Shown here piece after piece: positions 1 through 64,000 of a DNA stretch of 64,000 nt. Positions within the stretch are counted from its first letter, which is position 1; the number at the start of each line of letters is the position of its first letter. The position numbers and the translations under genes are program-made. Source of the stretch: Streptomyces sp. P3 (lineage in GTDB: Bacteria > Actinomycetota > Actinomycetes > Streptomycetales > Streptomycetaceae); contig NZ_CP028369.1 in the NCBI RefSeq assembly GCF_003032475.1, positions 5,828,001 through 5,892,000 on the forward strand, read 5' to 3'. The notes under the pieces were generated by a model. That model was given only the letters and a program-made list of their open reading frames with translations, was not told the origin of the DNA and did not search any database.

Positions 1-236
1 ACCCGAAAATCGCCAGGACCTTGCTGACCCGCTACGCGACACTGAAGATCGCACAGGCGGAGAGGGAGACGCCGCAGGCGGCACGTGAACTCCAGGACGT
101 GATGTACACCCTGTGCGTGCTCATGGGCACCGCCGACGTCCGCGAGGCGGTCGCCGCGGCGGACGCCCTGCTGGAGGCCGCTCCGGTGACGAGCGCGCCC
201 GCTGAGGGCTCGGACGGACTGTCGCTGGCCGTCTGA
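1..236 (+). CDS. DUF5133 protein, 5' end missing
   Basis: The reading frame is open from the window edge (first full codon at position 3, Pro-Lys-Ile-Ala-Arg-Thr-Leu) and stops at 236. The visible part holds LLTRYATLKIAQAE and MYTLCVLMGTADV, followed by an Ala-rich helix with AADALLEAAP. This pattern fits the small (about 80-90 residue) DUF5133 proteins common in Streptomyces. Their function is unknown; several are described as responsive to development or stress. The TTG at 21 is an internal codon, since the family begins about 10-15 residues earlier, outside the window. It is transcribed towards the tgmB gene on the opposite strand. Confidence 0.75.
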   Translation, partial: PKIARTLLTRYATLKIAQAERETPQAARELQDVMYTLCVLMGTADVREAVAAADALLEAAPVTSAPAEGSDGLSLAV

Positions 237-249
237 GGAAGTGCAACGG

Positions 250-273
250 CCGGACCCGCCGTGCGGCGTCCGG
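250..273. terminator. Hairpin between DUF5133 gene and tgmB
   Basis: Arms CCGGAC and GCC (250-260) pair with GGC and GTCCGG (265-273) around a GTGC loop. The stem is about 9 bp with a 2-base bulge and lies 13 bases after the DUF5133 stop. There is no U-tract, as is usual in Streptomyces. The flanking genes converge, so it could serve both strands. Confidence 0.4.
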
Positions 274-409
274 TCACCCAGGCAGTCCGGCACGCGGCCC
301 CGGGCCCGTGGACATCCTGTTCACCGGCGCCGGGGGCCCGGTGCCCGACGCCGGGTGGACGGGCCCGGCGCGGCGGAGCTTCCTCGGGCTCCCGCCGCGC
401 CCGGGCGCC

Positions 410-1396
410 TCACGGGGCCGCGAAGCCGCACCGGTCGGCGCGCCGGACGTCGTGCTCCGTCGGCGGCCCGGCCAGCCACTCGGCGATGGTGCGGGCGACG
501 GGCTGACCGGTGTCCACCTCCACGAAGCCGAACTGACCCGACTGGTTGCACTCCAGGAACCACCAGGTGCCGTCGGCGTCCTCCGCGAAGTCGAAGGCGC
601 CGTAGGCGAGTTCCGCCTCCCGCAGATACGTCCGCACCGCCTCGGCCAGGCGCGGCGGGACGTCGGCGGGACGCCAGGGCGTTGCTGAGGGCGAGTAGCG
701 CACGTCCACCACGTCGGGGTCGCCGCCGGGGACGGTGTCCTTGCGGGCGGCGAAGAGACGGTCGCCGACCGCGGTCAGCCGGATGTCGGCCCGTTTGGCC
801 ACCCGGCGCTGCAGCAGCGTCGGGCCGTAGGCGACGGCTGCGAAGTCGGCGTCCGGCGGGACCCGGGTGGTGGGCACCGCGCGGGGCGGATCCTGCGGAT
901 GGGCGCCGGACACCGGCTTGACCACCAGGTCGGGATAGCGGTCCGCGAACTCACGGGCCGCCTGCGGGAACGTCGTGACGATGGTGGCTGGCACGGGCAG
1001 GCCACTGCGTTGTGCGAGACGCAGTTGCCAGGGCTTGTGCCGGGCCCGGACGGAGGCGTCCGGGTGGTTCATCCAGCGCGCGCCGGTCGCCCGGAGCATG
1101 CCGTAGAGCGCCTGCGACGCCTCCTCCGTCAGCCACGCGGACGGCTGGGCCGCCCGGGCCGCGGGGGTGCCGGGCCGGCGGACCCACACCGATCGCAGCC
1201 CCTCGAGGCTCACCAGCCGTCCGGCGGAGGACAGATGGCCACGGAAGGCTCCGTGCACGTACTCGCCGGAGAGCGCGACGGTATGGGTCAGGTCGGCCGG
1301 ATCGAGCCGGACGACGGGGACGCCCGCGGCGTTCAGGTGCACGACCACCATGTCCGCCGTGACGTCCTCTTCACAGGTCAGGATGAGCACGGTCAT
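410..1396 (-). CDS. tgmB: ATP-grasp graspetide maturase, TgmB type
   Basis: The 328-residue protein matches the ATP-grasp ribosomal peptide maturase family (SAV_5884/TIGR04187 type). These enzymes use ATP to activate Asp/Glu side chains of a precursor peptide and form omega-ester or amide rings with Ser/Thr/Lys. The N-terminal pre-ATP-grasp region (about 1-120) resembles MvdD, with MTVLILTCEEDVTADMVV and VWVRRPGTP. The ATP-grasp fold follows, with LVVKPVSGAHP, LLQRRVAKRADIRLTAV and the metal-binding FLECNQSGQFGF near the C-terminus. The tgmA stop is 16 bases upstream of this ATG, and the ribosome binding site is weak, so translation may be coupled. Related clusters often carry an O-methyltransferase as a third gene; none follows here. 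Confidence 0.9.
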   Translation of the reverse strand: MTVLILTCEEDVTADMVVVHLNAAGVPVVRLDPADLTHTVALSGEYVHGAFRGHLSSAGRLVSLEGLRSVWVRRPGTPAARAAQPSAWLTEEASQALYGMLRATGARWMNHPDASVRARHKPWQLRLAQRSGLPVPATIVTTFPQAAREFADRYPDLVVKPVSGAHPQDPPRAVPTTRVPPDADFAAVAYGPTLLQRRVAKRADIRLTAVGDRLFAARKDTVPGGDPDVVDVRYSPSATPWRPADVPPRLAEAVRTYLREAELAYGAFDFAEDADGTWWFLECNQSGQFGFVEVDTGQPVARTIAEWLAGPPTEHDVRRADRCGFAAP

Positions 1397-1412
1397 TTTC
1401 GTCGGCCTGTGT

Positions 1413-1604
1413 TCAGTCGTCGAAGTGGGTCTTGGAGCCCGCTGTCGAGGTGGTGGTCGCCAGTTCTCTCAGGAGGGCGTGGTCGCGAGCGGCGATCCGG
1501 CCGTCGAAAAGTACGTTCAACTGCATTCCGGGGTCGTAGGCATACGGAGTGGCAAACTCCAACTCAGCTGCGGGGCGTGCGTAGTTGAGCGTGAACGGTT
1601 GCAT
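1413..1604 (-). CDS. tgmA: Graspetide precursor peptide, TgmA type
   Basis: This 63-residue peptide is the likely substrate of the adjacent ATP-grasp enzyme. The leader has the family signature PFTLNYARP (3-11), then PYAYDPGMQLNV (20-31), which is probably the maturase recognition segment. The C-terminal core, TTTSTAGSKTHFDD (50-63), supplies several Thr/Ser/Lys donors and two terminal Asp acceptors for ring formation. An excellent ribosome binding site (GAGGGAGA) lies 3-4 bases before the ATG. The 223-base region upstream (1605-1827) must hold the promoter. TATAAG on the minus strand near 1708 is a possible -10 but is not convincing. The ring topology cannot be read from the sequence. Confidence 0.9.
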   Translation of the reverse strand: MQPFTLNYARPAAELEFATPYAYDPGMQLNVLFDGRIAARDHALLRELATTTSTAGSKTHFDD

Positions 1605-1827
1605 CGTCTCTCCCTCGTCGGTACTGCCTCGATCAAGCGGTGCCGCTGTGCGACGTCACTCGGGCCCGCTGCTTGGTGCTGGATTGGTGCGCCCTTCAGT
1701 CACTTATACGAATCGAACGGGTGGTTGGTTTCCTTACTCTCCGTGATCGTCGGGGAGTTGGGCGCCGAGCAGGGCGTGGAGCAGGGGAGATCGGGTCGAG
1801 CGGTGGTGAAAACGTCTTCCGCAGCGG

Positions 1828-2127
1828 TCAGTCGGGGACCCGCTCGGAAAGGTGCCCGGCGGTGCGGTCGGGCGCGCGACGCAGCGAACGAAGGGCCAGC
1901 AGGAGCATGCCGATGTCGTCGAGATAGACCGGATCCGGCAGCAGATCGGCCGGAAACACGAAGTACAGGACCGCCCCCCAGAACACCCAGCGCGGGCCGG
2001 TGGGCAGTCCGGCCCGTCTGAGGCCCCGGCGGGTACGGATCAGCCGGGTCAGCACCGCTGCGGCCGCGGCGAACAGCGCGACGGCGGCCACCGCCACGAC
2101 GACGACGAGCGTGGTTGGCGCATCCAC
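1828..2127 (-). CDS. DUF1232 (YkvA-like) small membrane protein
   Basis: This 99-residue protein begins at a GTG (MDAPTTLVVV) preceded by GGGGAGGA at good spacing. Residues about 5-28 form one hydrophobic helix (VVVVAVAAVALFAAAAAVL), followed by a basic RTRRGLRRAG stretch. The DUF1232 signature is YFVFPADLLPDPVYLDDIGMLL, split here as YFVFPADLLPDPVYLDD and IGMLL. In this family a second short hydrophobic segment precedes the conserved Pro-Asp motif. Function is unknown. It stands alone, 275 bases from the next minus-strand gene. Much longer in-frame extensions upstream were not used because they lack a ribosome binding site and read as low-complexity sequence. Confidence 0.8.
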   Translation of the reverse strand: MDAPTTLVVVVAVAAVALFAAAAAVLTRLIRTRRGLRRAGLPTGPRWVFWGAVLYFVFPADLLPDPVYLDDIGMLLLALRSLRRAPDRTAGHLSERVPD

Positions 2128-2402
2128 GGGTCCTCCCCTGTGGTCCGTCGCGCTACGTCCGGCCGTGCTCTGCACTTCCCGTCCGGACCCCGGGTCGCGG
2201 TCCCTGTCTGTCGGTTTCCCCGCTTCGGGTGCTCGAATGCCCGCTTCCGGCAGGATTACCGCATCGGACGCCTCCACACGGGTGCCGCGTACGAGGGACG
2301 GGACCGGCGGGAGGGCCCCCGCCAGGGGGAGGAGCAGACGCCCGGGAGGGGGAGGGCCAGGCGCGCGGGACGCTCCGGGGCGCGCGAAACCCCGGCCCGC
2401 GC

Positions 2403-3566
2403 CTACGAGTGCCCCGAGCCGGCCTCTCCGCCGCCGGGCCCGGGTGCGCGGTCCTGTTCCGGCCCTTCGGCGGGCGTGCTGGCCGGGACCGGCCGCAGGC
2501 TCTTGGTGGACTCCCTGAACCGCTCCAGGGTCCGGCCCAACTGCTGGAAGGGCGAGCCGGGTCGTTTGACCGGCGCCTGCCGCGGCACTCCGGCCGCGTC
2601 GGCCTCGGCCGCCGCCTCCCGGTACGCGGCCAGCGCCTCGTGGGCGTGCTCGGCGGCCTCCCGGTACAGGTCCCGGGACTCCGTCATCGCCTCCAGCGCG
2701 TCCTTGTACATCGTCACCAGCGCGCGCTCGCGGGCGAGTTCCTCCTCCAGGGTCAGCAGCTGCCACTCCTCCCGCAGCACGGCGAGCGCGGCGTCGCCGC
2801 CTTCCGGCAGCGGCCGGGGCAGAGCGGCGAAACGCCGCACGGCGTCCAGCAGCTCGGTGGGATGCGTGCCGTCCAGGAACACGCTGCGCACCGAGAACGC
2901 GACGGGGTCGTAGTCGGCGGGAGCGGGCACGCCGGGCAGCACCAGCGCACCGCCGCGCGGCACCTCCGCCCCCGACTCCTTGAGGGCCCAGTTGACCGTG
3001 CGCAGCTGGTGCGGGGCGGCCCGGTGCTCGACGACCCGGTGATGCAGGCCGGGCGGGAGCAGCGGGACGAGCGAGCGGCGGCCCTGCTCGTCGGGCGTCA
3101 TGGCCTCGTGGACGACGACGTGCACGGCCCAGGTGTCGCGCAGCGCGGCCCGGAGCGTGCGACGCAGTTCCTTGTCGTCCGCGGGCAGCGGGTTGACGTC
3201 GAGGAAACGTTCGCCCGTGACGGTCTCGTGGCCCCACGGTGCGTCCGCGTCCCAGGGCCAGAAGATGCCGGCGGGCGACGGCCAGCGCTGGTCCCAGGGG
3301 CGGTCCGCCTCCGCCGTGAGCGTCCACTCCTGGCCCCGGCCCGACCACTCGGCGAGGGTGAGCCGGGCGCGGACCGTCACGTCCTCCTCGGGCTGCCACC
3401 GGGCCTCGAAGGCCGTCTCCCCGTCGGGGGTGTCGGCCTCGGGCAGCTCCGCGAAGTCCTGCACGGCGCCGGCGTCCTTGAGGGCCTGGAGGTTCTTGCG
3501 CAGGACGTCCGGCGCGGTCGGTCCGGTGTGGCGGCCACGGGCCTGCCACACCGTGGAGGGCGTCAT
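2403..3566 (-). CDS. Hypothetical protein with C-terminal coiled coil
   Basis: This 387-residue soluble protein is not recognised. Codon usage is clearly coding. The N-terminal part (about 1-250) is mixed alpha/beta with WPWDADAPWGHETVTGERF and a repeated pattern of acidic loops. Residues about 275-345 are strongly helical and heptad-like (EEWQLLTLEEELARERAL, then MYKDALEAMTESRDLYREAA), suggesting a coiled coil. The tail is Pro/Gly-rich and disordered. No signal peptide or membrane segment is seen. The start is uncertain: the ATG at 3566 has no clear ribosome binding site, and the next in-frame ATG (3677) adds low-complexity Arg/Pro residues. Neighbouring genes give no functional hint. Confidence 0.7.
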   Translation of the reverse strand: MTPSTVWQARGRHTGPTAPDVLRKNLQALKDAGAVQDFAELPEADTPDGETAFEARWQPEEDVTVRARLTLAEWSGRGQEWTLTAEADRPWDQRWPSPAGIFWPWDADAPWGHETVTGERFLDVNPLPADDKELRRTLRAALRDTWAVHVVVHEAMTPDEQGRRSLVPLLPPGLHHRVVEHRAAPHQLRTVNWALKESGAEVPRGGALVLPGVPAPADYDPVAFSVRSVFLDGTHPTELLDAVRRFAALPRPLPEGGDAALAVLREEWQLLTLEEELARERALVTMYKDALEAMTESRDLYREAAEHAHEALAAYREAAAEADAAGVPRQAPVKRPGSPFQQLGRTLERFRESTKSLRPVPASTPAEGPEQDRAPGPGGGEAGSGHS

Positions 3567-4298
3567 GGGCGAATCGGTCGCGGCGATGTGCGTGAGTCCA
3601 TTCGTGAGGGCGGGCGGCCTGGCGGCGGCGCGGCGACGACAGGGCGACGGCGCGCGAAGGCCAGTATCGCTCGCCACAGGGGGTGGGCGGTCCGACGGGC
3701 GGCGGGCGAGGGCGCCCGAGGACGCCTCCGTTCAGGAGCCCCTTCCCCGGCACGACACCCGTCACGCGTCCGGATCCGCCCGGTTGGCCGCATCCGCCGC
3801 ATCCGCCGCATCCGCCGGAGAACACGCGCGCAGTGTGTGGCCTGCCCGCCCGGGGTGTGCGCCGTGCACCACGGCGGACGTCCCGCACCCGTGGGCTCTT
3901 CGGGTCCGGGACGGGAGAATGGGACGGCGGACGGGGACCGTCCACCATCCGCTTCGGGGCGGGCCCCGTCCGCGCGCGCCCGCCCCCCGGCCGTCCATCT
4001 CTGCCGGGCGTCGATACCGCCGGGCGAACCGGCCGGCCCCGTGCCCCCGCCCCGAGGCGGCAGCCGCTCCCGTGCTTGCCGCTGTTGTCGGCCCGTCCGC
4101 TCGCCGGGCCGCCTCGGCGTGCGGCTCCGCGGACGGTCCGGCCGGTGCCGCCGGGCGAACACCGGGCATGCCAAAGGAATGTGCCAAAGCCGTCGCCTTC
4201 GGCTGCCGTGTTCCGTAACCTCTGGGGCACCCGAACCATCCCGCGCCGCACCGCACCTGCTCCGCAACAGTCGCCAACGCGCCGAAGGGACACCGGTC
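3567..4298. other. 732-base gap with GCATCCGCC triplet repeat
   Basis: The region lies between two divergent genes and should hold both promoters. No reading frame has convincing codon usage in either direction. The one clear structure is three perfect head-to-tail copies of GCATCCGCC at 3790-3816. A short inverted repeat AGCCG/CGGCT lies near 4188-4204, about 100 bases before the roadblock gene. No promoter can be named with confidence. Confidence 0.5.
3790..3816. repeat. Three tandem 9-bp repeats
   Basis: GCATCCGCC occurs three times without interruption or mismatch, in non-coding DNA. The 9-bp period could be slippage-prone or could be a binding array; nothing in the sequence decides between them. 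Confidence 0.7.
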
Positions 4299-4787
4299 AT
4301 GGCCGTCGAGGTCGAGGTCGCGAACGAACTGCACCGCCTGCGCGCCCGTATGCCGCAGCTGACGGGGGCGTTGGCGGCCGGCGCCGACGGTCTCGTTCTG
4401 GCCCAGGACATGCCGGACGTCCAACCGGAGGGACTGGCGGCGCTCACCGCGGCGGCGCTCGGCGTCGGACGCCGCATGGTCGACCTGGCGGCCCGCGGCG
4501 ACTTCCGAGAACTCCTGGTGCGCGGCGCCGACGGCTACCTCGCGACCTACGCGGCCGGGCCGGCCGCCGTGCTGACCCTGCTCGCCGACGACCGGGTCAA
4601 CGTCGGCCGACTGCACCTGGAGGGGCGGCGCTGCGGCGCACGCATCGCCGAGCTCGTGGCCGCCCGGTCCGCGGGCGAGCGGCCTTTCGGCGCGGGGGGC
4701 GGACGATTGCCTCCACCACAGGTCGGCGGCCGGATCCAGGGCGCACTCCCGCTGCGTATCCCGCCTCAGTCCCGCCACCGGCCCTGA
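4299..4787 (+). CDS. Roadblock/LC7 domain protein
   Basis: This 162-residue protein has a roadblock/LC7 fold over about residues 5-120. It contains VANELHRLRARMPQLTGALAA, read here as VANELHRLRARMP and QLTGALAAGADGLVLAQDM, then ALTAAALGVGRRMVDLAARG and LLADDRVNVGRLHLEGRRC. Roadblock proteins act as regulators or partners of small GTPases. In Streptomyces they are best known as CvnB in conservons, next to a sensor kinase, a DUF742 protein and a Ras-like GTPase. None of those partners is next to this gene, so it is an orphan. A GAAGGGA ribosome binding site lies 8 bases before the ATG. The last 35 residues are Pro/Gly/Arg-rich and probably disordered. Confidence 0.8.
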   Translation: MAVEVEVANELHRLRARMPQLTGALAAGADGLVLAQDMPDVQPEGLAALTAAALGVGRRMVDLAARGDFRELLVRGADGYLATYAAGPAAVLTLLADDRVNVGRLHLEGRRCGARIAELVAARSAGERPFGAGGGRLPPPQVGGRIQGALPLRIPPQSRHRP

Positions 4788-4843
4788 TCACGGATCGCAG
4801 TCCCGCCACCGGGCCTGGAGGCGGCGTCGGCGGACGGCGCACG

Positions 4844-5494
4844 TCACCCCGCGCCGCCACCCGCTCCCGAGCGCCCACGCGGACCCGCGACAGGGCGCCG
4901 CCGCGCACCCCTTTGCTCCGGGTCGGCGCCTGTGGAAGGCGCGCTGAAGCCGCCGGGGACGAGCCGCGCCGGTCCGACGGCGGGCATCGTGGGTCCCGAC
5001 GGCGCGGGCCTGCCGTGCGCCTCCTGCCCCACACCGGCGGCGGGAGCCGCCGCCGGGCCGCCGGTCGCACGGGGATCCGCCTCCGGGTCCGGCACGCGGG
5101 GCCGCGGCGGAGCCGCCCGGCTCAGCACGCGCGTGTGGGGCATCAACGGGGCGCACGCGGAGCACACTTCGCTGAGCGTCCACACCTGACCCACCGACGG
5201 GTCGTGCCGCAGGACGAGGACGACCGTGCCCGCGCAGGAGACCCGGACGTCCTCGTGCGGCGCGCACCGCTGACGGCGGCACCAGCAGGCGGCGTCGTGA
5301 TGCACCGCCGCCGCCCGGGCGTGCGCGGCCGCATGGGCCTCGGCGAAACGGCGCAGGGCCGCGAGGTCCCGGGAGCGCGACGGCATCGCGCACGCGGAGG
5401 AGCAGGTGACCGACGCGGTGCGGTCCCGGTGCCCCACCACACGGATCGTCCAGCAGCGACCCGGACGGCGGGCCGAGGGGGCGTCAGGGTGCAT
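4844..5494 (-). CDS. Hypothetical Cys-rich protein
   Basis: Codon bias supports a 216-residue protein in this frame. I do not recognise a named domain. Residues about 15-130 look folded: RCWTIRVVGHRDRTASVTC, then a helical, Ala/His-rich stretch, ACWCRRQRC and VWTLSEVCSACAPLMPHTRV. Several Cys pairs (CSSAC, CWC, CSAC) suggest metal binding or a redox role. The C-terminal 80 residues are Pro/Ala/Arg-rich and low complexity. No signal peptide. The ATG at 5494 lacks a good ribosome binding site, so the start is provisional. It diverges from the kinase gene at 5684. Confidence 0.6.
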   Translation of the reverse strand: MHPDAPSARRPGRCWTIRVVGHRDRTASVTCSSACAMPSRSRDLAALRRFAEAHAAAHARAAAVHHDAACWCRRQRCAPHEDVRVSCAGTVVLVLRHDPSVGQVWTLSEVCSACAPLMPHTRVLSRAAPPRPRVPDPEADPRATGGPAAAPAAGVGQEAHGRPAPSGPTMPAVGPARLVPGGFSAPSTGADPEQRGARRRPVAGPRGRSGAGGGAG

Positions 5495-5683
5495 GAGAGC
5501 CAAAGCACACGTCCTTCGTGGAGAGGGAGGGAGGAGGGGAGAGGAAGCGGACCGGGAGCGGTTGCGGCACGGCCCGGCGGAAGTGACCTCGTTCACAGCA
5601 TGCCCGTGGGCGACCGGACCATTCGCGCCGTGCCCCCTCCGGCCGACACACCGCGTGTCGGTCGCTGCCTCTAAGCTCCCTCC

Positions 5684-7405
5684 ATGAGCACAGGGGGAAC
5701 CCACAGACGCGTCGTCGACGGACGCTTCGAGCTGGTGGAGCGACTCGGCGGGGGAGGGATGGGCCTGGTGTGGCGGGCCCACGACCTGGTCCTGCAGCGC
5801 GCGGTGGCGGTGAAGGAGGTGCGGCACGCGGACCCGGACCTCGCCGAGCACGACCCGGCGGCCGCCGGCGTGCTGCGGGAGCGCGTGCTGCGGGAGGCCC
5901 GCGCGCTGGCACGCGTCCACCATCCCAACGTCGTCACCATCCATCACATCGTCGACGGCGGCGAGCACACGTATCCGTGGATCGTGATGGAGCTCGTCGA
6001 GGGCGGCTCCCTGCAGGACCGGCTGGAACGGGGCGTGATGCCGCCGGTCGAGGCCGCCCGGATGGGCCGCGAGGTGCTGGCCGCGCTGCGTGCCGCGCAT
6101 GCCGTCGGCATCGAGCACCGTGACGTGAAGCCCGCCAACGTCCTGCTGCGCCCCGACGGACGGCCGGTGCTCACCGACTTCGGCATCGCCGCGGTCCGGG
6201 AGTCCGCCGGCCTCACCGCCACCGGCTCGGTCATCGGCTCGCCGGACTACATGGCTCCGGAACGGGTCAGTGGGAAGGAGGGCGGCTCCGCCGCCGACCT
6301 GTGGTCCCTCGGGATGCTCATGTACGTCGCCGTGGAGGGGCACCATCCGCTGCGCAGGGGCAGCACACTCGCCACCCTGGCCGCCGTGCTGAGCGAGGAC
6401 GTGCCCGCGCCGCGCGGCGCAGGCCCGCTGACGGCCGTTCTCACGGCGCTGCTCGTGCGCGACCCGCAGGCCCGCCCCGACGCGGCCCGGGTCGACCTGA
6501 TGCTGGCGGCCGCGACCGCCGCCGCGCCGGCGCCGGGCGTGGTCTTCCCCTCTGCTCCGCTCCCGCCGCCGGGCGCTGCCCTTCCGCCGGCTCCGGTCCC
6601 GTCGGCGGTCCAGGCTCCGCAGCCTTCGACGACCTCGTACCCGCTCACTCCGCCCGCGGCCCCGCCCGGCGTCGTCACGGTCGTCCCGCCGGCCGGCGCC
6701 CGGCCCCCCGCCCGCCGCGGCCGTACCACCGCCGTCGCCGTGCTGGCCGGCGCTCTGGCCGGCGTCCTGGCGTGGACGCTGTTTCCGTACCTCCACGACG
6801 GCGGCGACAGCGGCGGAAGCGGAGGCGCCTCACCCCTGCCCGGCGTGTCCGCGTCGCAGAGCGCCCGGCAGGCCGCCTCCGGAGCGTCCGGGGGTGCTTC
6901 CGACGACCCCTCCGAGGCGGCTTCCGGCGGCGCGTCCGACACCCAGAAGGTCGACCTGCTCAGCGGGGACGGCGTCAAGAACGTCGTGGCGAAGCTGTCG
7001 GCGGCCACGGGCGGGGCGAAGGTGACGAGCCTCGCGGTGTACGAGGAGTACGCCATCGCCGAGGTCTCCGTGAAGGGCCGCCCGAAGCTCTACGACCGGT
7101 ACACGTACCGCGGTGGGGACGTGGCGGTGAAGGACGGCCCGGGCGGCACCGTGATGAGCGGCAAGGTCCCCGTCGACCTGGACGTCTACGACTGGGACAA
7201 GGTGCCCGGGCTGCTGGCGCGGGCCGCGAAGACCCTCGGCGTCCCCCGCCCCACCAGCCGCTACCTGCTGGTCGACCCGGGGTCCACGGTCTTCGACACC
7301 GGACCGTCGATGAGCGTCTACCTGTCCGACGACTACGGCAGCGGGTACCTCCGGGCCGACGTCAAGGGACGGGTGATCGCGACGTATCCGCGCGACGACG
7401 GCTGA
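5684..7405 (+). CDS. Membrane Ser/Thr protein kinase (PknB-like)
   Basis: This 573-residue bacterial Hanks-type kinase carries the full set of kinase motifs. The glycine loop is LGGGGMGLVW (21-30), the ATP lysine is K44 in VAVKEV, the catalytic loop is HRDVKPANVLL with D147, DFG is at 165-167 and APE at 191-193. After a Pro/Ala-rich juxtamembrane linker (about 270-345), a single membrane helix follows basic residues (about 347-366, TAVAVLAGALAGVLAWTLF). The outside part starts with a Gly/Ser/Ala linker and ends in a roughly 140-residue folded region. There are no PASTA repeats, so the ligand is unknown. TAAGCT seven bases before the ATG and the lack of a ribosome binding site suggest a leaderless transcript. 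Confidence 0.93.
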   Translation: MSTGGTHRRVVDGRFELVERLGGGGMGLVWRAHDLVLQRAVAVKEVRHADPDLAEHDPAAAGVLRERVLREARALARVHHPNVVTIHHIVDGGEHTYPWIVMELVEGGSLQDRLERGVMPPVEAARMGREVLAALRAAHAVGIEHRDVKPANVLLRPDGRPVLTDFGIAAVRESAGLTATGSVIGSPDYMAPERVSGKEGGSAADLWSLGMLMYVAVEGHHPLRRGSTLATLAAVLSEDVPAPRGAGPLTAVLTALLVRDPQARPDAARVDLMLAAATAAAPAPGVVFPSAPLPPPGAALPPAPVPSAVQAPQPSTTSYPLTPPAAPPGVVTVVPPAGARPPARRGRTTAVAVLAGALAGVLAWTLFPYLHDGGDSGGSGGASPLPGVSASQSARQAASGASGGASDDPSEAASGGASDTQKVDLLSGDGVKNVVAKLSAATGGAKVTSLAVYEEYAIAEVSVKGRPKLYDRYTYRGGDVAVKDGPGGTVMSGKVPVDLDVYDWDKVPGLLARAAKTLGVPRPTSRYLLVDPGSTVFDTGPSMSVYLSDDYGSGYLRADVKGRVIATYPRDDG

Positions 7406-7411
7406 CGGCCG

Positions 7412-7435
7412 CGCACGGCCGGGCACGGCCGTGCG
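7412..7435 (+). terminator. Hairpin after kinase gene
   Basis: A perfect 9-bp stem (CGCACGGCC/GGCCGTGCG) with a 6-base loop starts 7 bases after the kinase stop. It separates the kinase from the PadR unit. Confidence 0.7.
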
Positions 7436-7460
7436 TGTCGAAGTAGTGTTTCGCCGTGCG

Positions 7461-7485
7461 GAATATATCGGCTCCCGATATATTC
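7461..7485. promoter_or_regulatory. Probable PadR operator overlapping the promoter
   Basis: GAATATATCGG and CCGATATATTC form a perfect 11-bp inverted repeat around a 3-base spacer, ending 6 bases before the ATG of the padR gene. AT-rich ATATAT half-sites are typical of PadR operators. The second arm contains TATATT, well placed as the -10 of a leaderless transcript. Autorepression is the obvious inference. Confidence 0.8.
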
Positions 7486-7491
7486 AGTCCC

Positions 7492-7875
7492 ATGGCATCG
7501 AGGAGTATGACCCAGGCCGCCTTCTTCGTGCTGACGGCCCTCGCCGATCAGCCGCGGCACGGCTACGGCATCCTGCGGGAGATAGAGGAACTCTCGGCCG
7601 GTGAGGTGCAGTTGAGGGTGGGCACGCTGTACGGCGTGCTCGACCGGCTCACCGCCGACGGGCTCATCGCCCTGGACCGCGAGGAGGTCCAGCAGGGCAG
7701 ACTCAGGCGCTACTACCGTGTCACCGACGACGGTGTCCGGGCCCTCGCGGCGGAGGCCGACCGTATGGCGGCCGGCGCCGGCGCGGCCAGACGCCGCATC
7801 GCCGAGGGACGCCGCGCCCCCGGGACCGTCATTCCGCCGGCCCCCGGGCCCGGACTCGCCGGAGGTCTGGCATGA
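7492..7875 (+). CDS. PadR family transcriptional regulator
   Basis: This 127-residue protein has the PadR winged helix (about 5-85): MTQAAFFVLTALADQPRHGY, GILREIEELSAG, VGTLYGVLDRLTADGLI and RRYYRVTDDGVRAL. The tail is short, the PadR-s2 arrangement. I chose the ATG at 7492 because an upstream GTG (7456) would place the operator-like palindrome inside the gene. No ribosome binding site is present, consistent with leaderless expression from TATATT at 7479-7484. It overlaps the next gene by 4 bases (ATGA), the usual PadR/membrane-partner layout. PadR proteins commonly repress their own operon and respond to a small hydrophobic ligand; the ligand here is unknown. Confidence 0.92.
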   Translation: MASRSMTQAAFFVLTALADQPRHGYGILREIEELSAGEVQLRVGTLYGVLDRLTADGLIALDREEVQQGRLRRYYRVTDDGVRALAAEADRMAAGAGAARRRIAEGRRAPGTVIPPAPGPGLAGGLA

Positions 7876-8888
7876 CCGGCGCGACGACCCTCCTCGAAGC
7901 GCGCTACCGCGCGGTGCTGCGGCTGCTGCCCATGTACTACCGCCAGGAGCGGGAGGAGGAGATGGTCGAGGTCTTCCTCGGGGAGACCGACCGCGATCTC
8001 CAGGACGAGAGCCGGCCGACCCTCGGCGAGGCCGCCAGCGTCGCAGCCCTCGCTGTGCGCACCCGACTGGGCACCGCCACCGCGCCGCGCCGCTACGCGG
8101 TGCTCGGCTCGACGGTCCGGCTCTTCGCACTCTGCGCCGTGCTGCTCCAGGCGGCCGCCGCGGTCGCCGACCGGGCACTGGAGCTGACCTGGACGTCCAC
8201 CCACGGTTCCTTCGGGCGGGACGTGTTCATGTCGGGGTTCACCGGGCAGGGGCCGGTCGTCGCCTCGGCCGCCGTCGCCGCCTGGGTGCTGCCCCTGCTG
8301 TGGACGGTCGGCTGTTTCGCCCTGCTGCACGACCGCCGAAGGACCGCGCGGATCAGCGTGCTGCTCGCCGCCCTGCCCACCCTCTGGCCCTTTCTCGCGC
8401 CCTTCGTGGCCGACTTTCCCCCGCCGGCGCCGGCCTACGCCACCGCCACGGCGGCCTTCGCCTGGCTGCCGGCCCTGGCCCTGTGCACCTCCTGGCACCG
8501 CGACGCGCCCCCGGCGGCGCTGTCCGTCGGCACGCCGGGCACGGTCTACCTCGGCTGCTGCGTCGTGATGGGCGCCTCCGTCGTCGTGCTGCCCGGCGTG
8601 GCCGACTCCGTGTGGGCGCCGACCACCTGCTTCGTCCTCGGCGCGCTCGGCTGGCTGGTGCGCCGCGGCCGCCGGGGCCGGACCGCGGGCGGAGAGGGCG
8701 CGCTCGCCCTTGCCGGGCTCGGACTGCTGATCCTCACCCTGCGCGTGGCCGCCGCGTACACCTGGCTGGATGTGTCCATGCCGCTGCCCACGGCCATGGT
8801 GGCCGGATTCGCCGTCCAGGCGGCCGCCCTGCTGCTCCTGACCGCCGCCCTCGCGGTCGTCGGAGGCCGTGACGTCGCGGCCCGCTGA
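7872..8888 (+). CDS. Multi-pass membrane protein, PadR partner
   Basis: This 338-residue protein starts at an ATG overlapping the padR stop by 4 bases, so the two are translationally coupled. The N-terminal 60 residues (RYRAVLRLLPMYYRQEREEE, MVEVFLGETDRDL) resemble the soluble HAAS-like domain often attached to PadR-linked membrane proteins. The rest has about seven to eight hydrophobic helices, beginning with TVRLFALCAVLLQAAAAVAD and ending with AAALLLLTAALAVVGG. No transport or enzymatic motif is seen. The pairing suggests a stress- or envelope-related operon under PadR control. Confidence 0.8.
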   Translation: MTGATTLLEARYRAVLRLLPMYYRQEREEEMVEVFLGETDRDLQDESRPTLGEAASVAALAVRTRLGTATAPRRYAVLGSTVRLFALCAVLLQAAAAVADRALELTWTSTHGSFGRDVFMSGFTGQGPVVASAAVAAWVLPLLWTVGCFALLHDRRRTARISVLLAALPTLWPFLAPFVADFPPPAPAYATATAAFAWLPALALCTSWHRDAPPAALSVGTPGTVYLGCCVVMGASVVVLPGVADSVWAPTTCFVLGALGWLVRRGRRGRTAGGEGALALAGLGLLILTLRVAAAYTWLDVSMPLPTAMVAGFAVQAAALLLLTAALAVVGGRDVAAR

Positions 8889-8938
8889 CCGGACGGCGTG
8901 CCGCGACCCCGCCGAACGCCCGGACGGCGTGCGGCGAC

Positions 8939-9904
8939 TCAGTGCGGGAAGGCGCGCGGCTGCCGCAGCCGGGGCAACTCGTCACGGAACTCCTCTATGC
9001 GGGAGCTGATCTGCCGCATCAGGACGGTGTCGGCCAGCCGGTCCAGGTAGAGGTTGCGACGGGCCAGACCGGGCGCGTCGACGCAGAAGTACAGGGTCAT
9101 GAGGGGGTTGACGAACAGCTCGCCGTCCTTCGTGCGCTCGGTGAACCGGACGTCGCCGAAGTCGCCGCGCACGGCGGCCGCGACGGACCCGTTGACGATG
9201 CTGGGATGGCCCGGCGTGCACGCCTGGGCGTCGGCCACCGCGTCGAGGTAGAGGGCGCCCTCGGGGCTGTGCCGCGGCAGGGAGAACGCGCCGAGGTAGG
9301 AGCCCGCCCGGTCGAGTCCGGCCAGGTTCTCCAGCACCAGGGAGTGGCTGATCCCGTGATACGCGTCCACACCGAAGCCCAGACAGGCCACCAGACGCTG
9401 GGGGACGTCGTCGAGAGCCTGCACGGCGGCCAGGCTCGCCATGTCCTCCTCGGGCGTGCCCAGTCCGTGCTCGTCGCCGCGCATCAGGATGTCGGTGCCG
9501 CCGTCCACCAGGACCACGGCGTCCACCCCGCCCAGGTGGTCCACCAGCGCCCGGTAGGCGGCGCGCAGCGGCTGCACGCCGGTGCGCGGGAAGGCGTACA
9601 CGGTGGAGGGCAGCCCCTGTCGGTCGAGCCAGCGGGCCAGGGTGCGTTCGGGGAAGTAGTCGCCGCGCACGGCGAGGTCGGGGCCGACGGCCGCGACGTC
9701 GGGCTGCAGCCACACGTCCGAGGGCAGCCCGTACAGATCGGCGAACGAGAGGTTCGCCAGGTGGACGTCCTTGCCCGCCGCCCGCAGGGCGAACGCCAGC
9801 GGAAGCCCCGCGTACACGTCGAAACCGCCGCCCGCGCCGGCGACGAGCACCCGGCGCGCGTCGCGCAGCCGGGTGAAGAGAGGAGGTTCCTGGAGGGAGA
9901 ACAC
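8939..9904 (-). CDS. DUF1152 domain protein
   Basis: This 321-residue soluble protein begins at GTG (MFSLQEPPLFTRLRDARRVL). The N-terminal VAGAGGGFDVYAGLPLAFAL is a glycine-rich nucleotide-binding-like loop typical of DUF1152. The conserved VVLVDGGTDILMRGDE, LGTPEEDMASLAAV and CLGFGVDAYHG follow. The acidic loops suggest metal binding. The reaction is unknown. Its stop lies 50 bases from the stop of the convergent membrane-protein gene; that gap holds two near copies of CCGGACGGCGTGC but no strong hairpin. Confidence 0.88.
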   Translation of the reverse strand: MFSLQEPPLFTRLRDARRVLVAGAGGGFDVYAGLPLAFALRAAGKDVHLANLSFADLYGLPSDVWLQPDVAAVGPDLAVRGDYFPERTLARWLDRQGLPSTVYAFPRTGVQPLRAAYRALVDHLGGVDAVVLVDGGTDILMRGDEHGLGTPEEDMASLAAVQALDDVPQRLVACLGFGVDAYHGISHSLVLENLAGLDRAGSYLGAFSLPRHSPEGALYLDAVADAQACTPGHPSIVNGSVAAAVRGDFGDVRFTERTKDGELFVNPLMTLYFCVDAPGLARRNLYLDRLADTVLMRQISSRIEEFRDELPRLRQPRAFPH

Positions 9905-10022
9905 CCCCGGACGCTAACAGTCGGCGATCTTGCGGACCATCGGATTCGCCGTGGGTGTGCGCCGGGCGGGCACGCCGGGGCGAAGGGCCCGGAGGCGTCC
10001 GCCCCCGGGTCCCGTCATGTGC

Positions 10023-11387
10023 CTACGCGCCGCTCTCCCGCAGCATGTCCTCACGCTCGACGATCTTCACGCGCTCGCGGCCCTGCGGCTCGCCGAGCGC
10101 CTTCTCGGCGGCGTCCAGCCGGTGCCAGCCCTCCCAGGTGGTGAAGCGGACCTCGCGCTCGGCGAGGAACGCGTCCACGGCCTCCGGTTCGGGTGCGTCC
10201 GGCGTGTGCAGACGGCCGTTCGCGTGGTCGTCCAGCAGGTTCGACACCGTCTCGTTGGCGTCGCCCTTGGTGTGGCCGATCAGGCCGACCGGTCCGCGTC
10301 GGATCCAGCCGGTGACGTACGTGGACTGCAGGTGCGCGCCCGACTCCTCGATGACACGGCCGCCCTCGTCCGGAACGGTGCCCGAGTCGAGGTCCCAGGG
10401 CAGCTTCGGCAGCTTCTCGGAGAGGTAGCCGACGGCGCGGTAGACCGCCTGGACGTCCCAGTCCTTGAACTCGCCGGTGCCCTTGACGTTGCCGGTGCCG
10501 TCGAGAGCGGTGCGCTCGGTGCGCAGGCCGACGACGCTGCCGTCCTCGCCGAGGATCTCCGTCGGCGACTCGAAGAAGTGCAGGAACAATTTGTGCGGGC
10601 GGTCGCCCACATCGCGTATGGCCCAGTTCTCCAGCGTCTTGGCGACCATGTCGGCCTGCTTGTTGCCGCGCCGCGTCGCGATCGAGCCCTCGTCGTAGTC
10701 GATGTCCTCGGGGTCGACGATGACCTCGATGGTGGGGGAGTGGTCCAGCTCCCGCAGCTCCATCGGCGAGAACTTCGCCTGTGCGGGCCCGCGCCGGCCG
10801 AAGACGTGGATCTCCCGCGCCCTGTTGGCCTTGAGGCCCTCGTGGACGTTGGCCGGGATCTCCGTGGGCAGCAGCTCGTCCGCCGTCTTGGCCAGCACGC
10901 GCGCCACGTCGAGGGCGACGTTGCCGACGCCCAGGACCGCTACCTTCTCGGCCTGGAGCGGCCAGGTGCGCGGCACGTCCGGGTGACCGTCGTACCAGGA
11001 GACGAAGTCGGCGGCGCCGTAGGAGCCGTCGAGCTCGATCCCCGGGATCGACATCTCCCGGTCGGCCATGGCGCCGGTGGAGAAGATCACGCCGTCGTAG
11101 AAGGCGCGCAGGTCGTCCAGGCTGATGTCGGTCGGGTAGTCGACGTTGCCGAAGAGACGAATCTGCGGCTTGTCGAGGACCTGGTGCAGGGCGGTGACGA
11201 TGCCCTTGATGCGCGGGTGGTCCGGGGCGACGCCGTAGCGGATCAGGCCGAACGGGGCCGGCATGCGCTCGAAGAGGTCGATGGAGACACCCGGGTCGGC
11301 GGCCACGGCGGACTTGAGCAGCGCGTCGGCGGCGTAGATCCCGGCGGGGCCGGCTCCGACAATGGCTACCCGCAGGGGGCGGGGCAT
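10023..11387 (-). CDS. fprA: Ferredoxin/flavodoxin-NADP+ reductase, FprA-like
   Basis: This 454-residue flavoprotein belongs to the adrenodoxin-reductase-like FprA family, which moves electrons between NADPH and ferredoxin for P450s and other redox enzymes. The FAD-binding VAIVGAGPAGIYAADALL lies at 7-24. It continues with ERMPAPFGLIRYGVAPDHP, a NADP-binding VLGVGNVALDVARVL, the arginine-rich FGRRGPAQ and the C-terminal TGWIRRGPVGLIGHTKGDA. Length matches the family (about 450). A GAAGGGAA ribosome binding site precedes the ATG. A candidate iron box lies 46-64 bases upstream, so iron-dependent repression is plausible. It stands as a single gene. Confidence 0.94.
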   Translation of the reverse strand: MPRPLRVAIVGAGPAGIYAADALLKSAVAADPGVSIDLFERMPAPFGLIRYGVAPDHPRIKGIVTALHQVLDKPQIRLFGNVDYPTDISLDDLRAFYDGVIFSTGAMADREMSIPGIELDGSYGAADFVSWYDGHPDVPRTWPLQAEKVAVLGVGNVALDVARVLAKTADELLPTEIPANVHEGLKANRAREIHVFGRRGPAQAKFSPMELRELDHSPTIEVIVDPEDIDYDEGSIATRRGNKQADMVAKTLENWAIRDVGDRPHKLFLHFFESPTEILGEDGSVVGLRTERTALDGTGNVKGTGEFKDWDVQAVYRAVGYLSEKLPKLPWDLDSGTVPDEGGRVIEESGAHLQSTYVTGWIRRGPVGLIGHTKGDANETVSNLLDDHANGRLHTPDAPEPEAVDAFLAEREVRFTTWEGWHRLDAAEKALGEPQGRERVKIVEREDMLRESGA

Positions 11388-11432
11388 GATCAGGTTCCCT
11401 TCGAGCGGCGACAGATCGACTCCGGGGAAGCC

Positions 11433-11451
11433 TAAACTAAGGCAAACCTAA
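11433..11451 (-). promoter_or_regulatory. Candidate DmdR/IdeR iron box
   Basis: TAAACTAAGGCAAACCTAA matches the 19-base DtxR-family consensus TTAGGTTAGGCTAACCTAA at about 14 positions, with one nearly perfect half (AACCTAA). It lies 46-64 bases upstream of the fprA start, where it would overlap the promoter. Confidence 0.6.
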
Positions 11452-11472
11452 CTCGGTACACGGGTCCACTCT

Positions 11473-11499
11473 ATGAGCTCATAAACACCATTTATGAGC
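11473..11499. promoter_or_regulatory. Nested TATGAG palindromes upstream of fprA
   Basis: TATGAGCTCATA (11473-11484) is a perfect 12-bp palindrome. It overlaps a second inverted repeat, GCTCATAAA (11477-11485) and TTTATGAGC (11491-11499), with a 5-base spacer. The three TATGAG half-sites are AT-rich islands in very GC-rich DNA, 86-112 bases upstream of fprA. This looks like an operator for an unidentified regulator rather than a terminator. Confidence 0.5.
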
Positions 11500-11564
11500 G
11501 GGCGTCGCGCCCTGAGTCCCGCCGCGGCGGATCACCCGCACGCCCGCCTGCGGCCCACACTCCC

Positions 11565-14261
11565 TCAGGGCAGCGGCTGTTCGGCCCAGATCACCTTGCC
11601 CTTGGGGGTGTACCGAGTGCCCCAGCGCTCGGTGAGCTGCGCCACCAGGAACAGCCCGCGCCCGCCCTCGTCGGTCATCGCCGCGTACCGCAGATGCGGC
11701 GAGGTGCTGCTGCCGTCCGAGACCTCGCAGATCAGCGTGCGGTCCCGCAGCAGCCGCACCCGCACGGGCCCGCTGCCGTAGCGGATCGCGTTGGTGACCA
11801 GCTCGCTCAGGATCAGCTCCGTCGCGAAGGACAGCTCGTCGAGGTCCCAGCGCGCCAGCTGCCGCACCGCCGCCGACCGCACCTCGCCGACCGCCGCCGG
11901 GTCCACCGGCACCTCCCACTCGGCGACCCGGTCGGCGCCCAGGGCCCGGGTGCGCGCGACGATCAGAGCGATGTCGTCGCCCTGCCGGGCCGGCAGCAGC
12001 GCTTCCACGACCGCCTGGCAGGTCTCCTCCGGCGAACCCGCGGCGCTGCGCTCCAGCGCCGTGCGCAGCATCTCCAGACCGGTGTCGATGTCCCGCTCCC
12101 GGTCCTCCACCAGCCCGTCCGTGTACAACGCCAGCCGGCTGCCCTCGGCCAACTCCAGTTCGACCGTCTCGAACGGCAGACCGCCCAGCCCGAGCGGGAG
12201 CCCCGCCGGCACTTCGGCGTACTCGACCCGGCCGTCCGGACGCACCACCGCCGGCGGCGGATGGCCGGCGCGGGCGATCGTGCAGCGCCGGGACACCGGG
12301 TCGTAGATGGCGTACAGACAGGTCGCCCCGGAGACGGCCGCGTTGCCCCGGTCGCCCGCCTCGTCCTGGTCGATGCGCGCCACCAACTCGTCGAGCAGAC
12401 CCAGCAGTTCCTCGGGGGGAAGATCCAGCGCGGAGAAGTTGTGCACCGCGGTGCGCAGTCGCCCCATGGTGGCCGCCGCGTGCAGCCCGTGTCCCACCAC
12501 GTCCCCGACGACCAGAGCGACCCGGGCACCCGACAGGGGCAGCACGTCGAACCAGTCGCCCCCCACACCGGCCTGCGCGGGCAGATACCGGTAGGCGATG
12601 TCCAGGGCGTTCTGCTCCGGCAGCGTACGGGGCAGCAGGCTCCGCTGCAGCGTGACGGCCATGCCGTGCTCGCGGGTGAAACGGCGCGCGTTGTCGATGG
12701 AGATGGCCGCCCGCGCCACCAACTCCTCGGCGAGCGCCACCTCGTCCGGATCGAACGGGTCGGGCCGCTCCGAACGCCAGAAACTGACCACGCCCAGAAT
12801 CAGCGTGCCGGCCCGTACCGGCACCGTGATCAGCGAGTGGATGCCGAACTCCACGACCTGTTCGGTCCGTTCCAGGTCCTGGGCACGCCAGCCCGGCGCC
12901 CGGGACAGCCGGGCCTCCAGCACGGCCCGCGCGGTCCCCAGGCTGCGGGCCTGCGGCGCGGAGTCGACGAACCGGATCCGATCGCCCACGGCGTACAGCG
13001 GAGCGCCCTTGCGGATCCCGCCGACCGCCGTGCGCCGTAGCGTGCCCTTCGTCTCGGGCTCCTCGCCGTCCAGGACGGCGTCGAACAGGTCGACGGTCGC
13101 GAAGTCCGCGAACCTCGGCACGGCCAGCGCCGTCAGCTCCTCCGCCGTCCGGGTCACGTCCAGGCTCGTCCCGATGCCGACCCCCGCCGCGTACAGCATG
13201 TCGAGACGCTCACGGGCCGCCTCCGCACGCCCCGACAGGGCGCGCAGTTCGGTGGAGTCGCGAAGCGTCGCGACGCTGCCGGCCGGACCGCCCGCCAGGT
13301 GGGTGGGCCGCTGGTTGATCGCCAGCAGTCGTTCCCCGACCAGGTGCACCTCGTCCGTCACCATCCGCCCGGAGGCCAGCAGCTGGGCGGTCTCCCGGTC
13401 CAGTCCCAGGTCGAGGACCTGCCGCCGCTCGGCGTCCGGGGGCAGATCGAGCAGCCGCTGCGCCTCGTCGTTGGCGAGCAGCAGGTCGCCCTCGCCGCCG
13501 ACGATGATCACGCCCTCCCGCACGGCGTGCAGCACGGCGTCGTGGTGCTCGTACATCCGGGTCATCTCGCGCGGTCCGAGGCCGTGTGTCTGGCGCTGCA
13601 GCCGACGGCTGACCAGCGCGGTGCTCGCCGTGGCCAGCACCAGGGCGAGAGCGGCGCTGCCGAGGACGAGCGGCAGCTGCCGGTCGGCGTTGCCGCCCAC
13701 GTGCTCGGTCGTGATGCCGGACGACACCAGCCCGACCACCTGCCCGCCGGACGCCCGCACGGGGACGACGGCCTGGACCAGCCGGCCGATGGTCCCGTTG
13801 ACCTCCTCGACCACGACGCCGCCGTCCAGCGCCGGTTGGAGGGTCCCGACGAACTTCTTGCCGATGCGGTCCGGCTTGGGATGTGTGTAGCGGATGCCGT
13901 CGGTGTTCATGACGACGATGAAGTCCATGTCCGAGGCCTTGCGGGCGGCCTCGGCCTTGGGCTGCAGCACGGCCGTCGGATTCGGGCTGTTCAGCGCCGC
14001 CACCATGCCCGGCGAGTTGGCGAATGTCTCCGCGACGGCCAGCGAGCGGTTGCGGGCCTCCTGTGCGCTGTCGTGCCGCACCTGCAGCAGCAGCGCCACC
14101 ACGGCCGCCACGACCAGCAGCAGCACGATGACCACCTGCAACACGAACACCTGTGCGGCGAGGCTGCGCCCGCCCAACGTGGTCTCGGGAGCACGCCGAT
14201 CCCGCGGGCCCCGGGGACCACGGGCCTGACGGGCATCCGAGCGCCCCAGGAGTCGGACCAT
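11565..14261 (-). CDS. Sensor PP2C phosphatase: Cache-PAS-GAF-SpoIIE-HATPase
   Basis: This 898-residue protein combines sensing, phosphatase and anti-sigma-like kinase parts. Two membrane helices (about 38-60 and 203-225) flank a Cache-type extracellular sensor (MDFIVVMNTDGIRYTHP). PAS (about 240-340), GAF (about 358-520) and SpoIIE PP2C (about 545-745: GGDWFDVLPL, VVGDVVGHGLHAA, ALYTDGLVEDR, DDIALIVAR) follow. The C-terminal HATPase (about 765-890: ELILSELVTNAIRYG, DEGGRGLFLVAQL) resembles RsbW/SpoIIAB. Such proteins dephosphorylate anti-anti-sigma factors and may also bind sigma or phosphorylate the antagonist. No ribosome binding site precedes the ATG. The second SpoIIE gene lies 68 bases upstream on the same strand, so they may be co-transcribed. 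Confidence 0.93.
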   Translation of the reverse strand: MVRLLGRSDARQARGPRGPRDRRAPETTLGGRSLAAQVFVLQVVIVLLLVVAAVVALLLQVRHDSAQEARNRSLAVAETFANSPGMVAALNSPNPTAVLQPKAEAARKASDMDFIVVMNTDGIRYTHPKPDRIGKKFVGTLQPALDGGVVVEEVNGTIGRLVQAVVPVRASGGQVVGLVSSGITTEHVGGNADRQLPLVLGSAALALVLATASTALVSRRLQRQTHGLGPREMTRMYEHHDAVLHAVREGVIIVGGEGDLLLANDEAQRLLDLPPDAERRQVLDLGLDRETAQLLASGRMVTDEVHLVGERLLAINQRPTHLAGGPAGSVATLRDSTELRALSGRAEAARERLDMLYAAGVGIGTSLDVTRTAEELTALAVPRFADFATVDLFDAVLDGEEPETKGTLRRTAVGGIRKGAPLYAVGDRIRFVDSAPQARSLGTARAVLEARLSRAPGWRAQDLERTEQVVEFGIHSLITVPVRAGTLILGVVSFWRSERPDPFDPDEVALAEELVARAAISIDNARRFTREHGMAVTLQRSLLPRTLPEQNALDIAYRYLPAQAGVGGDWFDVLPLSGARVALVVGDVVGHGLHAAATMGRLRTAVHNFSALDLPPEELLGLLDELVARIDQDEAGDRGNAAVSGATCLYAIYDPVSRRCTIARAGHPPPAVVRPDGRVEYAEVPAGLPLGLGGLPFETVELELAEGSRLALYTDGLVEDRERDIDTGLEMLRTALERSAAGSPEETCQAVVEALLPARQGDDIALIVARTRALGADRVAEWEVPVDPAAVGEVRSAAVRQLARWDLDELSFATELILSELVTNAIRYGSGPVRVRLLRDRTLICEVSDGSSTSPHLRYAAMTDEGGRGLFLVAQLTERWGTRYTPKGKVIWAEQPLP

Positions 14262-14329
14262 GTGCCCATGTCTACACTGCCCGGCCCCCTGAGGCGAGAG
14301 TCGTCACCCACGGTGACGGACCGCGCCGC

Positions 14330-17116
14330 TCACCCCCGCCGCGGCGGCTTCGGCCCGGACCCTGCCCGGTCACGCCGGGTGGCCAGCAGCAGCGCGATGT
14401 CGTCGGAGCGGTCCGCCGACCGGCGGGCCGCCGCGGTCAGCCGGTCCGCCACGTCGGCGAGCGAGCGGACGGCGCCACCGGCGCCACCGGTCGGGCCGGT
14501 GGGATCGGGGGCTTCGGCCGAGGTGCGGGGGTCCCCGTCAGCCCCGCGACCCGCTGCTCCGCCGGCCTCGGCCAACGCCGTGCGCAGCGCCGCGATGCCG
14601 TCGTCGATGTCGTGGCCGGGCCGCTCCACCAGGCCGTCCGTGTAGAGGGCGAGGATCGCGCCCGGCTCCAGAAGCAGTTCGGTCACCGGATAGTGCGCGC
14701 GCGGATCCACCCCCAGGACGACCCCGCCGGGCAGGTCCAGGACCTCGGTCCGTCCGTCGGGATGGCGCAGCAGCGGGGGGAGATGCCCGGCGCGGGCCGC
14801 CCGGGCGCGGCCCGTGGACGGATCCAGCCGGATGTAGCAACAGCTCGCGAACTGGCCGGGGTCCAGGCCGATGAGAAGGTGGTTCGTGCCGCCCATGACC
14901 TCCTCGGGCGGCCGGTCCCCGAGCGCGAACGCACGCACCGCGCTGCGCAGTTGCCCCATGGTCGCCGCGGCCTGCACCCCGTGGCCCTGGACGTCGCCGA
15001 TGACCAGGGCGAGCCCGTCCCCGGCCTCCACCACGTCGTACCAGTCGCCGCCCACGTCCATGCCCTCGGTGCCCGGCAGATAGCGCCCCGCGGTCTCCAC
15101 GCGCGCGTGCTGCGACAGCCGGCGGGGGAGCAGGGCCTGCTGCAGGCCGCGCGCGAGGGCCGCCTCGGTGTCGTAGCGCTGGGCCTTCTCCATCGCATGG
15201 GCGATCAGCCCGGCCAGCGCGGTCAGCACCGTGCGTTCCTTGGAGCCGAAACTGCGCGGACGGTCGAAGCCGAGGATGCACGAGCCCACCGGGCGGCCCG
15301 AGGCGATCAGCGGGAGGAACGCGCGGGCGCCCTCCTCCGCGTCGAGCTCGATGCCCGGGTAGGCGTCGGCCAGCTGCTGCATCGAGTCGAAGAACAGCGG
15401 CCGGCCCGTGGTGAGCGTCTCCACGCCGGGCAGCCGGGCGTCCAGGGCCACCCCCTCGAAGGGCGCCAGGAAGCCCTCCGGGAACCCGGACTCCCAGGCC
15501 AGGTACAGATGCCGCTCCTGAAGCAGATAGATGGCAAGCCGCCGGCCGCCGAACGCGGGCAGCAGCTCCTGCATGACCACCGCCGACACCTGCCGGGCGG
15601 TCACCGCCTCCGTCAGCGCGATGGCCAGCACGATCGGCCGGTACAGCGGGGCGGTCGAGGCCGCGGCGTCCGGCGCGGAAGCGTCCGGGCCGACGGCCTC
15701 GGGGACGTCGTCGTGCGGCACACGGTCGGCGGGGACGGCCCTGCAGGTGACCAGGTCCGCGCCCGGGTAGAGCGACATACGCAGCCAGTCGCCCTCGTAC
15801 GGCCGGGGCGAGGGCCCTTCGGGAGTGGCAGGCAGCCGCACGTCGAAGTGGGCGGGCTCCGGCGACAGCAGGACGCCCCGCAGGTGCTCCTCGTACGTGG
15901 GCTGGTTCAGCCACGGCACGGCCTCCCACAGCTGCCGGCCGACCAGCTGCTCCCGCGGCACCCCCAGCAGGTGGCCGGCCCGGGGATTGGCATACACGAC
16001 GAGGCCCGTCCGGTCGAGGCAGAACACGCCCTCCGGGAGCAGATCGGCGGCCCCGTCGGCGAGCGCGCCCGGTCCCGGGTCCAGGAGGACCCCGGCGACG
16101 GGGCGCGGTGCGCCGGGAGAGGCGCAGGCTCCGCCGCCGACCGTGGCGGACCCGCCGGATTCCCGCGCCTCCCGGGTTTCCCCGTTCGCCCGGCCCTGCT
16201 CTGGTTGCTGGGGCGGCAGGGGCGGCGGCTCCTGCTCCCGTGCCTCCCGGGTGCGCGCGGCGGGCCGCCGGGGTTCGGCGGCCGGGCCGATGCTCGCGGC
16301 TTCCGCGTTCGTCGCCGGCCACAGATCCAGCAGCCGCAGACCGCCCGCGGCGGTCCGCACCTGGATGGGCAGCGGCGGGGGCCGGCCCCGGGCCGTCCGG
16401 TGCAGCAGGTCGGGCAGCCGGTGGGCGTCCGCCGGGTCGACGACCCGGGCCAGCGCGTCCAGCGTGCCGGGGAAGTCGCCCGGCGGCAGACCGAGCAGGG
16501 CACAGGCCCGCGCGTCCACGGTCAGGGCGCCGGTCGCCGGGGTCCAGGAGAGCCGCCCGACGCGCCCCGGCGCCGGTCCGGCGGCCGGCGGCCGCACGCA
16601 CAGCGGTGTGTCGTCCCAGGTGACGGTCCCGCCGTTCGCGCCCAGCCGCAGCAGGTCCGCGCCCAGGGCGTCCGCCACGGCCGACAGCCGCTCGCCCTCC
16701 GCCTGCACCTCCGCCACGTCGGCCGCCGCCGGCCGCAGCACGGTCAGCACCCCGAAGGCCCGGTCCCCCGCCACGACGGGCACATGCAGCGAACCGAACT
16801 GGAAGGGCAGCCCGGCCGCGAACTGCGGATAGCGGCGCATCACCTCGGTGGCGTTCGCCAGCACCACGGGGACGCCCGTCCGGTGCACGTCGGCCACCGG
16901 GAACGGCCGGTCCACGTTCACCCGCCACCAGGGGCGGAACAGCTGACCGGGCAGCCCGGACAGGACCGCGAGGCGCAGCAGCCCGGAGCTCCGCGAGCGC
17001 AGGTAGACGCCCGCCGCGCGCCCGGCCGTCGTCCGCAGCGCGTCCGCGACGGTCCCGGTCAGCAGCGCGGGCGGCGGTCCGGACGGCTTCCGCTCGTCCC
17101 TGACGCTCCCAGTCAT
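14330..17116 (-). CDS. Soluble GAF/PAS SpoIIE-family PP2C phosphatase
   Basis: This 928-residue cytoplasmic phosphatase has no membrane segment. A GAF-like region (about 15-180), a PAS-like segment, a long Pro/Glu-rich linker, a second PAS (about 350-470: LLPEGVFCLDRTGLVVYANP) and a GAF (about 490-640: GSCILGFDRPRSFGSKE) precede the SpoIIE domain (about 655-870). The catalytic metal motifs GGDWYDVVEAGDG, VIGDVQGHGVQAA, LALYTDGLVERPG and SDDIALLLA are intact. Unlike the downstream paralogue, it has no HATPase. I start at the ATG at 17116 because GGTAGGG precedes it. Its promoter shares the 121-base region with the divergent DUF72 gene. Confidence 0.92.
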   Translation of the reverse strand: MTGSVRDERKPSGPPPALLTGTVADALRTTAGRAAGVYLRSRSSGLLRLAVLSGLPGQLFRPWWRVNVDRPFPVADVHRTGVPVVLANATEVMRRYPQFAAGLPFQFGSLHVPVVAGDRAFGVLTVLRPAAADVAEVQAEGERLSAVADALGADLLRLGANGGTVTWDDTPLCVRPPAAGPAPGRVGRLSWTPATGALTVDARACALLGLPPGDFPGTLDALARVVDPADAHRLPDLLHRTARGRPPPLPIQVRTAAGGLRLLDLWPATNAEAASIGPAAEPRRPAARTREAREQEPPPLPPQQPEQGRANGETREARESGGSATVGGGACASPGAPRPVAGVLLDPGPGALADGAADLLPEGVFCLDRTGLVVYANPRAGHLLGVPREQLVGRQLWEAVPWLNQPTYEEHLRGVLLSPEPAHFDVRLPATPEGPSPRPYEGDWLRMSLYPGADLVTCRAVPADRVPHDDVPEAVGPDASAPDAAASTAPLYRPIVLAIALTEAVTARQVSAVVMQELLPAFGGRRLAIYLLQERHLYLAWESGFPEGFLAPFEGVALDARLPGVETLTTGRPLFFDSMQQLADAYPGIELDAEEGARAFLPLIASGRPVGSCILGFDRPRSFGSKERTVLTALAGLIAHAMEKAQRYDTEAALARGLQQALLPRRLSQHARVETAGRYLPGTEGMDVGGDWYDVVEAGDGLALVIGDVQGHGVQAAATMGQLRSAVRAFALGDRPPEEVMGGTNHLLIGLDPGQFASCCYIRLDPSTGRARAARAGHLPPLLRHPDGRTEVLDLPGGVVLGVDPRAHYPVTELLLEPGAILALYTDGLVERPGHDIDDGIAALRTALAEAGGAAGRGADGDPRTSAEAPDPTGPTGGAGGAVRSLADVADRLTAAARRSADRSDDIALLLATRRDRAGSGPKPPRRG

Positions 17117-17237
17117 CGGCCCTACCTCGTCCGTGCGCCGCCGCGTGGGGCGACACAGTAAGAATGCGCCACATGTGACCGGTTGTGCATCCGCGCGCGG
17201 GGGAGAAATGAGCGCCGGACGGGGTAACCGGCCGCCC

Positions 17238-18083
17238 ATGGGTGAGATTCTGGTGGGCGCCTGCTCGTGGACGGACCGGGCGCTGGTCTCCAGCGGCTGG
17301 TATCCGCCGGGGCGGCGCGACGCGGCGGGCAGGTTGCTGCACTACGCCGAGCGGTTCCCGGTCGTCGAGGTCGACGCGACGTACTACGGGCTGCCCGGCG
17401 AACGCACCAGCCGGCTGTGGACGGAGCGGACGCCCGACGGGTTCGTGTTCGATGTGAAGGCGTTCTCGCTGCTGACCGGCCACCCCACCCGGCCCGCCGC
17501 GATGCCGCCCGGCCTGCCCGCGGGCTCCCGCGGGCCGCGGGCCCTGGACGAGGTGTGGCGCAGGTTCGCGGACGGCATCCGTCCGCTGCGGGACGCCGGC
17601 CGACTGGGCGCCGTCCTCTTCCAGTTCCCGCCCTGGTTTCGCCCCGGTGCGCGGGCCCACGCGTTCCTCGCCCGGTGCGCGGAGCGCACCGCCGGGTGGC
17701 CCGTGTGCGTCGAGTTCCGGCATCCGCACTGGTGGCGGGGCGAGCAGGAGCAGACGACGGCCGACCTGCTGAGGGCCCACGGCTTCGTCGCCGTCGCCGT
17801 CGACATGGAGCAGTCGCTGCCCTCGGCCGTCCCACCCGTCACACCGGTCACCTGCGAGCGTCTGGCGGTCGTCCGTCTCCACGGTCGAAGCCGGCACTGG
17901 GGCACGGGCGGCAAGGAGGACCGCTTCCGCCACGAGTACGGCCCCGGTGAGCTCGATGAGTGGGTGCCTAGGATCCGCGCGCTCGCCCGGCGGACCGAGC
18001 AGGTGCATGTGCTCTTCAACAACTGCTGCGGAGACGCCGCCGTCCGGGCCGCCGCGCGCATGCGCGCCCTGCTCGGCGGCTGA
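17238..18083 (+). CDS. DUF72 (YecE-like) protein
   Basis: This 281-residue protein has the DUF72 TIM-barrel pattern. It begins ILVGACSWTDRALVSSGWYP, then HYAERFPVVEVDATYYGLP, FVFDVKAFSLLTGH, LGAVLFQFPPWF, CVEFRHPHWW and VRLHGRSRHW, and ends LFNNCCGDAAVRAAARM. The strand-end residues match the family's presumed active-site pocket, but no reaction is established. Length is normal (about 240-290). It is a single gene facing the lipoprotein gene. Confidence 0.93.
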   Translation: MGEILVGACSWTDRALVSSGWYPPGRRDAAGRLLHYAERFPVVEVDATYYGLPGERTSRLWTERTPDGFVFDVKAFSLLTGHPTRPAAMPPGLPAGSRGPRALDEVWRRFADGIRPLRDAGRLGAVLFQFPPWFRPGARAHAFLARCAERTAGWPVCVEFRHPHWWRGEQEQTTADLLRAHGFVAVAVDMEQSLPSAVPPVTPVTCERLAVVRLHGRSRHWGTGGKEDRFRHEYGPGELDEWVPRIRALARRTEQVHVLFNNCCGDAAVRAAARMRALLGG

Positions 18084-18150
18084 CCGGCCCGGACGGCGGG
18101 TGTGGGGCGGACGGGCGGGCGTCAGCCGGGCGGGTTCGGGCAGGCGGGCG

Positions 18151-18855
18151 TCAGGCGGCGGTGGTGCGCAGGGTGCTCTTGGCGAGCTCGTAGGCGGGGA
18201 GCATCGCGTCGTGCTCGCCGGTGTCCAGTCCCCCGAGATGCAGGACGACGGGGCCCTCGGACGTGGTGACGGCGAAGGCGTGCTCCTGCTTGCTCTCCTC
18301 GAGGAGCTTGCTCGTGGTGGTGTACGCGACCTCGACGCCCGTGACGTCACCCGCCTTCACCTCGCGGTACACCGCTCCGCTCGCCTGCGGCTCGGCGGCC
18401 ACGAACTCCTTGAGCACGGTCCGCGCGTCGGCCTTGCCGGCCGCGCCCGTCCACACCCGGAGGAACCCGATCTTGCCGGCGGGCTTCGCGTCGATCTCGC
18501 AGGCCAGGGTGACCGGGCCCTGGTGCGCGAACGCGTCCAGGAGCTCGGCCAGGTCGCCGCCGGCGCCGGACGCGTCCGCGCCGTCGACGGCCTTGGCCTT
18601 CCAGAACTCCGCGATGTCGAAGGCGACCGGAAGCTCGCAGGCCGACCCGGCGGCCCCGACCGACCCCCCGCGCTTCGCGACCTTCGCGCTCCCCTTCGCG
18701 GACGCCCCGGACGCGGCGTCCGGGCCCTCCCGGTCGGCCGTGCACCCCGTCACCAACCCCGTCACGAGTCCGGTCGCCAGGGCAGCCAGCGACACCCCCC
18801 GCCGCACCCTTCCCGCGTTTCCCGTGCTCCCCGCGTTCCCCACCCCAAAGCGCAC
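18151..18855 (-). CDS. Secreted lipoprotein, unknown function
   Basis: This 234-residue protein starts at GTG, 8 bases after GGAGAGGAG. The N-terminus has a basic segment, a hydrophobic core and a lipobox, LVTGC with C38, so it should be exported and lipidated at the outer face of the membrane. The linker is Ser/Lys/Gly-rich. The folded part (about 70-234) contains CELPVAFDIAEFWKAKAV and VTLACEIDAKPAGKIGFLRV, and ends with LPAYELAKSTLRTTAA. The two Cys may form a disulfide. The lipobox Cys is followed by TADREG. I do not recognise the domain; similar lipoproteins are common in Streptomyces. Confidence 0.82.
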   Translation of the reverse strand: MRFGVGNAGSTGNAGRVRRGVSLAALATGLVTGLVTGCTADREGPDAASGASAKGSAKVAKRGGSVGAAGSACELPVAFDIAEFWKAKAVDGADASGAGGDLAELLDAFAHQGPVTLACEIDAKPAGKIGFLRVWTGAAGKADARTVLKEFVAAEPQASGAVYREVKAGDVTGVEVAYTTTSKLLEESKQEHAFAVTTSEGPVVLHLGGLDTGEHDAMLPAYELAKSTLRTTAA

Positions 18856-19023
18856 CGCTGTGTCTCCTCTCCGGACCGGCGCGTTGCCGGCGGAGCACTG
18901 TAACCGAGAGGTGCGCCGCCCTCGCCACCGAAATTCGCACCACCGGGCCGCAGGCCGTGAGGCGGACGAGTGACGTGCCGTCATATCGGCGTCCGTATGG
19001 GGCGAACGGGAACCCATAGCCGC

Positions 19024-19560
19024 ATGAGCAAGACCGCACTGATCGTCATTGACATGATCAACACCTACGACCATCCGGATGCGGAGCTGCTGCTGTCGTC
19101 CGCCGAGAGGGTGGTCCCGGTGATCGCCGGTCTCCTCCAACGGGCCCGCGACGCCGGCGTGCCCGTCGTCTACGTCAACGACAACTTCGGTCAGTGGCGC
19201 TCCCATCACGGCGAACTCCTCGACACGGCGCTCGCCGGCCGGCACGCCGCACTCGTCGAACCGCTGGCGCCGGACGAGGAGTCCCTCTTCGTCGTCAAGG
19301 CACGGCACTCGATCTTCTTCGAGACCCCGCTGTCGTACCTCCTCCACCAGGAGGGAATCGACCACGTCGTGCTCTGCGGGCAGGTCACGGAACAGTGCGT
19401 GCTCTATTCGGCCCTCGACGCCCACATCCGCCATCTCGAGGTGACCGTCCCCCGGGACGCCGTCGCCCACATCCACGCCGGCCTGGCGGACGCCGCGCTC
19501 AGCATGATGCGGCGCAACATGGGCGCCCGGGTGTGCGACAGCGACGAGCTGTGGAACTGA
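19024..19560 (+). CDS. Isochorismatase-family cysteine hydrolase
   Basis: This 178-residue protein has the isochorismatase-like fold and the expected catalytic triad: D10 (ALIVIDMINTYDHP), K92 (FVVKARHSIF) and C125 (LCGQVTEQCVLYSAL). Family members hydrolyse isochorismate, nicotinamide, N-carbamoyl amines and similar C-N or enol-ether bonds; the substrate here cannot be read. The start is placed at MSKTALIVID, where family members begin; an earlier in-frame start would add eight unconserved residues. It is divergent from the lipoprotein gene and 209 bases before the phospholipase gene, so probably monocistronic. Confidence 0.92.
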   Translation: MSKTALIVIDMINTYDHPDAELLLSSAERVVPVIAGLLQRARDAGVPVVYVNDNFGQWRSHHGELLDTALAGRHAALVEPLAPDEESLFVVKARHSIFFETPLSYLLHQEGIDHVVLCGQVTEQCVLYSALDAHIRHLEVTVPRDAVAHIHAGLADAALSMMRRNMGARVCDSDELWN

Positions 19561-19769
19561 ACGGCCCGGCCCGGCACGGCGGCTGACACCAACGTCCGCC
19601 GGCGCGGCACGGATGGCCGGCCACACCACCGTCGGCCGGCGCGGCACCACCGCCGGCTGCCGCTACCCTCCACGTCCCGGCCCGGGCGGAGACGAGCAGA
19701 AAACCGCTCCCGCTGGGCACGGGCCGGCCCTTCCACCGGTTCCTCCCACCACCAAGGGGCACATCAGAC

Positions 19770-21197
19770 ATGGCAGAGCTGACCCGACGCAGACTGTTGG
19801 GCTCGGCCGCCGGCGCGCTGGGCGCCGCAGCGGCCCTCTCCCTGCTTCCGCCGAGCGTCCGGAAGGCCGTCGCGGCCGGACAGCCCAGCCGGGGCTCGCT
19901 CGCCGACATCGAGCACGTCGTCCTGCTGATGCAGGAGAACCGCTCGTTCGACCACTACTTCGGCACGCTCTCCGGCGTGCGCGGCTTCGCCGACCCCGAC
20001 GCGCTCACCCTCGACACCGGACGGTCGGTCTTCCACCAGCCCGACGACGAGAACCCCAGGGGATACCTGCTGCCCTTCCACCTCGACACCCGCACCTCCA
20101 GCGCCCAGGCCATCCCCTCGACCAGCCACTCCTGGTCGGTGCAGCACGACGCCTGGAACGCCGGCCGGATGGACCGCTGGCTGCCTGCCCACCGCAAGGC
20201 CGACGGCGCCAACGGCCCCTACGTCATGGGCTACTACACGCGCGAGGACATCCCGTTCCAGTTCGCCCTCGCCGAGACCTTCACCGTCTGCGACCACTAC
20301 TTCAGCTCGGTGCTGGGCCCTACCTGGCCGAACCGCCTGATGTGGATGACCGGTTCCATCGACCCGGAGGCGCTCCACGGCGGCCCGGTGACCCGCAACT
20401 CCGCGCCGACACCGTTGCGCTGGACCACGTACGCCGAGCGCCTCCAGGAAGCCGGCGTCAGCTGGAAGGTGTACCAGCAGGAGGACGACTACGGGTGCAA
20501 CGTGCTGGAGCAGTTCGCCGCCTTCCGCGACGCGCTGCCCGGCACCGACCTGTACGAGCGGGGCGTACGACCGCAGCCGGAGGGCGCCTTCGAGGACGAC
20601 GCCCGCAACGACCGCCTGCCGACGGTGTCCTGGATCGTGCCCCCGGGCCACCAGTCCGAGCATCCGGACCATCTGCCGGCGGCCGGCGCGGCCTTCGTCG
20701 CCTCGAAGATCGAGGCCATCGCGGCCGACCCACAGGTCTGGGCCAAGACCGCGTTCATCCTCAACTACGACGAGAACGACGGCCTCTTCGACCATGTGCC
20801 GCCCCCCACGCCGCCTGCCGGCACGCCGGGCGAGTTCGTCGGCGGCCTCCCGATCGGCGGCGGCTTCCGGGTCCCGGCGATCATCGTCTCGCCGTGGACC
20901 GTGGGCGGCTGGGTGGCCGGTGAGACCTTCGACCACACGTCCACGCTGCGGCTGCTGGAACGACTCACCGGGGTCCTGGAACCCAACATCAGCGACTGGC
21001 GGCGCGGCGCCTTCGGCGATCTCACCTCGGCGTTCTGCTTCACGGACGGCAGCTCGCCCGTGCCCGCGCTGCCCGACGACACGGAGGAACAACTGACGAA
21101 GGCACAGACGGACGTCGCCACCCTGCCCAGGCCCACCCTGCCGGGCGCCCACCAGGCCTTCCCCGTCCAGGAGAGGGGCCGTCGCCCGCAGCGCTGA
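19770..21197 (+). CDS. Tat-exported phospholipase C / phosphoesterase
   Basis: This 475-residue enzyme belongs to the bacterial phospholipase C family (phosphoesterase, PF04185). A twin-arginine signal, TRRRLLGSAAGALGAAAALS, ends near AVAA (about 35). Signature motifs are EHVVLLMQENRSFDHYFGTL and, later, LNYDENDGLFDHVPPP and HTSTLRLLERLTG. The true non-haemolytic PLCs have about 700 residues with two C-terminal beta domains. This protein ends soon after the catalytic domain, so it is the short form, and phosphatase or phosphodiesterase activity on another ester is possible. AAGGGG lies 10 bases before the ATG. I found no convincing PHO box upstream. Confidence 0.92.
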   Translation: MAELTRRRLLGSAAGALGAAAALSLLPPSVRKAVAAGQPSRGSLADIEHVVLLMQENRSFDHYFGTLSGVRGFADPDALTLDTGRSVFHQPDDENPRGYLLPFHLDTRTSSAQAIPSTSHSWSVQHDAWNAGRMDRWLPAHRKADGANGPYVMGYYTREDIPFQFALAETFTVCDHYFSSVLGPTWPNRLMWMTGSIDPEALHGGPVTRNSAPTPLRWTTYAERLQEAGVSWKVYQQEDDYGCNVLEQFAAFRDALPGTDLYERGVRPQPEGAFEDDARNDRLPTVSWIVPPGHQSEHPDHLPAAGAAFVASKIEAIAADPQVWAKTAFILNYDENDGLFDHVPPPTPPAGTPGEFVGGLPIGGGFRVPAIIVSPWTVGGWVAGETFDHTSTLRLLERLTGVLEPNISDWRRGAFGDLTSAFCFTDGSSPVPALPDDTEEQLTKAQTDVATLPRPTLPGAHQAFPVQERGRRPQR

Positions 21198-21309
21198 CGC
21201 GTCGGCCGGGGCGGCGTCCGACGACCCGGCCGCCCGAGCCGTGTCCCGTCCGTTGAGCGAGCGTGGTCCCGGTCCGTTTCCCCGTCCGTGGCGCGAGCCG
21301 TGATCCCGG

Positions 21310-21834
21310 TCAGTCGCGCGCGGCCGCGGCCGGGGGGTCTGCGCGCGTAGACAGCGCGCAGTCCCGGGGGAGGAAGAACAAGGCACAGATGCGCAGTGGC
21401 CCGGGCTCCCGGTTCTCCGCCATGTGAACGCCCTGAGGCCCCACCGGCTCCACGATGCAGTCCCCCGCGGGCGTCACGCACTCGGAGCCGTCGGCCAGGG
21501 TCCGGGTCAGCACCCCGGTCGTCACGACGGCGACGACCCGGCCGTCGTGGTAGTGCCAGGGCAGCGAGCCGCCCGGCGGAATCTCGTAGTCGGCGACCAC
21601 CACCCTGGTGCCCTCCGGCGCGGTCAGCGCGAGCCCTTCGGTGAGGAGGCCGTCGGCGAGCAGAACCGGGGCGGGTTCGGCGGCGGCCCGGTTCCCGGCG
21701 GGCGTGCGGCAGTTCGCGCGACGGTCACCGGGAGTGGCAGGGGGCCCGGGGCGTCGGGCCCGCCGGAGCCCCCCGGGGCCCGCCGTGTCGGGTAACTCGG
21801 CTGGGGTCATGTTCCGCTGGTCAGTGCGTTCCAC
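21310..21834 (-). CDS. Cupin domain protein
   Basis: This 174-residue protein has a low-complexity Pro/Arg N-terminus and a single cupin barrel over about residues 60-160. VVVADYEIPPGGSLPWHYHD carries the first cupin motif with the metal-binding His pair, and VTPAGDCIVEPVGPQGVHMAEN gives the second with its His (split as VTPAGDCIVEPVG and PQGVHMAEN). It ends LRICALFFLPRD. It could be an enzyme or a small-molecule sensor. The start may be the ATG at 21834 or at 21810; neither has a strong ribosome binding site. A 27-bp palindrome lies 13 bases upstream. Confidence 0.8.
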   Translation of the reverse strand: MERTDQRNMTPAELPDTAGPGGLRRARRPGPPATPGDRRANCRTPAGNRAAAEPAPVLLADGLLTEGLALTAPEGTRVVVADYEIPPGGSLPWHYHDGRVVAVVTTGVLTRTLADGSECVTPAGDCIVEPVGPQGVHMAENREPGPLRICALFFLPRDCALSTRADPPAAAARD

Positions 21835-21847
21835 AGCGGTGACACTA

Positions 21848-21874
21848 ACCCACCCCCGTCACACGGGGGTGGGT
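21848..21874. promoter_or_regulatory. Perfect 27-bp G/C palindrome in divergent promoter
   Basis: ACCCACCCCCGT and ACGGGGGTGGGT form a perfect 12-bp inverted repeat around CAC. It lies between the divergent cupin and rhomboid-like genes, 14 bases from the cupin start. A terminator would make no sense here, so an operator for a metal- or stress-responsive repressor, or a 5' leader hairpin for the cupin mRNA, is more likely. Confidence 0.6.
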
Positions 21875-21990
21875 GACGGAGGGGTGACCGGGAGTCAAGA
21901 CCGGCCCGCCGAGTAATCCTGCCGCCCGATCTCAGCGTCTCCCAGGGCGGGACTCGCACACACCCCGTGCGACGAGTGGTTGGGGAGACC

Positions 21991-22803
21991 ATGAGCATGC
22001 TGCGCCTGCGCCCGGAAGTGGAGCGGCCTCACGAGGGCCGCAACGGTGGCGAGCCTCGCGCCGACCGCGCCGCGACGAAGCCGCCCGGCAACCCGTTCCG
22101 GCGCGCCGCCGCATTCGCCGGCCGCACGTTGCGGGGCGAGTGGTACGGCATCGTCGTCGACCCCGTGCGGCAGCTCGTCCGGCGCGGGCCCGCCGCACTG
22201 CTGCTGGCGGTCGTCGCCTGCGTGGGCGTGATCTTCTTCCACGGCATCGCCCAGCACCCCGCGGGCGCGGCGGCGGTGCGTCTGCTCGGCGGCGTCCAGG
22301 GTGACCTGCCTTGGTGGCTGGCCCTGCTGCGCACGCCGGTCTCTTTGTACGTCCCGGCCCTCGACCTGCCGGTGTGGGCCGGCATCACCCAGCTGTTCCT
22401 CGCCTTCGCCTTGGCGGAGCTCGCCCTCGGACGTCGCCGGACCCTGCTGATCGCCTACGCCTCCACCCTGGCCGGCACCCTCACCGTGCGGGTGATGCTG
22501 GCGATCGGACCCGGCACGTGGGGCCTCGGACTGCCGGCGGAGGCCGGTCAGGTGCTCGACACCGGCCCGTCCGCCGCGGTCGTCGGGCTCTTCACCTATC
22601 TGTCCGTCGTGCGCCGCGCGCCCATCGTGTTCACGCTCACCGGCGGTTCGATGGTGTGGGAGTCGATAGCCAGGCCCAACCTCGCCGGCCGCGAGCACCT
22701 GATCGCCGTGGCCGCCGCCCTCGTCATGGGTCTGCTGCAGCTGCGCGCGGACCGCAGGCGGCAGGCTCGGCGGCCCGGCCTCGTGGATGCCCCGGCGGGA
22801 TGA
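21991..22803 (+). CDS. Rhomboid-like multi-pass membrane protein
   Basis: This 270-residue protein has a basic cytosolic N-terminus (about 1-65) and five to six hydrophobic helices: PAALLLAVVACVGVIFFHGI, LPVWAGITQLFLAFALAEL, LLIAYASTLAGTLTVRVML, AAVVGLFTYLSVV and LIAVAAALVMGLLQL. The overall layout, with DTGPSAAVVG where rhomboids have GxSG, resembles actinobacterial rhomboid-like proteins. A clear Ser-His protease dyad is not obvious, so it may be inactive. GGGGAG lies 3 bases before the ATG at 21991 and 9 before the ATG at 21997, so either may be the start. Confidence 0.7.
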   Translation: MSMLRLRPEVERPHEGRNGGEPRADRAATKPPGNPFRRAAAFAGRTLRGEWYGIVVDPVRQLVRRGPAALLLAVVACVGVIFFHGIAQHPAGAAAVRLLGGVQGDLPWWLALLRTPVSLYVPALDLPVWAGITQLFLAFALAELALGRRRTLLIAYASTLAGTLTVRVMLAIGPGTWGLGLPAEAGQVLDTGPSAAVVGLFTYLSVVRRAPIVFTLTGGSMVWESIARPNLAGREHLIAVAAALVMGLLQLRADRRRQARRPGLVDAPAG

Positions 22804-22880
22804 CGGCCGACCCGCGCCCTGTGCGGTGAGGTGTCGGAGACGCGGCTCGTCTGAGATCTTGCTGTGAATGCGCCGTGCGA

Positions 22881-22911
22881 TTGAACACTTCCGCGTCCGG
22901 CAGCGTATGAG
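22881..22911 (+). promoter_or_regulatory. Weak promoter candidate for DUF1996 gene
   Basis: TTGAAC (22881-22886) and TATGAG (22906-22911) are separated by 19 bases and lie 50 bases before the TTG start. The spacing is longer than optimal, so this is tentative. Confidence 0.3.
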
Positions 22912-22960
22912 GTCGGGGGATTTCTTGTCCGTGGCCGCCGACGACGCGTAGGAGCACTCC

Positions 22961-25117
22961 TTGGCACAGAGCAGGCGCAGACGACCGACGGGCGGACGGC
23001 GGGCCAGTTTCGCCGCGATGGCGCTCATTCTCGGCGGCGGCGGGTTGATGGCGGCGAACGTCTATGCCTCGGCGACCGAGGACGGCACCGAGGGCAACTC
23101 CGTACGCAAGGGTGGCAACAGCGCCGTCACCATCGACTGCCCGGACGTGGGCGCCAAGCTGACGACCGTCCCGGACCAGGCCTTGGCGGAGGTCGACCGC
23201 GAACTCGCCGTGCTCGACGAGCAGGTCGCCGCGGCCTACCGGCAACTCCAGCAGTCGGCGCAGTCGGTGCGTCAGGACGCGGGCTTCGTCGACAACGCGG
23301 TGATGAACCCGCTCAAGGAGAAGCGCGGCGCGACGATCGAACGGATCGCGGTCGCCATCGACCGGGTCGGGGACCGCCCGGAAGGCCTCGAGTCCCTCGC
23401 CTCCTGCGCCCTGCGCGCCTCCGACGACCAGGCTGACGAGGGTGCCGACGGCAAGGGCGACGAGAACCGGGGCGACGGCCGGCAGGACGGCCAGGACCAG
23501 GGCGACAAGGGCCAGGACGGCCAGGACCAGGACGGTGGCCAGCAGGGCGGGCAGGGCAACGCCGGGCAGGGCAACGGCGGACAGGCCGGGAACGGTCCGG
23601 TCGCCGCCGACTTCGCGGACATCACCTCCGTCCAGCCGGCTCAGCAGACCCCCGACCCCCGCTCCGGCCCCTCCCGCGGCGTCTTCGTCACCAGCTGCGG
23701 CGTCAACGCGGGCGGCCTGTTCAACTCGGACAACGTGATCGTCGCGCCGGGCGTCAGCAACGGCGCCCACCACTTCCACGACTACGTCGGCAACCAGTCG
23801 AACAACGCCTTCGCCTCCGACGACGACCTGGCGAAGGCCGAGACGAGCTGCGTCGACCAGGGCGACAAGTCGACCTACTACTGGCCCGTGCTGCGCCTGC
23901 AGAACGGCGCCCAGGAGCAGGACGCGCAGAGCCCCGGTGGTGGCGTCGAGGGCAACGCCGGCAAGATCATCACCCCGAAGGACGTCACACTGACCTTCGT
24001 CGGCAACCCGCGCTCCAAGGTCACGGCCATGCCGCTGCTGCTGCGCATCATCACCGGTGACGCGAAGGCCTTCGTCAACGGCACGGCCAACGCCAACGCG
24101 TCGTGGAGCTGCACCGGGTTCGAGGACCGGCAGCTCAAGGACAAGTACCCGCTCTGCCCGGCCGGCAGCGACGTGGTGCGCACCTTCCGTTTCCAGAGCT
24201 GCTGGGACGGTTCCAACACCGACAGCGCCAACCACCGCACCCATGTGGCGTTCGCCGGCGCGGACGGCTCCTGCCCGGCCGGCTTCGAGGCCGTGCCGCA
24301 GCTGGTGCAGCGCATCGTGTACGACGTCGACGCGCCGAGCCTGCAGGACGGCGGCAGGACGACTCCGCTGTTCGCGGTGGACTCCTTCCCGGAGCAGCTG
24401 CACAAGGCGGTCACCGACCACGGCGACTTCATCAACGTCTTCGACGAGTCCCTGATGCGGGAGATGGTCGACTGCATCAACGGTGGCCGCCAGTGCGGCG
24501 CCGGCCAGAACAACGGCGGTAACGGAAACGCCGGCAACGGCGGTAACGGAAATGCAGGCAACGGCGACGACAACGGCGGCAACGGAAACGCCGGCAACGG
24601 CGAGAACAACGGCGGCAACGGAAACGGCGACGGAAACGGCGACGACAGCGGTTCCGGTAACGGGGACAACGGAAACGCCGGCGACAACGGTTCCGGTAAC
24701 GCCGGAGGGGACGGCTCCGGTAACGGGGACAACGGAAACGCCGAGGGCAACGGTTCGGTGAACGACGACGCGGTCGGTCAGGGCACACAGCCGCCCGTCG
24801 GCAAGCCCGCTACCGAGGCGTCGGCCAAGAACCAGCCCCGCGTCGACGCGAAGCCGGCGGCGAAGGCGGCCACCTCGGCGCCTCCGGCGGGTTCGGGCGG
24901 CGAGATCGGCGCCCCCGCGACAGCTCCGCCGACCGCGTCCGCCCCGGCGCAGGCGCGGCCTCCCGCCGACACGGGCGCCGTCACCGGCGGCACCGAGCAG
25001 CAGGCGGTCCAAGGCGGCCTCGCCGAGACCGGTGCCAACCTGTGGCCCGGTGCGCTCGGCGCCCTCCTGGTGATCGGCGGTTTCGTCGTCCTGCGCCGCA
25101 ACGCCGGGCGTAACTGA
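22961..25117 (+). CDS. Sortase-anchored DUF1996 surface protein
   Basis: This 718-residue secreted protein starts at TTG, 8 bases after AGGAG. A signal sequence (basic [10 protein letters not shown], then [20 protein letters not shown]) is followed by a helical region (about 45-150), a Gln/Asp/Gly linker, and a DUF1996 domain (about 220-510) with its usual [20 protein letters not shown] and paired Cys. A long Asn/Gly linker (517-598) and a Pro/Ala segment lead to LAETG (687-691), a hydrophobic helix and RRNAGRN. LAxTG is the Streptomyces class E sortase signal, so it should be covalently linked to the cell wall with the DUF1996 domain displayed. DUF1996 is common in fungi and actinomycetes and has no established activity. 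A strong hairpin follows the gene. Confidence 0.9.
24509..24756 (+). repeat. Asn-Gly coding repeat (wall-spanning linker)
   Basis: About 80 codons encode irregular repeats of NGGNGNAGNG and NGDNGNAG. At DNA level these are repeated GGCGGTAACGGAAAC-like units. They form a flexible hydrophilic spacer between the DUF1996 domain and the sorting signal and are prone to copy-number change. Confidence 0.85.
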
Positions 25118-25441
25118 GCTGCTGAGTCCGGTCGGCACGGCCAGGGGTCCGTCGCCCAAGCGACGGGCCCCTGGCCGTGCGTCTCCCGGAGCGAAGCCGG
25201 TGAGGCGGCCCGCCCGCCGACAGCACAACTCCTTCCGGCACCGCCGGTTCGCGGCAGCCGCCTCGGCGGCGAGCACCGCCCCGGCCACGTGAGCCGTCCG
25301 GGTGTTCCGCGTCCCGGCGTCCCGCGTCCGGGTGCATCCCGGGGTCGCGGTCACCGTGGGGCACGGCGCCATGGACAATTGATCGAGATCGTTGGTGCTG
25401 TCGACGCACGACAAGGAGCCTCGGAGCATGGCGGGCGCACG
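25118..25441. other. 324-base gap with terminator
   Basis: The first 60 bases hold the hairpin at 25135-25180. The remainder should contain the promoter of the diacylglycerol-kinase-like gene. No convincing reading frame or promoter hexamers were found. Confidence 0.5.
25135..25180 (+). terminator. Strong terminator after DUF1996 gene
   Basis: GCACGGCCAGGGG-T-CCGTCGC pairs with GCGACGG-G-CCCCTGGCCGTGC around CCAA, a 20-bp stem with a single mismatch, 18 bases after the stop. Confidence 0.9.
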
Positions 25442-26833
25442 GTGAACGGAACAGGCAGATCGAAGTGGGCGCTGCCGCACGTCGGCCCGGCGCAGCAGGA
25501 CGCCGTGGCCCGTGCGCGAAGCTGGGCGCGGCTCGCCCTGGTGCTGGTGGCCGCATGCGTGGCGGTCGTCATGGCCGGTGCGGGTTCCGGCGGCTGGCTG
25601 GTGCTGCTCGCCGGGTTCGCCCTGCTCGCGCTGGCCGCGGCGGGCGTGTGGTGGATGCTGGCGCACCGGGGCGGGCTCCGGCTGCTCGGCGGTCTGCTGG
25701 CGGTGACCGCGCCCGTGGGCGTGCTGGTGCTGTACGCGACGTCGGGGCTGTGGCCGGTGGCGGTGGGCGCGCTCGGGCTGTGGGCGGGGGCGCTCGCCTC
25801 GGCCCGGGCCGCCTTGCGCAGCGTGCGCCGCCCCAAGGGCACCCATGGCCGCAGGACCCCGCCGCCGCGTCGACCCGTCCTGATCATGAACGTGCGCTCG
25901 GGTGGCGGCAAGGTCGTCAAGCACGACCTCGCGGCGCGCGCCGAGGCGCTCGGCGCCCGGGTGATCCTGCTCGGCGTCGACGACGGGTACGTCGACCCGG
26001 CGGCCGAGGCCCGTCGGGCCGTCGCCGAGGGTGCGGACCTGCTCGGCGTCGCGGGCGGCGACGGCACCCAGGCGCTGGTCGCGGGCGTGGCCGCCGAACT
26101 CGACGTGCCCTTCCTGGTGGTCGCCGCCGGCACCCGCAACCACTTCGCCATGGACCTCGGCCTCGACCGCACCGACCCGGTGCGCAGCCTCGACGCCCTC
26201 ACGAGCGGCGTCGAACTGCGCGTGGACCTCGGAGACGTCAGCGGACGGCCCTTCGTCAACACCGTCTCCTTCGGGGCGTACGCGGAGATAGTGCAGAGTC
26301 CCGACTACCGTGACGCCAAGGCCGCCACCGCCCTCGACCACCTGCCGGACCTGCTGCAGGGCGCCTCCGGCCCGGTTCTGACCGTACGCACGGACGACAC
26401 CGCGGTCCACGCGCCGCAGGCGCTGCTGGTCAGCAACAACGCGTACGCCCGCGCCGACCCGCTGGGCGGCGGCCGTCGCCCCCGGCTGGACTCCGGGCTC
26501 CTGGGGGTGATCGGCGTGCGGGTGGAGAGCGCGGCGCAGGCCGCGGAACTCGCCCTGCTCGGCGAGCGCGCGGGCAGCATCACCTCGCTGACCTCCAAGC
26601 GCGTCGTCGTCGAGGCCGACCGCGAGCGCATCGCGGTGGCCGTCGACGGCGAGGCCCTCGAACTCGACATTCCCGTGGTGTGCACGGTACGGCCCGCCGC
26701 ACTGCGGGTCCGGGTGCCGCGGCACCGCCCGGGCGCGGCCTACGCGCCCCCCACGGTCGACTGGCGGCGCGTCGCCCGTCTCGCACTCGGCCATCCCGAC
26801 CCCCGCACCATCAAGGAGGCCTACGATGTCTGA
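25442..26833 (+). CDS. Diacylglycerol kinase-family lipid kinase
   Basis: This protein of about 463 residues has four hydrophobic N-terminal helices (about 27-120), then a soluble DAGK catalytic domain. RPVLIMNVRSGGGKVVK is the first nucleotide loop and LLGVAGGDGTQALVAGVAAE carries the GGDGT signature. VVAAGTRNHFAMDLG and FVNTVSFGAYAEIV follow. It should phosphorylate a lipid such as diacylglycerol or an undecaprenol-like substrate. A GTG at 25442 is used as start; the ribosome binding site is poor and an in-frame TTG at 25379 is an alternative. It overlaps the PAP2 gene by 8 bases; the pair is often fused in actinobacteria. Confidence 0.88.
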   Translation: MNGTGRSKWALPHVGPAQQDAVARARSWARLALVLVAACVAVVMAGAGSGGWLVLLAGFALLALAAAGVWWMLAHRGGLRLLGGLLAVTAPVGVLVLYATSGLWPVAVGALGLWAGALASARAALRSVRRPKGTHGRRTPPPRRPVLIMNVRSGGGKVVKHDLAARAEALGARVILLGVDDGYVDPAAEARRAVAEGADLLGVAGGDGTQALVAGVAAELDVPFLVVAAGTRNHFAMDLGLDRTDPVRSLDALTSGVELRVDLGDVSGRPFVNTVSFGAYAEIVQSPDYRDAKAATALDHLPDLLQGASGPVLTVRTDDTAVHAPQALLVSNNAYARADPLGGGRRPRLDSGLLGVIGVRVESAAQAAELALLGERAGSITSLTSKRVVVEADRERIAVAVDGEALELDIPVVCTVRPAALRVRVPRHRPGAAYAPPTVDWRRVARLALGHPDPRTIKEAYDV

Positions 26834-27398
26834 CCGCCCAGCGAAACTGACCGCCCGGCGACTGGTCGGCGACCTCGCCACCCTGGACCAGGCCCTGTAC
26901 GAGGCGGTCACCGTGACCAGGACGCCCACCCTGGACACCGCGTTGCGCCGGTTGTCCGCGGCCGCCGACCATTCCAAGCTCTCCTTCGCGGTCGCCGCCG
27001 CGCTCGCCCTGCGCGGTGGCCGCCCGCGCCGCGCCGCGGTGCTCGGCGTCGCGGCCATCGGCGTCGCCTCGGCCAGTGCCAACCTGCTCGGCAAGCAGCT
27101 CGTGCGCCGTCCCCGGCCGCATCGTGCGGAGGACTCGCCGTACCCGGGCCGGCATGTGCCGATGCCGCAGTCGGCGTCGTTCCCGTCCGGACACACCGCC
27201 TCGGCCGTCGCCTTCGCCGCCGCCGTCGGCCCGACGCTGCCGGTCTCGGCCGTCCCGCTCGGCGCGCTGGCCTGTGCGGTGGGCTACTCGAGGATCCATA
27301 CCGGTGTGCACTATCCGGGCGATGTGGTGGCCGGCGCGGTCCTCGGCACGGGTGCGGCCGCACTGGTCCTCGCCCTCGCCGCCCGCGTCAGGGACTGA
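26826..27398 (+). CDS. PAP2 family phosphatase
   Basis: This 190-residue membrane phosphatase carries the three PAP2 motifs: KQLVRRPRP (K-x6-RP), SFPSGHTASAVAFA (PSGH) and SRIHTGVHYPGDVVAG (SR-x5-H-x3-D). Hydrophobic helices lie between the motifs. Such enzymes remove phosphate from phosphatidate or undecaprenyl pyrophosphate. AAGGAGG lies a few bases before the ATG, inside the end of the upstream lipid-kinase gene (8-base overlap). The two products therefore probably act on the same lipid pool in opposite directions. The gene ends 27 bases from the convergent methyltransferase gene. Confidence 0.92.
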   Translation: MSDRPAKLTARRLVGDLATLDQALYEAVTVTRTPTLDTALRRLSAAADHSKLSFAVAAALALRGGRPRRAAVLGVAAIGVASASANLLGKQLVRRPRPHRAEDSPYPGRHVPMPQSASFPSGHTASAVAFAAAVGPTLPVSAVPLGALACAVGYSRIHTGVHYPGDVVAGAVLGTGAAALVLALAARVRD

Positions 27399-27425
27399 AC
27401 GCCGGCGGCGGACGGCCTACGGCCC

Positions 27426-28061
27426 CTACGGCCTGCCGCAGTGCAGGAACAGATGGGGCTCGGGGCCGGCCTCGGGGTGGTCGGGGGTGAACAGGACGCT
27501 CTCCTCGTCCAGCACCGTGAGGCCGGCGGCGGTGACGACGTCGACGAGGCCGTCCCGGGCGTAGCTGGTCACCCGCACCGGCTGCCCCATGAACACGGCG
27601 TCGACCCCCTCCACGTCCACCGGCACGGTGGCCAGGGCGAGGCTGCCGCCCGGCAGCAGTGCCCGCGCCAGCCTGCCGATGAGCTCGGCCTGTTGCGCGC
27701 GTTCCATCTGCAGCAGGGAGAAGTACGCGCAGACGGCGTTCAAGGAGTGCTCCCGCAGCGGGAGTCGGCGTACGTCCACGCACCGGAATGTGGCGTTCGG
27801 CACCTGGCGCGCGGCGAGGTCGACCATGACGGGGGAGACGTCTACGCCGAGCACGCGATGGCCGGCGGCCGCCAGGGCCGCCGCCGTGGGCCGTCCGGTT
27901 CCGCTGCCTACGTCCAGCACGTCGCTGCCCGGTGTGAGCCGTCCGAGCAGCCAGTCCAGGGATCTGCGGTGCGCCTGCGAGTGCGCGAACGCCTTCTCGT
28001 ACGCGGGCCCCAGCGCGTCGAACACCCGCGCGGCGCGCTGTCCGTCGTCCTCGCTCGTCAC
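27426..28061 (-). CDS. Class I SAM-dependent methyltransferase
   Basis: This 211-residue soluble protein has the Rossmann methyltransferase motifs: DVLDVGSGTGRPTAAALA (motif I), RVLGVDVSPVMVDLAA (acidic end of strand 2), FRCVDVRRLPL and LLPGGSLALATVPVD. It starts at GTG, 5 bases after GAGGAGGAG; longer upstream reading is not supported. The substrate is unknown. No biosynthetic partner is adjacent. Confidence 0.88.
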   Translation of the reverse strand: MTSEDDGQRAARVFDALGPAYEKAFAHSQAHRRSLDWLLGRLTPGSDVLDVGSGTGRPTAAALAAAGHRVLGVDVSPVMVDLAARQVPNATFRCVDVRRLPLREHSLNAVCAYFSLLQMERAQQAELIGRLARALLPGGSLALATVPVDVEGVDAVFMGQPVRVTSYARDGLVDVVTAAGLTVLDEESVLFTPDHPEAGPEPHLFLHCGRP

Positions 28062-28157
28062 GTCGGCTCCTCCTCGTGGTGTGCGGGCCGTCAGGAGCCA
28101 CGCACGGATGGGTTCACGCCAGGTGAGCGGAAAGACTTCCCGAAACGGGCCGGAATC

Positions 28158-28186
28158 ATGTTTTCCACTACCGTAAGTAACATGTT
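28158..28186. promoter_or_regulatory. Spaced CATGTT sites in divergent promoter
   Basis: AACATGTT (28179-28186) is an 8-bp palindrome, and a further CATGTT lies 23 bases upstream (28158-28163). They sit between the divergent methyltransferase and CxxC-peptide genes. They could be operator half-sites, but the motif is short. Confidence 0.3.
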
Positions 28187-28199
28187 CCAATCCTCTTGA

Positions 28200-28436
<237 letters not shown>

Positions 28437-28522
28437 GGAGTCGTCGGCTCACCTCGCGGCGGCCGGTCTCCGTGCCTCCCGGTCATGCGACGCGTGCCGG
28501 CGGGCTCGCTCGGAGGCCGGCC

Positions 28523-30301
28523 TCAGGCGGGGCGGACGGCGCCGCGCAGCGCGCCCTCCCCGTAGGGAAGGATCGCCTCTTCGCGGATGGCGGCGCCCGG
28601 ACCCGGGGCGTGGATCATCATGCCGTTCCCCGTGCACAGGCCGACATGGCTGAGGTCGTCGAAGAAGAAGACGAGATCGCCGGCGCGCAGGTCGGCCAGG
28701 CTGATCCGGGTGAAGGCCTTGGCCTGGTCGATGGCGGCCCGCGGCAGACTCACCCCGGCGGCCTTCCAGGCGGCCTGGGTGAGGCTGGAGCAGTCGTAGG
28801 ACTCCGGTCCGGTGGCTCCCCACACGCAGGGCCGTCCGGTCTGGGCACGGGCGAAGGCGAGCGCCTTGTCCGCCTTCCCCAGGTAGGCCGTCCCGGTGGC
28901 GCTGACCGTGACGTCGGCGGGGGCGGCCGTCCGGACGGGCTCGGGAAGCGGGGCCACGGGCGCGGCGAGGGCGGTGGCGGTCTGGTAGCCGTGGTCGCCG
29001 GTCAGTGCGTCCGGGATGGGCGCCGGGAGGCCGAGTCCGGACGTGGGATAGGCGGGCGCGGGCGCGGTGTCGGCTGCGGCGTAGCCGAACTCGGGTGCTG
29101 TGAAAGGAGGTTCAGGGTAGGCGTATCCGGCGGGAGGTGTGACCGGCCCCAGTTCGTCCATGAGGTAACCCGGCGCGACCGCATCCGTCGGGAAGGCCGC
29201 GCGGCCCGATTCCGGGGCGGCGGCGCCGAGGCCGGGTATCGGGTGGCCGAACGACGGTGTGCCGATGCCGAGTTCCGTGACGCCGAGGTCGGGTGCCGGT
29301 TCCACCAGGGCGATGTCGGATGCCGAGAACGCCGGCGCCGCTGCGGGGAACGAGAACCCGCCGGTGTCGAGGAGGCTCTCAGGCCCGGCCGACGGTGCGA
29401 CGGCTGGAGCCATGGCGGGAGTGGCGGTGGGAGCGACGGCGGGCTTTCCCGCCCACGCGGCGGTGATCTCCGCACGGAACGCCTGCTGCTCCGCGGTGTC
29501 CCAGGGCTGCTGGACCGGCAGCGGGTCGGCCGGCTGCTGCGGTCGTCCGACGGCGGCCGGGTAGCCCGTCGGCGTGGCCGCCGTGGGCACGGACTGCGTC
29601 GACGGGGAGGATGTGGACTGCGCGGGGATGAACGCGGTGAGCGCGGGCTGCCGGGAGGGCGCGGGCTGGGTGACGGCCCGGGCCAATACCTCACGGGCCG
29701 TGGCGAGTTTGCGTCCGATCCGTTCCTTGGTGCTCCTGAGCGAGGCCTGCCGGTCCGCGGGGGCGGCGGCGGGCGAGGCAGCGGAGGCGGGAGCGGCGGG
29801 GAGCGCGGCAGGGGCGGGGAGTGCGGCCAGGGGTGCGGTGAGCGCGGCCGGTGCGGCGGCCTCCAGGGCCCTGGGCTCGCTGCGACGCGCCTCGATCGCT
29901 GCGGGCGGCGCGGCCGCGGGGGGTGCGGTGAGTTCCGGAATCCGTCTGGCGGCCGCTTCGAGCTCGCGGATCGTCGCACTGTCCGCGGAGGGCCCGGGCG
30001 TGGCCGGACGGGGCGGACGGCGATCGGCCGGCAGGACGGCGGGAGTGGTCGGGCCGATCTTGTCGCGGGCGACGTCGAACCACTGCCTGGTCACCGCCTC
30101 GAGCGACGGATCGGCCGATCCGCGGCCGCTGTTCGCGACGGAGCCGACCTTGCGCCGCGAGAGGTTCGACATGGCGCGCGTGGCGTTGTAAGTGCCCGTG
30201 TCGGTCTCGGCCCGGTCGTACAGCGAGCTGACACGCTGCTGGATCTCCGCCCGGCTCGGCTCGTTGCCGCCTGGGGACCGAGGGCTGCGATCCGTCGCCA
30301 T
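28523..30301 (-). CDS. NlpC/P60 peptidase with long disordered N-terminus
   Basis: This 592-residue protein starts at an ATG 9 bases after GAAGGAGA. Residues about 475-592 form an NlpC/P60 domain, with catalytic C504 in YDCSSLTQAAWK and H552 in DDLSHVGLCTGNG. Such domains cut peptide bonds in peptidoglycan stems. The first 60 residues form a conserved-looking helical segment (EIQQRVSSLYDRAETDTGTY). About 400 residues of Pro/Ala-rich disordered sequence follow. There is no signal peptide or membrane helix, unlike the usual secreted hydrolases, so it may leave by a non-classical route or act inside the cell. I searched the leader for a c-di-AMP riboswitch and did not find one. Confidence 0.88.
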   Translation of the reverse strand: MATDRSPRSPGGNEPSRAEIQQRVSSLYDRAETDTGTYNATRAMSNLSRRKVGSVANSGRGSADPSLEAVTRQWFDVARDKIGPTTPAVLPADRRPPRPATPGPSADSATIRELEAAARRIPELTAPPAAAPPAAIEARRSEPRALEAAAPAALTAPLAALPAPAALPAAPASAASPAAAPADRQASLRSTKERIGRKLATAREVLARAVTQPAPSRQPALTAFIPAQSTSSPSTQSVPTAATPTGYPAAVGRPQQPADPLPVQQPWDTAEQQAFRAEITAAWAGKPAVAPTATPAMAPAVAPSAGPESLLDTGGFSFPAAAPAFSASDIALVEPAPDLGVTELGIGTPSFGHPIPGLGAAAPESGRAAFPTDAVAPGYLMDELGPVTPPAGYAYPEPPFTAPEFGYAAADTAPAPAYPTSGLGLPAPIPDALTGDHGYQTATALAAPVAPLPEPVRTAAPADVTVSATGTAYLGKADKALAFARAQTGRPCVWGATGPESYDCSSLTQAAWKAAGVSLPRAAIDQAKAFTRISLADLRAGDLVFFFDDLSHVGLCTGNGMMIHAPGPGAAIREEAILPYGEGALRGAVRPA

Positions 30302-30600
30302 GGAAGACGTTCTCCTTCCGTGCTCCGCCGGTGTGTTCCCGGCGGAATCCGGGCGACCCCTGTTGCGGGTGACCCAAGCCCCCTGCCCCGAAAGGCAGTC
30401 GAACGGCCTGGGCGTCAACTTAGCCAACTTGTGTGTCTGGTGTGAAGATTGAGGTGTTAAATGTCCGATACGTATTCGTGACCTTCGTCTCCTGCCCGCG
30501 CGTCCCCGTCATCGTGTCGACGTCATGGTCCATCCTGGTGTCCGACTGTGTGCGGCCGGCGCCTGTCGGTCACGAGTGGCGGACCGATCCCCGCTCGGGC

Positions 30601-30921
30601 TCACGGACGCGGGGTGCGGCCCGCCTCGTCGTGGGCCAGTAGCGACAGCAGGGACGCCACGCTCAGTCCCGCTTCGGCGGGGTGGCGCAGCACCCGGCCG
30701 GGCTCGATCCGGTAGATGTTGCTGCGCCCTTCCTTCGTGTGGGACAGGTAACCGTCCTGTTCCAGGTCGGCGATGATCTTCTGGACCGCCCGCTCGGTGA
30801 GCCGGCAGTGCGCGGCGATGTCCCGGATGCGAGCACTGTGGTTGTCCGCGATGACCGCGAGGACGCGGGCGTGGTTGGTCAGAAACGTCCATCCGCTGTG
30901 TGGCTCGGGCACTCCCTCCAT
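30601..30921 (-). CDS. Winged-helix (MarR-like) transcriptional regulator
   Basis: This 106-residue protein consists mainly of one winged helix: WTFLTNHARVLAVIADNHSA, RIRDIAAHCRLTERAVQKII and ADLEQDGYLSHTKEGRSNIY. It belongs to the small MarR/ArsR-like helix-turn-helix proteins found in many Streptomyces. The short C-terminal helix may dimerise. No effector site is evident. It is transcribed divergently from the STAS-ANTAR gene and lies 299 bases upstream of the NlpC gene, on the same strand; that gap shows no gene and no clear promoter. Confidence 0.82.
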   Translation of the reverse strand: MEGVPEPHSGWTFLTNHARVLAVIADNHSARIRDIAAHCRLTERAVQKIIADLEQDGYLSHTKEGRSNIYRIEPGRVLRHPAEAGLSVASLLSLLAHDEAGRTPRP

Positions 30922-31048
30922 GGGGCCATGTTATGCCCGAGCTTTCATGAAAACAAAGGCCGGAACTTCATTTCGTGTATCTGTTGACGTATGACGGGTC
31001 GCGGGGTGAGTCTTGACGTGACAGGTGAAGTGACCGAGGGAGGCGGTC

Positions 31049-31840
31049 ATGCCGGAACCGGTATACGACGCGGACGCCGCAGGCGGGGATGCGAACGCGG
31101 ATGCGGAGTCCCGCGACGCGCGCTTCGTCCGGGCGACGCCCGGGCCTGACATCACGGTCCGTACCGACGGGGAGCGGGTCGTCGTGACGGTACGGGGTGA
31201 GCTCGACCTCGACTCGGCCGGGCTCCTCGGACGCGCCCTGCGCGCCGCGCTCGACGCGTCGGCGGACGGGATCGACCTGGAGCTGGACGGGGTCGTGTTC
31301 TGTGACTGCTCCGCCCTGAACGTGCTGCTCGGTGTGCGCGAGGAAGGCCTGCGGCAGGGCAGGACGGTCGTCCTGCGCTCGGTCGGCCCGGCGGTGGAAC
31401 GGCTGTTGACGCTGACCGGCACGGGGTCCCTGTTCGGGGCCGCCGCCGGTCGCGGCGGCGCCCCCCATGGCCCCGCCGAGGGCACCGACGAAGGCGCCAG
31501 GGCACCCGGGGCCGACCGGGCTCCGGGCGGCGCGCGCTCGGCCGGCCCGCCGGGCCAGGCGTTCGACGGGAGCCCGCCGCCGCACCCGCGCATCGAGCTC
31601 GTGCGACTGCGGCGCGCGGTGCGGACCCGCCCGCTGATCGACCTGGCCCGCGGCGTCCTCATGGCGTCCTTCGGTCTGAGCGCCGACGAAGCCTGGCGGG
31701 TCCTCGTCCTGGCCGCCCGGAACACCGACGGCACGGTAGGGGGCCTCGCCCGGGACCTGGTCGGCGCCGCCCAGGAAAGACCGTCGCCGGGCGCCCTGCC
31801 GGAAGCGGTGACCGCGGCGGTGGCCGAAGTCAGGTCGTAG
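31049..31840 (+). CDS. STAS-ANTAR fusion regulator
   Basis: This 263-residue protein joins two regulatory domains. Residues about 33-135 form a STAS (anti-anti-sigma) domain: VVVTVRGELDLDSAGLLGRA, IDLELDGVVFCDCSALNVLL and GRTVVLRSVGPAVERLL. DCSALN carries the Ser that anti-sigma kinases phosphorylate in this family. A Gly/Pro/Ala linker follows, and about 182-236 is an ANTAR RNA-binding domain (LRRAVRTRPLIDLARGVLM, FGLSADEAWRVLVLAARNT). ANTAR domains bind paired hairpins in nascent RNA and prevent termination. The fusion suggests that sigma-factor partner switching controls transcript elongation. Confidence 0.88.
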   Translation: MPEPVYDADAAGGDANADAESRDARFVRATPGPDITVRTDGERVVVTVRGELDLDSAGLLGRALRAALDASADGIDLELDGVVFCDCSALNVLLGVREEGLRQGRTVVLRSVGPAVERLLTLTGTGSLFGAAAGRGGAPHGPAEGTDEGARAPGADRAPGGARSAGPPGQAFDGSPPPHPRIELVRLRRAVRTRPLIDLARGVLMASFGLSADEAWRVLVLAARNTDGTVGGLARDLVGAAQERPSPGALPEAVTAAVAEVRS

Positions 31841-31931
31841 GGGAAGGGCGCGCGCACGGCGGTCGCCGCGGCCGTCGCCGCGCGGCGGCCGGTTCCGCCG
31901 TCCGGGGAGTTCTCGGGTAGAACTGACTGAC

Positions 31932-32537
31932 ATGCGTGTCGACCATGATCCCCAAGCCCTGGGCGCGGGCGCCTTCTACCGGCTGCTCACCGCCGTCGTC
32001 GTACCCCGGCCGATCGCCTGGGTGTCGACCCTCGCGGCCGACGGCACCGCCAACCTCGCCCCGCACTCGTTCTTCACGGTGGCCTGCACCGACCCGCCCA
32101 TCGTCCAGTTCACGTCCGTCGGACGGAAGGACTCGTTGCGCAACGTCGAGGCCACCGGCGAGTTCGTCGTCAATTTCGCACCCGAGACGCTTCTCGAGCA
32201 GATCAACGCCACCGCCACCGACTTCCCCGCGCACGAGGGCGAGTTCGACGCGGTCGGCATCGAGCAGGAGGCCTCCCTGCGAGTGCGGCCGCCCCGTGTG
32301 GCGGACTCGCCCGTGGCCCTGGAGTGCCGCCTGCATTCCACCGTCGTCCTCGCCGGCTGCACCCTGGTCCTCGGCGAGGTCGTGCACGCCGCCGTACACG
32401 AGGACGTCGTCGTCGACGGCCGCCCCGACATCCGCAGGCTGCGGCCCCTCTCGAGGCTGGGCGGCAACGAGTGGGGCACCGTCGGCGAGATCCACGACCT
32501 GGCGCGGGTCGCCTACCGCGACCGGCCGCCGTCCTGA
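31932..32537 (+). CDS. Flavin reductase-like FMN-binding protein
   Basis: This 201-residue protein has the flavin reductase/FMN-binding split-barrel fold: VVVPRPIAWVSTLAADGTAN, LAPHSFFTVACTDPPIVQF, TSVGRKDSLRNVEATGEFVV and a C-terminal RLGGNEWGTVGEIHDLAR. The PRPIAWVST pattern marks the subfamily related to DUF447-like flavoredoxins. It probably binds FMN and could reduce flavin for a partner enzyme; no oxygenase is adjacent. TAGAAC 8 bases before the ATG and no ribosome binding site point to a leaderless transcript. Confidence 0.9.
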   Translation: MRVDHDPQALGAGAFYRLLTAVVVPRPIAWVSTLAADGTANLAPHSFFTVACTDPPIVQFTSVGRKDSLRNVEATGEFVVNFAPETLLEQINATATDFPAHEGEFDAVGIEQEASLRVRPPRVADSPVALECRLHSTVVLAGCTLVLGEVVHAAVHEDVVVDGRPDIRRLRPLSRLGGNEWGTVGEIHDLARVAYRDRPPS

Positions 32538-32561
32538 CCGGTACGCCCGTATGATCGGCTC

Positions 32562-32918
32562 ATGACGAGACGGGTGACGAAGGGCCGCGGGGCCGACGGC
32601 TCCTGGTGTTCGCTGTGGTCGAGGAACTCGGCGTTGTCGATCGGCTCCGTCAACTCCTTCCTCTCCGTCGGCTCGGTGGGCAGTTCCCTGTCCGTCGCCT
32701 CTGTCGGCGGATTCCTGTCCGTGGGGTCCGTCGGCTCCGCCCTGTCCGTCGCCTCCGCCGGATCCTGGCTCAGCGCGGGTTCGGTGCTGAGCGCCCGTTC
32801 CACCGGTTCGGTGCTCGCCCGCGGTTCGCGCGGGACGGTGGCCGCGGCGGCGACGATCGCCGGGCTGACGCTGGTGGCCTGCACATGGAAGTACGGCCGC
32901 ACCCGCCCCGTTTCGTGA
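32562..32918 (+). CDS. Small membrane protein with serine-every-third-residue repeat
   Basis: This 118-residue protein is not recognised. From S17 to S89, 23 of 25 third-residue positions are Ser (the others are Gly50 and Ala86). The triplets group into nine-residue units such as LSVGSVGSS, LSVASVGGF, LSVGSVGSA and LSVASAGSW (starts at L25, 34, 43, 52, 61, 70). A hydrophobic segment (about 91-109, TVAAAATIAGLTLVACTW) follows, with a short basic tail. The pattern implies a regular solenoid or extended helix in which Ser lines one edge. TATGAT lies 6 bases before the ATG, so the transcript is probably leaderless. The opposite strand is also open but has poorer codon usage. Confidence 0.65.
   Translation: MTRRVTKGRGADGSWCSLWSRNSALSIGSVNSFLSVGSVGSSLSVASVGGFLSVGSVGSALSVASAGSWLSAGSVLSARSTGSVLARGSRGTVAAAATIAGLTLVACTWKYGRTRPVS
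32610..32828 (+). repeat. Coding triplet/27-bp repeat (Ser-x-x)
   Basis: The repeat region encodes about 24 Ser-x-x triplets arranged as eight 27-bp units. Codons differ between units (TCG, TCC, AGC, TCT), so protein-level selection rather than recent DNA duplication maintains the pattern. Confidence 0.8.
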
Positions 32919-33285
32919 GCCGTCCGGTGGCCTGAGGTTCTGCGCGATCCGCGCCATGCGCGCGGAACCGCCTGCGAACGGCCCGCAGACCCCGGCCGAA
33001 GCCCCGGTGCCGGACCCCCGAGGTTCCCGCCCCTGCGGCCGCGGCGTCGTCGCGCCCGGTCCCCTTCACCGCGCGGACCCCCGGGTGTGATCGCGACGTC
33101 CCGGAAGGTGCGGGACGCCCAGAGCCCGCGCCTGACGGCATCCGGGCCGCGGCCCGCCTCCGGTCGCGCACGGCGTTGTCAGTGGCCGCCGCTAAGTTCG
33201 TCGGTGTCGTGCCGCTCGGGTGCGACGACCCCCCTTGTGCTGCGCCGAGTCGGCGTGTGCAGCCGCGTGCCGCAAAGGAGATGGT
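32919..33285. other. 367-base gap before the SWIM/VWA/AAA module
   Basis: No gene is supported. A 7-bp inverted repeat CGTCCCG/CGGGACG (33097-33117, 7-base loop) may end the upstream transcript. The promoter of the four-gene module should lie in about 33170-33260; TTGTCA and TAAGTT occur there but their spacing (11) is wrong. Confidence 0.45.
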
Positions 33286-35232
33286 GTGTTCTCGGACCGG
33301 GAGAACTGGGAGAGGGCGAGCACGGCCCGGGTGGTGCCGCCCGCGCGGCCGCGCAAGCTCGCCAAGGTCCCCTTCGTCGAACTGGCCGACGGACGCCTGC
33401 AGGGCGTCGTCTCCAGCGGCTCGGACATCGAGCGGGTGTACGTCTCGTCGGTCGCCGTCGGCACCTACGCCTTCGCGTGCAGCACGAACAACAACCGCCC
33501 CTGCGGCGGCGCGCGCGGATCGTTCTGCAACCACATCCGCGCCCTGATCACCGAGGCCGTGCTGCAGTACGGCCCCGACCGCGTCGCCCGCTACCTGCGC
33601 GTGGAGCCCGTCGACCCGGAGGCCGACGCCGGCGCCCTCACCGTCGCGATGACCGGCGCCCGCCCGCCCCAGGCGGACGGCAAGGCGACGGCCGCCGCCG
33701 TCTTCAGCCGGTTCCTGCGCCATCTGGCCTATCTCGAACTCGCCCCCGTCACCGTGCCGCTGCCGGAGCTGCAGTGGTTCCCGCCGACCCGCGCGGACGC
33801 CGCCCCGGCAGCGACCGGGCACGGCGCCCACGCCGCGCAGGGGGCCCGAACCGGCCGTACCGCCGCACCCGTCGAGGGACTCGACGAGGCGCTGGCCGCG
33901 GTCGACGCCTTCGACCACGCCCTCGCCGCCGGTCTGCTGCGCCCCCGCCCCGACCGGGTCGGCGGACTCGGCGACCTCGCCCGCGCGGTCGCCGGCAGCC
34001 CGCTGGCCGCCCGGGTGGCGGAGGCGGCGGAGAAGGCCGCCGCGGGCTCCGCGAGCGAGGACCACCTCGTCGCCCTCGCCGCGGCCCGCACCGCCTTGCT
34101 CGGCGCCGTGCACGACGCCCTCGTCGTGAGCGCCGACGAGCTGAGCGGCCGCCTGCGCGAGGAGCCGGCGCCCGCGGCCGCCGGCCCGCGCACCACGGTG
34201 AACCTGCTGGCGGCGGCGCGCACCTGGCTCGCGGATCTGGCCCGCACCGGCTGGCAGGGCCTCGACCACGAACTGGCCGGCGGAGCCGCCCCGATCGTCT
34301 CGGCCATGCTGCCGGACCCCGGACTGCGCCGACTGGCCACACTGCTCGACGGATTCGCCGCCGAACTCGCCGCCTCCTGCCCCGGCGCCGCCCTCGAACG
34401 CGTCCCGGAGCGCCGCTGGGCCGACCTGTGGTCCCGCGCCCTGCTGCTCACCGTCCCCGGCGCGGCCGACACCCCCGTGACCGGCACCGCCACCGGCCGC
34501 CTCCTGCCGCTCGGCGTCGATCTCCACGAACACTCCACCGCCGCGCAGGCCCAGGTCCACGCGGTCTTCGAACCGGCCGACGGCGGCGCGCCGCGACTGG
34601 TCCGCGCGAGCGTCTCGGCACCGAAGCCGGACACCGTCGTCGCGGCCGGAGTCTGGCAGCTGCTGCGGCCGCACCTCTCGCTGCTCACCGCCCTCGGCGA
34701 GGGCCGGTCGATGGAACTGGACGCCATGCCCCTCTCCGACGAGGGCGACCTCCTCTGGGACGACGCCCGGGCCCGCCCGGGCGATCCGGCCGACGCCCTC
34801 GCCACCGCACGAGTCGTCCTGCCGACCGCCACCGCACCGCCCACCGGGCCTTTGAACCGCCATCCCGCGCGTATCGCCGAGCCGGTGTTCCTGGAGGGCT
34901 ACGACCGGCGGCAGGAGGGCGACGTCCTCGTCTTCACCGTGGCAGGCCGCGACCTTCCCGTCGACACCGACCGCATTCCGGCCGCGGGACCGCTCACCCC
35001 CGAGGCCGTGGCCGGCTCCCGCGCCTGCGTGGGCCTGCTCCGCTGGGACGACGGGGACTTGCGTCTTCAGCCGCTTGCCGTCGAGACCACCGTGCGCAGG
35101 AAGGCCGTCGCCCTGCACGCGGGCGGGTGGGCCGGCGGCACCGCCGACAAGACCGGCGCCCGGGCCGAGAAGGCCGCCACCGACGCCGTGACCGTTCTGC
35201 GTGAACGGGCGGGAAGGCTGCTGCGGAAATGA
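33286..35232 (+). CDS. SWIM zinc-finger protein (YehQ-like)
   Basis: This 648-residue protein starts at GTG 5 bases after AAAGGAG. Near the N-terminus, C65, C73, C81 and H83 (YAFACSTNNNRPC, FCNHIRAL) form a SWIM-type zinc ligand set with the C-x-H end intact. The remaining roughly 550 residues are mostly helical in the middle, with a beta-rich C-terminal part (VFLEGYDRRQEGDVLVFTVA). SWIM domains bind nucleic acids or proteins. It overlaps the VWA gene by 4 bases, starting a coupled operon with VWA, MoxR-like AAA and DUF5682 genes, the same set as E. coli yehQ, yehP, yehL and yehM. The function of the set is unknown. Confidence 0.88.
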   Translation: MFSDRENWERASTARVVPPARPRKLAKVPFVELADGRLQGVVSSGSDIERVYVSSVAVGTYAFACSTNNNRPCGGARGSFCNHIRALITEAVLQYGPDRVARYLRVEPVDPEADAGALTVAMTGARPPQADGKATAAAVFSRFLRHLAYLELAPVTVPLPELQWFPPTRADAAPAATGHGAHAAQGARTGRTAAPVEGLDEALAAVDAFDHALAAGLLRPRPDRVGGLGDLARAVAGSPLAARVAEAAEKAAAGSASEDHLVALAAARTALLGAVHDALVVSADELSGRLREEPAPAAAGPRTTVNLLAAARTWLADLARTGWQGLDHELAGGAAPIVSAMLPDPGLRRLATLLDGFAAELAASCPGAALERVPERRWADLWSRALLLTVPGAADTPVTGTATGRLLPLGVDLHEHSTAAQAQVHAVFEPADGGAPRLVRASVSAPKPDTVVAAGVWQLLRPHLSLLTALGEGRSMELDAMPLSDEGDLLWDDARARPGDPADALATARVVLPTATAPPTGPLNRHPARIAEPVFLEGYDRRQEGDVLVFTVAGRDLPVDTDRIPAAGPLTPEAVAGSRACVGLLRWDDGDLRLQPLAVETTVRRKAVALHAGGWAGGTADKTGARAEKAATDAVTVLRERAGRLLRK

Positions 35233-36641
35233 GCGACGAGATGCTGGAACCGGTCACTGCGGTCCCCGAGAGCCGCGAGGTCTGCGCGACCCCCGACGAC
35301 AACCGCCGACAGGTGCTCTACTGGCGGCTGCTGGCCCGGCTCTTCGATTCCGAGGAGCAGATCGCCCTGGAGTCCGCGAGCCTCGCCGTCGTCGAGGACA
35401 TCGGCCTGCCGGCCGCCCTGCTGGACCCGCAGTCCTCCGTGGACTCCCTCGTGCAGCGTCACCCGGAACTCGCGTCGGAGTTCGACGGCTTGATGGTTCC
35501 CGAAGCCGAAGCCGAAGCAGAAGCCGAAGCACTCGGCGACGGCCGCGTCCGTGCCGACGAGGTGCGGCGGGCCGCGCTCGTGTCCAAGGTGCTGCTGAAC
35601 GTCTTCGCGACGGGCTCCGGAGCCGTCAGCGCCGAGCAGCTGTCCCGCTGGCAGAGTGACGCCGGCTGGCTGGAGCGCGCCCTCGGATGCCGCCCGGGCG
35701 AACTGCGCGGCGGCCGGGGCCCGGCCGCCGGCGCGGGCGGCCTCGTCCCCGGGATCGGCCCGGAACTGGCCGAGGTGGAAGCCGACCTGGTGCACCGCAT
35801 GCACCTGCGCGAAGTGCTCGCCGACCCCGCCCTGGCCGCGCGGCTCACCCCGAGCATGTCACTCATCGAGCAACTGCTCCGGGACAAGAACAACCTCTCC
35901 GGGGTCGCTCTGGCGAACGCCAAGGCGCTCATCCGCCGTTTCGTCGACGAGGTCGCCGACGTGCTGCGCACCCAGGTGGAGAAGTCCACGGCCGGCGCGA
36001 TCGACCGCTCGGTGCCGCCCAAGCGCGTGTACCGCAACCTCGACCTCGACCGAACCGTCTGGAAGAACCTCACCAACTACAGCCCCGAAGAGGAACGCCT
36101 CTACGTCGACCGCCTCTACTACCGGCACACCGCCCGCAGAACGACGCCGCAGCGGCTCGTCGTGGTCGTGGACCAGTCGGGCTCGATGCTCGACTCCATG
36201 GTCAACTGCACCATCCTGGCGTCGATCTTCGCCGGGCTGCCCAAGGTCGACGTGCACCTGATCGCGTACGACACCCGGGCGATCGACCTCACTCCCTGGG
36301 TCCGCGAGCCGTTCGAGGTGCTGCTGCGCACCAAGCTCGGCGGCGGCAACGACGGCCCGGTCGCCATGGCCATGGCCCGTCCGAAGATCGCCGAGCCCAA
36401 GAACACCGTCATGGTGTGGATCTCGGACTTCTACGAGTTCGACCGCTCCCAGCCCTTGTTCGAGGGCATCGAGGAAGTCCACCGCTCCGGCGTCAAGTTC
36501 ATCCCCGTCGGCTCGGTCACCAGCTTCGGCAGGCAGGAGGTCAACCCCTGGTTCCGGGAGCGGTTCAAGGCGCTCGGCACACCCGTGATCTCCGGCCGTA
36601 TCGACAAGCTCGTCCACGAACTCAAGACGTTCCTCACCTGA
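35229..36641 (+). CDS. VWA (CoxE-like) protein (YehP-like)
   Basis: This 470-residue protein has an N-terminal helical region with an (EA)n run (PEAEAEAEAEALGDG), a middle helical region, and a C-terminal von Willebrand A domain (about 308-470). The MIDAS motif DQSGSM (D315, S317, S319) is intact and is followed by ASIFAGLPKVDVHLIAYDT and KNTVMVWISDFYEFD. VWA proteins partnered with MoxR ATPases act as metal-dependent adaptors that present a substrate to the ATPase. The start overlaps the SWIM gene by 4 bases; the AAA gene starts 31 bases after its stop. Confidence 0.92.
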   Translation: MSDEMLEPVTAVPESREVCATPDDNRRQVLYWRLLARLFDSEEQIALESASLAVVEDIGLPAALLDPQSSVDSLVQRHPELASEFDGLMVPEAEAEAEAEALGDGRVRADEVRRAALVSKVLLNVFATGSGAVSAEQLSRWQSDAGWLERALGCRPGELRGGRGPAAGAGGLVPGIGPELAEVEADLVHRMHLREVLADPALAARLTPSMSLIEQLLRDKNNLSGVALANAKALIRRFVDEVADVLRTQVEKSTAGAIDRSVPPKRVYRNLDLDRTVWKNLTNYSPEEERLYVDRLYYRHTARRTTPQRLVVVVDQSGSMLDSMVNCTILASIFAGLPKVDVHLIAYDTRAIDLTPWVREPFEVLLRTKLGGGNDGPVAMAMARPKIAEPKNTVMVWISDFYEFDRSQPLFEGIEEVHRSGVKFIPVGSVTSFGRQEVNPWFRERFKALGTPVISGRIDKLVHELKTFLT

Positions 36642-36672
36642 TCCGCACCCTTCCTTCCGAAAGGCCCCTTCG

Positions 36673-37797
36673 ATGACCGACCTGCTGCGCGCCCCCGCCG
36701 AACTCAAGTACGCCGAGGAACTCGACTGGCTGGAGTCGATCGACGACAACCCCAAGCCGTTCTCCTGGCGGCTCTCGCCGAAGATGGTCCGGCTGTTCGT
36801 CCTCGGCTCCGAGCGCGCCGACGGCCTCGACCGGGAGATCGCCCAGAAGTGGTTCGGCGACCGCAGCTTCGTCGAGCGCTCCATCGTCACCCTCGCCTCC
36901 GACCGCGGCCTGCTGCTCATCGGCGACCCGGGCACCGGGAAGAGCTGGCTGGCCGAACTGCTGTCGGCCGCGATCTCCCGCAACTCCACCCTGGTCGTGC
37001 AGGGCACCGCGGGCACCACCGAGGACCACATCAAGTACTCGTGGAACGTCTCCATGGTCATCGCCAAGGGCCAGTCGAGGGAGTCGATGATCCCCTCGCC
37101 GATCATGACCGCCATGGAGACCGGAGCCATCGGCCGCTTCGAGGAACTCACCCGCTCCACCAGCGACGTCCAGGACGCTCTGATCTCGATTCTCTCCGAG
37201 AAGTACATCTCCGTCCCGGAGCTGGGCAGCGACGGGGACAGCGACAACATCGTGTTCGCCAAGCCGGGCTTCTCCGTCATCGCCACCGCCAACAGCCGCG
37301 ACCGCGGCGTCAACGACCTCTCCTCGGCGCTCAAGCGCCGCTTCAACTTCGTCCGCATCCCCGTCGTCACCAACAAGAAGAGCGAGGCGGAGATCGTCCG
37401 CTTCCGCACCGAGGAACTGCTGCGCCGCCACCGCATCGAGCTGGACGTCCCGCCGACCCTGCTCGACGTGCTGCTGCAGAGCTTCGCCGACCTGCGCGCC
37501 TCCTCGGCGGCCGCCGGCAGCGACGACGAGAAGCTGGAGTCCGCCCTGTCCACCGCCGAACAGATCGGCGTCCTCGAGGACGCCGTCCTGCACAGCAACT
37601 TCTTCGGCGAGCGCGCCCTCACCGCCCGCACCCTCGCCTCCTCCCTCGTCGGTTCGCTGGCCCGGCGCGCACCCGAGGACCTCGCCATCCTCAACAAGTA
37701 CCTGCACGGCGTCGTCGAACCGCGCAGCAAGGAGCAGGGCGGCTCCTGGCCGGAGTTCCTCGAGGGCGGCCGCGACGCCATCGCGACCCTGTCATGA
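36673..37797 (+). CDS. MoxR-like AAA+ ATPase (YehL-like)
   Basis: This 374-residue AAA+ ATPase has Walker A GDPGTGKS (84-91). The Walker B position reads GAIGRFEELTRS, with Glu in place of the usual Asp-Glu pair. Sensor 1 ATANSRDRGVND and the arginine-containing SSALKRRFNFVRIP follow. Two C-terminal helical segments form the lid. MoxR-type ATPases remodel or mature protein complexes, usually with a VWA partner encoded next door, as here. A weak GAAAGG lies 11 bases before the ATG. It overlaps the DUF5682 gene by 4 bases (ATGA). Confidence 0.93.
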   Translation: MTDLLRAPAELKYAEELDWLESIDDNPKPFSWRLSPKMVRLFVLGSERADGLDREIAQKWFGDRSFVERSIVTLASDRGLLLIGDPGTGKSWLAELLSAAISRNSTLVVQGTAGTTEDHIKYSWNVSMVIAKGQSRESMIPSPIMTAMETGAIGRFEELTRSTSDVQDALISILSEKYISVPELGSDGDSDNIVFAKPGFSVIATANSRDRGVNDLSSALKRRFNFVRIPVVTNKKSEAEIVRFRTEELLRRHRIELDVPPTLLDVLLQSFADLRASSAAAGSDDEKLESALSTAEQIGVLEDAVLHSNFFGERALTARTLASSLVGSLARRAPEDLAILNKYLHGVVEPRSKEQGGSWPEFLEGGRDAIATLS

Positions 37798-40598
37798 GCG
37801 GCGCCTTCGACGCGTTGCGCGGTCAACTGCACGAGGCCGCCACGGCGTTCGCCGACGGACCCGGAGCCCTGGAGGGCATCCTGCGGGGCATCGTCGACGA
37901 CGTCGAGCGCGCCGTGCACGAGCCGCTGGAGATCTTCCCGGTCTGTCACCACTCGCCGGCCTCGGCGATCGCCATGGCGCGCCGGCTGCGCGAGAAGCAG
38001 CCGAAGGTCGTCTACCTCGAGCTGTGCGAGGACATGGCACCGCTCCTCACCGAGCTGCGCAACTGCCGGCTGCCGGTGGCGGTGCAGTCGTTCGCCACCG
38101 AGATCGAGGGGTTCCCCGCCGACTGGTCGCCGCTGTCGGTGGTCGCACCGGTCACCGAGGCCTCGGCCGAGTACCAGGCCATCGCCTACGCGCTCGACAC
38201 GCCGGGTGTCGAACTGGTCCTCGTCGACCGCTCATCGGACCACGTCTTCCAGTGGGAGACCGGCTCCGGCTCCGGCGCCGACGCCCTGGCCGAGGGCGGC
38301 GCCGACGTGCCCGAGACACCGGAGCAGACCGCCCTGCACGGCGACGCCGTCGGCGTGGAGATCGGCGACCTGCGCCCGCGCTTCGCCGAACTGGAGGAGC
38401 ACCTGCTGCGGCACGGCCGGGTGCGGCACTGGTCGGAGTGGTGGCACCAGTACGTGGAACTGCCCCTCGGCGACAGCGACCACGACACCTACCGCCAGGT
38501 GATGCTGCTCATCGGCAGCCTCTTCCGGCGCCTCGCCCCCGGCGACCCCGGCAAGGTGCGCGTCGACGAGGACCGCGAACGGTACATGTGGACGAGGATG
38601 CGCGAGCACCTGGCCGCCACCGGCGCCGACCCCGCCGACTGCCTCTACGTGTGCGGCGCCTTCCACGCGGCCAGCCGCGTCGCGGAGTTCGGCGTGCACG
38701 GCAGCGACGGCTTCGTCGTCAGCCCGCCGAGCGGCACCCGATGGCGGCACGGCCTCATCCCCTCCAGCCACGCGGCGATCGAGGCGCAGTTCGGCCTGGC
38801 GGCCGGGTCGGTGTCCATCGCCGCGGCGGAGTGGGCGAAGAACGTCCGGCGCACCGGCGTCCGCCCCTACCGCCTGGACGGCCAGGCGGGCACGAAGAAG
38901 ACCACGAGGCCGAGGAAGGCCCTGCCCGCCGCCGTCCCGGCGCCGGCGGCCCCGCCCGCCGACCGGCTCACCGGCTTCCTCCGGCGACCGCCCGCCCTCG
39001 ACGCCCTCGACGAGGCCGAACTGCTCGGCTGGTCGGTGGAGATCGTGCGGGCCGCCCGCCGCAACGGCTACCTCGCCTCCACCGCCGACGCCATCGCCGT
39101 CTTCGAGACGTCCATCCTGCTCGCCGGGATGCGCGACCGCGCCAAGCCCACCCCGTACGACTTCCAGGACGCGGCGGTCACCTGCATCGAGAAGGACGCC
39201 GTGCCCGGCCGGCGGGACGTCGGCCGGCTCGTCGAGATCATGATGGGCGGCGACCGCCTCGGCCAGGTCGGCTACGACGCGCTGCCACCGCTCGCCCGCG
39301 ACGTGCACGACCGGCTCGCCCCGCTCGCCCTCAGGCTCGAGCAGCGCGGAGTGCAGCGCGCCCTGCTGGACATCGCCTCGCGGCCGGAGCTGGCCCACTG
39401 CTCCGACCTGCTGTGGATGCTGCGCCGGCTGCTGCCGCAGGGGGCCGCCCGCCCGATCATGGGCGAACGACGGCTCGGCGAGCGCTCCCTGCAGGAGTCC
39501 TGGGACCTGGCGCTGGGCACCCACCAGCGCGCCCTCATCGAACTCGGCTACGAGGGCGTCAGCATCGAGCAGGTCCTCGAACAGCGGCTGCGCCGCGCCG
39601 CGTACGCCCCGCAGGCCACCGCGGCCCAGGTCCTCGAGGCCGTCGAGGACGCCACGCTCTACCTGCGCAGCCGCCGTCTGGCCGACGAGCTGGGCACCCG
39701 CGCCCTGGAGGTGCTGGCCCACGAGCGCTCCGTCGACGGGGCGCCGGAGGTGCTGCGCCGGGTGCGCCGGCTGCTGGCCTACTACCGCACCGCAGAGCCG
39801 GTCCTGCCGCCCTGGATCGAGTCGTTCGTCAAGACGGGCTTCGCGCACTACTGCACCCTGCTGCCGACGGCGTTCACCGACGAGGACGCGACCGTCCGCC
39901 AGGTCGCCGCCATGCTGGGCTTCCTGTTCGGCATGGAGAGCCTCGCGCTGTCCCTCGGCTGCGACCGGGCGCAGCTGGAACTGGCCCTCGCCCAGTCCCA
40001 CCCGGCGGAGCCCGCGCGCACCGCACTGCTGTGGGCGGCGCAGACCCACCTGGGCACACTGCCGAGGGCGCAACTGCGGGCGCGCTGCGACGAGCTGCTC
40101 GGCAACCCGCTGGTGGTCCCCGCCTACCCCCGTTACCTCAGCGGGTTCGTGCACGCCCTGGAACCGGTGCCGGGCCTGGCCGACTTCGTCGTCGAGGCCG
40201 TGTCGAACGCGTTCGCGCGTCTCCCCGACCGGGTGCTGCTGCCCTGGCTGCCGACGCTGATCACCACGTTGCGCGCCGGGGGAGCCGAGCTGGCGCCGCT
40301 GCTGATCCGCGAGGCCGGCCGGGTCTTCCCCGCCCGGCTGCCGGAGCTGGACGCCTGGGTGCCGCCGTGGCGGCTGCCGCAGGAACCGCCCGGCTTGCTG
40401 CCGCGGGCCGGCGAGGGGGCCGGAGGCGGCGGCGTGCCGCTCCTGGCCGCCCACCCGGCGACCTGTGACGCCCTGGCGGATCTGCTGGGCTGTGACGGGG
40501 CGTGGGAGACCGGGGGGCCCGTCCCGTCCGGAGCGGTCCTCCTCGGGCGCCACCCGGCCACCGCCGCCGCGCTGGAGGCGTTGCTGGCCGTCACCTGA
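37794..40598 (+). CDS. DUF5682 protein (YehM-like)
   Basis: This 934-residue protein starts at an ATG overlapping the AAA stop by 4 bases. The N-terminal domain (about 40-360) has the DUF5682 pattern IFPVCHHSPASAIAMARRL followed by PKVVYLELCEDMAPLL and later CLYVCGAFHAASRVAEFG. The His pairs and Glu recall the ChaN/EreA-like (erythromycin esterase-type) folds; that is inference. A Lys/Pro/Ala linker (about 365-390) separates it from a mostly helical C-terminal half that may be a repeat scaffold. It ends the operon with no terminator: its last 8 bases overlap the convergent LRV gene. Confidence 0.88.
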   Translation: MSGAFDALRGQLHEAATAFADGPGALEGILRGIVDDVERAVHEPLEIFPVCHHSPASAIAMARRLREKQPKVVYLELCEDMAPLLTELRNCRLPVAVQSFATEIEGFPADWSPLSVVAPVTEASAEYQAIAYALDTPGVELVLVDRSSDHVFQWETGSGSGADALAEGGADVPETPEQTALHGDAVGVEIGDLRPRFAELEEHLLRHGRVRHWSEWWHQYVELPLGDSDHDTYRQVMLLIGSLFRRLAPGDPGKVRVDEDRERYMWTRMREHLAATGADPADCLYVCGAFHAASRVAEFGVHGSDGFVVSPPSGTRWRHGLIPSSHAAIEAQFGLAAGSVSIAAAEWAKNVRRTGVRPYRLDGQAGTKKTTRPRKALPAAVPAPAAPPADRLTGFLRRPPALDALDEAELLGWSVEIVRAARRNGYLASTADAIAVFETSILLAGMRDRAKPTPYDFQDAAVTCIEKDAVPGRRDVGRLVEIMMGGDRLGQVGYDALPPLARDVHDRLAPLALRLEQRGVQRALLDIASRPELAHCSDLLWMLRRLLPQGAARPIMGERRLGERSLQESWDLALGTHQRALIELGYEGVSIEQVLEQRLRRAAYAPQATAAQVLEAVEDATLYLRSRRLADELGTRALEVLAHERSVDGAPEVLRRVRRLLAYYRTAEPVLPPWIESFVKTGFAHYCTLLPTAFTDEDATVRQVAAMLGFLFGMESLALSLGCDRAQLELALAQSHPAEPARTALLWAAQTHLGTLPRAQLRARCDELLGNPLVVPAYPRYLSGFVHALEPVPGLADFVVEAVSNAFARLPDRVLLPWLPTLITTLRAGGAELAPLLIREAGRVFPARLPELDAWVPPWRLPQEPPGLLPRAGEGAGGGGVPLLAAHPATCDALADLLGCDGAWETGGPVPSGAVLLGRHPATAAALEALLAVT

Positions 40599-42162
40599 GA
40601 GGCAGGGACGACGTCACCAGGCGCCGGATCGAGTCTGCGGCCAACGCCGGGTTGGCGGCGGCATGGTGGACCAGCTCCTCGTCGTCGAGGAGCTGCGTCA
40701 GCCGGGGCGGGGGGAGGTTCGGGTGACGGGCGAAGGCGGCCCGTACGGCGGGGTCGGGGTCCCGGGTGAGCCGGTCCACGGTGTGCGCGGCGGTCCGGGG
40801 ATCGCGGGCGGCCAGTCGGCGGACGGCCGGGTCCGCGTCGTCGGCGTGGACGGCGAGGCCCTCGCTCGGGAAGCCCGGCCGCGTAAGGAGACGCTCGCGT
40901 TCGCATCCGGTGTACTCGAGGAAGCAGCGCAGCAGCAGGTCGGCCGGGGGACGGGGGTGGTTCTGGGCCAGCAGCACCCGGACGCCGAGGTCGTCGTCGG
41001 CGGCCAGCCGGGCCACCAGGTCCGAAGGCAGCGCACGCTCCTTCGCGGCTTCCCGCCGCAGCAGCGGATGACCGGAGAGCGCGTCCCGGCGGACGGCCGC
41101 CGCGTCCCGTGGTGTCGCGGAGCAGTGGTGGAGGCCGAAGTCGCCGTCCTGGGAGACCTGGTAGTCGACGGCGGACCGTTCCCGCTCGCTCCAGGCGGGG
41201 TGTACGGAGACGGACAGGCGCACCTGGGGATCGGGGTCCGCGGCGAGGGCGGCGCGTTCGCCGGGGCCGAGGTCGGGGTGCCGGGCGATCGTCCGGCGTA
41301 CCCCGGGGTCGGGATCCGCGACCAGGGCGCGGCGTTCGGCCGGCCCGAGGTCCCGTCGGTGCGCGATCTCCTTCCGGACCTCGGCATCCGCGTCGCCGGA
41401 CAGCAGGGCCACGACGTCGGGCGGAAGACCGGGGTTCCTTGCGATCATCTTCCGGTCCTGGGGGCCGGCCGGGGCGGTGAGGACACTGTCCACCACGGCT
41501 CTGCTGAGCGCGCGGTGGAGCAGGGCGTCGGTGCGTCCGTGGCAGGAGTGCGCAGGCAGGACGCTCTCCACCCACGCCGGATCCTCCTCCCGCGCGTTGC
41601 GCTCGGCTCTCTCCCGCACCTCGTCGTCGGGGTCGGCCAGCAGGGCGGCCCGCGTCCCGGCGGCAAGAGAGTTCCATGGGCCGGTGCCCCAGAGACGGAC
41701 CTTCGCCACCGGATGCGTGGCCATCGCCCGTCGCAGCCCGGCGGATATCTGCCGGTAGAAGGAGCCGCCGAGGAGTTCGTCCTCGTAGGTGGTGATCATG
41801 TGCACGACTGCGTCGTCGGGCAGTGGTGCGACGTCGTCGGGACCGGTCACCCGAGGCCCCTCGGCGAGGTGACCGCGGACGATCCAGTCCGGGTCCGTCA
41901 GCAGCCGTGCCCGGGTGCGGGGGCCGACATGGGGGTTGCGGGCGAGGAAGCTGCGCGTGTGGGCGTCGGGATGCCCGACGACGGCGTCCACGACGGCGTC
42001 GGGCAGGGTCCGGTCCCGGCACAGCACCATCCGCACCGCGAGCGGCCCGTCCGCCAGCAGCCGCAGCAGCACGTCGACCGGCGTGGACGGGTTGAGCGCG
42101 AGTCCGGCCAGCCGCCGGGTCGGCAGGTCGGCCTCGGACCAGATGCTGTCGGGCGTGCGCAT
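40591..42162 (-). CDS. Leucine-rich repeat variant (LRV) protein
   Basis: This 523-residue all-helical protein consists of repeated units of about 24 residues with the pattern (L/R)xxLAxDPDPxVRxxVAxHPxL. Clear examples are LVADPDPGVRRTIARHPDL, LAADPDPQVRLSVSVHP and LTRDPDPAVRAAFARHPNL. These LRV/HEAT-like solenoids bind proteins. There is no signal or membrane helix. Some other LRV proteins carry an N-terminal Fe-S Cys cluster; I do not see one here. I start at MRTPDSIWSE (ATG at 42162), after a G-rich stretch. It converges on DUF5682 with an 8-base overlap, so transcription of each would produce antisense RNA to the other. Confidence 0.85.
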   Translation of the reverse strand: MRTPDSIWSEADLPTRRLAGLALNPSTPVDVLLRLLADGPLAVRMVLCRDRTLPDAVVDAVVGHPDAHTRSFLARNPHVGPRTRARLLTDPDWIVRGHLAEGPRVTGPDDVAPLPDDAVVHMITTYEDELLGGSFYRQISAGLRRAMATHPVAKVRLWGTGPWNSLAAGTRAALLADPDDEVRERAERNAREEDPAWVESVLPAHSCHGRTDALLHRALSRAVVDSVLTAPAGPQDRKMIARNPGLPPDVVALLSGDADAEVRKEIAHRRDLGPAERRALVADPDPGVRRTIARHPDLGPGERAALAADPDPQVRLSVSVHPAWSERERSAVDYQVSQDGDFGLHHCSATPRDAAAVRRDALSGHPLLRREAAKERALPSDLVARLAADDDLGVRVLLAQNHPRPPADLLLRCFLEYTGCERERLLTRPGFPSEGLAVHADDADPAVRRLAARDPRTAAHTVDRLTRDPDPAVRAAFARHPNLPPPRLTQLLDDEELVHHAAANPALAADSIRRLVTSSLPLR

Positions 42163-42182
42163 GTGGGGTCCCCCCGCAAAGG

Positions 42183-42214
42183 CATGGGCCCCCTGCGGTG
42201 GCAGGGGGCCCATG
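42183..42214 (-). terminator. Perfect 14-bp terminator hairpin
   Basis: CATGGGCCCCCTGC and GCAGGGGGCCCATG pair perfectly around GGTG. It lies 64 bases after the stop of the GH43 gene and just before the LRV start, so it most likely ends the GH43 transcript. Confidence 0.88.
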
Positions 42215-42277
42215 ACCCTAACCGTCCGGCACGACGACGTGCCAGGCGTTTCTCCAGCGGTGCCGCAGTCCGAATCC

Positions 42278-45200
42278 CTAGCGGTGCCGCAGTCCGACCG
42301 TGATGACGCCGGCGACCTTCGTCATGATGCCGGTGTCGTGGACGACCTTCCCGTCCGACGTCTTCCAGATCCTGATGTGGAAGGTGTCCGGGCCGTCGGT
42401 CACGGTGACGCGGAAGCGGTAGCCGCTCTTGCCGTTGACCGTACCGGAGCCTTCCAGGACGGCCCGGTTGCCGGTCACCACGAGCCAGTCGAGGTGAGCG
42501 GACCGGAACTTGGTGAGAGGCGACCGCAGGTCGAGGGTGACCACGCCGGCCGGGGCCGAGGCTCCCGGCAGATAGCCGGCCGACAGGGAGAACTTCGGCT
42601 TGCCGCGGGACGCGGACAGGCCCGCGCCCAGCACCGGGCCGGCGGCCCGGTCGTACACGACCAGCTGGGGCAGGGTCGTGGTGGCCTTGCCGCCGTCGTC
42701 GTCGGTGACGGTGACCACCGGGCGGCGCAGACCGGCCGAGGTGTAGGTGTGCTCGGCCCGGCAGACGGACGCCGTGACGGTGCCCTTCGCCGGCCTGCTG
42801 CCGTCCTTCCAGTCGATCACGCAGGTGTGCGTGTCACGGGAGCCCGCGTCGGCGAACCGGACGGTGACGACCGCCGGCCGGCCGACCGACACCGGGGACT
42901 TGGGGCCGGTGGCGGAGGTGATCGAGGGAGCCGCGTTCGTCACGGTGACCACGGCCGTGTCGGTGCTGCGTCCGGCGGTCAGGGTGAGGGTGAACGTGCC
43001 GTCGTCGGTGCAGGTGACCGTCGTGCGGGTGGCCGTCGGCTCGGCGACCGTGCAGGGCGCGCCCTGCTCGACCGTCCACTTCGGGCTGCCCGCCCCGGAG
43101 AGCGTGCCGTTCAGGGCGATCCGGTCGCCCTCCACGCCCTTGGCGTCCGGACCGGCGTGCACGACGCCGACCGGGTCGATGCTCGTGAGCGTGGGCACGA
43201 CCTTCTTGATCAGCCCGTCGGCGTCGAACTCCAGCTTGTCGACGGTGGTCTCGCGGTGCATGCCGTCGCCGCCGGGGATCGCGAACCGGTGGTAGGCGAT
43301 GTACCAGTCGTCGGTGCCGGGCACGTTCACGACCGAGTGGTGGCCGGTGCCGAGGATGCCCTGTGCGGCGTCCTTCTCCAGGATCACGCCCTGCTTGGTC
43401 CAGGGGCCGGTGGGCGAGTCTCCGGTGGCGTAGGCGACCCGGTAGTTCTCGTCCCGGGTGTCGTTCTCCGACCACATGAAGTAGTAGACGCCCTTGCGCT
43501 TGACGACGAACGCGCCCTCGTTGTAGCCGCTCGGCGTGATGTCCTCGACCTTCGCGGTGTCGATCGAGGTCATGTCGTCGTTCAGCGGGACGACGTACCC
43601 GTGGCCGTTGCCGAAGTACAGATACGACTGGCCGTCTTCGTCGGTGAAGGCCGCCGGGTCGATCATCTGGCCGGGGAACTGGCCCGCCTTCAGCAGCGGC
43701 TTGCCGAGGGCGTCCTTGAAGGGGCCGGTGGGGGAGTCGGAGACGGCGACGCCGATGTTGGCGTCGGCGCAGAAGTAGAAGTAGTACTTACCGTTCTTCT
43801 CGGCGATGGTGGGCGCCCAGGCCCTGCTGTCGGCCCAGCTCACGTCGGGACCGAGGTCCAGGATGACGCCGTGGTCCGTCCAGTGCACCAGGTCGGTGGA
43901 GGAGTAGGCCTTGAACTGCGTGCCGCTCCAGCCCTCGAAGCCGTCGGTCGTCGGGTAGAGGTAGAAGGTGTCGCCGAAGCGGACGATGTTCGGGTCGGCG
44001 TTCAGCCCCGGCAGGACCGGGCTCTTCATGATGAGCGCGGACACTGTCCAGGTGCGCTTCTTGCCGTCGGAGCCGGTCACCTCGTAGGTCTGCGGCTTGC
44101 TGAAGTCGCGCAGCGTGCCGGAGGCCGGGCTGATGCCCGCGCCGTGCGCCAGGGTGAACTGCGGCGCCAGGGCGGTGACGTCGCTGCCCTCGGCCAGCGG
44201 CAGGACGACCGTGCTGTTCTTGTCGTTGATCAGCGCGTCGACCTTGAGCGCCGGGTGGGTCGCCGCGGCGATGCCGGTGGTGTTGCCGGCGAGCTCCAGG
44301 ACCTCGGCGGGCGTCAGGGCCCGGTTGTAGATCCGGAAGTCGTCGACCTCGCCCGCGAAGTACGGGTCCGGGGAGTACAGGGACTTGCCGATGTAGCCCG
44401 AGGCGTCCTTCGCCGCGTCGTACAGCTCGGACGGCTTGACGGTGACACCGTTCACGCGGGCGACTTCGGCGCCGTCCACGTAGAGGACCGCCGTCTGGGT
44501 GGCTCCGTCCAGGGTGACGGTGAGGTGCTTCCACTCGCCCGGGGTGAGCTGCGAGCCGCCGATCATCTGCTTCTCACCGGACCAGGTGGCCTTGGTGATC
44601 GCGGAGAACAGCTTGCCGCCGCCGTTGGAGGGGGTGGCGAAGAGGTACTTGTTGCTGTCCGGGCCGAGCCCGAACAGCCACTGGAAGTTGCCGCCGCCCT
44701 TCCACTTGACGTACGTGGAGACGGTGACGCTGTCGACGTTCTTGAGCACTCCGCCCGGGATCTTCACGTACGGCGAGTCGGAGGTGCTGGAGCCGCCGGA
44801 CATCTTGAACGAGCCGCCGTCGACGCCGGTTCCGAAGGCGGGCGTACGGACGTAGGTGCCGTGGAAGCCGTGGCCGCTGGAGTCACGGACGATGTTGCCG
44901 CCGCTCTCGTCGAAGCCGTAGTGCAGGAGCAGGTCGGCCGGGACGTCCGGGCCCTCGGCGGAGACCGTGACGTCGGCGTGGACCTCGATCGCCGCGTCGC
45001 CCGGCAGGTCGCCCTTCACCTTGAAGGAGCCGGCCTGCGCGTACTGCGACGCGTCCACGTCCGCCCAGGTGACGGTGACGGGCCGCTTCGCGCCGTCGGC
45101 GTACTCGGCGATCACGGTGGCCGGCAGAACCGGGGCCTCACCGATCCGCGTCTTCACCGACACGTCCTCGACGCCGGTGACGATCTGGTCCGGCTGGTAG

Positions 45201-47455
45201 GCGCGCAACAGCCGGTCGTACTCGGCCTGGGTGACCGGCAGGACGGTACCGTGGCGCGGCTTCGACGGCAGGTCGTAGCCGGTGGACGGGGTCCAGGCGC
45301 CGCCGGCGAGGTCCGTGGTCTCGAAGGGGATGTAGCCGCGGCCGCCGAACTCGTCGAGGAAGGCGTACCACTTCTCCTCGGTGTTGGACTTGAACACCAG
45401 CGGCCCCTCGGCCGCGTTCATCGCGCCCTTGCCGATGCCCTCGGCGACCGCGGTCCAGGAGAGGTTCAGCAGCGAGTTGCTCTTCTCCTCGAAGACGAAC
45501 TTGCTGTTGGGCGTGGAGGAGGTGTTGTTGCGCTCGTCCTTCGACAGGCGGAAGTACGTGCCGTCGTGCTGGATCACCGTGGAGTCGATGACCGAGTAGC
45601 CGCGGTCGATCCAGACCTTGGGCTCGCTGAAGGTGTAGAAGTCGCGGGTGGTGGCGTACATCATCCGGTTGTAGGTGTCGCCGGAGTGCGAGGCGTTGTC
45701 GTACAGCTTCGACGCCCAGAACACCACGTACTGGCCGAGCTGGGAGTCGTAGTACGCCTCGGGCGCCCAGGTGTTGCCCGCGCTGTCCGGGGAGACCTTC
45801 ACGAGGCGCTGGTTCGTCCAGTGGACGAGGTCGGTGGACTCCCACACCATGATGGACTTGCTGCCGCTGCGCTGCGAGCGGTCCCAGTCGCCGTTGCCGT
45901 AGATCCTGAGGTCGGTGGCGATCTGGTAGAACTTGTCGCCCTCGGGGGAGCGGATGATGAACGGGTCGCGCAGACCCTTCTCGCCGAGCGTGGAGGTCAG
46001 GACGGGCTTGCCGTCGTTCAGCTCACGCCACTTCAGCGGGTCGTTGCCCTTGCTGAGCGCCGCGTAGAGCTGTTCGCCGTCCGCGGTGCCCTCGCCGGTG
46101 AAGTAGCTGAACATGTAGCCCTTGAGGGCTTCCTTCTCGGGGAGTTCGGGGACCTTCGCGGTGAACGTGCGGGTCGTCTTCGCGTCCCCCTTGGCGACGG
46201 TCGCGGTCAGGTCGACCGTGGTGGCGCCGGCGCCGTGCGCGGGACGGTGGACCACACCGTCGGAGGAGACGACGTCCTCGCTCGCGGAGGACCAGGTCAC
46301 GGTGGTGCCGTAGGCGCCCGTCGCGGGGAGGGTGAGGTTGCCGCGGACGTCGTCCAGGTTGTGGACGGTGAGGGCCTTGGCGGCCTGCTCGGTGGCGGCC
46401 TTGTCGTCGAGGTCCGGCAGGACCGTGACGTCGAAGGTCCGGGTGGCGGAGACGGAGCCCTTCTTCAGGGTCGCGGTGAGCGTGGCGTGGCCGTCGGGTT
46501 CGCCCGCGGCCGGCCGGGTCACCTTGCCCGCGTCGGACACCACGTCGGTGTTGTCGCTGGACCAGGTGATCGTGGAGCCGCCGGCCGGGCCGGTCTTCGG
46601 CAGGGTCAGATCGGCGGTGACGGCGCTCGTGTCGCCCAGGGTCAGGGCGGCCTTGTCGTCCGCGACGCCCTGGGTGGCCACGGGCAGCGAGAGCTGCCCG
46701 ACCTCGCCGGCGTCCAGTGCGCGGTTGTACACGCGGAAGTCGCGCATGCTGCCCTTGAACAGCCGGTCGCCCGAGTAGACGGACTTGCCGATGGCGTTGG
46801 CGGTGGTCGTGCCCGAACCGATCGCGCCGGGGGTGATGGTCACCGACGTGTTGCGGGCGACCTCGACGCCGTCCTCGTACAGCACGCCCGTGGTGCCCGA
46901 CTGCGTGTAGGTGAGGTGCTTCCACACCGCGCGGGTCAGGTTGTGGGAGTCGGCCGGCTTGGTGTTCTGCTCGGTCGACCAGTTGCCGGTCGCGATCGAG
47001 GTGCGCAGGGAGTTGCCCGTGGTGAACAGGTATCCGTTGCCGTTGCCCGCGCTGGTGTTGCCGAAACCGTAGAGGAAGTACGGGGTGGCCTGCGCGGCGT
47101 CCATCTTCACGTCCATCGCGACGCTGATCGACGTCATGCCCTTCATCACGTCGTTCGGCACTTTGACGTAGGTGTCCGTGCCGTTGAAGGAGAGGCCCTG
47201 GCCGGACGAGGACCAGTCGGCGGTCCCGTTGACCGTGCCGTTCAGTCCGTGGCCGGAGGCGTCGGCGACCGTGGTGCCCGAGGCGCCGTCGAACTTGTAC
47301 CAGAGGGCCAGGCCCTCGGTGACGTCGGCGGCCTCCGTCGCCTGGACCGGAGTCGTGGCCACGGCCAGGCCCGCGATCAGGGCCACGGCGGTCAGTGCGG
47401 CCAGTCGTCCCGCCCCGCGCCCTGCCCGTCCTCGGAGTCTATGTCTGTGCGCCAT
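42278..47455 (-). CDS. Secreted dual-GH43 glycosidase with LamG modules
   Basis: This 1725-residue secreted enzyme has a signal peptide (1-42, LAALTAVALIAGLAVATTPV). Domains in order are: LamG/concanavalin A-like (about 45-257), Ig-like linkers (258-445), GH43-like beta-propeller 1 (about 447-735; GLRDPFIIRSPEG, VIDSTVIQHDGTYF, EGPLVFKS), a bacterial Ig-like domain, LamG 2 (about 838-1060), a small linker domain, GH43 propeller 2 (about 1143-1418; LNADPNIVRFGDTF, MIDPAAFTDEDG, YNEGAFVVKRKG), a PKD-like domain and a C-terminal beta domain. Both propellers keep plausible Asp-Asp-Glu catalytic residues. GH43 enzymes act on arabinan, xylan or galactan side chains. Two catalytic units in one chain suggest attack on mixed linkages such as arabinogalactan. 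Confidence 0.9.
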   Translation of the reverse strand: MAHRHRLRGRAGRGAGRLAALTAVALIAGLAVATTPVQATEAADVTEGLALWYKFDGASGTTVADASGHGLNGTVNGTADWSSSGQGLSFNGTDTYVKVPNDVMKGMTSISVAMDVKMDAAQATPYFLYGFGNTSAGNGNGYLFTTGNSLRTSIATGNWSTEQNTKPADSHNLTRAVWKHLTYTQSGTTGVLYEDGVEVARNTSVTITPGAIGSGTTTANAIGKSVYSGDRLFKGSMRDFRVYNRALDAGEVGQLSLPVATQGVADDKAALTLGDTSAVTADLTLPKTGPAGGSTITWSSDNTDVVSDAGKVTRPAAGEPDGHATLTATLKKGSVSATRTFDVTVLPDLDDKAATEQAAKALTVHNLDDVRGNLTLPATGAYGTTVTWSSASEDVVSSDGVVHRPAHGAGATTVDLTATVAKGDAKTTRTFTAKVPELPEKEALKGYMFSYFTGEGTADGEQLYAALSKGNDPLKWRELNDGKPVLTSTLGEKGLRDPFIIRSPEGDKFYQIATDLRIYGNGDWDRSQRSGSKSIMVWESTDLVHWTNQRLVKVSPDSAGNTWAPEAYYDSQLGQYVVFWASKLYDNASHSGDTYNRMMYATTRDFYTFSEPKVWIDRGYSVIDSTVIQHDGTYFRLSKDERNNTSSTPNSKFVFEEKSNSLLNLSWTAVAEGIGKGAMNAAEGPLVFKSNTEEKWYAFLDEFGGRGYIPFETTDLAGGAWTPSTGYDLPSKPRHGTVLPVTQAEYDRLLRAYQPDQIVTGVEDVSVKTRIGEAPVLPATVIAEYADGAKRPVTVTWADVDASQYAQAGSFKVKGDLPGDAAIEVHADVTVSAEGPDVPADLLLHYGFDESGGNIVRDSSGHGFHGTYVRTPAFGTGVDGGSFKMSGGSSTSDSPYVKIPGGVLKNVDSVTVSTYVKWKGGGNFQWLFGLGPDSNKYLFATPSNGGGKLFSAITKATWSGEKQMIGGSQLTPGEWKHLTVTLDGATQTAVLYVDGAEVARVNGVTVKPSELYDAAKDASGYIGKSLYSPDPYFAGEVDDFRIYNRALTPAEVLELAGNTTGIAAATHPALKVDALINDKNSTVVLPLAEGSDVTALAPQFTLAHGAGISPASGTLRDFSKPQTYEVTGSDGKKRTWTVSALIMKSPVLPGLNADPNIVRFGDTFYLYPTTDGFEGWSGTQFKAYSSTDLVHWTDHGVILDLGPDVSWADSRAWAPTIAEKNGKYYFYFCADANIGVAVSDSPTGPFKDALGKPLLKAGQFPGQMIDPAAFTDEDGQSYLYFGNGHGYVVPLNDDMTSIDTAKVEDITPSGYNEGAFVVKRKGVYYFMWSENDTRDENYRVAYATGDSPTGPWTKQGVILEKDAAQGILGTGHHSVVNVPGTDDWYIAYHRFAIPGGDGMHRETTVDKLEFDADGLIKKVVPTLTSIDPVGVVHAGPDAKGVEGDRIALNGTLSGAGSPKWTVEQGAPCTVAEPTATRTTVTCTDDGTFTLTLTAGRSTDTAVVTVTNAAPSITSATGPKSPVSVGRPAVVTVRFADAGSRDTHTCVIDWKDGSRPAKGTVTASVCRAEHTYTSAGLRRPVVTVTDDDGGKATTTLPQLVVYDRAAGPVLGAGLSASRGKPKFSLSAGYLPGASAPAGVVTLDLRSPLTKFRSAHLDWLVVTGNRAVLEGSGTVNGKSGYRFRVTVTDGPDTFHIRIWKTSDGKVVHDTGIMTKVAGVITVGLRHR

Positions 47456-47931
47456 GGGCGGACCGCCGTTTCAAACGTGTGACGTGATGTTGCTGGAGTG
47501 TCAAACGGTGTGCATGGCCGCGTCAAGACTTGCCGAACGATGTCCGACAGGTCGAACAATCTGGGTGGCGTCCAAGGCCTCGCGCGCGGTGCCGACGCGC
47601 CAACTCCGGCCGCCCGCCGAGTGTTACCACCGGCGCGGCCCGGCCGGGGAGACGGGGATGATCCGCCGGAGCACGCCGAGCCGGCGGCGGAAGTGCAGGG
47701 GTGTGGGGACGGTGTCATGGCCGCCGGTTCCCGGACCGCCTGGAGGGCCGGGCCGCAGTGGTGGCCGCGGCGGGCCGCGATGGCCACGGCCGCCTGAGCC
47801 GGCCCTGCGGCATCCCGGGGCAAACACGGTCCAATCGAGCGACACATGTGGTGAGTGGCCCGGCTCACATGGCCAACAAGGTCACCCACCGCCACGATGG
47901 GTCCCGTCACCGTCGGCTGAAGGGGTCCAGG
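47456..47931. other. 476-base divergent promoter region
   Basis: It separates the GH43 gene from pyc and should contain both promoters. Short open frames are present but with poor codon usage. Features seen are the CGTTTGA direct repeats near the GH43 side (47471-47508) and a loose CATGTG...CTCACATG inverted repeat about 60-90 bases before pyc. Confidence 0.5.
47471..47508 (-). promoter_or_regulatory. CGTTTGA direct repeats and TTGACA upstream of GH43 gene
   Basis: TCAAACG(G)TGTG occurs at 47471 and 47501, exactly 30 bp apart, about three DNA turns. On the minus strand the distal copy overlaps TTGACA (47504-47499), a good -35 hexamer, although no matching -10 is evident. A regulator binding both copies could control the glycosidase gene. 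Confidence 0.35.
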
Positions 47932-50900
47932 ATGTTCCGCAAGGTGCTGGTCGCCAACCGCGGCGAGATCGCGATTCGTGCATTCCGCGCCGGCTACGAG
48001 CTGGGCGCACGCACGGTCGCCGTCTTCCCGCACGAGGACCGCAACTCGCTGCACCGGCTGAAAGCCGACGAGGCGTACGAGATCGGCGAGCCGGGACACC
48101 CGGTGCGCGCCTACCTCTCCGTGGAGGAGGTCGTCGGCGCAGCGCGCCGGGCAGGCGCCGACGCCGTCTACCCGGGCTACGGGTTCCTCTCGGAGAACCC
48201 CGAACTCGCCCGCGCCTGCGAGGAGGCGGGCATCACCTTCGTGGGCCCCGACGCCCGCACCCTCGAGCTGACCGGCAACAAGGCGAGCGCGGTGGCCGCG
48301 GCGCGCGCCGCGGGCGTCCCCGTGCTCGGCTCGTCCGCACCCTCCAACGACGTCGACGAACTCGTCCGGGCCGCCGAGGAGATCGGCTTCCCGGTGTTCG
48401 TGAAGGCGGTCGCCGGCGGCGGCGGACGCGGCATGCGCCGGGTGGAGAACCCGGCCGCCCTGCGCGAGTCCATCGAGGCGGCGTCCCGCGAGGCGGCCTC
48501 CGCGTTCGGCGACCCCACCGTCTTCCTGGAGAAGGCCGTCGTCGACCCCCGCCACATCGAGGTGCAGATCCTCGCCGACGGCGAGGGCAACGTCATCCAC
48601 CTCTTCGAGCGCGACTGCTCCCTCCAGCGCCGCCACCAGAAGGTCATCGAGATGGCCCCCGCGCCGAATCTCGCCCCGGAGCTGCGCGACCGGATCTGCG
48701 CCGACGCGGTCCGCTTCGCCCGGCAGATCGGCTACCGCAACGCCGGCACCGTCGAGTTCCTCCTCGACCCCGCCGGCAACCACGTCTTCATCGAGATGAA
48801 CCCCCGCATCCAGGTCGAGCACACGGTGACCGAGGAGGTCACCGACGTCGACCTGGTCCAGGCCCAGCTGCGCATCGCCGCCGGCGAGACCCTCGCCGAC
48901 CTCGGCCTGTCACAGGAGACCGTCACCCTGCACGGCGCGGCCCTGCAGTGCCGTATCACCACCGAGGATCCCGCCAACGGCTTCCGCCCCGACACCGGCC
49001 GCATCAGCGCCTACCGCTCGCCGGGCGGCTCCGGCATCCGCCTCGACGGCGGCACCACCCACGCGGGCACCGAGATCAGCGCGCACTTCGACTCCATGCT
49101 GGTCAAGCTCACCTGCCGCGGACGGGACTTCCCGACCGCGATCGGACGCGCCCGGCGCGCCGTCGCCGAGTTCCGCATCCGCGGCGTCGCCACCAACATC
49201 CCGTTCCTGCAGGCCGTCCTGGACGACGCCGACTTCCAGGCCGGACGCGTCACCACGTCCTTCATCGAACAGCGTCCACACCTGCTCACCGCGCGCCACT
49301 CGGCCGACCGCGGCACCAAACTGCTGACCTACCTCGCCGACGTCACCGTGAACAAGCCGCACGGTGAGCGGCCCGACCTGATCGACCCGGTCGCCAAGCT
49401 GCCGGCGACGCCCGACGGTGAGCCGCCCGCGGGCTCCCGCCAACGGCTGGTCCACCTCGGCCCCGAGGGCTTCGCCCGCTGGCTGCGCGAGTCGCCGACC
49501 ATCGGCGTCACCGACACCACCTTCCGCGACGCCCACCAGTCCCTGCTGGCCACCCGGGTGCGCACCAAGGACCTCCTCGCCTCCGCCCCGCTGGTCGCCC
49601 GCACCCTGCCGAACCTGCTCTCCCTGGAGTGCTGGGGCGGCGCCACCTACGACGTCGCGCTGCGCTTCCTCGCCGAGGACCCCTGGGAGCGGCTGGCGGC
49701 CCTGCGCGAGGCCGTCCCGAACATCTGCCTCCAGATGCTGCTGCGCGGCCGCAACACCGTCGGCTACACCCCGTACCCGACGGAGGTCACCGACGCGTTC
49801 GTGCAGGAGGCCGCCGCCACCGGCATCGACGTCTTCCGCATCTTCGACGCCCTCAACGACGTCGGCCAGATGCGGCCCGCCATCGACGCCGTACGGGAGA
49901 CGGGCACGGCGGTCGCCGAGGTCGCCCTGTGCTACACCTCGGACCTGTCCGACCCGAACGAGCGCCTGTACACCCTCGACTACTACCTCCGTCTCGCCGA
50001 GCAGATCGTCGAGGCCGGCGCCCATGTCCTGGCCGTCAAGGACATGGCCGGCCTGCTGCGCGCCCCGGCCGCCGCCAAGCTCGTCTCGGCGCTGCGCCGC
50101 GAGTTCGACCTGCCGGTGCACCTGCACACCCACGACACCGCGGGCGGCCAGCTCGCCACCTACCTGGCCGCGATCCAGGCCGGCGCGGACGCCGTGGACG
50201 GCGCCGTCGCCTCCATGGCGGGCACCACCTCGCAGCCCTCGCTGTCGGCGATCGTCGCCGCGACCGACCACTCCGAGCGGCCCACCGGCCTCGACCTCCA
50301 GGCCGTCGGCGACCTCGAGCCGTACTGGGAGGGTGTCCGCAGGATCTACGCACCCTTCGAGGCCGGCCTCGCCTCCCCGACGGGGCGCGTCTACCACCAC
50401 GAGATCCCCGGCGGTCAGCTCTCCAACCTGCGCACCCAGGCCGTCGCGCTCGGCCTCGGCGACCGCTTCGAGGACATCGAGGCGATGTACGCCGCCGCCG
50501 ACCGCATTCTCGGCCACCTGGTCAAGGTCACCCCCTCGTCCAAGGTCGTCGGCGACCTCGCCCTGCATCTGGTCGGTGCCGGTGTCTCCCCGCAGGACTT
50601 CGAGGCCACGCCCGACCGGTACGACATCCCCGACTCCGTCATCGGCTTCCTGCGGGGCGAGCTCGGCACGCCGCCCGGCGGCTGGCCCGAGCCGTTCCGC
50701 AGCAAGGCCCTGCAGGGCCGCGGCGAGGCCAAGCCGGTCCAGGAGCTGAGCGCCGAGGACCGCGAAGGCCTGGAGAAGACCCGCCGCGCCACCCTCAACC
50801 GGCTGCTCTTCCCCGGCCCGACGCGTGATTTCGAGACCCACCGGCAGGCCTACGGCGACACCAGCGTCCTCGACAGCAAGGACTTCTTCTACGGTCTGCG

Positions 50901-51306
50901 CCAGGCCAAGGAGTACGCGGTCGACCTCGAGCCGGGCGTGCGTCTGCTGATCGAGCTGCAGGCCGTCGGCGAGGCCGACGAACGCGGTATGCGCACCGTC
51001 ATGTCCACCCTGAACGGCCAGCTGCGGCCCATCCAGGTCCGCGACAAGGCGGCGGCCTCCGACGTCCCCGTGACCGAGAAGGCCGACCGCACCGACCCCG
51101 GGCACGTCGCCGCCCCGTTCGCGGGCGTGGTCACCCTGGCGGTCGCCGAGGGCGACGAGGTGGAGGCGGGCGCGACCGTCGCCACCATCGAGGCGATGAA
51201 GATGGAGGCCACGATCACCGCGCCGAAGGCAGGCCGGGTGAGCAGGCTCGCCATCAACCGCATCCAGCAGGTGGAGGGCGGCGACCTGCTCGTGGTCGTC
51301 GGCTGA
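47932..51306 (+). CDS. pyc: Pyruvate carboxylase
   Basis: This 1124-residue biotin enzyme converts pyruvate, bicarbonate and ATP to oxaloacetate to refill the TCA cycle. It shows the complete single-chain layout. Biotin carboxylase is at about 1-450 (FRKVLVANRGEIAIRAFRAG, KAVAGGGGRGMRRV, FIEMNPRIQVEHTVTEEV). The carboxyltransferase follows at about 520-820 (GVTDTTFRDAHQSLLATRVR, MLLRGRNTVGY, HLHTHDTAGGQLATYLA). The C-terminal biotinyl domain has IEAMKMEAT with biotin acceptor K1090. Length matches the family (about 1125-1150). AAGGGG precedes the ATG; the upstream in-frame sequence lacks conservation. It appears monocistronic, followed by a hairpin. Confidence 0.97.
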   Translation: MFRKVLVANRGEIAIRAFRAGYELGARTVAVFPHEDRNSLHRLKADEAYEIGEPGHPVRAYLSVEEVVGAARRAGADAVYPGYGFLSENPELARACEEAGITFVGPDARTLELTGNKASAVAAARAAGVPVLGSSAPSNDVDELVRAAEEIGFPVFVKAVAGGGGRGMRRVENPAALRESIEAASREAASAFGDPTVFLEKAVVDPRHIEVQILADGEGNVIHLFERDCSLQRRHQKVIEMAPAPNLAPELRDRICADAVRFARQIGYRNAGTVEFLLDPAGNHVFIEMNPRIQVEHTVTEEVTDVDLVQAQLRIAAGETLADLGLSQETVTLHGAALQCRITTEDPANGFRPDTGRISAYRSPGGSGIRLDGGTTHAGTEISAHFDSMLVKLTCRGRDFPTAIGRARRAVAEFRIRGVATNIPFLQAVLDDADFQAGRVTTSFIEQRPHLLTARHSADRGTKLLTYLADVTVNKPHGERPDLIDPVAKLPATPDGEPPAGSRQRLVHLGPEGFARWLRESPTIGVTDTTFRDAHQSLLATRVRTKDLLASAPLVARTLPNLLSLECWGGATYDVALRFLAEDPWERLAALREAVPNICLQMLLRGRNTVGYTPYPTEVTDAFVQEAAATGIDVFRIFDALNDVGQMRPAIDAVRETGTAVAEVALCYTSDLSDPNERLYTLDYYLRLAEQIVEAGAHVLAVKDMAGLLRAPAAAKLVSALRREFDLPVHLHTHDTAGGQLATYLAAIQAGADAVDGAVASMAGTTSQPSLSAIVAATDHSERPTGLDLQAVGDLEPYWEGVRRIYAPFEAGLASPTGRVYHHEIPGGQLSNLRTQAVALGLGDRFEDIEAMYAAADRILGHLVKVTPSSKVVGDLALHLVGAGVSPQDFEATPDRYDIPDSVIGFLRGELGTPPGGWPEPFRSKALQGRGEAKPVQELSAEDREGLEKTRRATLNRLLFPGPTRDFETHRQAYGDTSVLDSKDFFYGLRQAKEYAVDLEPGVRLLIELQAVGEADERGMRTVMSTLNGQLRPIQVRDKAAASDVPVTEKADRTDPGHVAAPFAGVVTLAVAEGDEVEAGATVATIEAMKMEATITAPKAGRVSRLAINRIQQVEGGDLLVVVG

Positions 51307-51313
51307 CGGGGCC

Positions 51314-51339
51314 GTCGCCGGCGCTCACCCACCGGCGAC
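51314..51339. terminator. Bidirectional hairpin between pyc and GNAT gene
   Basis: GTCGCCGG and CCGGCGAC form a perfect 8-bp stem with a 10-base loop, 8 bases after the pyc stop and 39 bases from the convergent GNAT stop. Confidence 0.55.
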
Positions 51340-51377
51340 CGCGTACCGCCTCGCCGTCCGGTGCGGCGGCCTCGCGG

Positions 51378-52304
51378 TCACCGCAGGACGACCTCCCAGG
51401 TGTCCACGGCGTAGTGCAGGGTCATGCCGTGGCGGGCGTACAGTGCGGGCGCGCCGGTCGCGTTGGAGGTGTCCACGCCCAGCCCCACGGTGTCCCGCCC
51501 CCGGGCGGCGAACGCCGCGAACGCGTGCCGCAGCAGCAGCCCGGCGAGACCGCGCCCCCGGGCCTCGCGCAGGACGCCGAGGGCCGGGATCCACCCCATG
51601 GCCGCACGGTCGTCACGGGCCATCAGGAACCCGCAGTCCCCGGCGTCGTCGGTGGCGGCGATCCACACGAGGGACCAGTCGAGCCCGGCGGCGTCCAGGT
51701 CGTGCAGCCACCGCTCGTAGCGCCGCGGCTGGAAGTCGAAGTGCTCGGCGAACGCGGCCTGGAACAGCTCGTGGACGCGCCGCCGGTCCGCCTCCTCGGC
51801 ACAGGGCCGCAGCCGCACCCCGTCGGGCAGCCGTGGTGGCCGGTCGGCGGCCCGGTCCAGGCCCCGGCGCAGCACGTGATGGCGCCGTACCGCGGACCAC
51901 CCCCGCTCCCGCAGCAGCGAGACGTCCGTCGTGGGCCGTGCGTTGAGGTTCAGGTGCACCACGGCCCGCTCCGCGCCGTTCTCCCGGGCCTTCTCCAGCG
52001 CCCGTGCCTCCATCGCGGCCAGGACGAGCAGACCCTCCTCCTGTCGGTCGGGCAGGACGTAGTGGTCGATATCCACCCGCTCGCCGCCCGACTCGTCCCA
52101 CAACAGGCCGTAGACCACCGGCCGGTCCCCGTCGAAGGCGAGCCAGGAGTCGCGTCGAAGATCGACGTCGGGATGCCTCAGGTCCGCCTCGACGGAGTGC
52201 ACGTCCGTCTCGGGGCGGCCGATCTCGACGAGGTCGATCTCGTTGAGGAGCCCGGCGACCGCCGGAGCGTCGGCGAGGGCGGCGGGGCGCAGGAGGGAGA
52301 ACAT
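51378..52304 (-). CDS. Tandem GNAT acetyltransferase
   Basis: This 308-residue protein has two GNAT-fold halves. The N-terminal half (about 1-150: LRPAALADAPAVAGLLNEID, DHYVLPDRQEEGLLVLAAME) is degenerate at the acetyl-CoA loop. The C-terminal half (about 155-308) has WIPALGVLREARGRGLAGLL with the R-x-x-G-x-G/A pyrophosphate loop and TSNATGAPALYARHGM, so it is probably the active one. This two-domain layout resembles mycothiol synthase MshD, but similarity is not close enough to name it. A G-rich GGGAGG is nearly adjacent to the ATG, so the start could be slightly different. Confidence 0.85.
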   Translation of the reverse strand: MFSLLRPAALADAPAVAGLLNEIDLVEIGRPETDVHSVEADLRHPDVDLRRDSWLAFDGDRPVVYGLLWDESGGERVDIDHYVLPDRQEEGLLVLAAMEARALEKARENGAERAVVHLNLNARPTTDVSLLRERGWSAVRRHHVLRRGLDRAADRPPRLPDGVRLRPCAEEADRRRVHELFQAAFAEHFDFQPRRYERWLHDLDAAGLDWSLVWIAATDDAGDCGFLMARDDRAAMGWIPALGVLREARGRGLAGLLLRHAFAAFAARGRDTVGLGVDTSNATGAPALYARHGMTLHYAVDTWEVVLR

Positions 52305-52483
52305 GCCTCCCAGGGTCCAAGCGACCGGAGCGGGGCCGCAACACGATTTCCCGAGGCGCAGGTGCGGCCATGAGCCCTGCATGCGCCCCCGCGAGTCCGG
52401 GCAGAATCCGTTCTGCCATTTGATCACGCCGGGGACGACGCGCGGTCGCCCCACGAACTCCACGGGAAGGCGGGTCGGTTGTC

Positions 52484-53209
52484 GTGCAGTTGCGTCTTCC
52501 CTCCTCCATATCCGAAGCACAGCGGTGTCTCGCCGAGGGCGCGGTGCCCGTCGGCGGCGCCACCCTGGTGTGGGCGGGATGGCAGCGGGACGGCTTTCCC
52601 GAGCAGGCCGTGTCGCTGCGCAGGCTGCCCGAGGCCAACGCGGTCGGACCCGAGGAACTCGGCGGGGCCGTCCTGCTGCACCGCGTCGACGCGACCGTGC
52701 CCGAGGTGCTGCACCGGGCGGCCGGCGGAGTGGGCACGGGCGCCGTACGCCGGGCGGCCACGGTCGGCGGCAACATCGTCGGCAGCACCCTGCGTTGTCT
52801 GCTTCCCGCCGCCCTCGTACTCGACGCCCGGGCCACGGTCCTGACCGCCGACGGCGTCTACGAGACCGACCTGGCCGAACTGCTGGCCAAACGCCTCGTG
52901 CTGCTCGCCCTGCGCTGGCGCACACCGCTGGTCAGCGGCTACCGCAAGCTGGAGGGCGAGGCGGGCGGCGCGCCGCCCCTGGTCGTCGCCGCCGCGCTGC
53001 ACCGCGGGGACGACGGCCGTGCCCACCTGCGGGTGGCCGTCCGCGACGGCTACGACGTGCTCAGCGGGAGCGCCCCGTACGAGCCCGGCACCGGCGCAGA
53101 GGAGATGCTGCGCGCCCTGGAGGGCACGGAGCTCGGTGAGTTGCCCGCCGGCGCCCGGGACGCCGTGCACGCCCAGGTCGTCGAGGTGCTCGCCCGCACC
53201 GCCGGCTGA
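52484..53209 (+). CDS. Orphan FAD subunit of molybdopterin dehydrogenase type
   Basis: This 241-residue protein matches the FAD-binding subunit of xanthine/CO dehydrogenase-type enzymes. VPVGGATLVWAGWQ and later VRRAATVGGNIVGSTLRC are the two FAD pyrophosphate loops of PF00941, and the C-terminal CO-dehydrogenase flavoprotein domain covers about 160-235. It is shorter than the usual 280-300 residues. No molybdopterin or 2Fe-2S subunit gene is adjacent, so it is an orphan; the partners may lie elsewhere, or it may work alone as a flavoprotein. It starts at GTG 52484 and shares its promoter region with the divergent GNAT gene. Confidence 0.85.
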   Translation: MQLRLPSSISEAQRCLAEGAVPVGGATLVWAGWQRDGFPEQAVSLRRLPEANAVGPEELGGAVLLHRVDATVPEVLHRAAGGVGTGAVRRAATVGGNIVGSTLRCLLPAALVLDARATVLTADGVYETDLAELLAKRLVLLALRWRTPLVSGYRKLEGEAGGAPPLVVAAALHRGDDGRAHLRVAVRDGYDVLSGSAPYEPGTGAEEMLRALEGTELGELPAGARDAVHAQVVEVLARTAG

Positions 53210-53525
53210 GGAGCGGGCGGCGCGCGCGAGACCGGTGCCGCCGGGGCGGAGCTCAGAGCCGTCGGCCGGGACGCACGCCCGCCGCCGGACCGTTCGCGGG
53301 TCCGTCCGTCTGCCGCGCGCCCGTCCGCCCCCGTCCGTCTGCCGCGCGCCCGTCGGAGAGGCGGAACGGGGCGGGCGGCCGCGTGGCGTGGCGGCCCGGG
53401 CACCGGACCCCCGCGCCCCCGAACCGGCCTCGAACCCGGCCCCCGGGAGAGGCGATGTCAGTGGCTGTTGGTAGAACTGCGGACACATCACGGATCGCAC
53501 ACCATTTCCCCTCGGGAGCAGCCGT
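53210..53525. other. 316-base region upstream of the STM4015-type operon
   Basis: No gene or precursor-peptide frame is supported. It holds a 24-bp perfect direct repeat (53302-53325 and 53331-53354). The promoter of the five-gene operon should lie between about 53420 and 53515, but no clear hexamers were identified. Confidence 0.5.
53302..53354. repeat. 24-bp perfect direct repeat
   Basis: Two identical 24-base copies, starting CCGTCCGTCTGCC, are separated by 5 bases (29-bp period). They lie in the leader region of the five-gene operon, about 170-220 bases before its first start codon. Confidence 0.85.
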
Positions 53526-54482
53526 ATGACCATCGGTGAACACCTCAAGGCGCTCCACGGGCTGCCCGCCTACACGTTTCCCGGCGCCGAGCACCAGCCG
53601 CGGCCGGTCGAGCCGGACGCCGTGGCCTGGCGCGTCACCAGCGACGTCTACGACGCCGACGAGAAGTGGACGGACGCGTTCGCCCGCTTCTGCGCGGCCG
53701 TCGACACCACGCGCGTGAAGGCACTGATCGTCGGAGCGTGGGAGGAGGCCTACGAGGACGACCCGGCCCCCGTCGTCGAGGCGCTGACCGCGGCCCGGGA
53801 CAGGTTCCCGGCCCTGCGCGCGCTGTTCTTCGGCGACATGGTGATGGAGGAGTGCGAGATCTCCTGGATCAACCAGACCGACGTCACCCCGCTCCTGACG
53901 GCGTTCCCGGCGCTGGAGGAGTTCGGGGTGCGCGGCGGGTCCGGGCTGCGTTTCCCCGCCCTGAGTCACGGCGCACTGCGCCGGCTGGTCATCGAGACGG
54001 GCGGACTGCCCGCCGAGGTCGTGCGCGGAGTGGCCGGCAGCGACCTGCCCGCGCTGGAGCACCTGGACCTGTGGCTCGGCACGCCCGAATACGGCGGCGA
54101 CAGCGAGGCGGCCGACCTCGAGCCGATCCTGTCCGGCGCCCGGCTGCCCAGCCTGCGGCACCTGGCCCTGCGTAACAGCGAGATGCAGGACGCGGTGGCC
54201 GTCGCGGTCGCGGCGGCCCCGGTGGTGGCCCGGCTGGAGGTGCTGGACCTCTCCATGGGCGTGCTGACGGACGAGGGCGCGACCGCCCTGCTCGGCGGAC
54301 AGCCGCTCACCCATCTCAAGAAGCTGGACCTGCACCACCACTACCTCGGCGAGCCGCTCCAGGAGCGCGTCCGGCAGACCCTGGAGGCCGCGGGCGTCGA
54401 GGTGGACCTCGACCGCGGCGACGCCGAGGAGGACGCGGACGGCGACGGCACGGTGTGGCGTTACGTCGCCGTCGGGGAGTGA
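53526..54482 (+). CDS. STM4015 family LRR-like protein
   Basis: This 318-residue protein begins at ATG, 7 bases after GGGAG, and is the first gene of the five-gene operon. The C-terminal 200 residues have leucine-rich-repeat character: LPALEHLDLWLGTPEYG, LPSLRHLALRNSEMQDAV, LEVLDLSMGVLTDEGATAL and LTHLKKLDLHHHYLGEPL. The N-terminal 100 residues are mixed alpha/beta (ALIVGAWEEAYEDDPAPVVE). No catalytic motif is seen, so it is probably a binding or scaffold component for the enzymes encoded downstream. NCBI calls this family STM4015 after the Salmonella gene; no function is established. It overlaps the next gene by 4 bases. Confidence 0.88.
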   Translation: MTIGEHLKALHGLPAYTFPGAEHQPRPVEPDAVAWRVTSDVYDADEKWTDAFARFCAAVDTTRVKALIVGAWEEAYEDDPAPVVEALTAARDRFPALRALFFGDMVMEECEISWINQTDVTPLLTAFPALEEFGVRGGSGLRFPALSHGALRRLVIETGGLPAEVVRGVAGSDLPALEHLDLWLGTPEYGGDSEAADLEPILSGARLPSLRHLALRNSEMQDAVAVAVAAAPVVARLEVLDLSMGVLTDEGATALLGGQPLTHLKKLDLHHHYLGEPLQERVRQTLEAAGVEVDLDRGDAEEDADGDGTVWRYVAVGE

Positions 54483-55636
54483 GCGACGAAACCATGGACC
54501 GCACGCCTGCGCCGGTGAGTGATCCCGTGCCGCGACTCGCGGTGGTCGCCAACCCCGAGAACCGCCGGGTCGCCCTCTTCGAGGAGGCCGTGCGGACGGC
54601 CGGGCTGCCCGCCCCGCGGGTCGTCCCCTGGGCGGACGTCCTGCGCGCCCGGGGGGCCGACTTCGCCGTCGACGAGATCGTCCGGATCGACTCGCCGGGG
54701 GAGAACCGCGAGGTCGACCGGATGCTGCGGGGCGCCCAGGACCCCACCCGGGTCGAGGGTTCGGCCCGCTGGTACGCCGGATTCCTCGCCGCCGTGCGCA
54801 GCCTGCGCGGCGGCGTCCGCCTCACCGACCCGGACGACCTGGCCGTGCTGTTCGACAAACGGCTCTGCCACGGCGTCCTGCGCGCTGCGGGCGTCCCGGT
54901 GCCCGCCTCGCCCACCTCGGGTCCGGACGGCCTGCCGGTGCGCGGCTGGGACGACGTGCGCGCCGCGATGCGCGAGCACCGGATGCCCCGGCTCTTCGTG
55001 AAGCCGGCGCACGGGTCGTCCGCGTCGGGGGTCCTCGCCGTCGAAGCGGGCGGCGGCGGCCGGATCAGGGCCACCACCTCCGTCGAACTGACCGTCGGCG
55101 GCGGCCTGTACAACTCCCTGCGGGTGCGCCGCTACGAACGCGAGCGGGACGTCGCGGCCGTCGTCGACGCGCTCGCCCCGGACGGACTGCACCTGGAGCG
55201 ATGGCTGCCGAAGGCCTCCCAGAGCGGCCGGGCCGCCGACCTCCGGGTCGTGGTGGTGGCCGGCCGCGCCACCCACGCCGTCGTCCGCACCAGCCGCTCG
55301 CCCCTGACCAACCTGCACCTCGGGGGCCGCCGCGGTGATCTGGACACCGCCCGCGAGGCCGTCGAGGCCGCGGGCGCCCGCTGGGCAGACGTCCTCGGCG
55401 TGTGCGAGCAGGCCGCGGCCTGCTTCCCGCGCACCCTGTGCGTCGGCGTCGACCTGCTGCCCGCCGTCGGCTGGCGCAGGGCCGCGATCGGCGAGGTCAA
55501 CGCCTTCGGCGACCTGTTGCCCGGGCTCACCGGTCTGCCCGGCGGCGGGGCGGAGGGCCGGGACACGTACGCGGCCCAGGTGGCGGCCGTGTCGCGCGGT
55601 CGCCTCCCGCACGGAACAGGAACACCGCATGCCTGA
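54479..55636 (+). CDS. STM4014 family ATP-grasp-like protein
   Basis: This 385-residue protein starts at GTG overlapping the upstream stop (GTGA); an ATG 15 bases later is an alternative. The fold reads as ATP-grasp: a pre-ATP-grasp Rossmann-like start (RLAVVANPENRRVALFEEAV), DPDDLAVLFDKRLCHGVLRA, then RLFVKPAHGSSASGVLAVE (the ATP-binding lysine and glycine loop), LHLERWLPKAS and DLRVVVVAGRATHAVVRTS. CVGVDLLPAVGWRRAAIGEV and NAFGDLLPG take the place of the metal-binding Asp/Asn. ATP-grasp enzymes join a carboxylate to an amine or thiol. In this operon it may ligate or modify the same substrate as the radical SAM enzymes; the assignment rests on motifs only. Confidence 0.85.
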   Translation: MSDETMDRTPAPVSDPVPRLAVVANPENRRVALFEEAVRTAGLPAPRVVPWADVLRARGADFAVDEIVRIDSPGENREVDRMLRGAQDPTRVEGSARWYAGFLAAVRSLRGGVRLTDPDDLAVLFDKRLCHGVLRAAGVPVPASPTSGPDGLPVRGWDDVRAAMREHRMPRLFVKPAHGSSASGVLAVEAGGGGRIRATTSVELTVGGGLYNSLRVRRYERERDVAAVVDALAPDGLHLERWLPKASQSGRAADLRVVVVAGRATHAVVRTSRSPLTNLHLGGRRGDLDTAREAVEAAGARWADVLGVCEQAAACFPRTLCVGVDLLPAVGWRRAAIGEVNAFGDLLPGLTGLPGGGAEGRDTYAAQVAAVSRGRLPHGTGTPHA

Positions 55637-56516
55637 GCCCGACATGAACGACGTCGTCGGCAGCCACGACATCCTCCTGGTCACCCTGGACACCCTGCGG
55701 TACGACGTGGCCGCCGAGCTGGCGGAGGCGGGCCGTATCCCGCACCTCGCGCGCCACCTCCCGGACGGCCGCTGGGAGCGCCGGCACGCCCCGGGCAGCT
55801 TCACCTACGCCTCCCACCAGGCCGTCTTCGCCGGATTCCTGCCCACTCCGGCAGCCCCGGGACCGCATCCGCGCCTGTTCGCGGCGAGTTTCGCCGGCAG
55901 CGAGACCACCGCCGGCGGCACTTTCGTCTACGACACGCCCGATCTGGTCTCCGGTCTCGCGAAGGCGGGCTACCACACCGTCTGCGTGGGGGGCGTGGGC
56001 TTCTTCAACAAGCAGGGTCCGCTGGGCTCGGTACTGCCCGGTCTGTTCCACGAGTCCCACTGGGCACCGGAGTTCGGCGTCACCTCGCCGGAGTCCTTCG
56101 AGAACCAGATCGCCCGCGCCGAGCAGACGCTCCGCGAACTCCCGCCCGAAAAAAGGCTGTTCCTCTTCGTGAACGTCTCCGCGCTGCATCAGCCGAACTG
56201 GTTCCACCTGCCCGGTGCGACCCGCGCGGCAGGCGACAGCCGTGAGACGCACGCCGCCGCGCTGGAGTACGTGGACCGGCACATCCCGCGGCTGTTCACC
56301 GCCGCGAGCAGCAGACGCCGCTGCTTCGCGATCGTCTGCTCCGACCACGGCACCGCCTACGGCGACGACGGCTACACCGGTCACCGCCTGGGCCACGAGT
56401 CCGTGTGGACGGTGCCGTACGCCCACTTCTTCCTCGACCCCTCACCCGCGGACCCCGTACCCCTCGACCCCGCACCCCGTGATCCCGCAGCCCGTCCGAC
56501 GGAGACCGCCCGATGA
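55629..56516 (+). CDS. STM4013/SEN3800 family hydrolase
   Basis: This 295-residue protein has the alkaline phosphatase/sulfatase superfamily core. HDILLVTLDTLRYDV carries the first metal Asp pair. RHAPGSFTYASHQAVFAG resembles the nucleophile region, where T or S replaces the sulfatase Cys. CSDHGTAYGDDGYTGHRLGH holds the second metal Asp-His set. It should cleave a phosphate or sulfate ester. There is no signal peptide, so it acts in the cytoplasm. The start (ATG, after AGGA) overlaps the STM4014-type gene by 8 bases and its stop overlaps the STM4012-type gene by 4. The C-terminal tail is Pro/Asp-rich. Confidence 0.88.
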   Translation: MPEPDMNDVVGSHDILLVTLDTLRYDVAAELAEAGRIPHLARHLPDGRWERRHAPGSFTYASHQAVFAGFLPTPAAPGPHPRLFAASFAGSETTAGGTFVYDTPDLVSGLAKAGYHTVCVGGVGFFNKQGPLGSVLPGLFHESHWAPEFGVTSPESFENQIARAEQTLRELPPEKRLFLFVNVSALHQPNWFHLPGATRAAGDSRETHAAALEYVDRHIPRLFTAASSRRRCFAIVCSDHGTAYGDDGYTGHRLGHESVWTVPYAHFFLDPSPADPVPLDPAPRDPAARPTETAR

Positions 56517-57871
56517 GCACCACCGAGCCGGTCACCCGCACCAGCCCGTACCAGCACTACGTCTACGCCTACCCGCACAAGACGGCCTACCGGCCGCTTC
56601 CCGACCGACCCCTCCTCGCGGAGCTCTGGGCGAGTGAACCCAAGGACGCCCTCTCCCTCTATCTGCACATCCCGTTCTGCGAGGTCCGCTGCGGGTTCTG
56701 CAACCTCTTCACCCGCATCGGCGCCCCCGACGGCCTCACGGGCGCCTATCTGGACGCGCTGGAGCGGCAGGCCGCCGCCGTGCGCGGCGCACTGGGGGAG
56801 GGGGCCCGGTTCGCCACGGCCGCCTTCGGCGGCGGCACGCCCACCTTCCTCACCGCCGCCGAGATGGAGCGCCTGTGCGACATCGCCGAGCACCGCATGG
56901 GCGCCGACCTGCGCGCCGTCCCGCTCTCCGTCGAGGCCTCGCCCGCGACGGCCACCGCCGACCGGCTCGCCGTCCTCGCCGACCGCGGCGCCACCCGGCT
57001 CAGCCTGGGCGTGCAGAGCTTCGTCGACGGGGAGGCCCGGGCCGCCGTACGCCCGCAGCGCCGCGCCGACGTGGAGGCGGCGCTCGGGCGCGTGCGCGAG
57101 GCCCGCATCCCGGTCCTCAACATCGACCTGATCTACGGCATCGACGGCCAGACCGAGCAGAGCTGGCTGCACTCGCTGGACGCGGCGCTCGCCTGGCGGC
57201 CAGAGGAGCTCTACCTCTATCCCCTCTACGTGCGCCCGCTGACCGGTCTCGGCCGGCGCCACCCGGCCGGCGGCCCGAGGGCCGGCTTTGATGCGGCCTG
57301 GGACGAGCAGCGCCTGACCCTGTACCGGGCGGGGCGCGACCACCTCCTCGCGCACGGCTACACCCAGCAGTCCATGCGCATGTTCCGCCGCGCCGACGCC
57401 CCGCCGCAGGGTGCCGACGACTACGCCTGCCAGACCGACGGCATGATCGGCCTCGGCTGCGGCGCCCGCTCCTACACGTCGGGGCTGCACTACTCCTTCG
57501 ACTACGCCGTGGACATGCACCAGATCCGGGGCATCATCGACGACTACGTCGCCGGCGACGCGGCCGGCTTCGCCCGCGCCCAGGTCGGCCACCGGATGAG
57601 CCCGGCGGAGGCGCGTCGCCGGTACCTCCTGCAGTCGCTCCTCCAGGCCGACGGGCTGCGCCTGGACGACTACCGGGACCGCTTCGGCGGCGCCCCCGCC
57701 GACGACTTCGGCCCCGAGCTCGAGCGGTTCGCCGACCGGGGCTGGCTGACCGACGCCGATCCGACCGCCCTGCGACTCACCCCCGAGGGCCTCGCCCACT
57801 CCGACGCCGTCGGCCCCGAGCTCTTCTCCCCGGCCGTGCGGACCGCCATGGCCGCCTACGAGCGGAAGTGA
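56513..57871 (+). CDS. STM4012 family radical SAM protein
   Basis: This 452-residue enzyme has the radical SAM cluster motif C56-x3-C60-x2-C63 in LYLHIPFCEVRCGFCNLF. It continues with the HemN/HemW-like layout: FGGGTPTFLTAAEMERLC, VEASPATATADRLAVLADRG, TRLSLGVQSFVDGE and VLNIDLIYGIDGQTEQSW. The C-terminal HemN-like domain (about 320-450) includes GLGCGARSYTSGLHYSF. It is related to coproporphyrinogen dehydrogenase/HemW by fold but named separately. The 4Fe-4S cluster would generate a 5'-deoxyadenosyl radical from SAM; the substrate is unknown. It starts at ATG overlapping the previous stop by 4 bases. Confidence 0.93.
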   Translation: MSTTEPVTRTSPYQHYVYAYPHKTAYRPLPDRPLLAELWASEPKDALSLYLHIPFCEVRCGFCNLFTRIGAPDGLTGAYLDALERQAAAVRGALGEGARFATAAFGGGTPTFLTAAEMERLCDIAEHRMGADLRAVPLSVEASPATATADRLAVLADRGATRLSLGVQSFVDGEARAAVRPQRRADVEAALGRVREARIPVLNIDLIYGIDGQTEQSWLHSLDAALAWRPEELYLYPLYVRPLTGLGRRHPAGGPRAGFDAAWDEQRLTLYRAGRDHLLAHGYTQQSMRMFRRADAPPQGADDYACQTDGMIGLGCGARSYTSGLHYSFDYAVDMHQIRGIIDDYVAGDAAGFARAQVGHRMSPAEARRRYLLQSLLQADGLRLDDYRDRFGGAPADDFGPELERFADRGWLTDADPTALRLTPEGLAHSDAVGPELFSPAVRTAMAAYERK

Positions 57872-57881
57872 CCCGGCCGTC

Positions 57882-58820
57882 ATGGATCTGACCCTGCTCT
57901 ACCGGGGCCCGCTCGCCTCCTGCGACTACGACTGCCCCTACTGCCCGTTCGCCAAGCGCCGGGACTCCACCGCCGAGCTGCGGGCCGACCGCGCCGCCCT
58001 GGAGCGGTTCGCCGCGTGGGCGGCGGAGCGCACCGACGACCGGCTCTCCCTCCTGTTCACCCCCTGGGGCGAGGGCCTGGTCCGTTCCTGGTACCGGCGC
58101 GCCCTCGCCGACCTCTCCCGCCTGCCGCACATCCGCCGGGTCGCGATCCAGACGAATCTCAGCTGCCGCACCGACTGGCTGGCCGAGGCCGACACGGACA
58201 CCCTGGCGCTGTGGTGCACCTACCACCCGGGCCAGACGCCCTACGACCGTTTCCTCGCCAAGTGCCGTGACCTGGCCGACCGGGGTGTCCGCTTCAGCGT
58301 CGGCGTGGTCGGTCTGCCCGGACACCGGGAAGCGGCCCGCCGGCTGCGCGCCGACCTGCCCGCCCACGTCTACCTGTGGATCAACGCGGCCGAGGGGCAC
58401 ACCTACACGGACGCCGAGGCCGACGACTGGACCTCGCTCGACCCGCTCTTCCCGTACAGCCGCCACCCGCACACCAGCGCCGGCCTGCCCTGCCGCACGG
58501 GGGAGTCGGTGATCTCGGTCGACGGGGAGGGCACCGTGCGGCGCTGCCACTTCGTCCGCGCCGAACTGGGCAACCTCTACGACGGCTCCTATCGCGCCGC
58601 CCTGCGCCCGCGGGCGTGTCCGCTCGCCGTCTGCGACTGCCACATCGGCTACGTCCACCTGGAGACGCTGCCGCTGTACGACGTCTTCGCCGGCGGCGTC
58701 CTGGAGCGCATTCCGGCGGCCGCTCCCGCGCGGCACCCGGCCCCGCCACGGCACCCGGTCCCCGCACAGCACCCCGCCCGCGTCACGAGGATCGCGACGC
58801 GGGCGGGGACGACGGACTGA
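57882..58820 (+). CDS. STM4011 family radical SAM protein
   Basis: This 312-residue second radical SAM enzyme has the cluster motif C14-x3-C18-x2-C21 in LASCDYDCPYCPFAKRR. VAIQTNLSCRTDWLAEAD and ALWCTYHPGQTPYDRF follow, and GVRFSVGVVGLPGHREAA lies in the core barrel. A C-terminal Cys set (LPCRTGESVISVDGEG, VRRCHFVRAELGN, CPLAVCDCHIGY) looks like a SPASM-type auxiliary Fe-S site, common in peptide-modifying radical SAM enzymes. The gene starts 10 bases after the STM4012-type stop and ends the operon. A perfect 13-bp hairpin is encoded within its last 17 codons. Confidence 0.92.
   Translation: MDLTLLYRGPLASCDYDCPYCPFAKRRDSTAELRADRAALERFAAWAAERTDDRLSLLFTPWGEGLVRSWYRRALADLSRLPHIRRVAIQTNLSCRTDWLAEADTDTLALWCTYHPGQTPYDRFLAKCRDLADRGVRFSVGVVGLPGHREAARRLRADLPAHVYLWINAAEGHTYTDAEADDWTSLDPLFPYSRHPHTSAGLPCRTGESVISVDGEGTVRRCHFVRAELGNLYDGSYRAALRPRACPLAVCDCHIGYVHLETLPLYDVFAGGVLERIPAAAPARHPAPPRHPVPAQHPARVTRIATRAGTTD
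58772..58808. terminator. Perfect 13-bp hairpin inside the operon's last codons
   Basis: CCCCGCCCGCGTC and GACGCGGGCGGGG pair perfectly with an 11-base loop, ending 9 bases before the STM4011-type stop codon. It also lies 35 bases downstream of the convergent GH30 stop, so it can act as a shared bidirectional terminator. Confidence 0.8.
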
Positions 58821-58842
58821 CGGGTGTGCGGATGCGCAGGTG

Positions 58843-60870
58843 TTACGGCGTCACGTCCGTGACCCTCCAGCGCTGGTTGGAACCGGAGTTGGCCAGCCAG
58901 GTGGTGACGGCCGCGCCCTCGTTGGTCGCCTGGCCGCCGACCTCGAGGAGACGTCCGGTCGCCACGTTGACCAGGGTCCACGTGCTGTCACCGGTGGTCG
59001 ACATGATCCACTCGGTGGCGGGGTCCCGCTCGCCCGTGTCGGGCTCGACCACCGGCACGTTGTCGCGGACGGCGAGGCGCTTGCCCTCGGCCGGGTTGGC
59101 GAAGACGTACCGCTGGCGTGCGCCCTTCTCGCCGTGCCGTGCGTCGAGCTGCCACCGCTGCGCGGTGCTGCCGTTGGCCGAGCCGATCACCAGGCTCCTG
59201 CCGTCGGCCGCGACGGTCACCGCCTTGCCGCTCTGCACGCCGGTCAGCGTGTAGGAGTGGCCCTTGCTGAACAGGCCCGCGTTCTTCGCGACGCCCGAGA
59301 CGCCCTTGACGGCGAAAGAGGTCACCGACTGTGCCGGGACGGTGTAGGTGGCCTTGCCGTCGACGACCTTGACCGGGGCCTGCTGCTTCAGCTTGCCGTC
59401 GGCGCTGGTCACGGTCGGTGTGACGGTGGCGTTGCGCTTGACGGTGCGGAACTTCGACAGGTCGATGGTGACCGTGCGGGCCGCGGTGGTGGAGTTGACG
59501 TGGACGAGGGAGACGCCCTTGCCGCCCTTCGTCACGGCGGCGGCGCTGGAGGTGTCGTCCACCTTGATGAGCTTGTCGCCGGGCTTGATGAAGTGCGTGA
59601 AGTTGCGGGCCGTGTCGAACTTGGTGTTCGTGTAGATCGGGCACGACTTCAGGGTGTCCGACTTCGTGCAGCTGAACGGGAGCTGGATCTCGCCCCAGTT
59701 GCCGCCCTTGGCGGACTCGCCGCCCGGCTTCATGTTGTCGTAGTCCTCGACCGGCTGCCAGAACACCCAGGCGCTGGGCTCCAGTTCACGCAGGTCGTTC
59801 ACCATCTGCTGGGCGAGCCCGAGGCCCGGACGCATGTCGGTGAAGCTCTGCCCGTCGCCCCAGTCGCCCTCCACCTCGCTCATCCACAGCGGCTTGTCGG
59901 CGGCCTTGGCGAGGTCGCGGACGGTGGTGCGCTGGCCGGTGCCGTAGGTGTGGACGTTCATCTGGTCCACGAGATCCCTGGAGGCCTGCGAGTAGGAGTT
60001 CCAGTTCGTCGCGAAGATGGACGGGTTGGTCTCGTCCATCGCCGATATCTTCGCCTTGGTCTTCGCCTTCTTCAGCGCGGGCGCCAGCGCGGCGAGCACC
60101 TTCTGCTGGAGCGCGGGACCGATGTGGGCGCCCTCCTGTCGGCCGCCGACCGGTTGGCCGCCGGCGTCGAGCCGGGTGCCCCAGTAGCCGGTGTTGGGCT
60201 CGTTGAACGGGTCGACGGTGTCGACCTTGATGCCCTCGGCCTTCTCCAGCCGCTTGGTCGCGCCCGCGATGTAGGCGGCGAAGTCGTCGACCGAGTCGGC
60301 CTTCAGCTGGTCGGTGTTGGAGTTGAACCCGCCCGAGACGTAGCCGCTCTCCGTCATGAACCACGGCGGGGAGTTGCTGAAGGTCTCCCAGTGGGTGATG
60401 TCCTTCTTGATGCGGTCGACCCACCAGCGCTGGGTGGCGTCGGCGTTCTTGTTCCAGTCCGCCGGGTCGTCCGCGCTCCACCAGTCGGTGTCCTCGCGGG
60501 TGGTGCCCGCGGGCGCCTTCCACCAGCCCTCGACGGCGCCGCCCGCGCGCAGGTAGTCCTTCACGTCCGGCGCGTTGCCGCCGCCGATGTTGTAGCGGGC
60601 GATGTTCAGCGCGAGGCCGTCGTCGCCGAAGAGCAGTTCGGCGAGCTTCTCGCGGACCGCCGGCGGGTAGTCGCCGGTGGCGTTCGCGAACCAGACCAGG
60701 CTGGTGCCCCAGCCCTCGAACTTCTCCTGCCGGTACGACGGGTCCGGCGTCACGGTGACGGCGGCCTCGGCGTGTGCCTGTACGGGGACGCTGAGAAGCG
60801 CGGCCCCGGTGGCCAGGGCGGTGAGTGCGGCGGCCCCGAGGGTCCGTCTGCTGCGGTTGCGGCGTGCCAT
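58843..60870 (-). CDS. Secreted GH30 galactanase-like enzyme with ricin-type lectin
   Basis: This 675-residue protein starts at ATG 5 bases after GGGAG and has a signal peptide (1-35, TALATGAALLSVPVQAHAEA). The catalytic (beta/alpha)8 plus beta domain (about 36-540) is GH30-like: FEGWGTSLVWFANATGDYP, NIARYNIGGGNAP and SNSPPWFMTESGYVSG. The acid/base is E224 in DPFNEPNTGYWG and the nucleophile is probably E332 in LWMSEVEGDWG. The pattern fits the endo-beta-1,6-galactanase branch. The C-terminal about 130 residues form a ricin B-type lectin with AQRWQL and NQRWRV repeats, binding galactose-like sugars. It lies downstream of GH42 and the sugar-binding protein on the same strand, consistent with arabinogalactan breakdown outside the cell. 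Confidence 0.9.
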   Translation of the reverse strand: MARRNRSRRTLGAAALTALATGAALLSVPVQAHAEAAVTVTPDPSYRQEKFEGWGTSLVWFANATGDYPPAVREKLAELLFGDDGLALNIARYNIGGGNAPDVKDYLRAGGAVEGWWKAPAGTTREDTDWWSADDPADWNKNADATQRWWVDRIKKDITHWETFSNSPPWFMTESGYVSGGFNSNTDQLKADSVDDFAAYIAGATKRLEKAEGIKVDTVDPFNEPNTGYWGTRLDAGGQPVGGRQEGAHIGPALQQKVLAALAPALKKAKTKAKISAMDETNPSIFATNWNSYSQASRDLVDQMNVHTYGTGQRTTVRDLAKAADKPLWMSEVEGDWGDGQSFTDMRPGLGLAQQMVNDLRELEPSAWVFWQPVEDYDNMKPGGESAKGGNWGEIQLPFSCTKSDTLKSCPIYTNTKFDTARNFTHFIKPGDKLIKVDDTSSAAAVTKGGKGVSLVHVNSTTAARTVTIDLSKFRTVKRNATVTPTVTSADGKLKQQAPVKVVDGKATYTVPAQSVTSFAVKGVSGVAKNAGLFSKGHSYTLTGVQSGKAVTVAADGRSLVIGSANGSTAQRWQLDARHGEKGARQRYVFANPAEGKRLAVRDNVPVVEPDTGERDPATEWIMSTTGDSTWTLVNVATGRLLEVGGQATNEGAAVTTWLANSGSNQRWRVTDVTP

Positions 60871-61034
60871 CTGTGCTCCCAACTGCGGTGCGGTCGCTGT
60901 GGTGGGCCCCTGCGGCCGCGCGGGCGGCAGGGGATGGCCCCCGGCCGCGGGCGCATGCCGTGCCGGGGAGTCGTGGGGGGTGCGGTGACGACGAGGTGCT
61001 GTGCGGCTTCCGCCGGCGCGTGCTTCGAAAGTCC

Positions 61035-61055
61035 CGTCTGCCCTCCCGGCAGACG
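61035..61055 (-). terminator. Hairpin after GH42 gene
   Basis: CGTCTGCC and GGCAGACG form a perfect 8-bp stem with a CTCCC loop, 3 bases after the GH42 stop on the minus strand. CTTCGAAAG, a LacI-like half-palindrome, lies just beyond it (61023-61031), in front of the GH30 gene. Confidence 0.6.
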
Positions 61056-61058
61056 ACG

Positions 61059-63122
61059 CTACTGTCGAAACGCGCCCTGGCGCGCGGGCTGTCGCAGGAC
61101 GGCGACCTCCCGTGGACCGAGCATCAGGGCGCCGTCCGTGCCCCTGGAGCCGATCAGGATGTCTGCCTCCAGCCCGGCCACCGGCACCGTCGCGTCGGTC
61201 CGGTTGACGAGGAACAGGAACCGTTCCCCGGCGCCGCGGCGGACGGTCAGCTCCACCTTGCCCCGCACGTCGGCGGGGAGTTCACTGCTGACGCCGGCCG
61301 GCTCCAGCAGCCGGGGCAGCAGAGAGCGGAGGCCGTCGACGCCGAGCCGGGTGGAGACGTAGGAGGCGGAGCCGGCCCCGGTGGGCCGCCGGGTGACTGC
61401 GGGGCGGCCGGCGTGCACTCCGGTGCGGTAGCGCGCCAGCACCTCGGTGTCGTCGCCGGTCACGTCGATCCGGTCCGTCCACAGCGTGCCCCAGGTGGAG
61501 TCGTCGAGCTCCACGCTCTCCCCGGCGAGCAGCGGGCCGAACTCCTCGATGCGGACGCCGAGCAGGTCGCGCAGGGCGCCCGGGTAGCCGCCGAGCCACA
61601 CGTGGTCGTTCTCGTCGACGATCCCGGAGAAGTACGTGGTGACGAGGTGGCCGCCCTGCTCGACGTACCGGGTGAGCTCCTTGGCGAGCTCGGCGGGGAC
61701 GACGTGCAGCACGGGCGCGACGAGCACCTGGTGCCGGGAGAGGTCGGCGCGGGTGGTGACGAGGTCGGCGCGGACGCCGAGGGCGAGCAGCGCCGAGTAC
61801 CAGTCGAGCGCCTCCTGCCGGTAGTCCAGCAGGGCGGTGGGGTGGGAGTCCTGCTCGCCGGCCCACCACGACTCCCAGTCGTAGAGGATGCCGACCAAGG
61901 CCGGTTCGCGCTCCGAACCCGCCACCGGGGCGAGGGTCTTGAGCTGGGCGCCGAGGTCGGCTACCGCACGGAAGAGGTCGCTGTCGGGGCCGGCGTGCGG
62001 AACCATCGCCGAGTGGTACTTCTCGGCGCCCGCCGCGGACTGCCGCCACTGGAAGAAGCACACCGCGTCCGCGCCGTGCGCCACGTGCAGCAGCGAGTCG
62101 CGGGCCAGGTCGCCGGGCCGCTTGGCCACGTTGACGGGCTGCCAGTTGACCGCGCTGGTGGAGTGCTCCATCAGGAACCACGGCCGGCCCCCCGCGATGC
62201 CGCTGACGAGGTTCGCGGAGAACGACAGCTCGTCGCGGTCCTGCGGGCCGGGGTGCACGTAGTGGTCGTTGGAGACGAAGTCGATCTCGCTCGCCCAGTC
62301 CGCGTAGTTCATGCCCTTGGTGCCGCCCATCACCATGAAGTTGGTGGTGACCGGGATCGCGGGGGTGATCTCCCGCAGGATCTCCCGCTCGGCGACCAGG
62401 TGGTCCTTGAGGGCGTCCGAGGAGAACCGCTTGAAGTCCAGCTGCTGGGTCGGGTTGGGGTGCGAGGCGGCCAGCCGGGGCGGCAGGATCTGCTCCCAGT
62501 CGCTGTAGCGCTGCGACCAGAACGCCGTTCCCCAGGCGTGGTTGAGTGCGTCGAGGCTGCCGTAGCGGGCGCGCAGCCAGACCCGGAAGGCGCGGGCGGC
62601 GTCGTCCGAGTGGTCGTAGACGTTGTGGCAGCCCAGCTCGTTGGAGACGTGCCAGGCGACGAGGGCCGGGTGGTCCTTGTAGCGGCCGGCGATCTCCCGG
62701 ACCAGCCGCAGGGCGTGCTCGCGGAAGACGGGCGAGGTGGGCCGCCAGTGCTGGCGCGCCCCCGGCCACAGGGTCTCGCCGTTCGCCGTGACCGGCAGGA
62801 TCTCGGGGTGCGCGGTGGTCAGCCACGGGGGCGGGGAGGCGGTGGCGGTGGCCAGGTCCACGCCGATCCCGCCGGCGTGCAGCAGGTCCATGACCTCGTC
62901 GAGCCAGCCGAAGTCCCAGGTGTCCGGGCCCGGCTGGATGCGGGCCCAGGAGAAGATCCCCACGGAGACGATGGTGACGCCGGCCTCCTGCATCAGCCGG
63001 ACGTCCTGCTCCCACACGTCCCTGGGCCACTGCTCGGGGTTGTAGTCGGCGCCGTAGGCCAGACGCGGAGCGGGGTCACCGTCCGCCCCGCTCAGCATGC
63101 GGGACTGGAGGGTGGAGATCAT
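61059..63122 (-). CDS. GH42 beta-galactosidase
   Basis: This 687-residue cytoplasmic enzyme has no signal peptide. It begins LAYGADYNPEQWPRDVWEQD, the typical GH42 start, and has acid/base E162 in AWHVSNELGCHN and nucleophile E319 in PWFLMEHSTSAVNWQP. The trimerisation and C-terminal beta domains (about 385-680) are complete, and length is normal. It should release galactose from imported galacto-oligosaccharides. GGAAGGA lies 5 bases before the ATG. The sugar-binding protein gene lies 115 bases upstream on the same strand and the GH30 gene 188 bases downstream, so the three form a functional cluster, with hairpins in both gaps. Confidence 0.95.
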   Translation of the reverse strand: MISTLQSRMLSGADGDPAPRLAYGADYNPEQWPRDVWEQDVRLMQEAGVTIVSVGIFSWARIQPGPDTWDFGWLDEVMDLLHAGGIGVDLATATASPPPWLTTAHPEILPVTANGETLWPGARQHWRPTSPVFREHALRLVREIAGRYKDHPALVAWHVSNELGCHNVYDHSDDAARAFRVWLRARYGSLDALNHAWGTAFWSQRYSDWEQILPPRLAASHPNPTQQLDFKRFSSDALKDHLVAEREILREITPAIPVTTNFMVMGGTKGMNYADWASEIDFVSNDHYVHPGPQDRDELSFSANLVSGIAGGRPWFLMEHSTSAVNWQPVNVAKRPGDLARDSLLHVAHGADAVCFFQWRQSAAGAEKYHSAMVPHAGPDSDLFRAVADLGAQLKTLAPVAGSEREPALVGILYDWESWWAGEQDSHPTALLDYRQEALDWYSALLALGVRADLVTTRADLSRHQVLVAPVLHVVPAELAKELTRYVEQGGHLVTTYFSGIVDENDHVWLGGYPGALRDLLGVRIEEFGPLLAGESVELDDSTWGTLWTDRIDVTGDDTEVLARYRTGVHAGRPAVTRRPTGAGSASYVSTRLGVDGLRSLLPRLLEPAGVSSELPADVRGKVELTVRRGAGERFLFLVNRTDATVPVAGLEADILIGSRGTDGALMLGPREVAVLRQPARQGAFRQ

Positions 63123-63149
63123 GGCGGTCCTTCCGAAGGTGGTGCACGG

Positions 63150-63179
63150 GGGCGGCGCGGCCCGGGTGCCGCGCCGCCC
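63150..63179 (-). terminator. Intercistronic hairpin between sugar-binding protein and GH42
   Basis: GGGCGGCGCGGC and GCCGCGCCGCCC pair perfectly over 12 bp around CCGGGT. It is 58 bases after the solute-binding-protein stop and 27 before the GH42 start. It may end the upstream transcript or stabilise its 3' end so that the binding protein is made in excess. Confidence 0.65.
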
Positions 63180-63237
63180 GGCGTTTACTGCTGTGCTGGT
63201 GCTCGTGCCGACCGCTGCGCGGTCGACTGCTTCCCCG

Positions 63238-64000
63238 CTACTTCTGGATGGTGAAGCCCTGCTCCTCGCCGTACTTGACCGAGGCGTCCTGCCAGGCCTT
63301 CAGGCCGTCCGCCAGCTTGGTCCCGGAGACGTACGCCTTGCCGACCGTGTCGTTGAAGATCGAGTTGGCGTACGGCTGGAACGGGAGGTACGACCAGTCG
63401 CTCGCCACGTTCGCGGCGGAGTCGGCGAAGATCTTGTTCGCCTCCTGGCCGTCGAAGTAGTCGAACTTCTTGCTCTGGAACGCGGGCGACTCGAGCTCCG
63501 CCTTGGTGGCGGGGAAGGCGCCCTCGCTGATGCGGGTGGCGACACCGGCGCCGGAGTTGGCGTACTCGGTGAAGGCGTAGGCGAGTTCCTTGTTCTTGGC
63601 CAGCGTCGGGACGGCCAGCGAGCTGCCGCCGTTCTCCGCGCTCGCCTTGTCGCCCTTGGTCCAGGCCGGCATGGGCGCGGCGCGCCACTGGCCCTTGGCG
63701 TTCGGGACGCCGGTGGCGAAGTTGGCGGGCATCCAGGCGCCGGTGGCCAGGGTGGCTATGGTGCCGTCGCCCAGGCCCTTGTACCAGTCGTCGGTCCAGC
63801 CGTTGACCGGGGCGAGCAGCTTCTCGCTGATCAGCTGCTGCCAGACCGTCTCGTACTTCTTGGCGCCCGCGTCGTCGAAGTTGACGCCGAGCTTGGTGCC
63901 GTCGACCTTGTAGGGGCGCGAACCGGCCTGCCACAGCAGGGAGGTGGTGAGGCCCGCGTCACCGAGGTCGCTGGTGATGTAGGCCTTCGGGTCGGCCTTG
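63238..64000 (-). CDS. ABC sugar-binding protein, N-terminus missing
   Basis: The frame is open from the stop at 63238 to the window edge, giving about 253 C-terminal residues of a family 1 extracellular solute-binding protein. Typical segments are AGLTTSLLWQAGSRPYKVDG, KYETVWQQLISEKLLAP, GLGDGTIATLATGAWMPANF, SSLAVPTLAKNKELAYAFTE and DYFDGQEANKIFADSA, ending EEQGFTIQK. The signal peptide and lipobox would be outside the window. It binds an oligosaccharide for import by permeases that must lie upstream. Linkage to GH42 and GH30 genes suggests galacto-oligosaccharides. The ATG at 63732 is internal. Confidence 0.92.
   Translation of the reverse strand, partial: KADPKAYITSDLGDAGLTTSLLWQAGSRPYKVDGTKLGVNFDDAGAKKYETVWQQLISEKLLAPVNGWTDDWYKGLGDGTIATLATGAWMPANFATGVPNAKGQWRAAPMPAWTKGDKASAENGGSSLAVPTLAKNKELAYAFTEYANSGAGVATRISEGAFPATKAELESPAFQSKKFDYFDGQEANKIFADSAANVASDWSYLPFQPYANSIFNDTVGKAYVSGTKLADGLKAWQDASVKYGEEQGFTIQK

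Follow-up and report, generated by a model that had tools for sequence, protein, structure and literature searches.

A five-gene operon of Streptomyces sp. P3 with a LysX/RimK-like ligase, two radical SAM enzymes and a leucine-rich repeat protein as candidate carrier

Introduction

According to the excerpted text of PMC10433800, the ligases LysX and ArgX load the γ-carboxylate of the C-terminal Glu of LysW, the motif GSWGR of these ligases serves to recognise LysW, and the E54A change in archaeal ArgW results in arginine auxotrophy. Extension of a protein C-terminus by RimK is described in an excerpt of PMC10092738, and in the pearlin and 3-thiaglutamate pathways, as presented in parts of PMC9303977 and PMC9016710, a small molecule is assembled at the C-terminal end of a scaffold made by the ribosome. 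Among the titles and abstract beginnings of the best 20 of 34 literature matches no carrier system of the kind considered below was found.

Protein families STM4011–STM4015 are common, yet they still bear placeholder names, and the original prediction, which assigned no pathway to them, agrees with the open literature searched, where no function of these families is described. In the parts of the sources at hand STM4013.S is listed as a sigma-54 binding site (PMC3844500) and STM4015 is among the entries of a selection-test table (PMC2784778), both without function; the terms sought gave no match in the main text of PMC4431377.

Results

The window, i.e. the whole stretch of 64,000 nucleotides of Streptomyces sp. 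P3 DNA that was analysed, contains a compact run of five genes, all on the forward (+) strand, and coordinates given below refer to this window. Open reading frames and NCBIfam matches upheld the predicted set of genes, their coordinates and overlaps. Every product exceeded the cut-off of its own placeholder family: STM4015 (53526..54482) matched NF038076 with 415 bits (cut-off 275), STM4014 (54479..55636) NF038074 with 460 bits (175), STM4013 (55629..56516) NF038075 with 432 bits (250), STM4012 (56513..57871) NF006067 with 649 bits (380) and STM4011 (57882..58820) NF038073 with 417 bits (200). The frame of STM4014, ending at 55636, has starts GTG at 54455, GTG at 54479, which gives the 4-base overlap with STM4015, and ATG at 54494. 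STM4013 starts from ATG 55629 and overlaps STM4014 by 8 bases, STM4012 overlaps STM4013 by 4 bases, and STM4011 begins after a 10-base gap. Defence models of PADLOC found no full-length match among the seven proteins scanned, and a known anti-phage defence system was rejected on this ground; their sole match was partial (94 residues of STM4012 versus PDC-M51A, 2.3e-6).

That the five genes form one co-conserved unit, as had been supposed, was borne out in two collections. Their order is maintained in 12 of 13 plasmid-collection records, spanning four phyla, and the remaining record, a Bacteroides, has a deletion in the operon. In 121 Streptomycetaceae genomes STM4011 and STM4015 exceeded their cut-offs jointly 58 times, STM4015 alone was registered in 4 genomes, STM4011 alone in none and neither of them in 59 (Fisher p = 3.8e-30, a value that ignores shared descent); genomes G310 and G333 contain sub-cut-off fragments of STM4011 without STM4015. 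At least 588 stretches encode an STM4011 relative in a scan with one genome per species, and the families are exemplified in Salmonella, in Bacteroides of the gut and in Actinomycetota of the soil. The gene set was seen in at least six bacterial phyla, if Bacteroidota are counted by the deleted copy and Cyanobacteriota by a lone STM4015, and the Salmonella operon had no near match in E. coli among 20,395 records. From 80 genome-contig loci, all belonging to Streptomyces or close kin, 78 were used and two of no more than 3.5 kb were left out. A search for a co-conserved sixth gene, proposed originally, gave a divided answer: genes for DUF6745 and for a protein of about 100 aa accompany the operon in relatives, and neither stands beside that of Streptomyces sp. 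P3. For the small protein no convincing solved relative was found (best 6jbx, E 0.15). In Salmonella and Bacteroides records a HAD phosphatase gene adjoins STM4011 or is fused to it. Nine plasmid records have gene tables, which are incomplete, and in these neither a protease nor an exporter is found consistently beside the operon.

The product of STM4015 is predicted to fold as a leucine-rich repeat (LRR) solenoid (pLDDT 87). Its nearest solved fold, 2ra8 (Bacteroides fragilis Q64V53, structural genomics), is itself a member of the family, in which the family part ends with PMITE at residue 354 of 362 and the final eight residues presumably represent a tag; neither a describing paper in the open literature nor an assigned function or partner was found for it. 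Model confidence falls to a pLDDT of about 53–58 in residues 301–318. The variable linker (residues −25 to −8; 54405..54458, +) between the LRR body and the tail is acidic, with D+E making up 36% versus 16% in the body of 24 representatives, and it precedes the tail RYVAVGE with its stop codon (54459..54482, +), the terminal Glu of which is the candidate charging site. In overall layout, STM4015 is an LRR solenoid that continues into a variable linker of acidic character and then a conserved tail with free Glu at the end. Most tails follow R-[YF]-x-x-[VLI]-x-E in Actinomycetota and Deinococcota and [YN]-[PA]-x-[hydrophobic]-T-E in Bacteroidota, Bacillota and Enterobacteria, and no Lys, Ser or Thr is invariant in them.

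Glu is the last residue in 232 of 233 STM4015 proteins, a set that retains two C-terminal pieces of frame-broken genes and excludes four rows (an STM4015 cut by the locus end, two frame-broken pieces and P0225). The latter, a fusion of STM4015 with STM4014, consists of two Bacteroides-like pieces that meet within the LRR, and it resembles a chimera produced by assembly. The only protein of the 233 lacking Glu, P0153, has an end unlike the family, and its longest contig is 997 bases. Terminal Glu was found in all 26 representatives of clusters at 60% identity, with zero entropy at this position, and in 14 of 14 at 50% (the 24 representatives used for the linker are the 26 minus the two C-terminal pieces). 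Other genomes contributed, in 20 stretches, 37 additional copies or pieces counted outside the 233, and 35 of these likewise end with Glu; the exceptions are a diverged copy of G312 and a frame-broken piece of G306. Both GAG and GAA encode this Glu and all three stops, TGA, TAG and TAA, occur, so that retention of the terminal residue merely through overlap with the following gene's start codon was rejected.

Tandem arrays made it possible to compare copies of one genome, unlike other tail-identity figures, which compare distant representatives. All six copies in G296 and all five in G322 end with Glu, and within these arrays mean identity is 51–52% for the bodies and 38–39% for the linkers versus 83% (G296) and 74% (G322) for the last seven residues. 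In two doubled-LRR fusions the tail is present solely at the extreme C-terminus. A tail-plus-stop pattern derived from Actinomycetota tails was run on five genomes. Of its 21 matches that have a real stop, one lies out of frame within an overlying ORF and the others correspond to all 20 STM4015 copies found; with the pattern reversed as a control, these genomes yielded 8 matches. In the 9.85-Mb genome of Streptomyces sp. P3 the STM4015 tail is the only match. Lone STM4015 paralogues outside the operon retain the tail, and three genomes possess it with no STM4014 ligase, so that confinement of the tail to ligase-bearing genomes is ruled out.

Structure prediction for STM4014, one of the checks originally proposed, gave the expected ATP-grasp fold. 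In a profile search the best three solved sequences were all LysX entries, followed by a biotin carboxylase and then by RimK, and in the VIA-align comparison rows 2–6 were entries of ArgX, LysX and RimK, the first of them in complex with LysW. Among fold matches the small-molecule ligase DcsG ranks first, RimK and RimK:RpsF are among the best, the ATP-grasp RiPP ligases PsnB and MdnC also match, and PsnB with its precursor peptide was ranked high by Foldseek. The product of STM4014 is therefore an ATP-grasp ligase of the LysX/ArgX/RimK neighbourhood. A set of 206 STM4014 sequences, drawn almost entirely from Streptomyces and its kin, contained no GSWGR motif.

Radical SAM motifs are intact in both STM4011 and STM4012, as predicted: all 88 sequences of STM4011 type contain CxxxCxxC, and 86 of 90 sequences or pieces of STM4012 type contain CxxxCxFC. 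The expected division into one HemN-like and one SPASM-like enzyme also held. STM4012 has Pfam domains Radical_SAM and HemN_C, its profile matches HemN 1olt (3.3e-53) and NocN 9p2u (6.7e-32), and it reaches none of the cut-offs set for the named models HemN, HemW and HutW. STM4011 scores 24 bits with Pfam Radical_SAM, under the cut-off of 29.5, and for the Streptomyces sp. P3 protein Pfam SPASM gave no match at E ≤ 0.001. The canonical SPASM domain has seven Cys; in an alignment of 10 STM4011 sequences five extra Cys (C204, C222, C246, C251 and C253) are invariant besides CxxxCxxC, and the C-terminal part has a weak profile match to SkfB 6efn (1.5e-4).

STM4013 was originally described as a phosphate/sulfate ester hydrolase of the alkaline phosphatase superfamily. 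It exceeds the cut-off of Pfam Sulfatase PF00884 (31.6 versus 25 bits), a family that covers phospho- as well as sulfo-enzymes, but top profile matches are the nucleotide pyrophosphatases/phosphodiesterases (NPP) 7n1s and 2gsn, with sulfatases lower (6hhm, 1.3e-5). Out of 85 sequences or pieces, 82 contain FT[YW]xxH and 84 contain DHGT. The formylglycine motif of type I sulfatases (CxPxR or SxPxR) was not seen by eye in the STM4013 alignment, where the invariant Thr of FT[YW]xxH occupies that place, and a formylglycine sulfatase was rejected on this ground. This stretch aligns with LTFPNH of NPP, where the Thr is the nucleophile. Judged from its profile, STM4013 is nearest to NPP-type enzymes and probably acts on phospho-substrates; the original alternative thus leans to its phosphate side, despite the Pfam label.

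Discussion

One can suggest, with a probability slightly below one half (about 0.48), that the operon encodes a carrier-protein pathway, in which STM4014 charges the terminal Glu of STM4015 and radical SAM enzymes modify the load. The original prediction saw no obvious precursor gene; this has to be revised, as the LRR protein with its conserved free Glu tail is the best candidate substrate or carrier for the LysX/RimK-like ligase. By analogy with LysX acting on LysW, STM4014 would activate a carboxylate of this Glu with ATP and join it to the amine of a small molecule. SPASM-like STM4011 and HemN-like STM4012 may then alter the tethered molecule or the adjacent tail, and STM4013 may take off a phosphate or nucleotide group, sharing this task with the HAD phosphatase in Salmonella and Bacteroides records. 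The tail would be a common handle, with LRR bodies free to diversify. For a nucleotide-sugar route, suggested originally, nothing specific was found.

The same enzymes might serve a RiPP-type route, in which STM4011 and STM4012 cross-link or methylate the tail of STM4015, STM4014 tailors it and it is released as a small peptide or cofactor. PQQ and mycofactocin provide the precedent for such logic, the closeness of STM4011 to SkfB and of STM4012 to NocN, both RiPP enzymes, and of STM4014 to PsnB and MdnC is in line with it, and the tail is short, modelled with low confidence and often copied. RiPP precursors, however, usually conserve the leader and vary the core, whereas within arrays the STM4015 body is more variable than the tail. 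The link partner of graspetides (Lys, Ser or Thr) is not invariant, the plasmid records with their incomplete gene tables display no constant protease or exporter, and genomes devoid of the ligase still keep the tail, which makes this route unlikely. Modification of the tail may otherwise be the end product itself, i.e. a RimK-like addition or a prosthetic group on a regulated LRR binding protein, with the radical SAM enzymes making or maturing the group. RimK and RimK:RpsF among the best fold matches, the C-terminal extension by RimK (excerpt of PMC10092738), tails kept in lone paralogues and diversification of LRR bodies, as expected for recognition modules, favour this idea; but two radical SAM enzymes and an NPP-like hydrolase exceed the needs of simple glutamylation and the LRR body has no known binding partner, so that we consider it equally improbable. 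Finally, the tail may do no more than serve as a signal for docking or stability, in which case the enzymes would act on a free small molecule (e.g. a nucleotide sugar) and the LRR protein would just hold them together. The first rank of DcsG and preservation of the tail in three genomes without STM4014 speak for it. It leaves unexplained, however, both the almost universal Glu as the very last residue and the closeness of STM4014 to LysX and RimK in sequence profiles, and appears very unlikely.

The carrier-protein reading may be extended, tentatively and with more doubt than confidence, to a new carrier system, in which a LysX-like ligase charges the terminal Glu of a C-terminal handle common to exchangeable LRR proteins, and a conserved small molecule or prosthetic group is assembled there by the two radical SAM enzymes. 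If so, RiPP logic would be inverted, the body being variable and the tail constant. Should charging take place on the LRR tail, a large and diversified scaffold would join the few known carriers for amino-acid-derived molecules, and a single pair of proteins and a single mass measurement would be enough to test the route.

Among described systems, RiPP radical SAM enzymes are approached by STM4011, the C-terminal part of which resembles SkfB, and by STM4012, resembling NocN and HemN; unlike SkfB and NocN, the two share an operon with an LRR protein that resembles a carrier, and no short precursor peptide was seen. Pearlin and 3-thiaglutamate pathways share the proposed building of a small molecule on a scaffold C-terminus, but pearlins use aminoacyl-tRNA and small scaffolds, in contrast to the ATP-grasp ligase and LRR solenoid of the operon. 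RimK, which acts on the C-terminus of ribosomal protein S6 (RpsF), is an ATP-grasp enzyme like STM4014; it adds Glu chains to a ribosomal protein, whereas in the operon the ligase is encoded with an LRR partner of its own and with radical SAM enzymes. The LysX/ArgX–LysW system has an ATP-grasp ligase that neighbours STM4014 in profile as well as fold comparisons, a carrier with free terminal Glu after an acidic stretch and further co-encoded enzymes. However, LysW is small, has Zn-binding Cys and ends with EDWGE, while STM4015 is an LRR protein of about 280–360 aa with RYVAVGE-like or PMITE-like tails; STM4014 lacks the GSWGR of LysX/ArgX, and in place of the other enzymes of the LysW pathway the operon has radical SAM and NPP-like ones.

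Occurrence and organisation of the operon

The five genes predicted on the plus strand at positions 53526–58820 were confirmed in the open reading frames of the window, with overlaps of 4, 8 and 4 bases followed by a gap of 10 bases. They encode the LRR protein STM4015, the ATP-grasp ligase STM4014 (LysX/ArgX/RimK-like), the NPP-like hydrolase STM4013 and the radical SAM enzymes STM4012 (HemN-like) and STM4011 (SPASM-like), all of which passed NCBIfam cut-offs under placeholder family names. A Pfam scan of STM4014 gave no match at E ≤ 0.001, and the sole match of STM4011, Radical_SAM, remained below cut-off. In the host genome (9.85 Mb, one contig) the operon is preceded by a gene for a protein with the FAD-binding domain of molybdopterin dehydrogenases (52484–53209) and followed, on the other strand, by genes for a GH30-like hydrolase that carries a ricin-type lectin domain and for a GH42 beta-galactosidase (58843–63122).

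Co-occurrence of the five genes, implied by the original prediction, was borne out elsewhere. tblastn with STM4011 retrieved 13 plasmid-collection records, from Streptomyces, Embleya, Nonomuraea, Methylobacterium, Deinococcus, Paenibacillus, Bacteroides and Salmonella, and 12 of them carry the complete order 4015-4014-4013-4012-4011. In the 13th, Bacteroides finegoldii (locus L020:7513–11530), gene pieces remain around an apparent internal deletion, which seems to begin within STM4013 and to reach almost to the end of STM4012, the piece of the latter being identified by eye; its STM4015 bears an N-terminal WGR domain. Genome contigs supplied 80 loci, all of Streptomyces or close kin. Of the 78 whose length allowed examination, 71 are complete; five of the others are truncated by a contig end, while two (L068 and L101) lack genes with no visible cause. 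Over cut-off, STM4011 was registered in 58 and STM4015 in 62 of 121 Streptomycetaceae genomes, both together in 58; two more (G310 and G333) hold sub-threshold STM4011 fragments and no STM4015. A frame-broken copy of the whole operon is present in G306 (locus L158). Since only 6 of 296 genomes of a phylum-wide sample contained STM4011 over cut-off, the operon is patchy.

Adjoining genes

A search of the neighbourhood for a co-conserved sixth gene, proposed earlier, was successful in relatives, where DUF6745 (PF20530) and a small protein of about 98–112 residues adjoin the operon; the pair was not found at the window locus, nor DUF6745 over cut-off in the whole genome. DUF6745 occurs in 61 of 78 Streptomyces-type loci. 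Among the 13 plasmid-collection records, 7 have it within the stretch fetched, each time (7/7) with the small protein alongside. In Streptomyces the pair is divergent and located upstream of the operon; in Methylobacterium it is likewise upstream but on the operon strand, and in Nonomuraea and Deinococcus it follows the operon on the opposite strand. DUF6745 exceeded the cut-off in 55 of the 121 genomes, in 51 jointly with STM4015 (Fisher p = 2.7e-18, uncorrected for descent). Deinococcus ficus and Skermanella have the pair with no operon inside 9 kb, and about 3 kb away in D. ficus is a gene of the glutathionylspermidine-synthase family. Copies of the pair, with or without the operon close by, include L014:1977–3441, L017:10921–12230, L107:8480–9816 and L108:9001–10749. 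H47, H-[DE]-E-H and QRE are invariant in nine small proteins, and most have GHxH. A gene for a HAD phosphatase overlaps STM4011 in Salmonella, and a HAD domain is fused to STM4011 in B. finegoldii.

The C-terminus of STM4015

The model of STM4015 (mean pLDDT 87) consists of a well-defined LRR solenoid and a poorly defined end, with values of about 53–58 for residues 301–318; among solved structures its nearest relative is 2ra8, a Bacteroides fragilis protein that is itself uncharacterised. Glu is the final residue in 232 of 233 STM4015 proteins, which include members from Actinomycetota, Deinococcota, Bacillota, Bacteroidota and Pseudomonadota as well as one from a cyanobacterium, and in 35 of 37 additional copies or pieces from other Streptomycetaceae genomes; a diverged paralogue (G312, L151) lacks it. 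Both GAG and GAA serve as its codon, and all three stop codons occur after it. The tail (RYVAVGE in the window) also retains V/L/I at position −3, mostly Y at −6 and mostly R at −7, and the linker ahead of it is variable and acidic (D+E 36% versus 16% in the body). On a Calothrix plasmid, a 424-residue homologue with an extra N-terminal region ends in RYCSVAE (L105:2014–3288); no further operon gene was found in that 12-kb stretch.

Duplication of STM4015 is frequent. Two tandem copies occur in 19 of 78 Streptomyces-type loci, the second being frame-broken in one, and in two other genomes arrays of six (L149:1546–7380) and five (L148:2883–7666) genes directly precede STM4014; within these arrays, identity is about one half for the bodies and far higher for the last seven residues. 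Doubled-LRR fusions have a single tail, at the end. A tail-plus-stop DNA pattern built from Actinomycetota tails gave 24 matches in five genomes, 21 of them with a true stop: 20 correspond to the 20 STM4015 copies present there, and the remaining one does not share the frame of the ORF that covers it. The reversed control pattern gave 8 matches. In the genome of the window, STM4015 is the sole match.

A possible carrier pathway

The evidence is anatomical only, and the simplest account using all observations is a carrier pathway, in which STM4014 would charge the terminal Glu of STM4015, STM4011 and STM4012 would modify the load, and STM4013 would take off a phosphate-type group. Because the last residues are conserved also in the small protein, DUF6745 and STM4012 of the same loci, the case rests on a combination of features: terminal Glu across phyla, the variable linker preceding it, restriction to the family in the five genomes searched and the type of the adjoining ligase. 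Three genomes that keep a tailed STM4015 with neither STM4014 nor STM4011 over cut-off speak against a strict link between tail and ligase; in these, the genes may have been lost recently, or the tail may serve another purpose.

The proposed pathway would work like the LysX–LysW system, in which the ligase loads amino acids onto the C-terminal Glu of a carrier. However, the operon is not a member of it, as STM4015 has neither the LysW motif nor its zinc site, and STM4014 lacks the motif by which the ligase recognises LysW.
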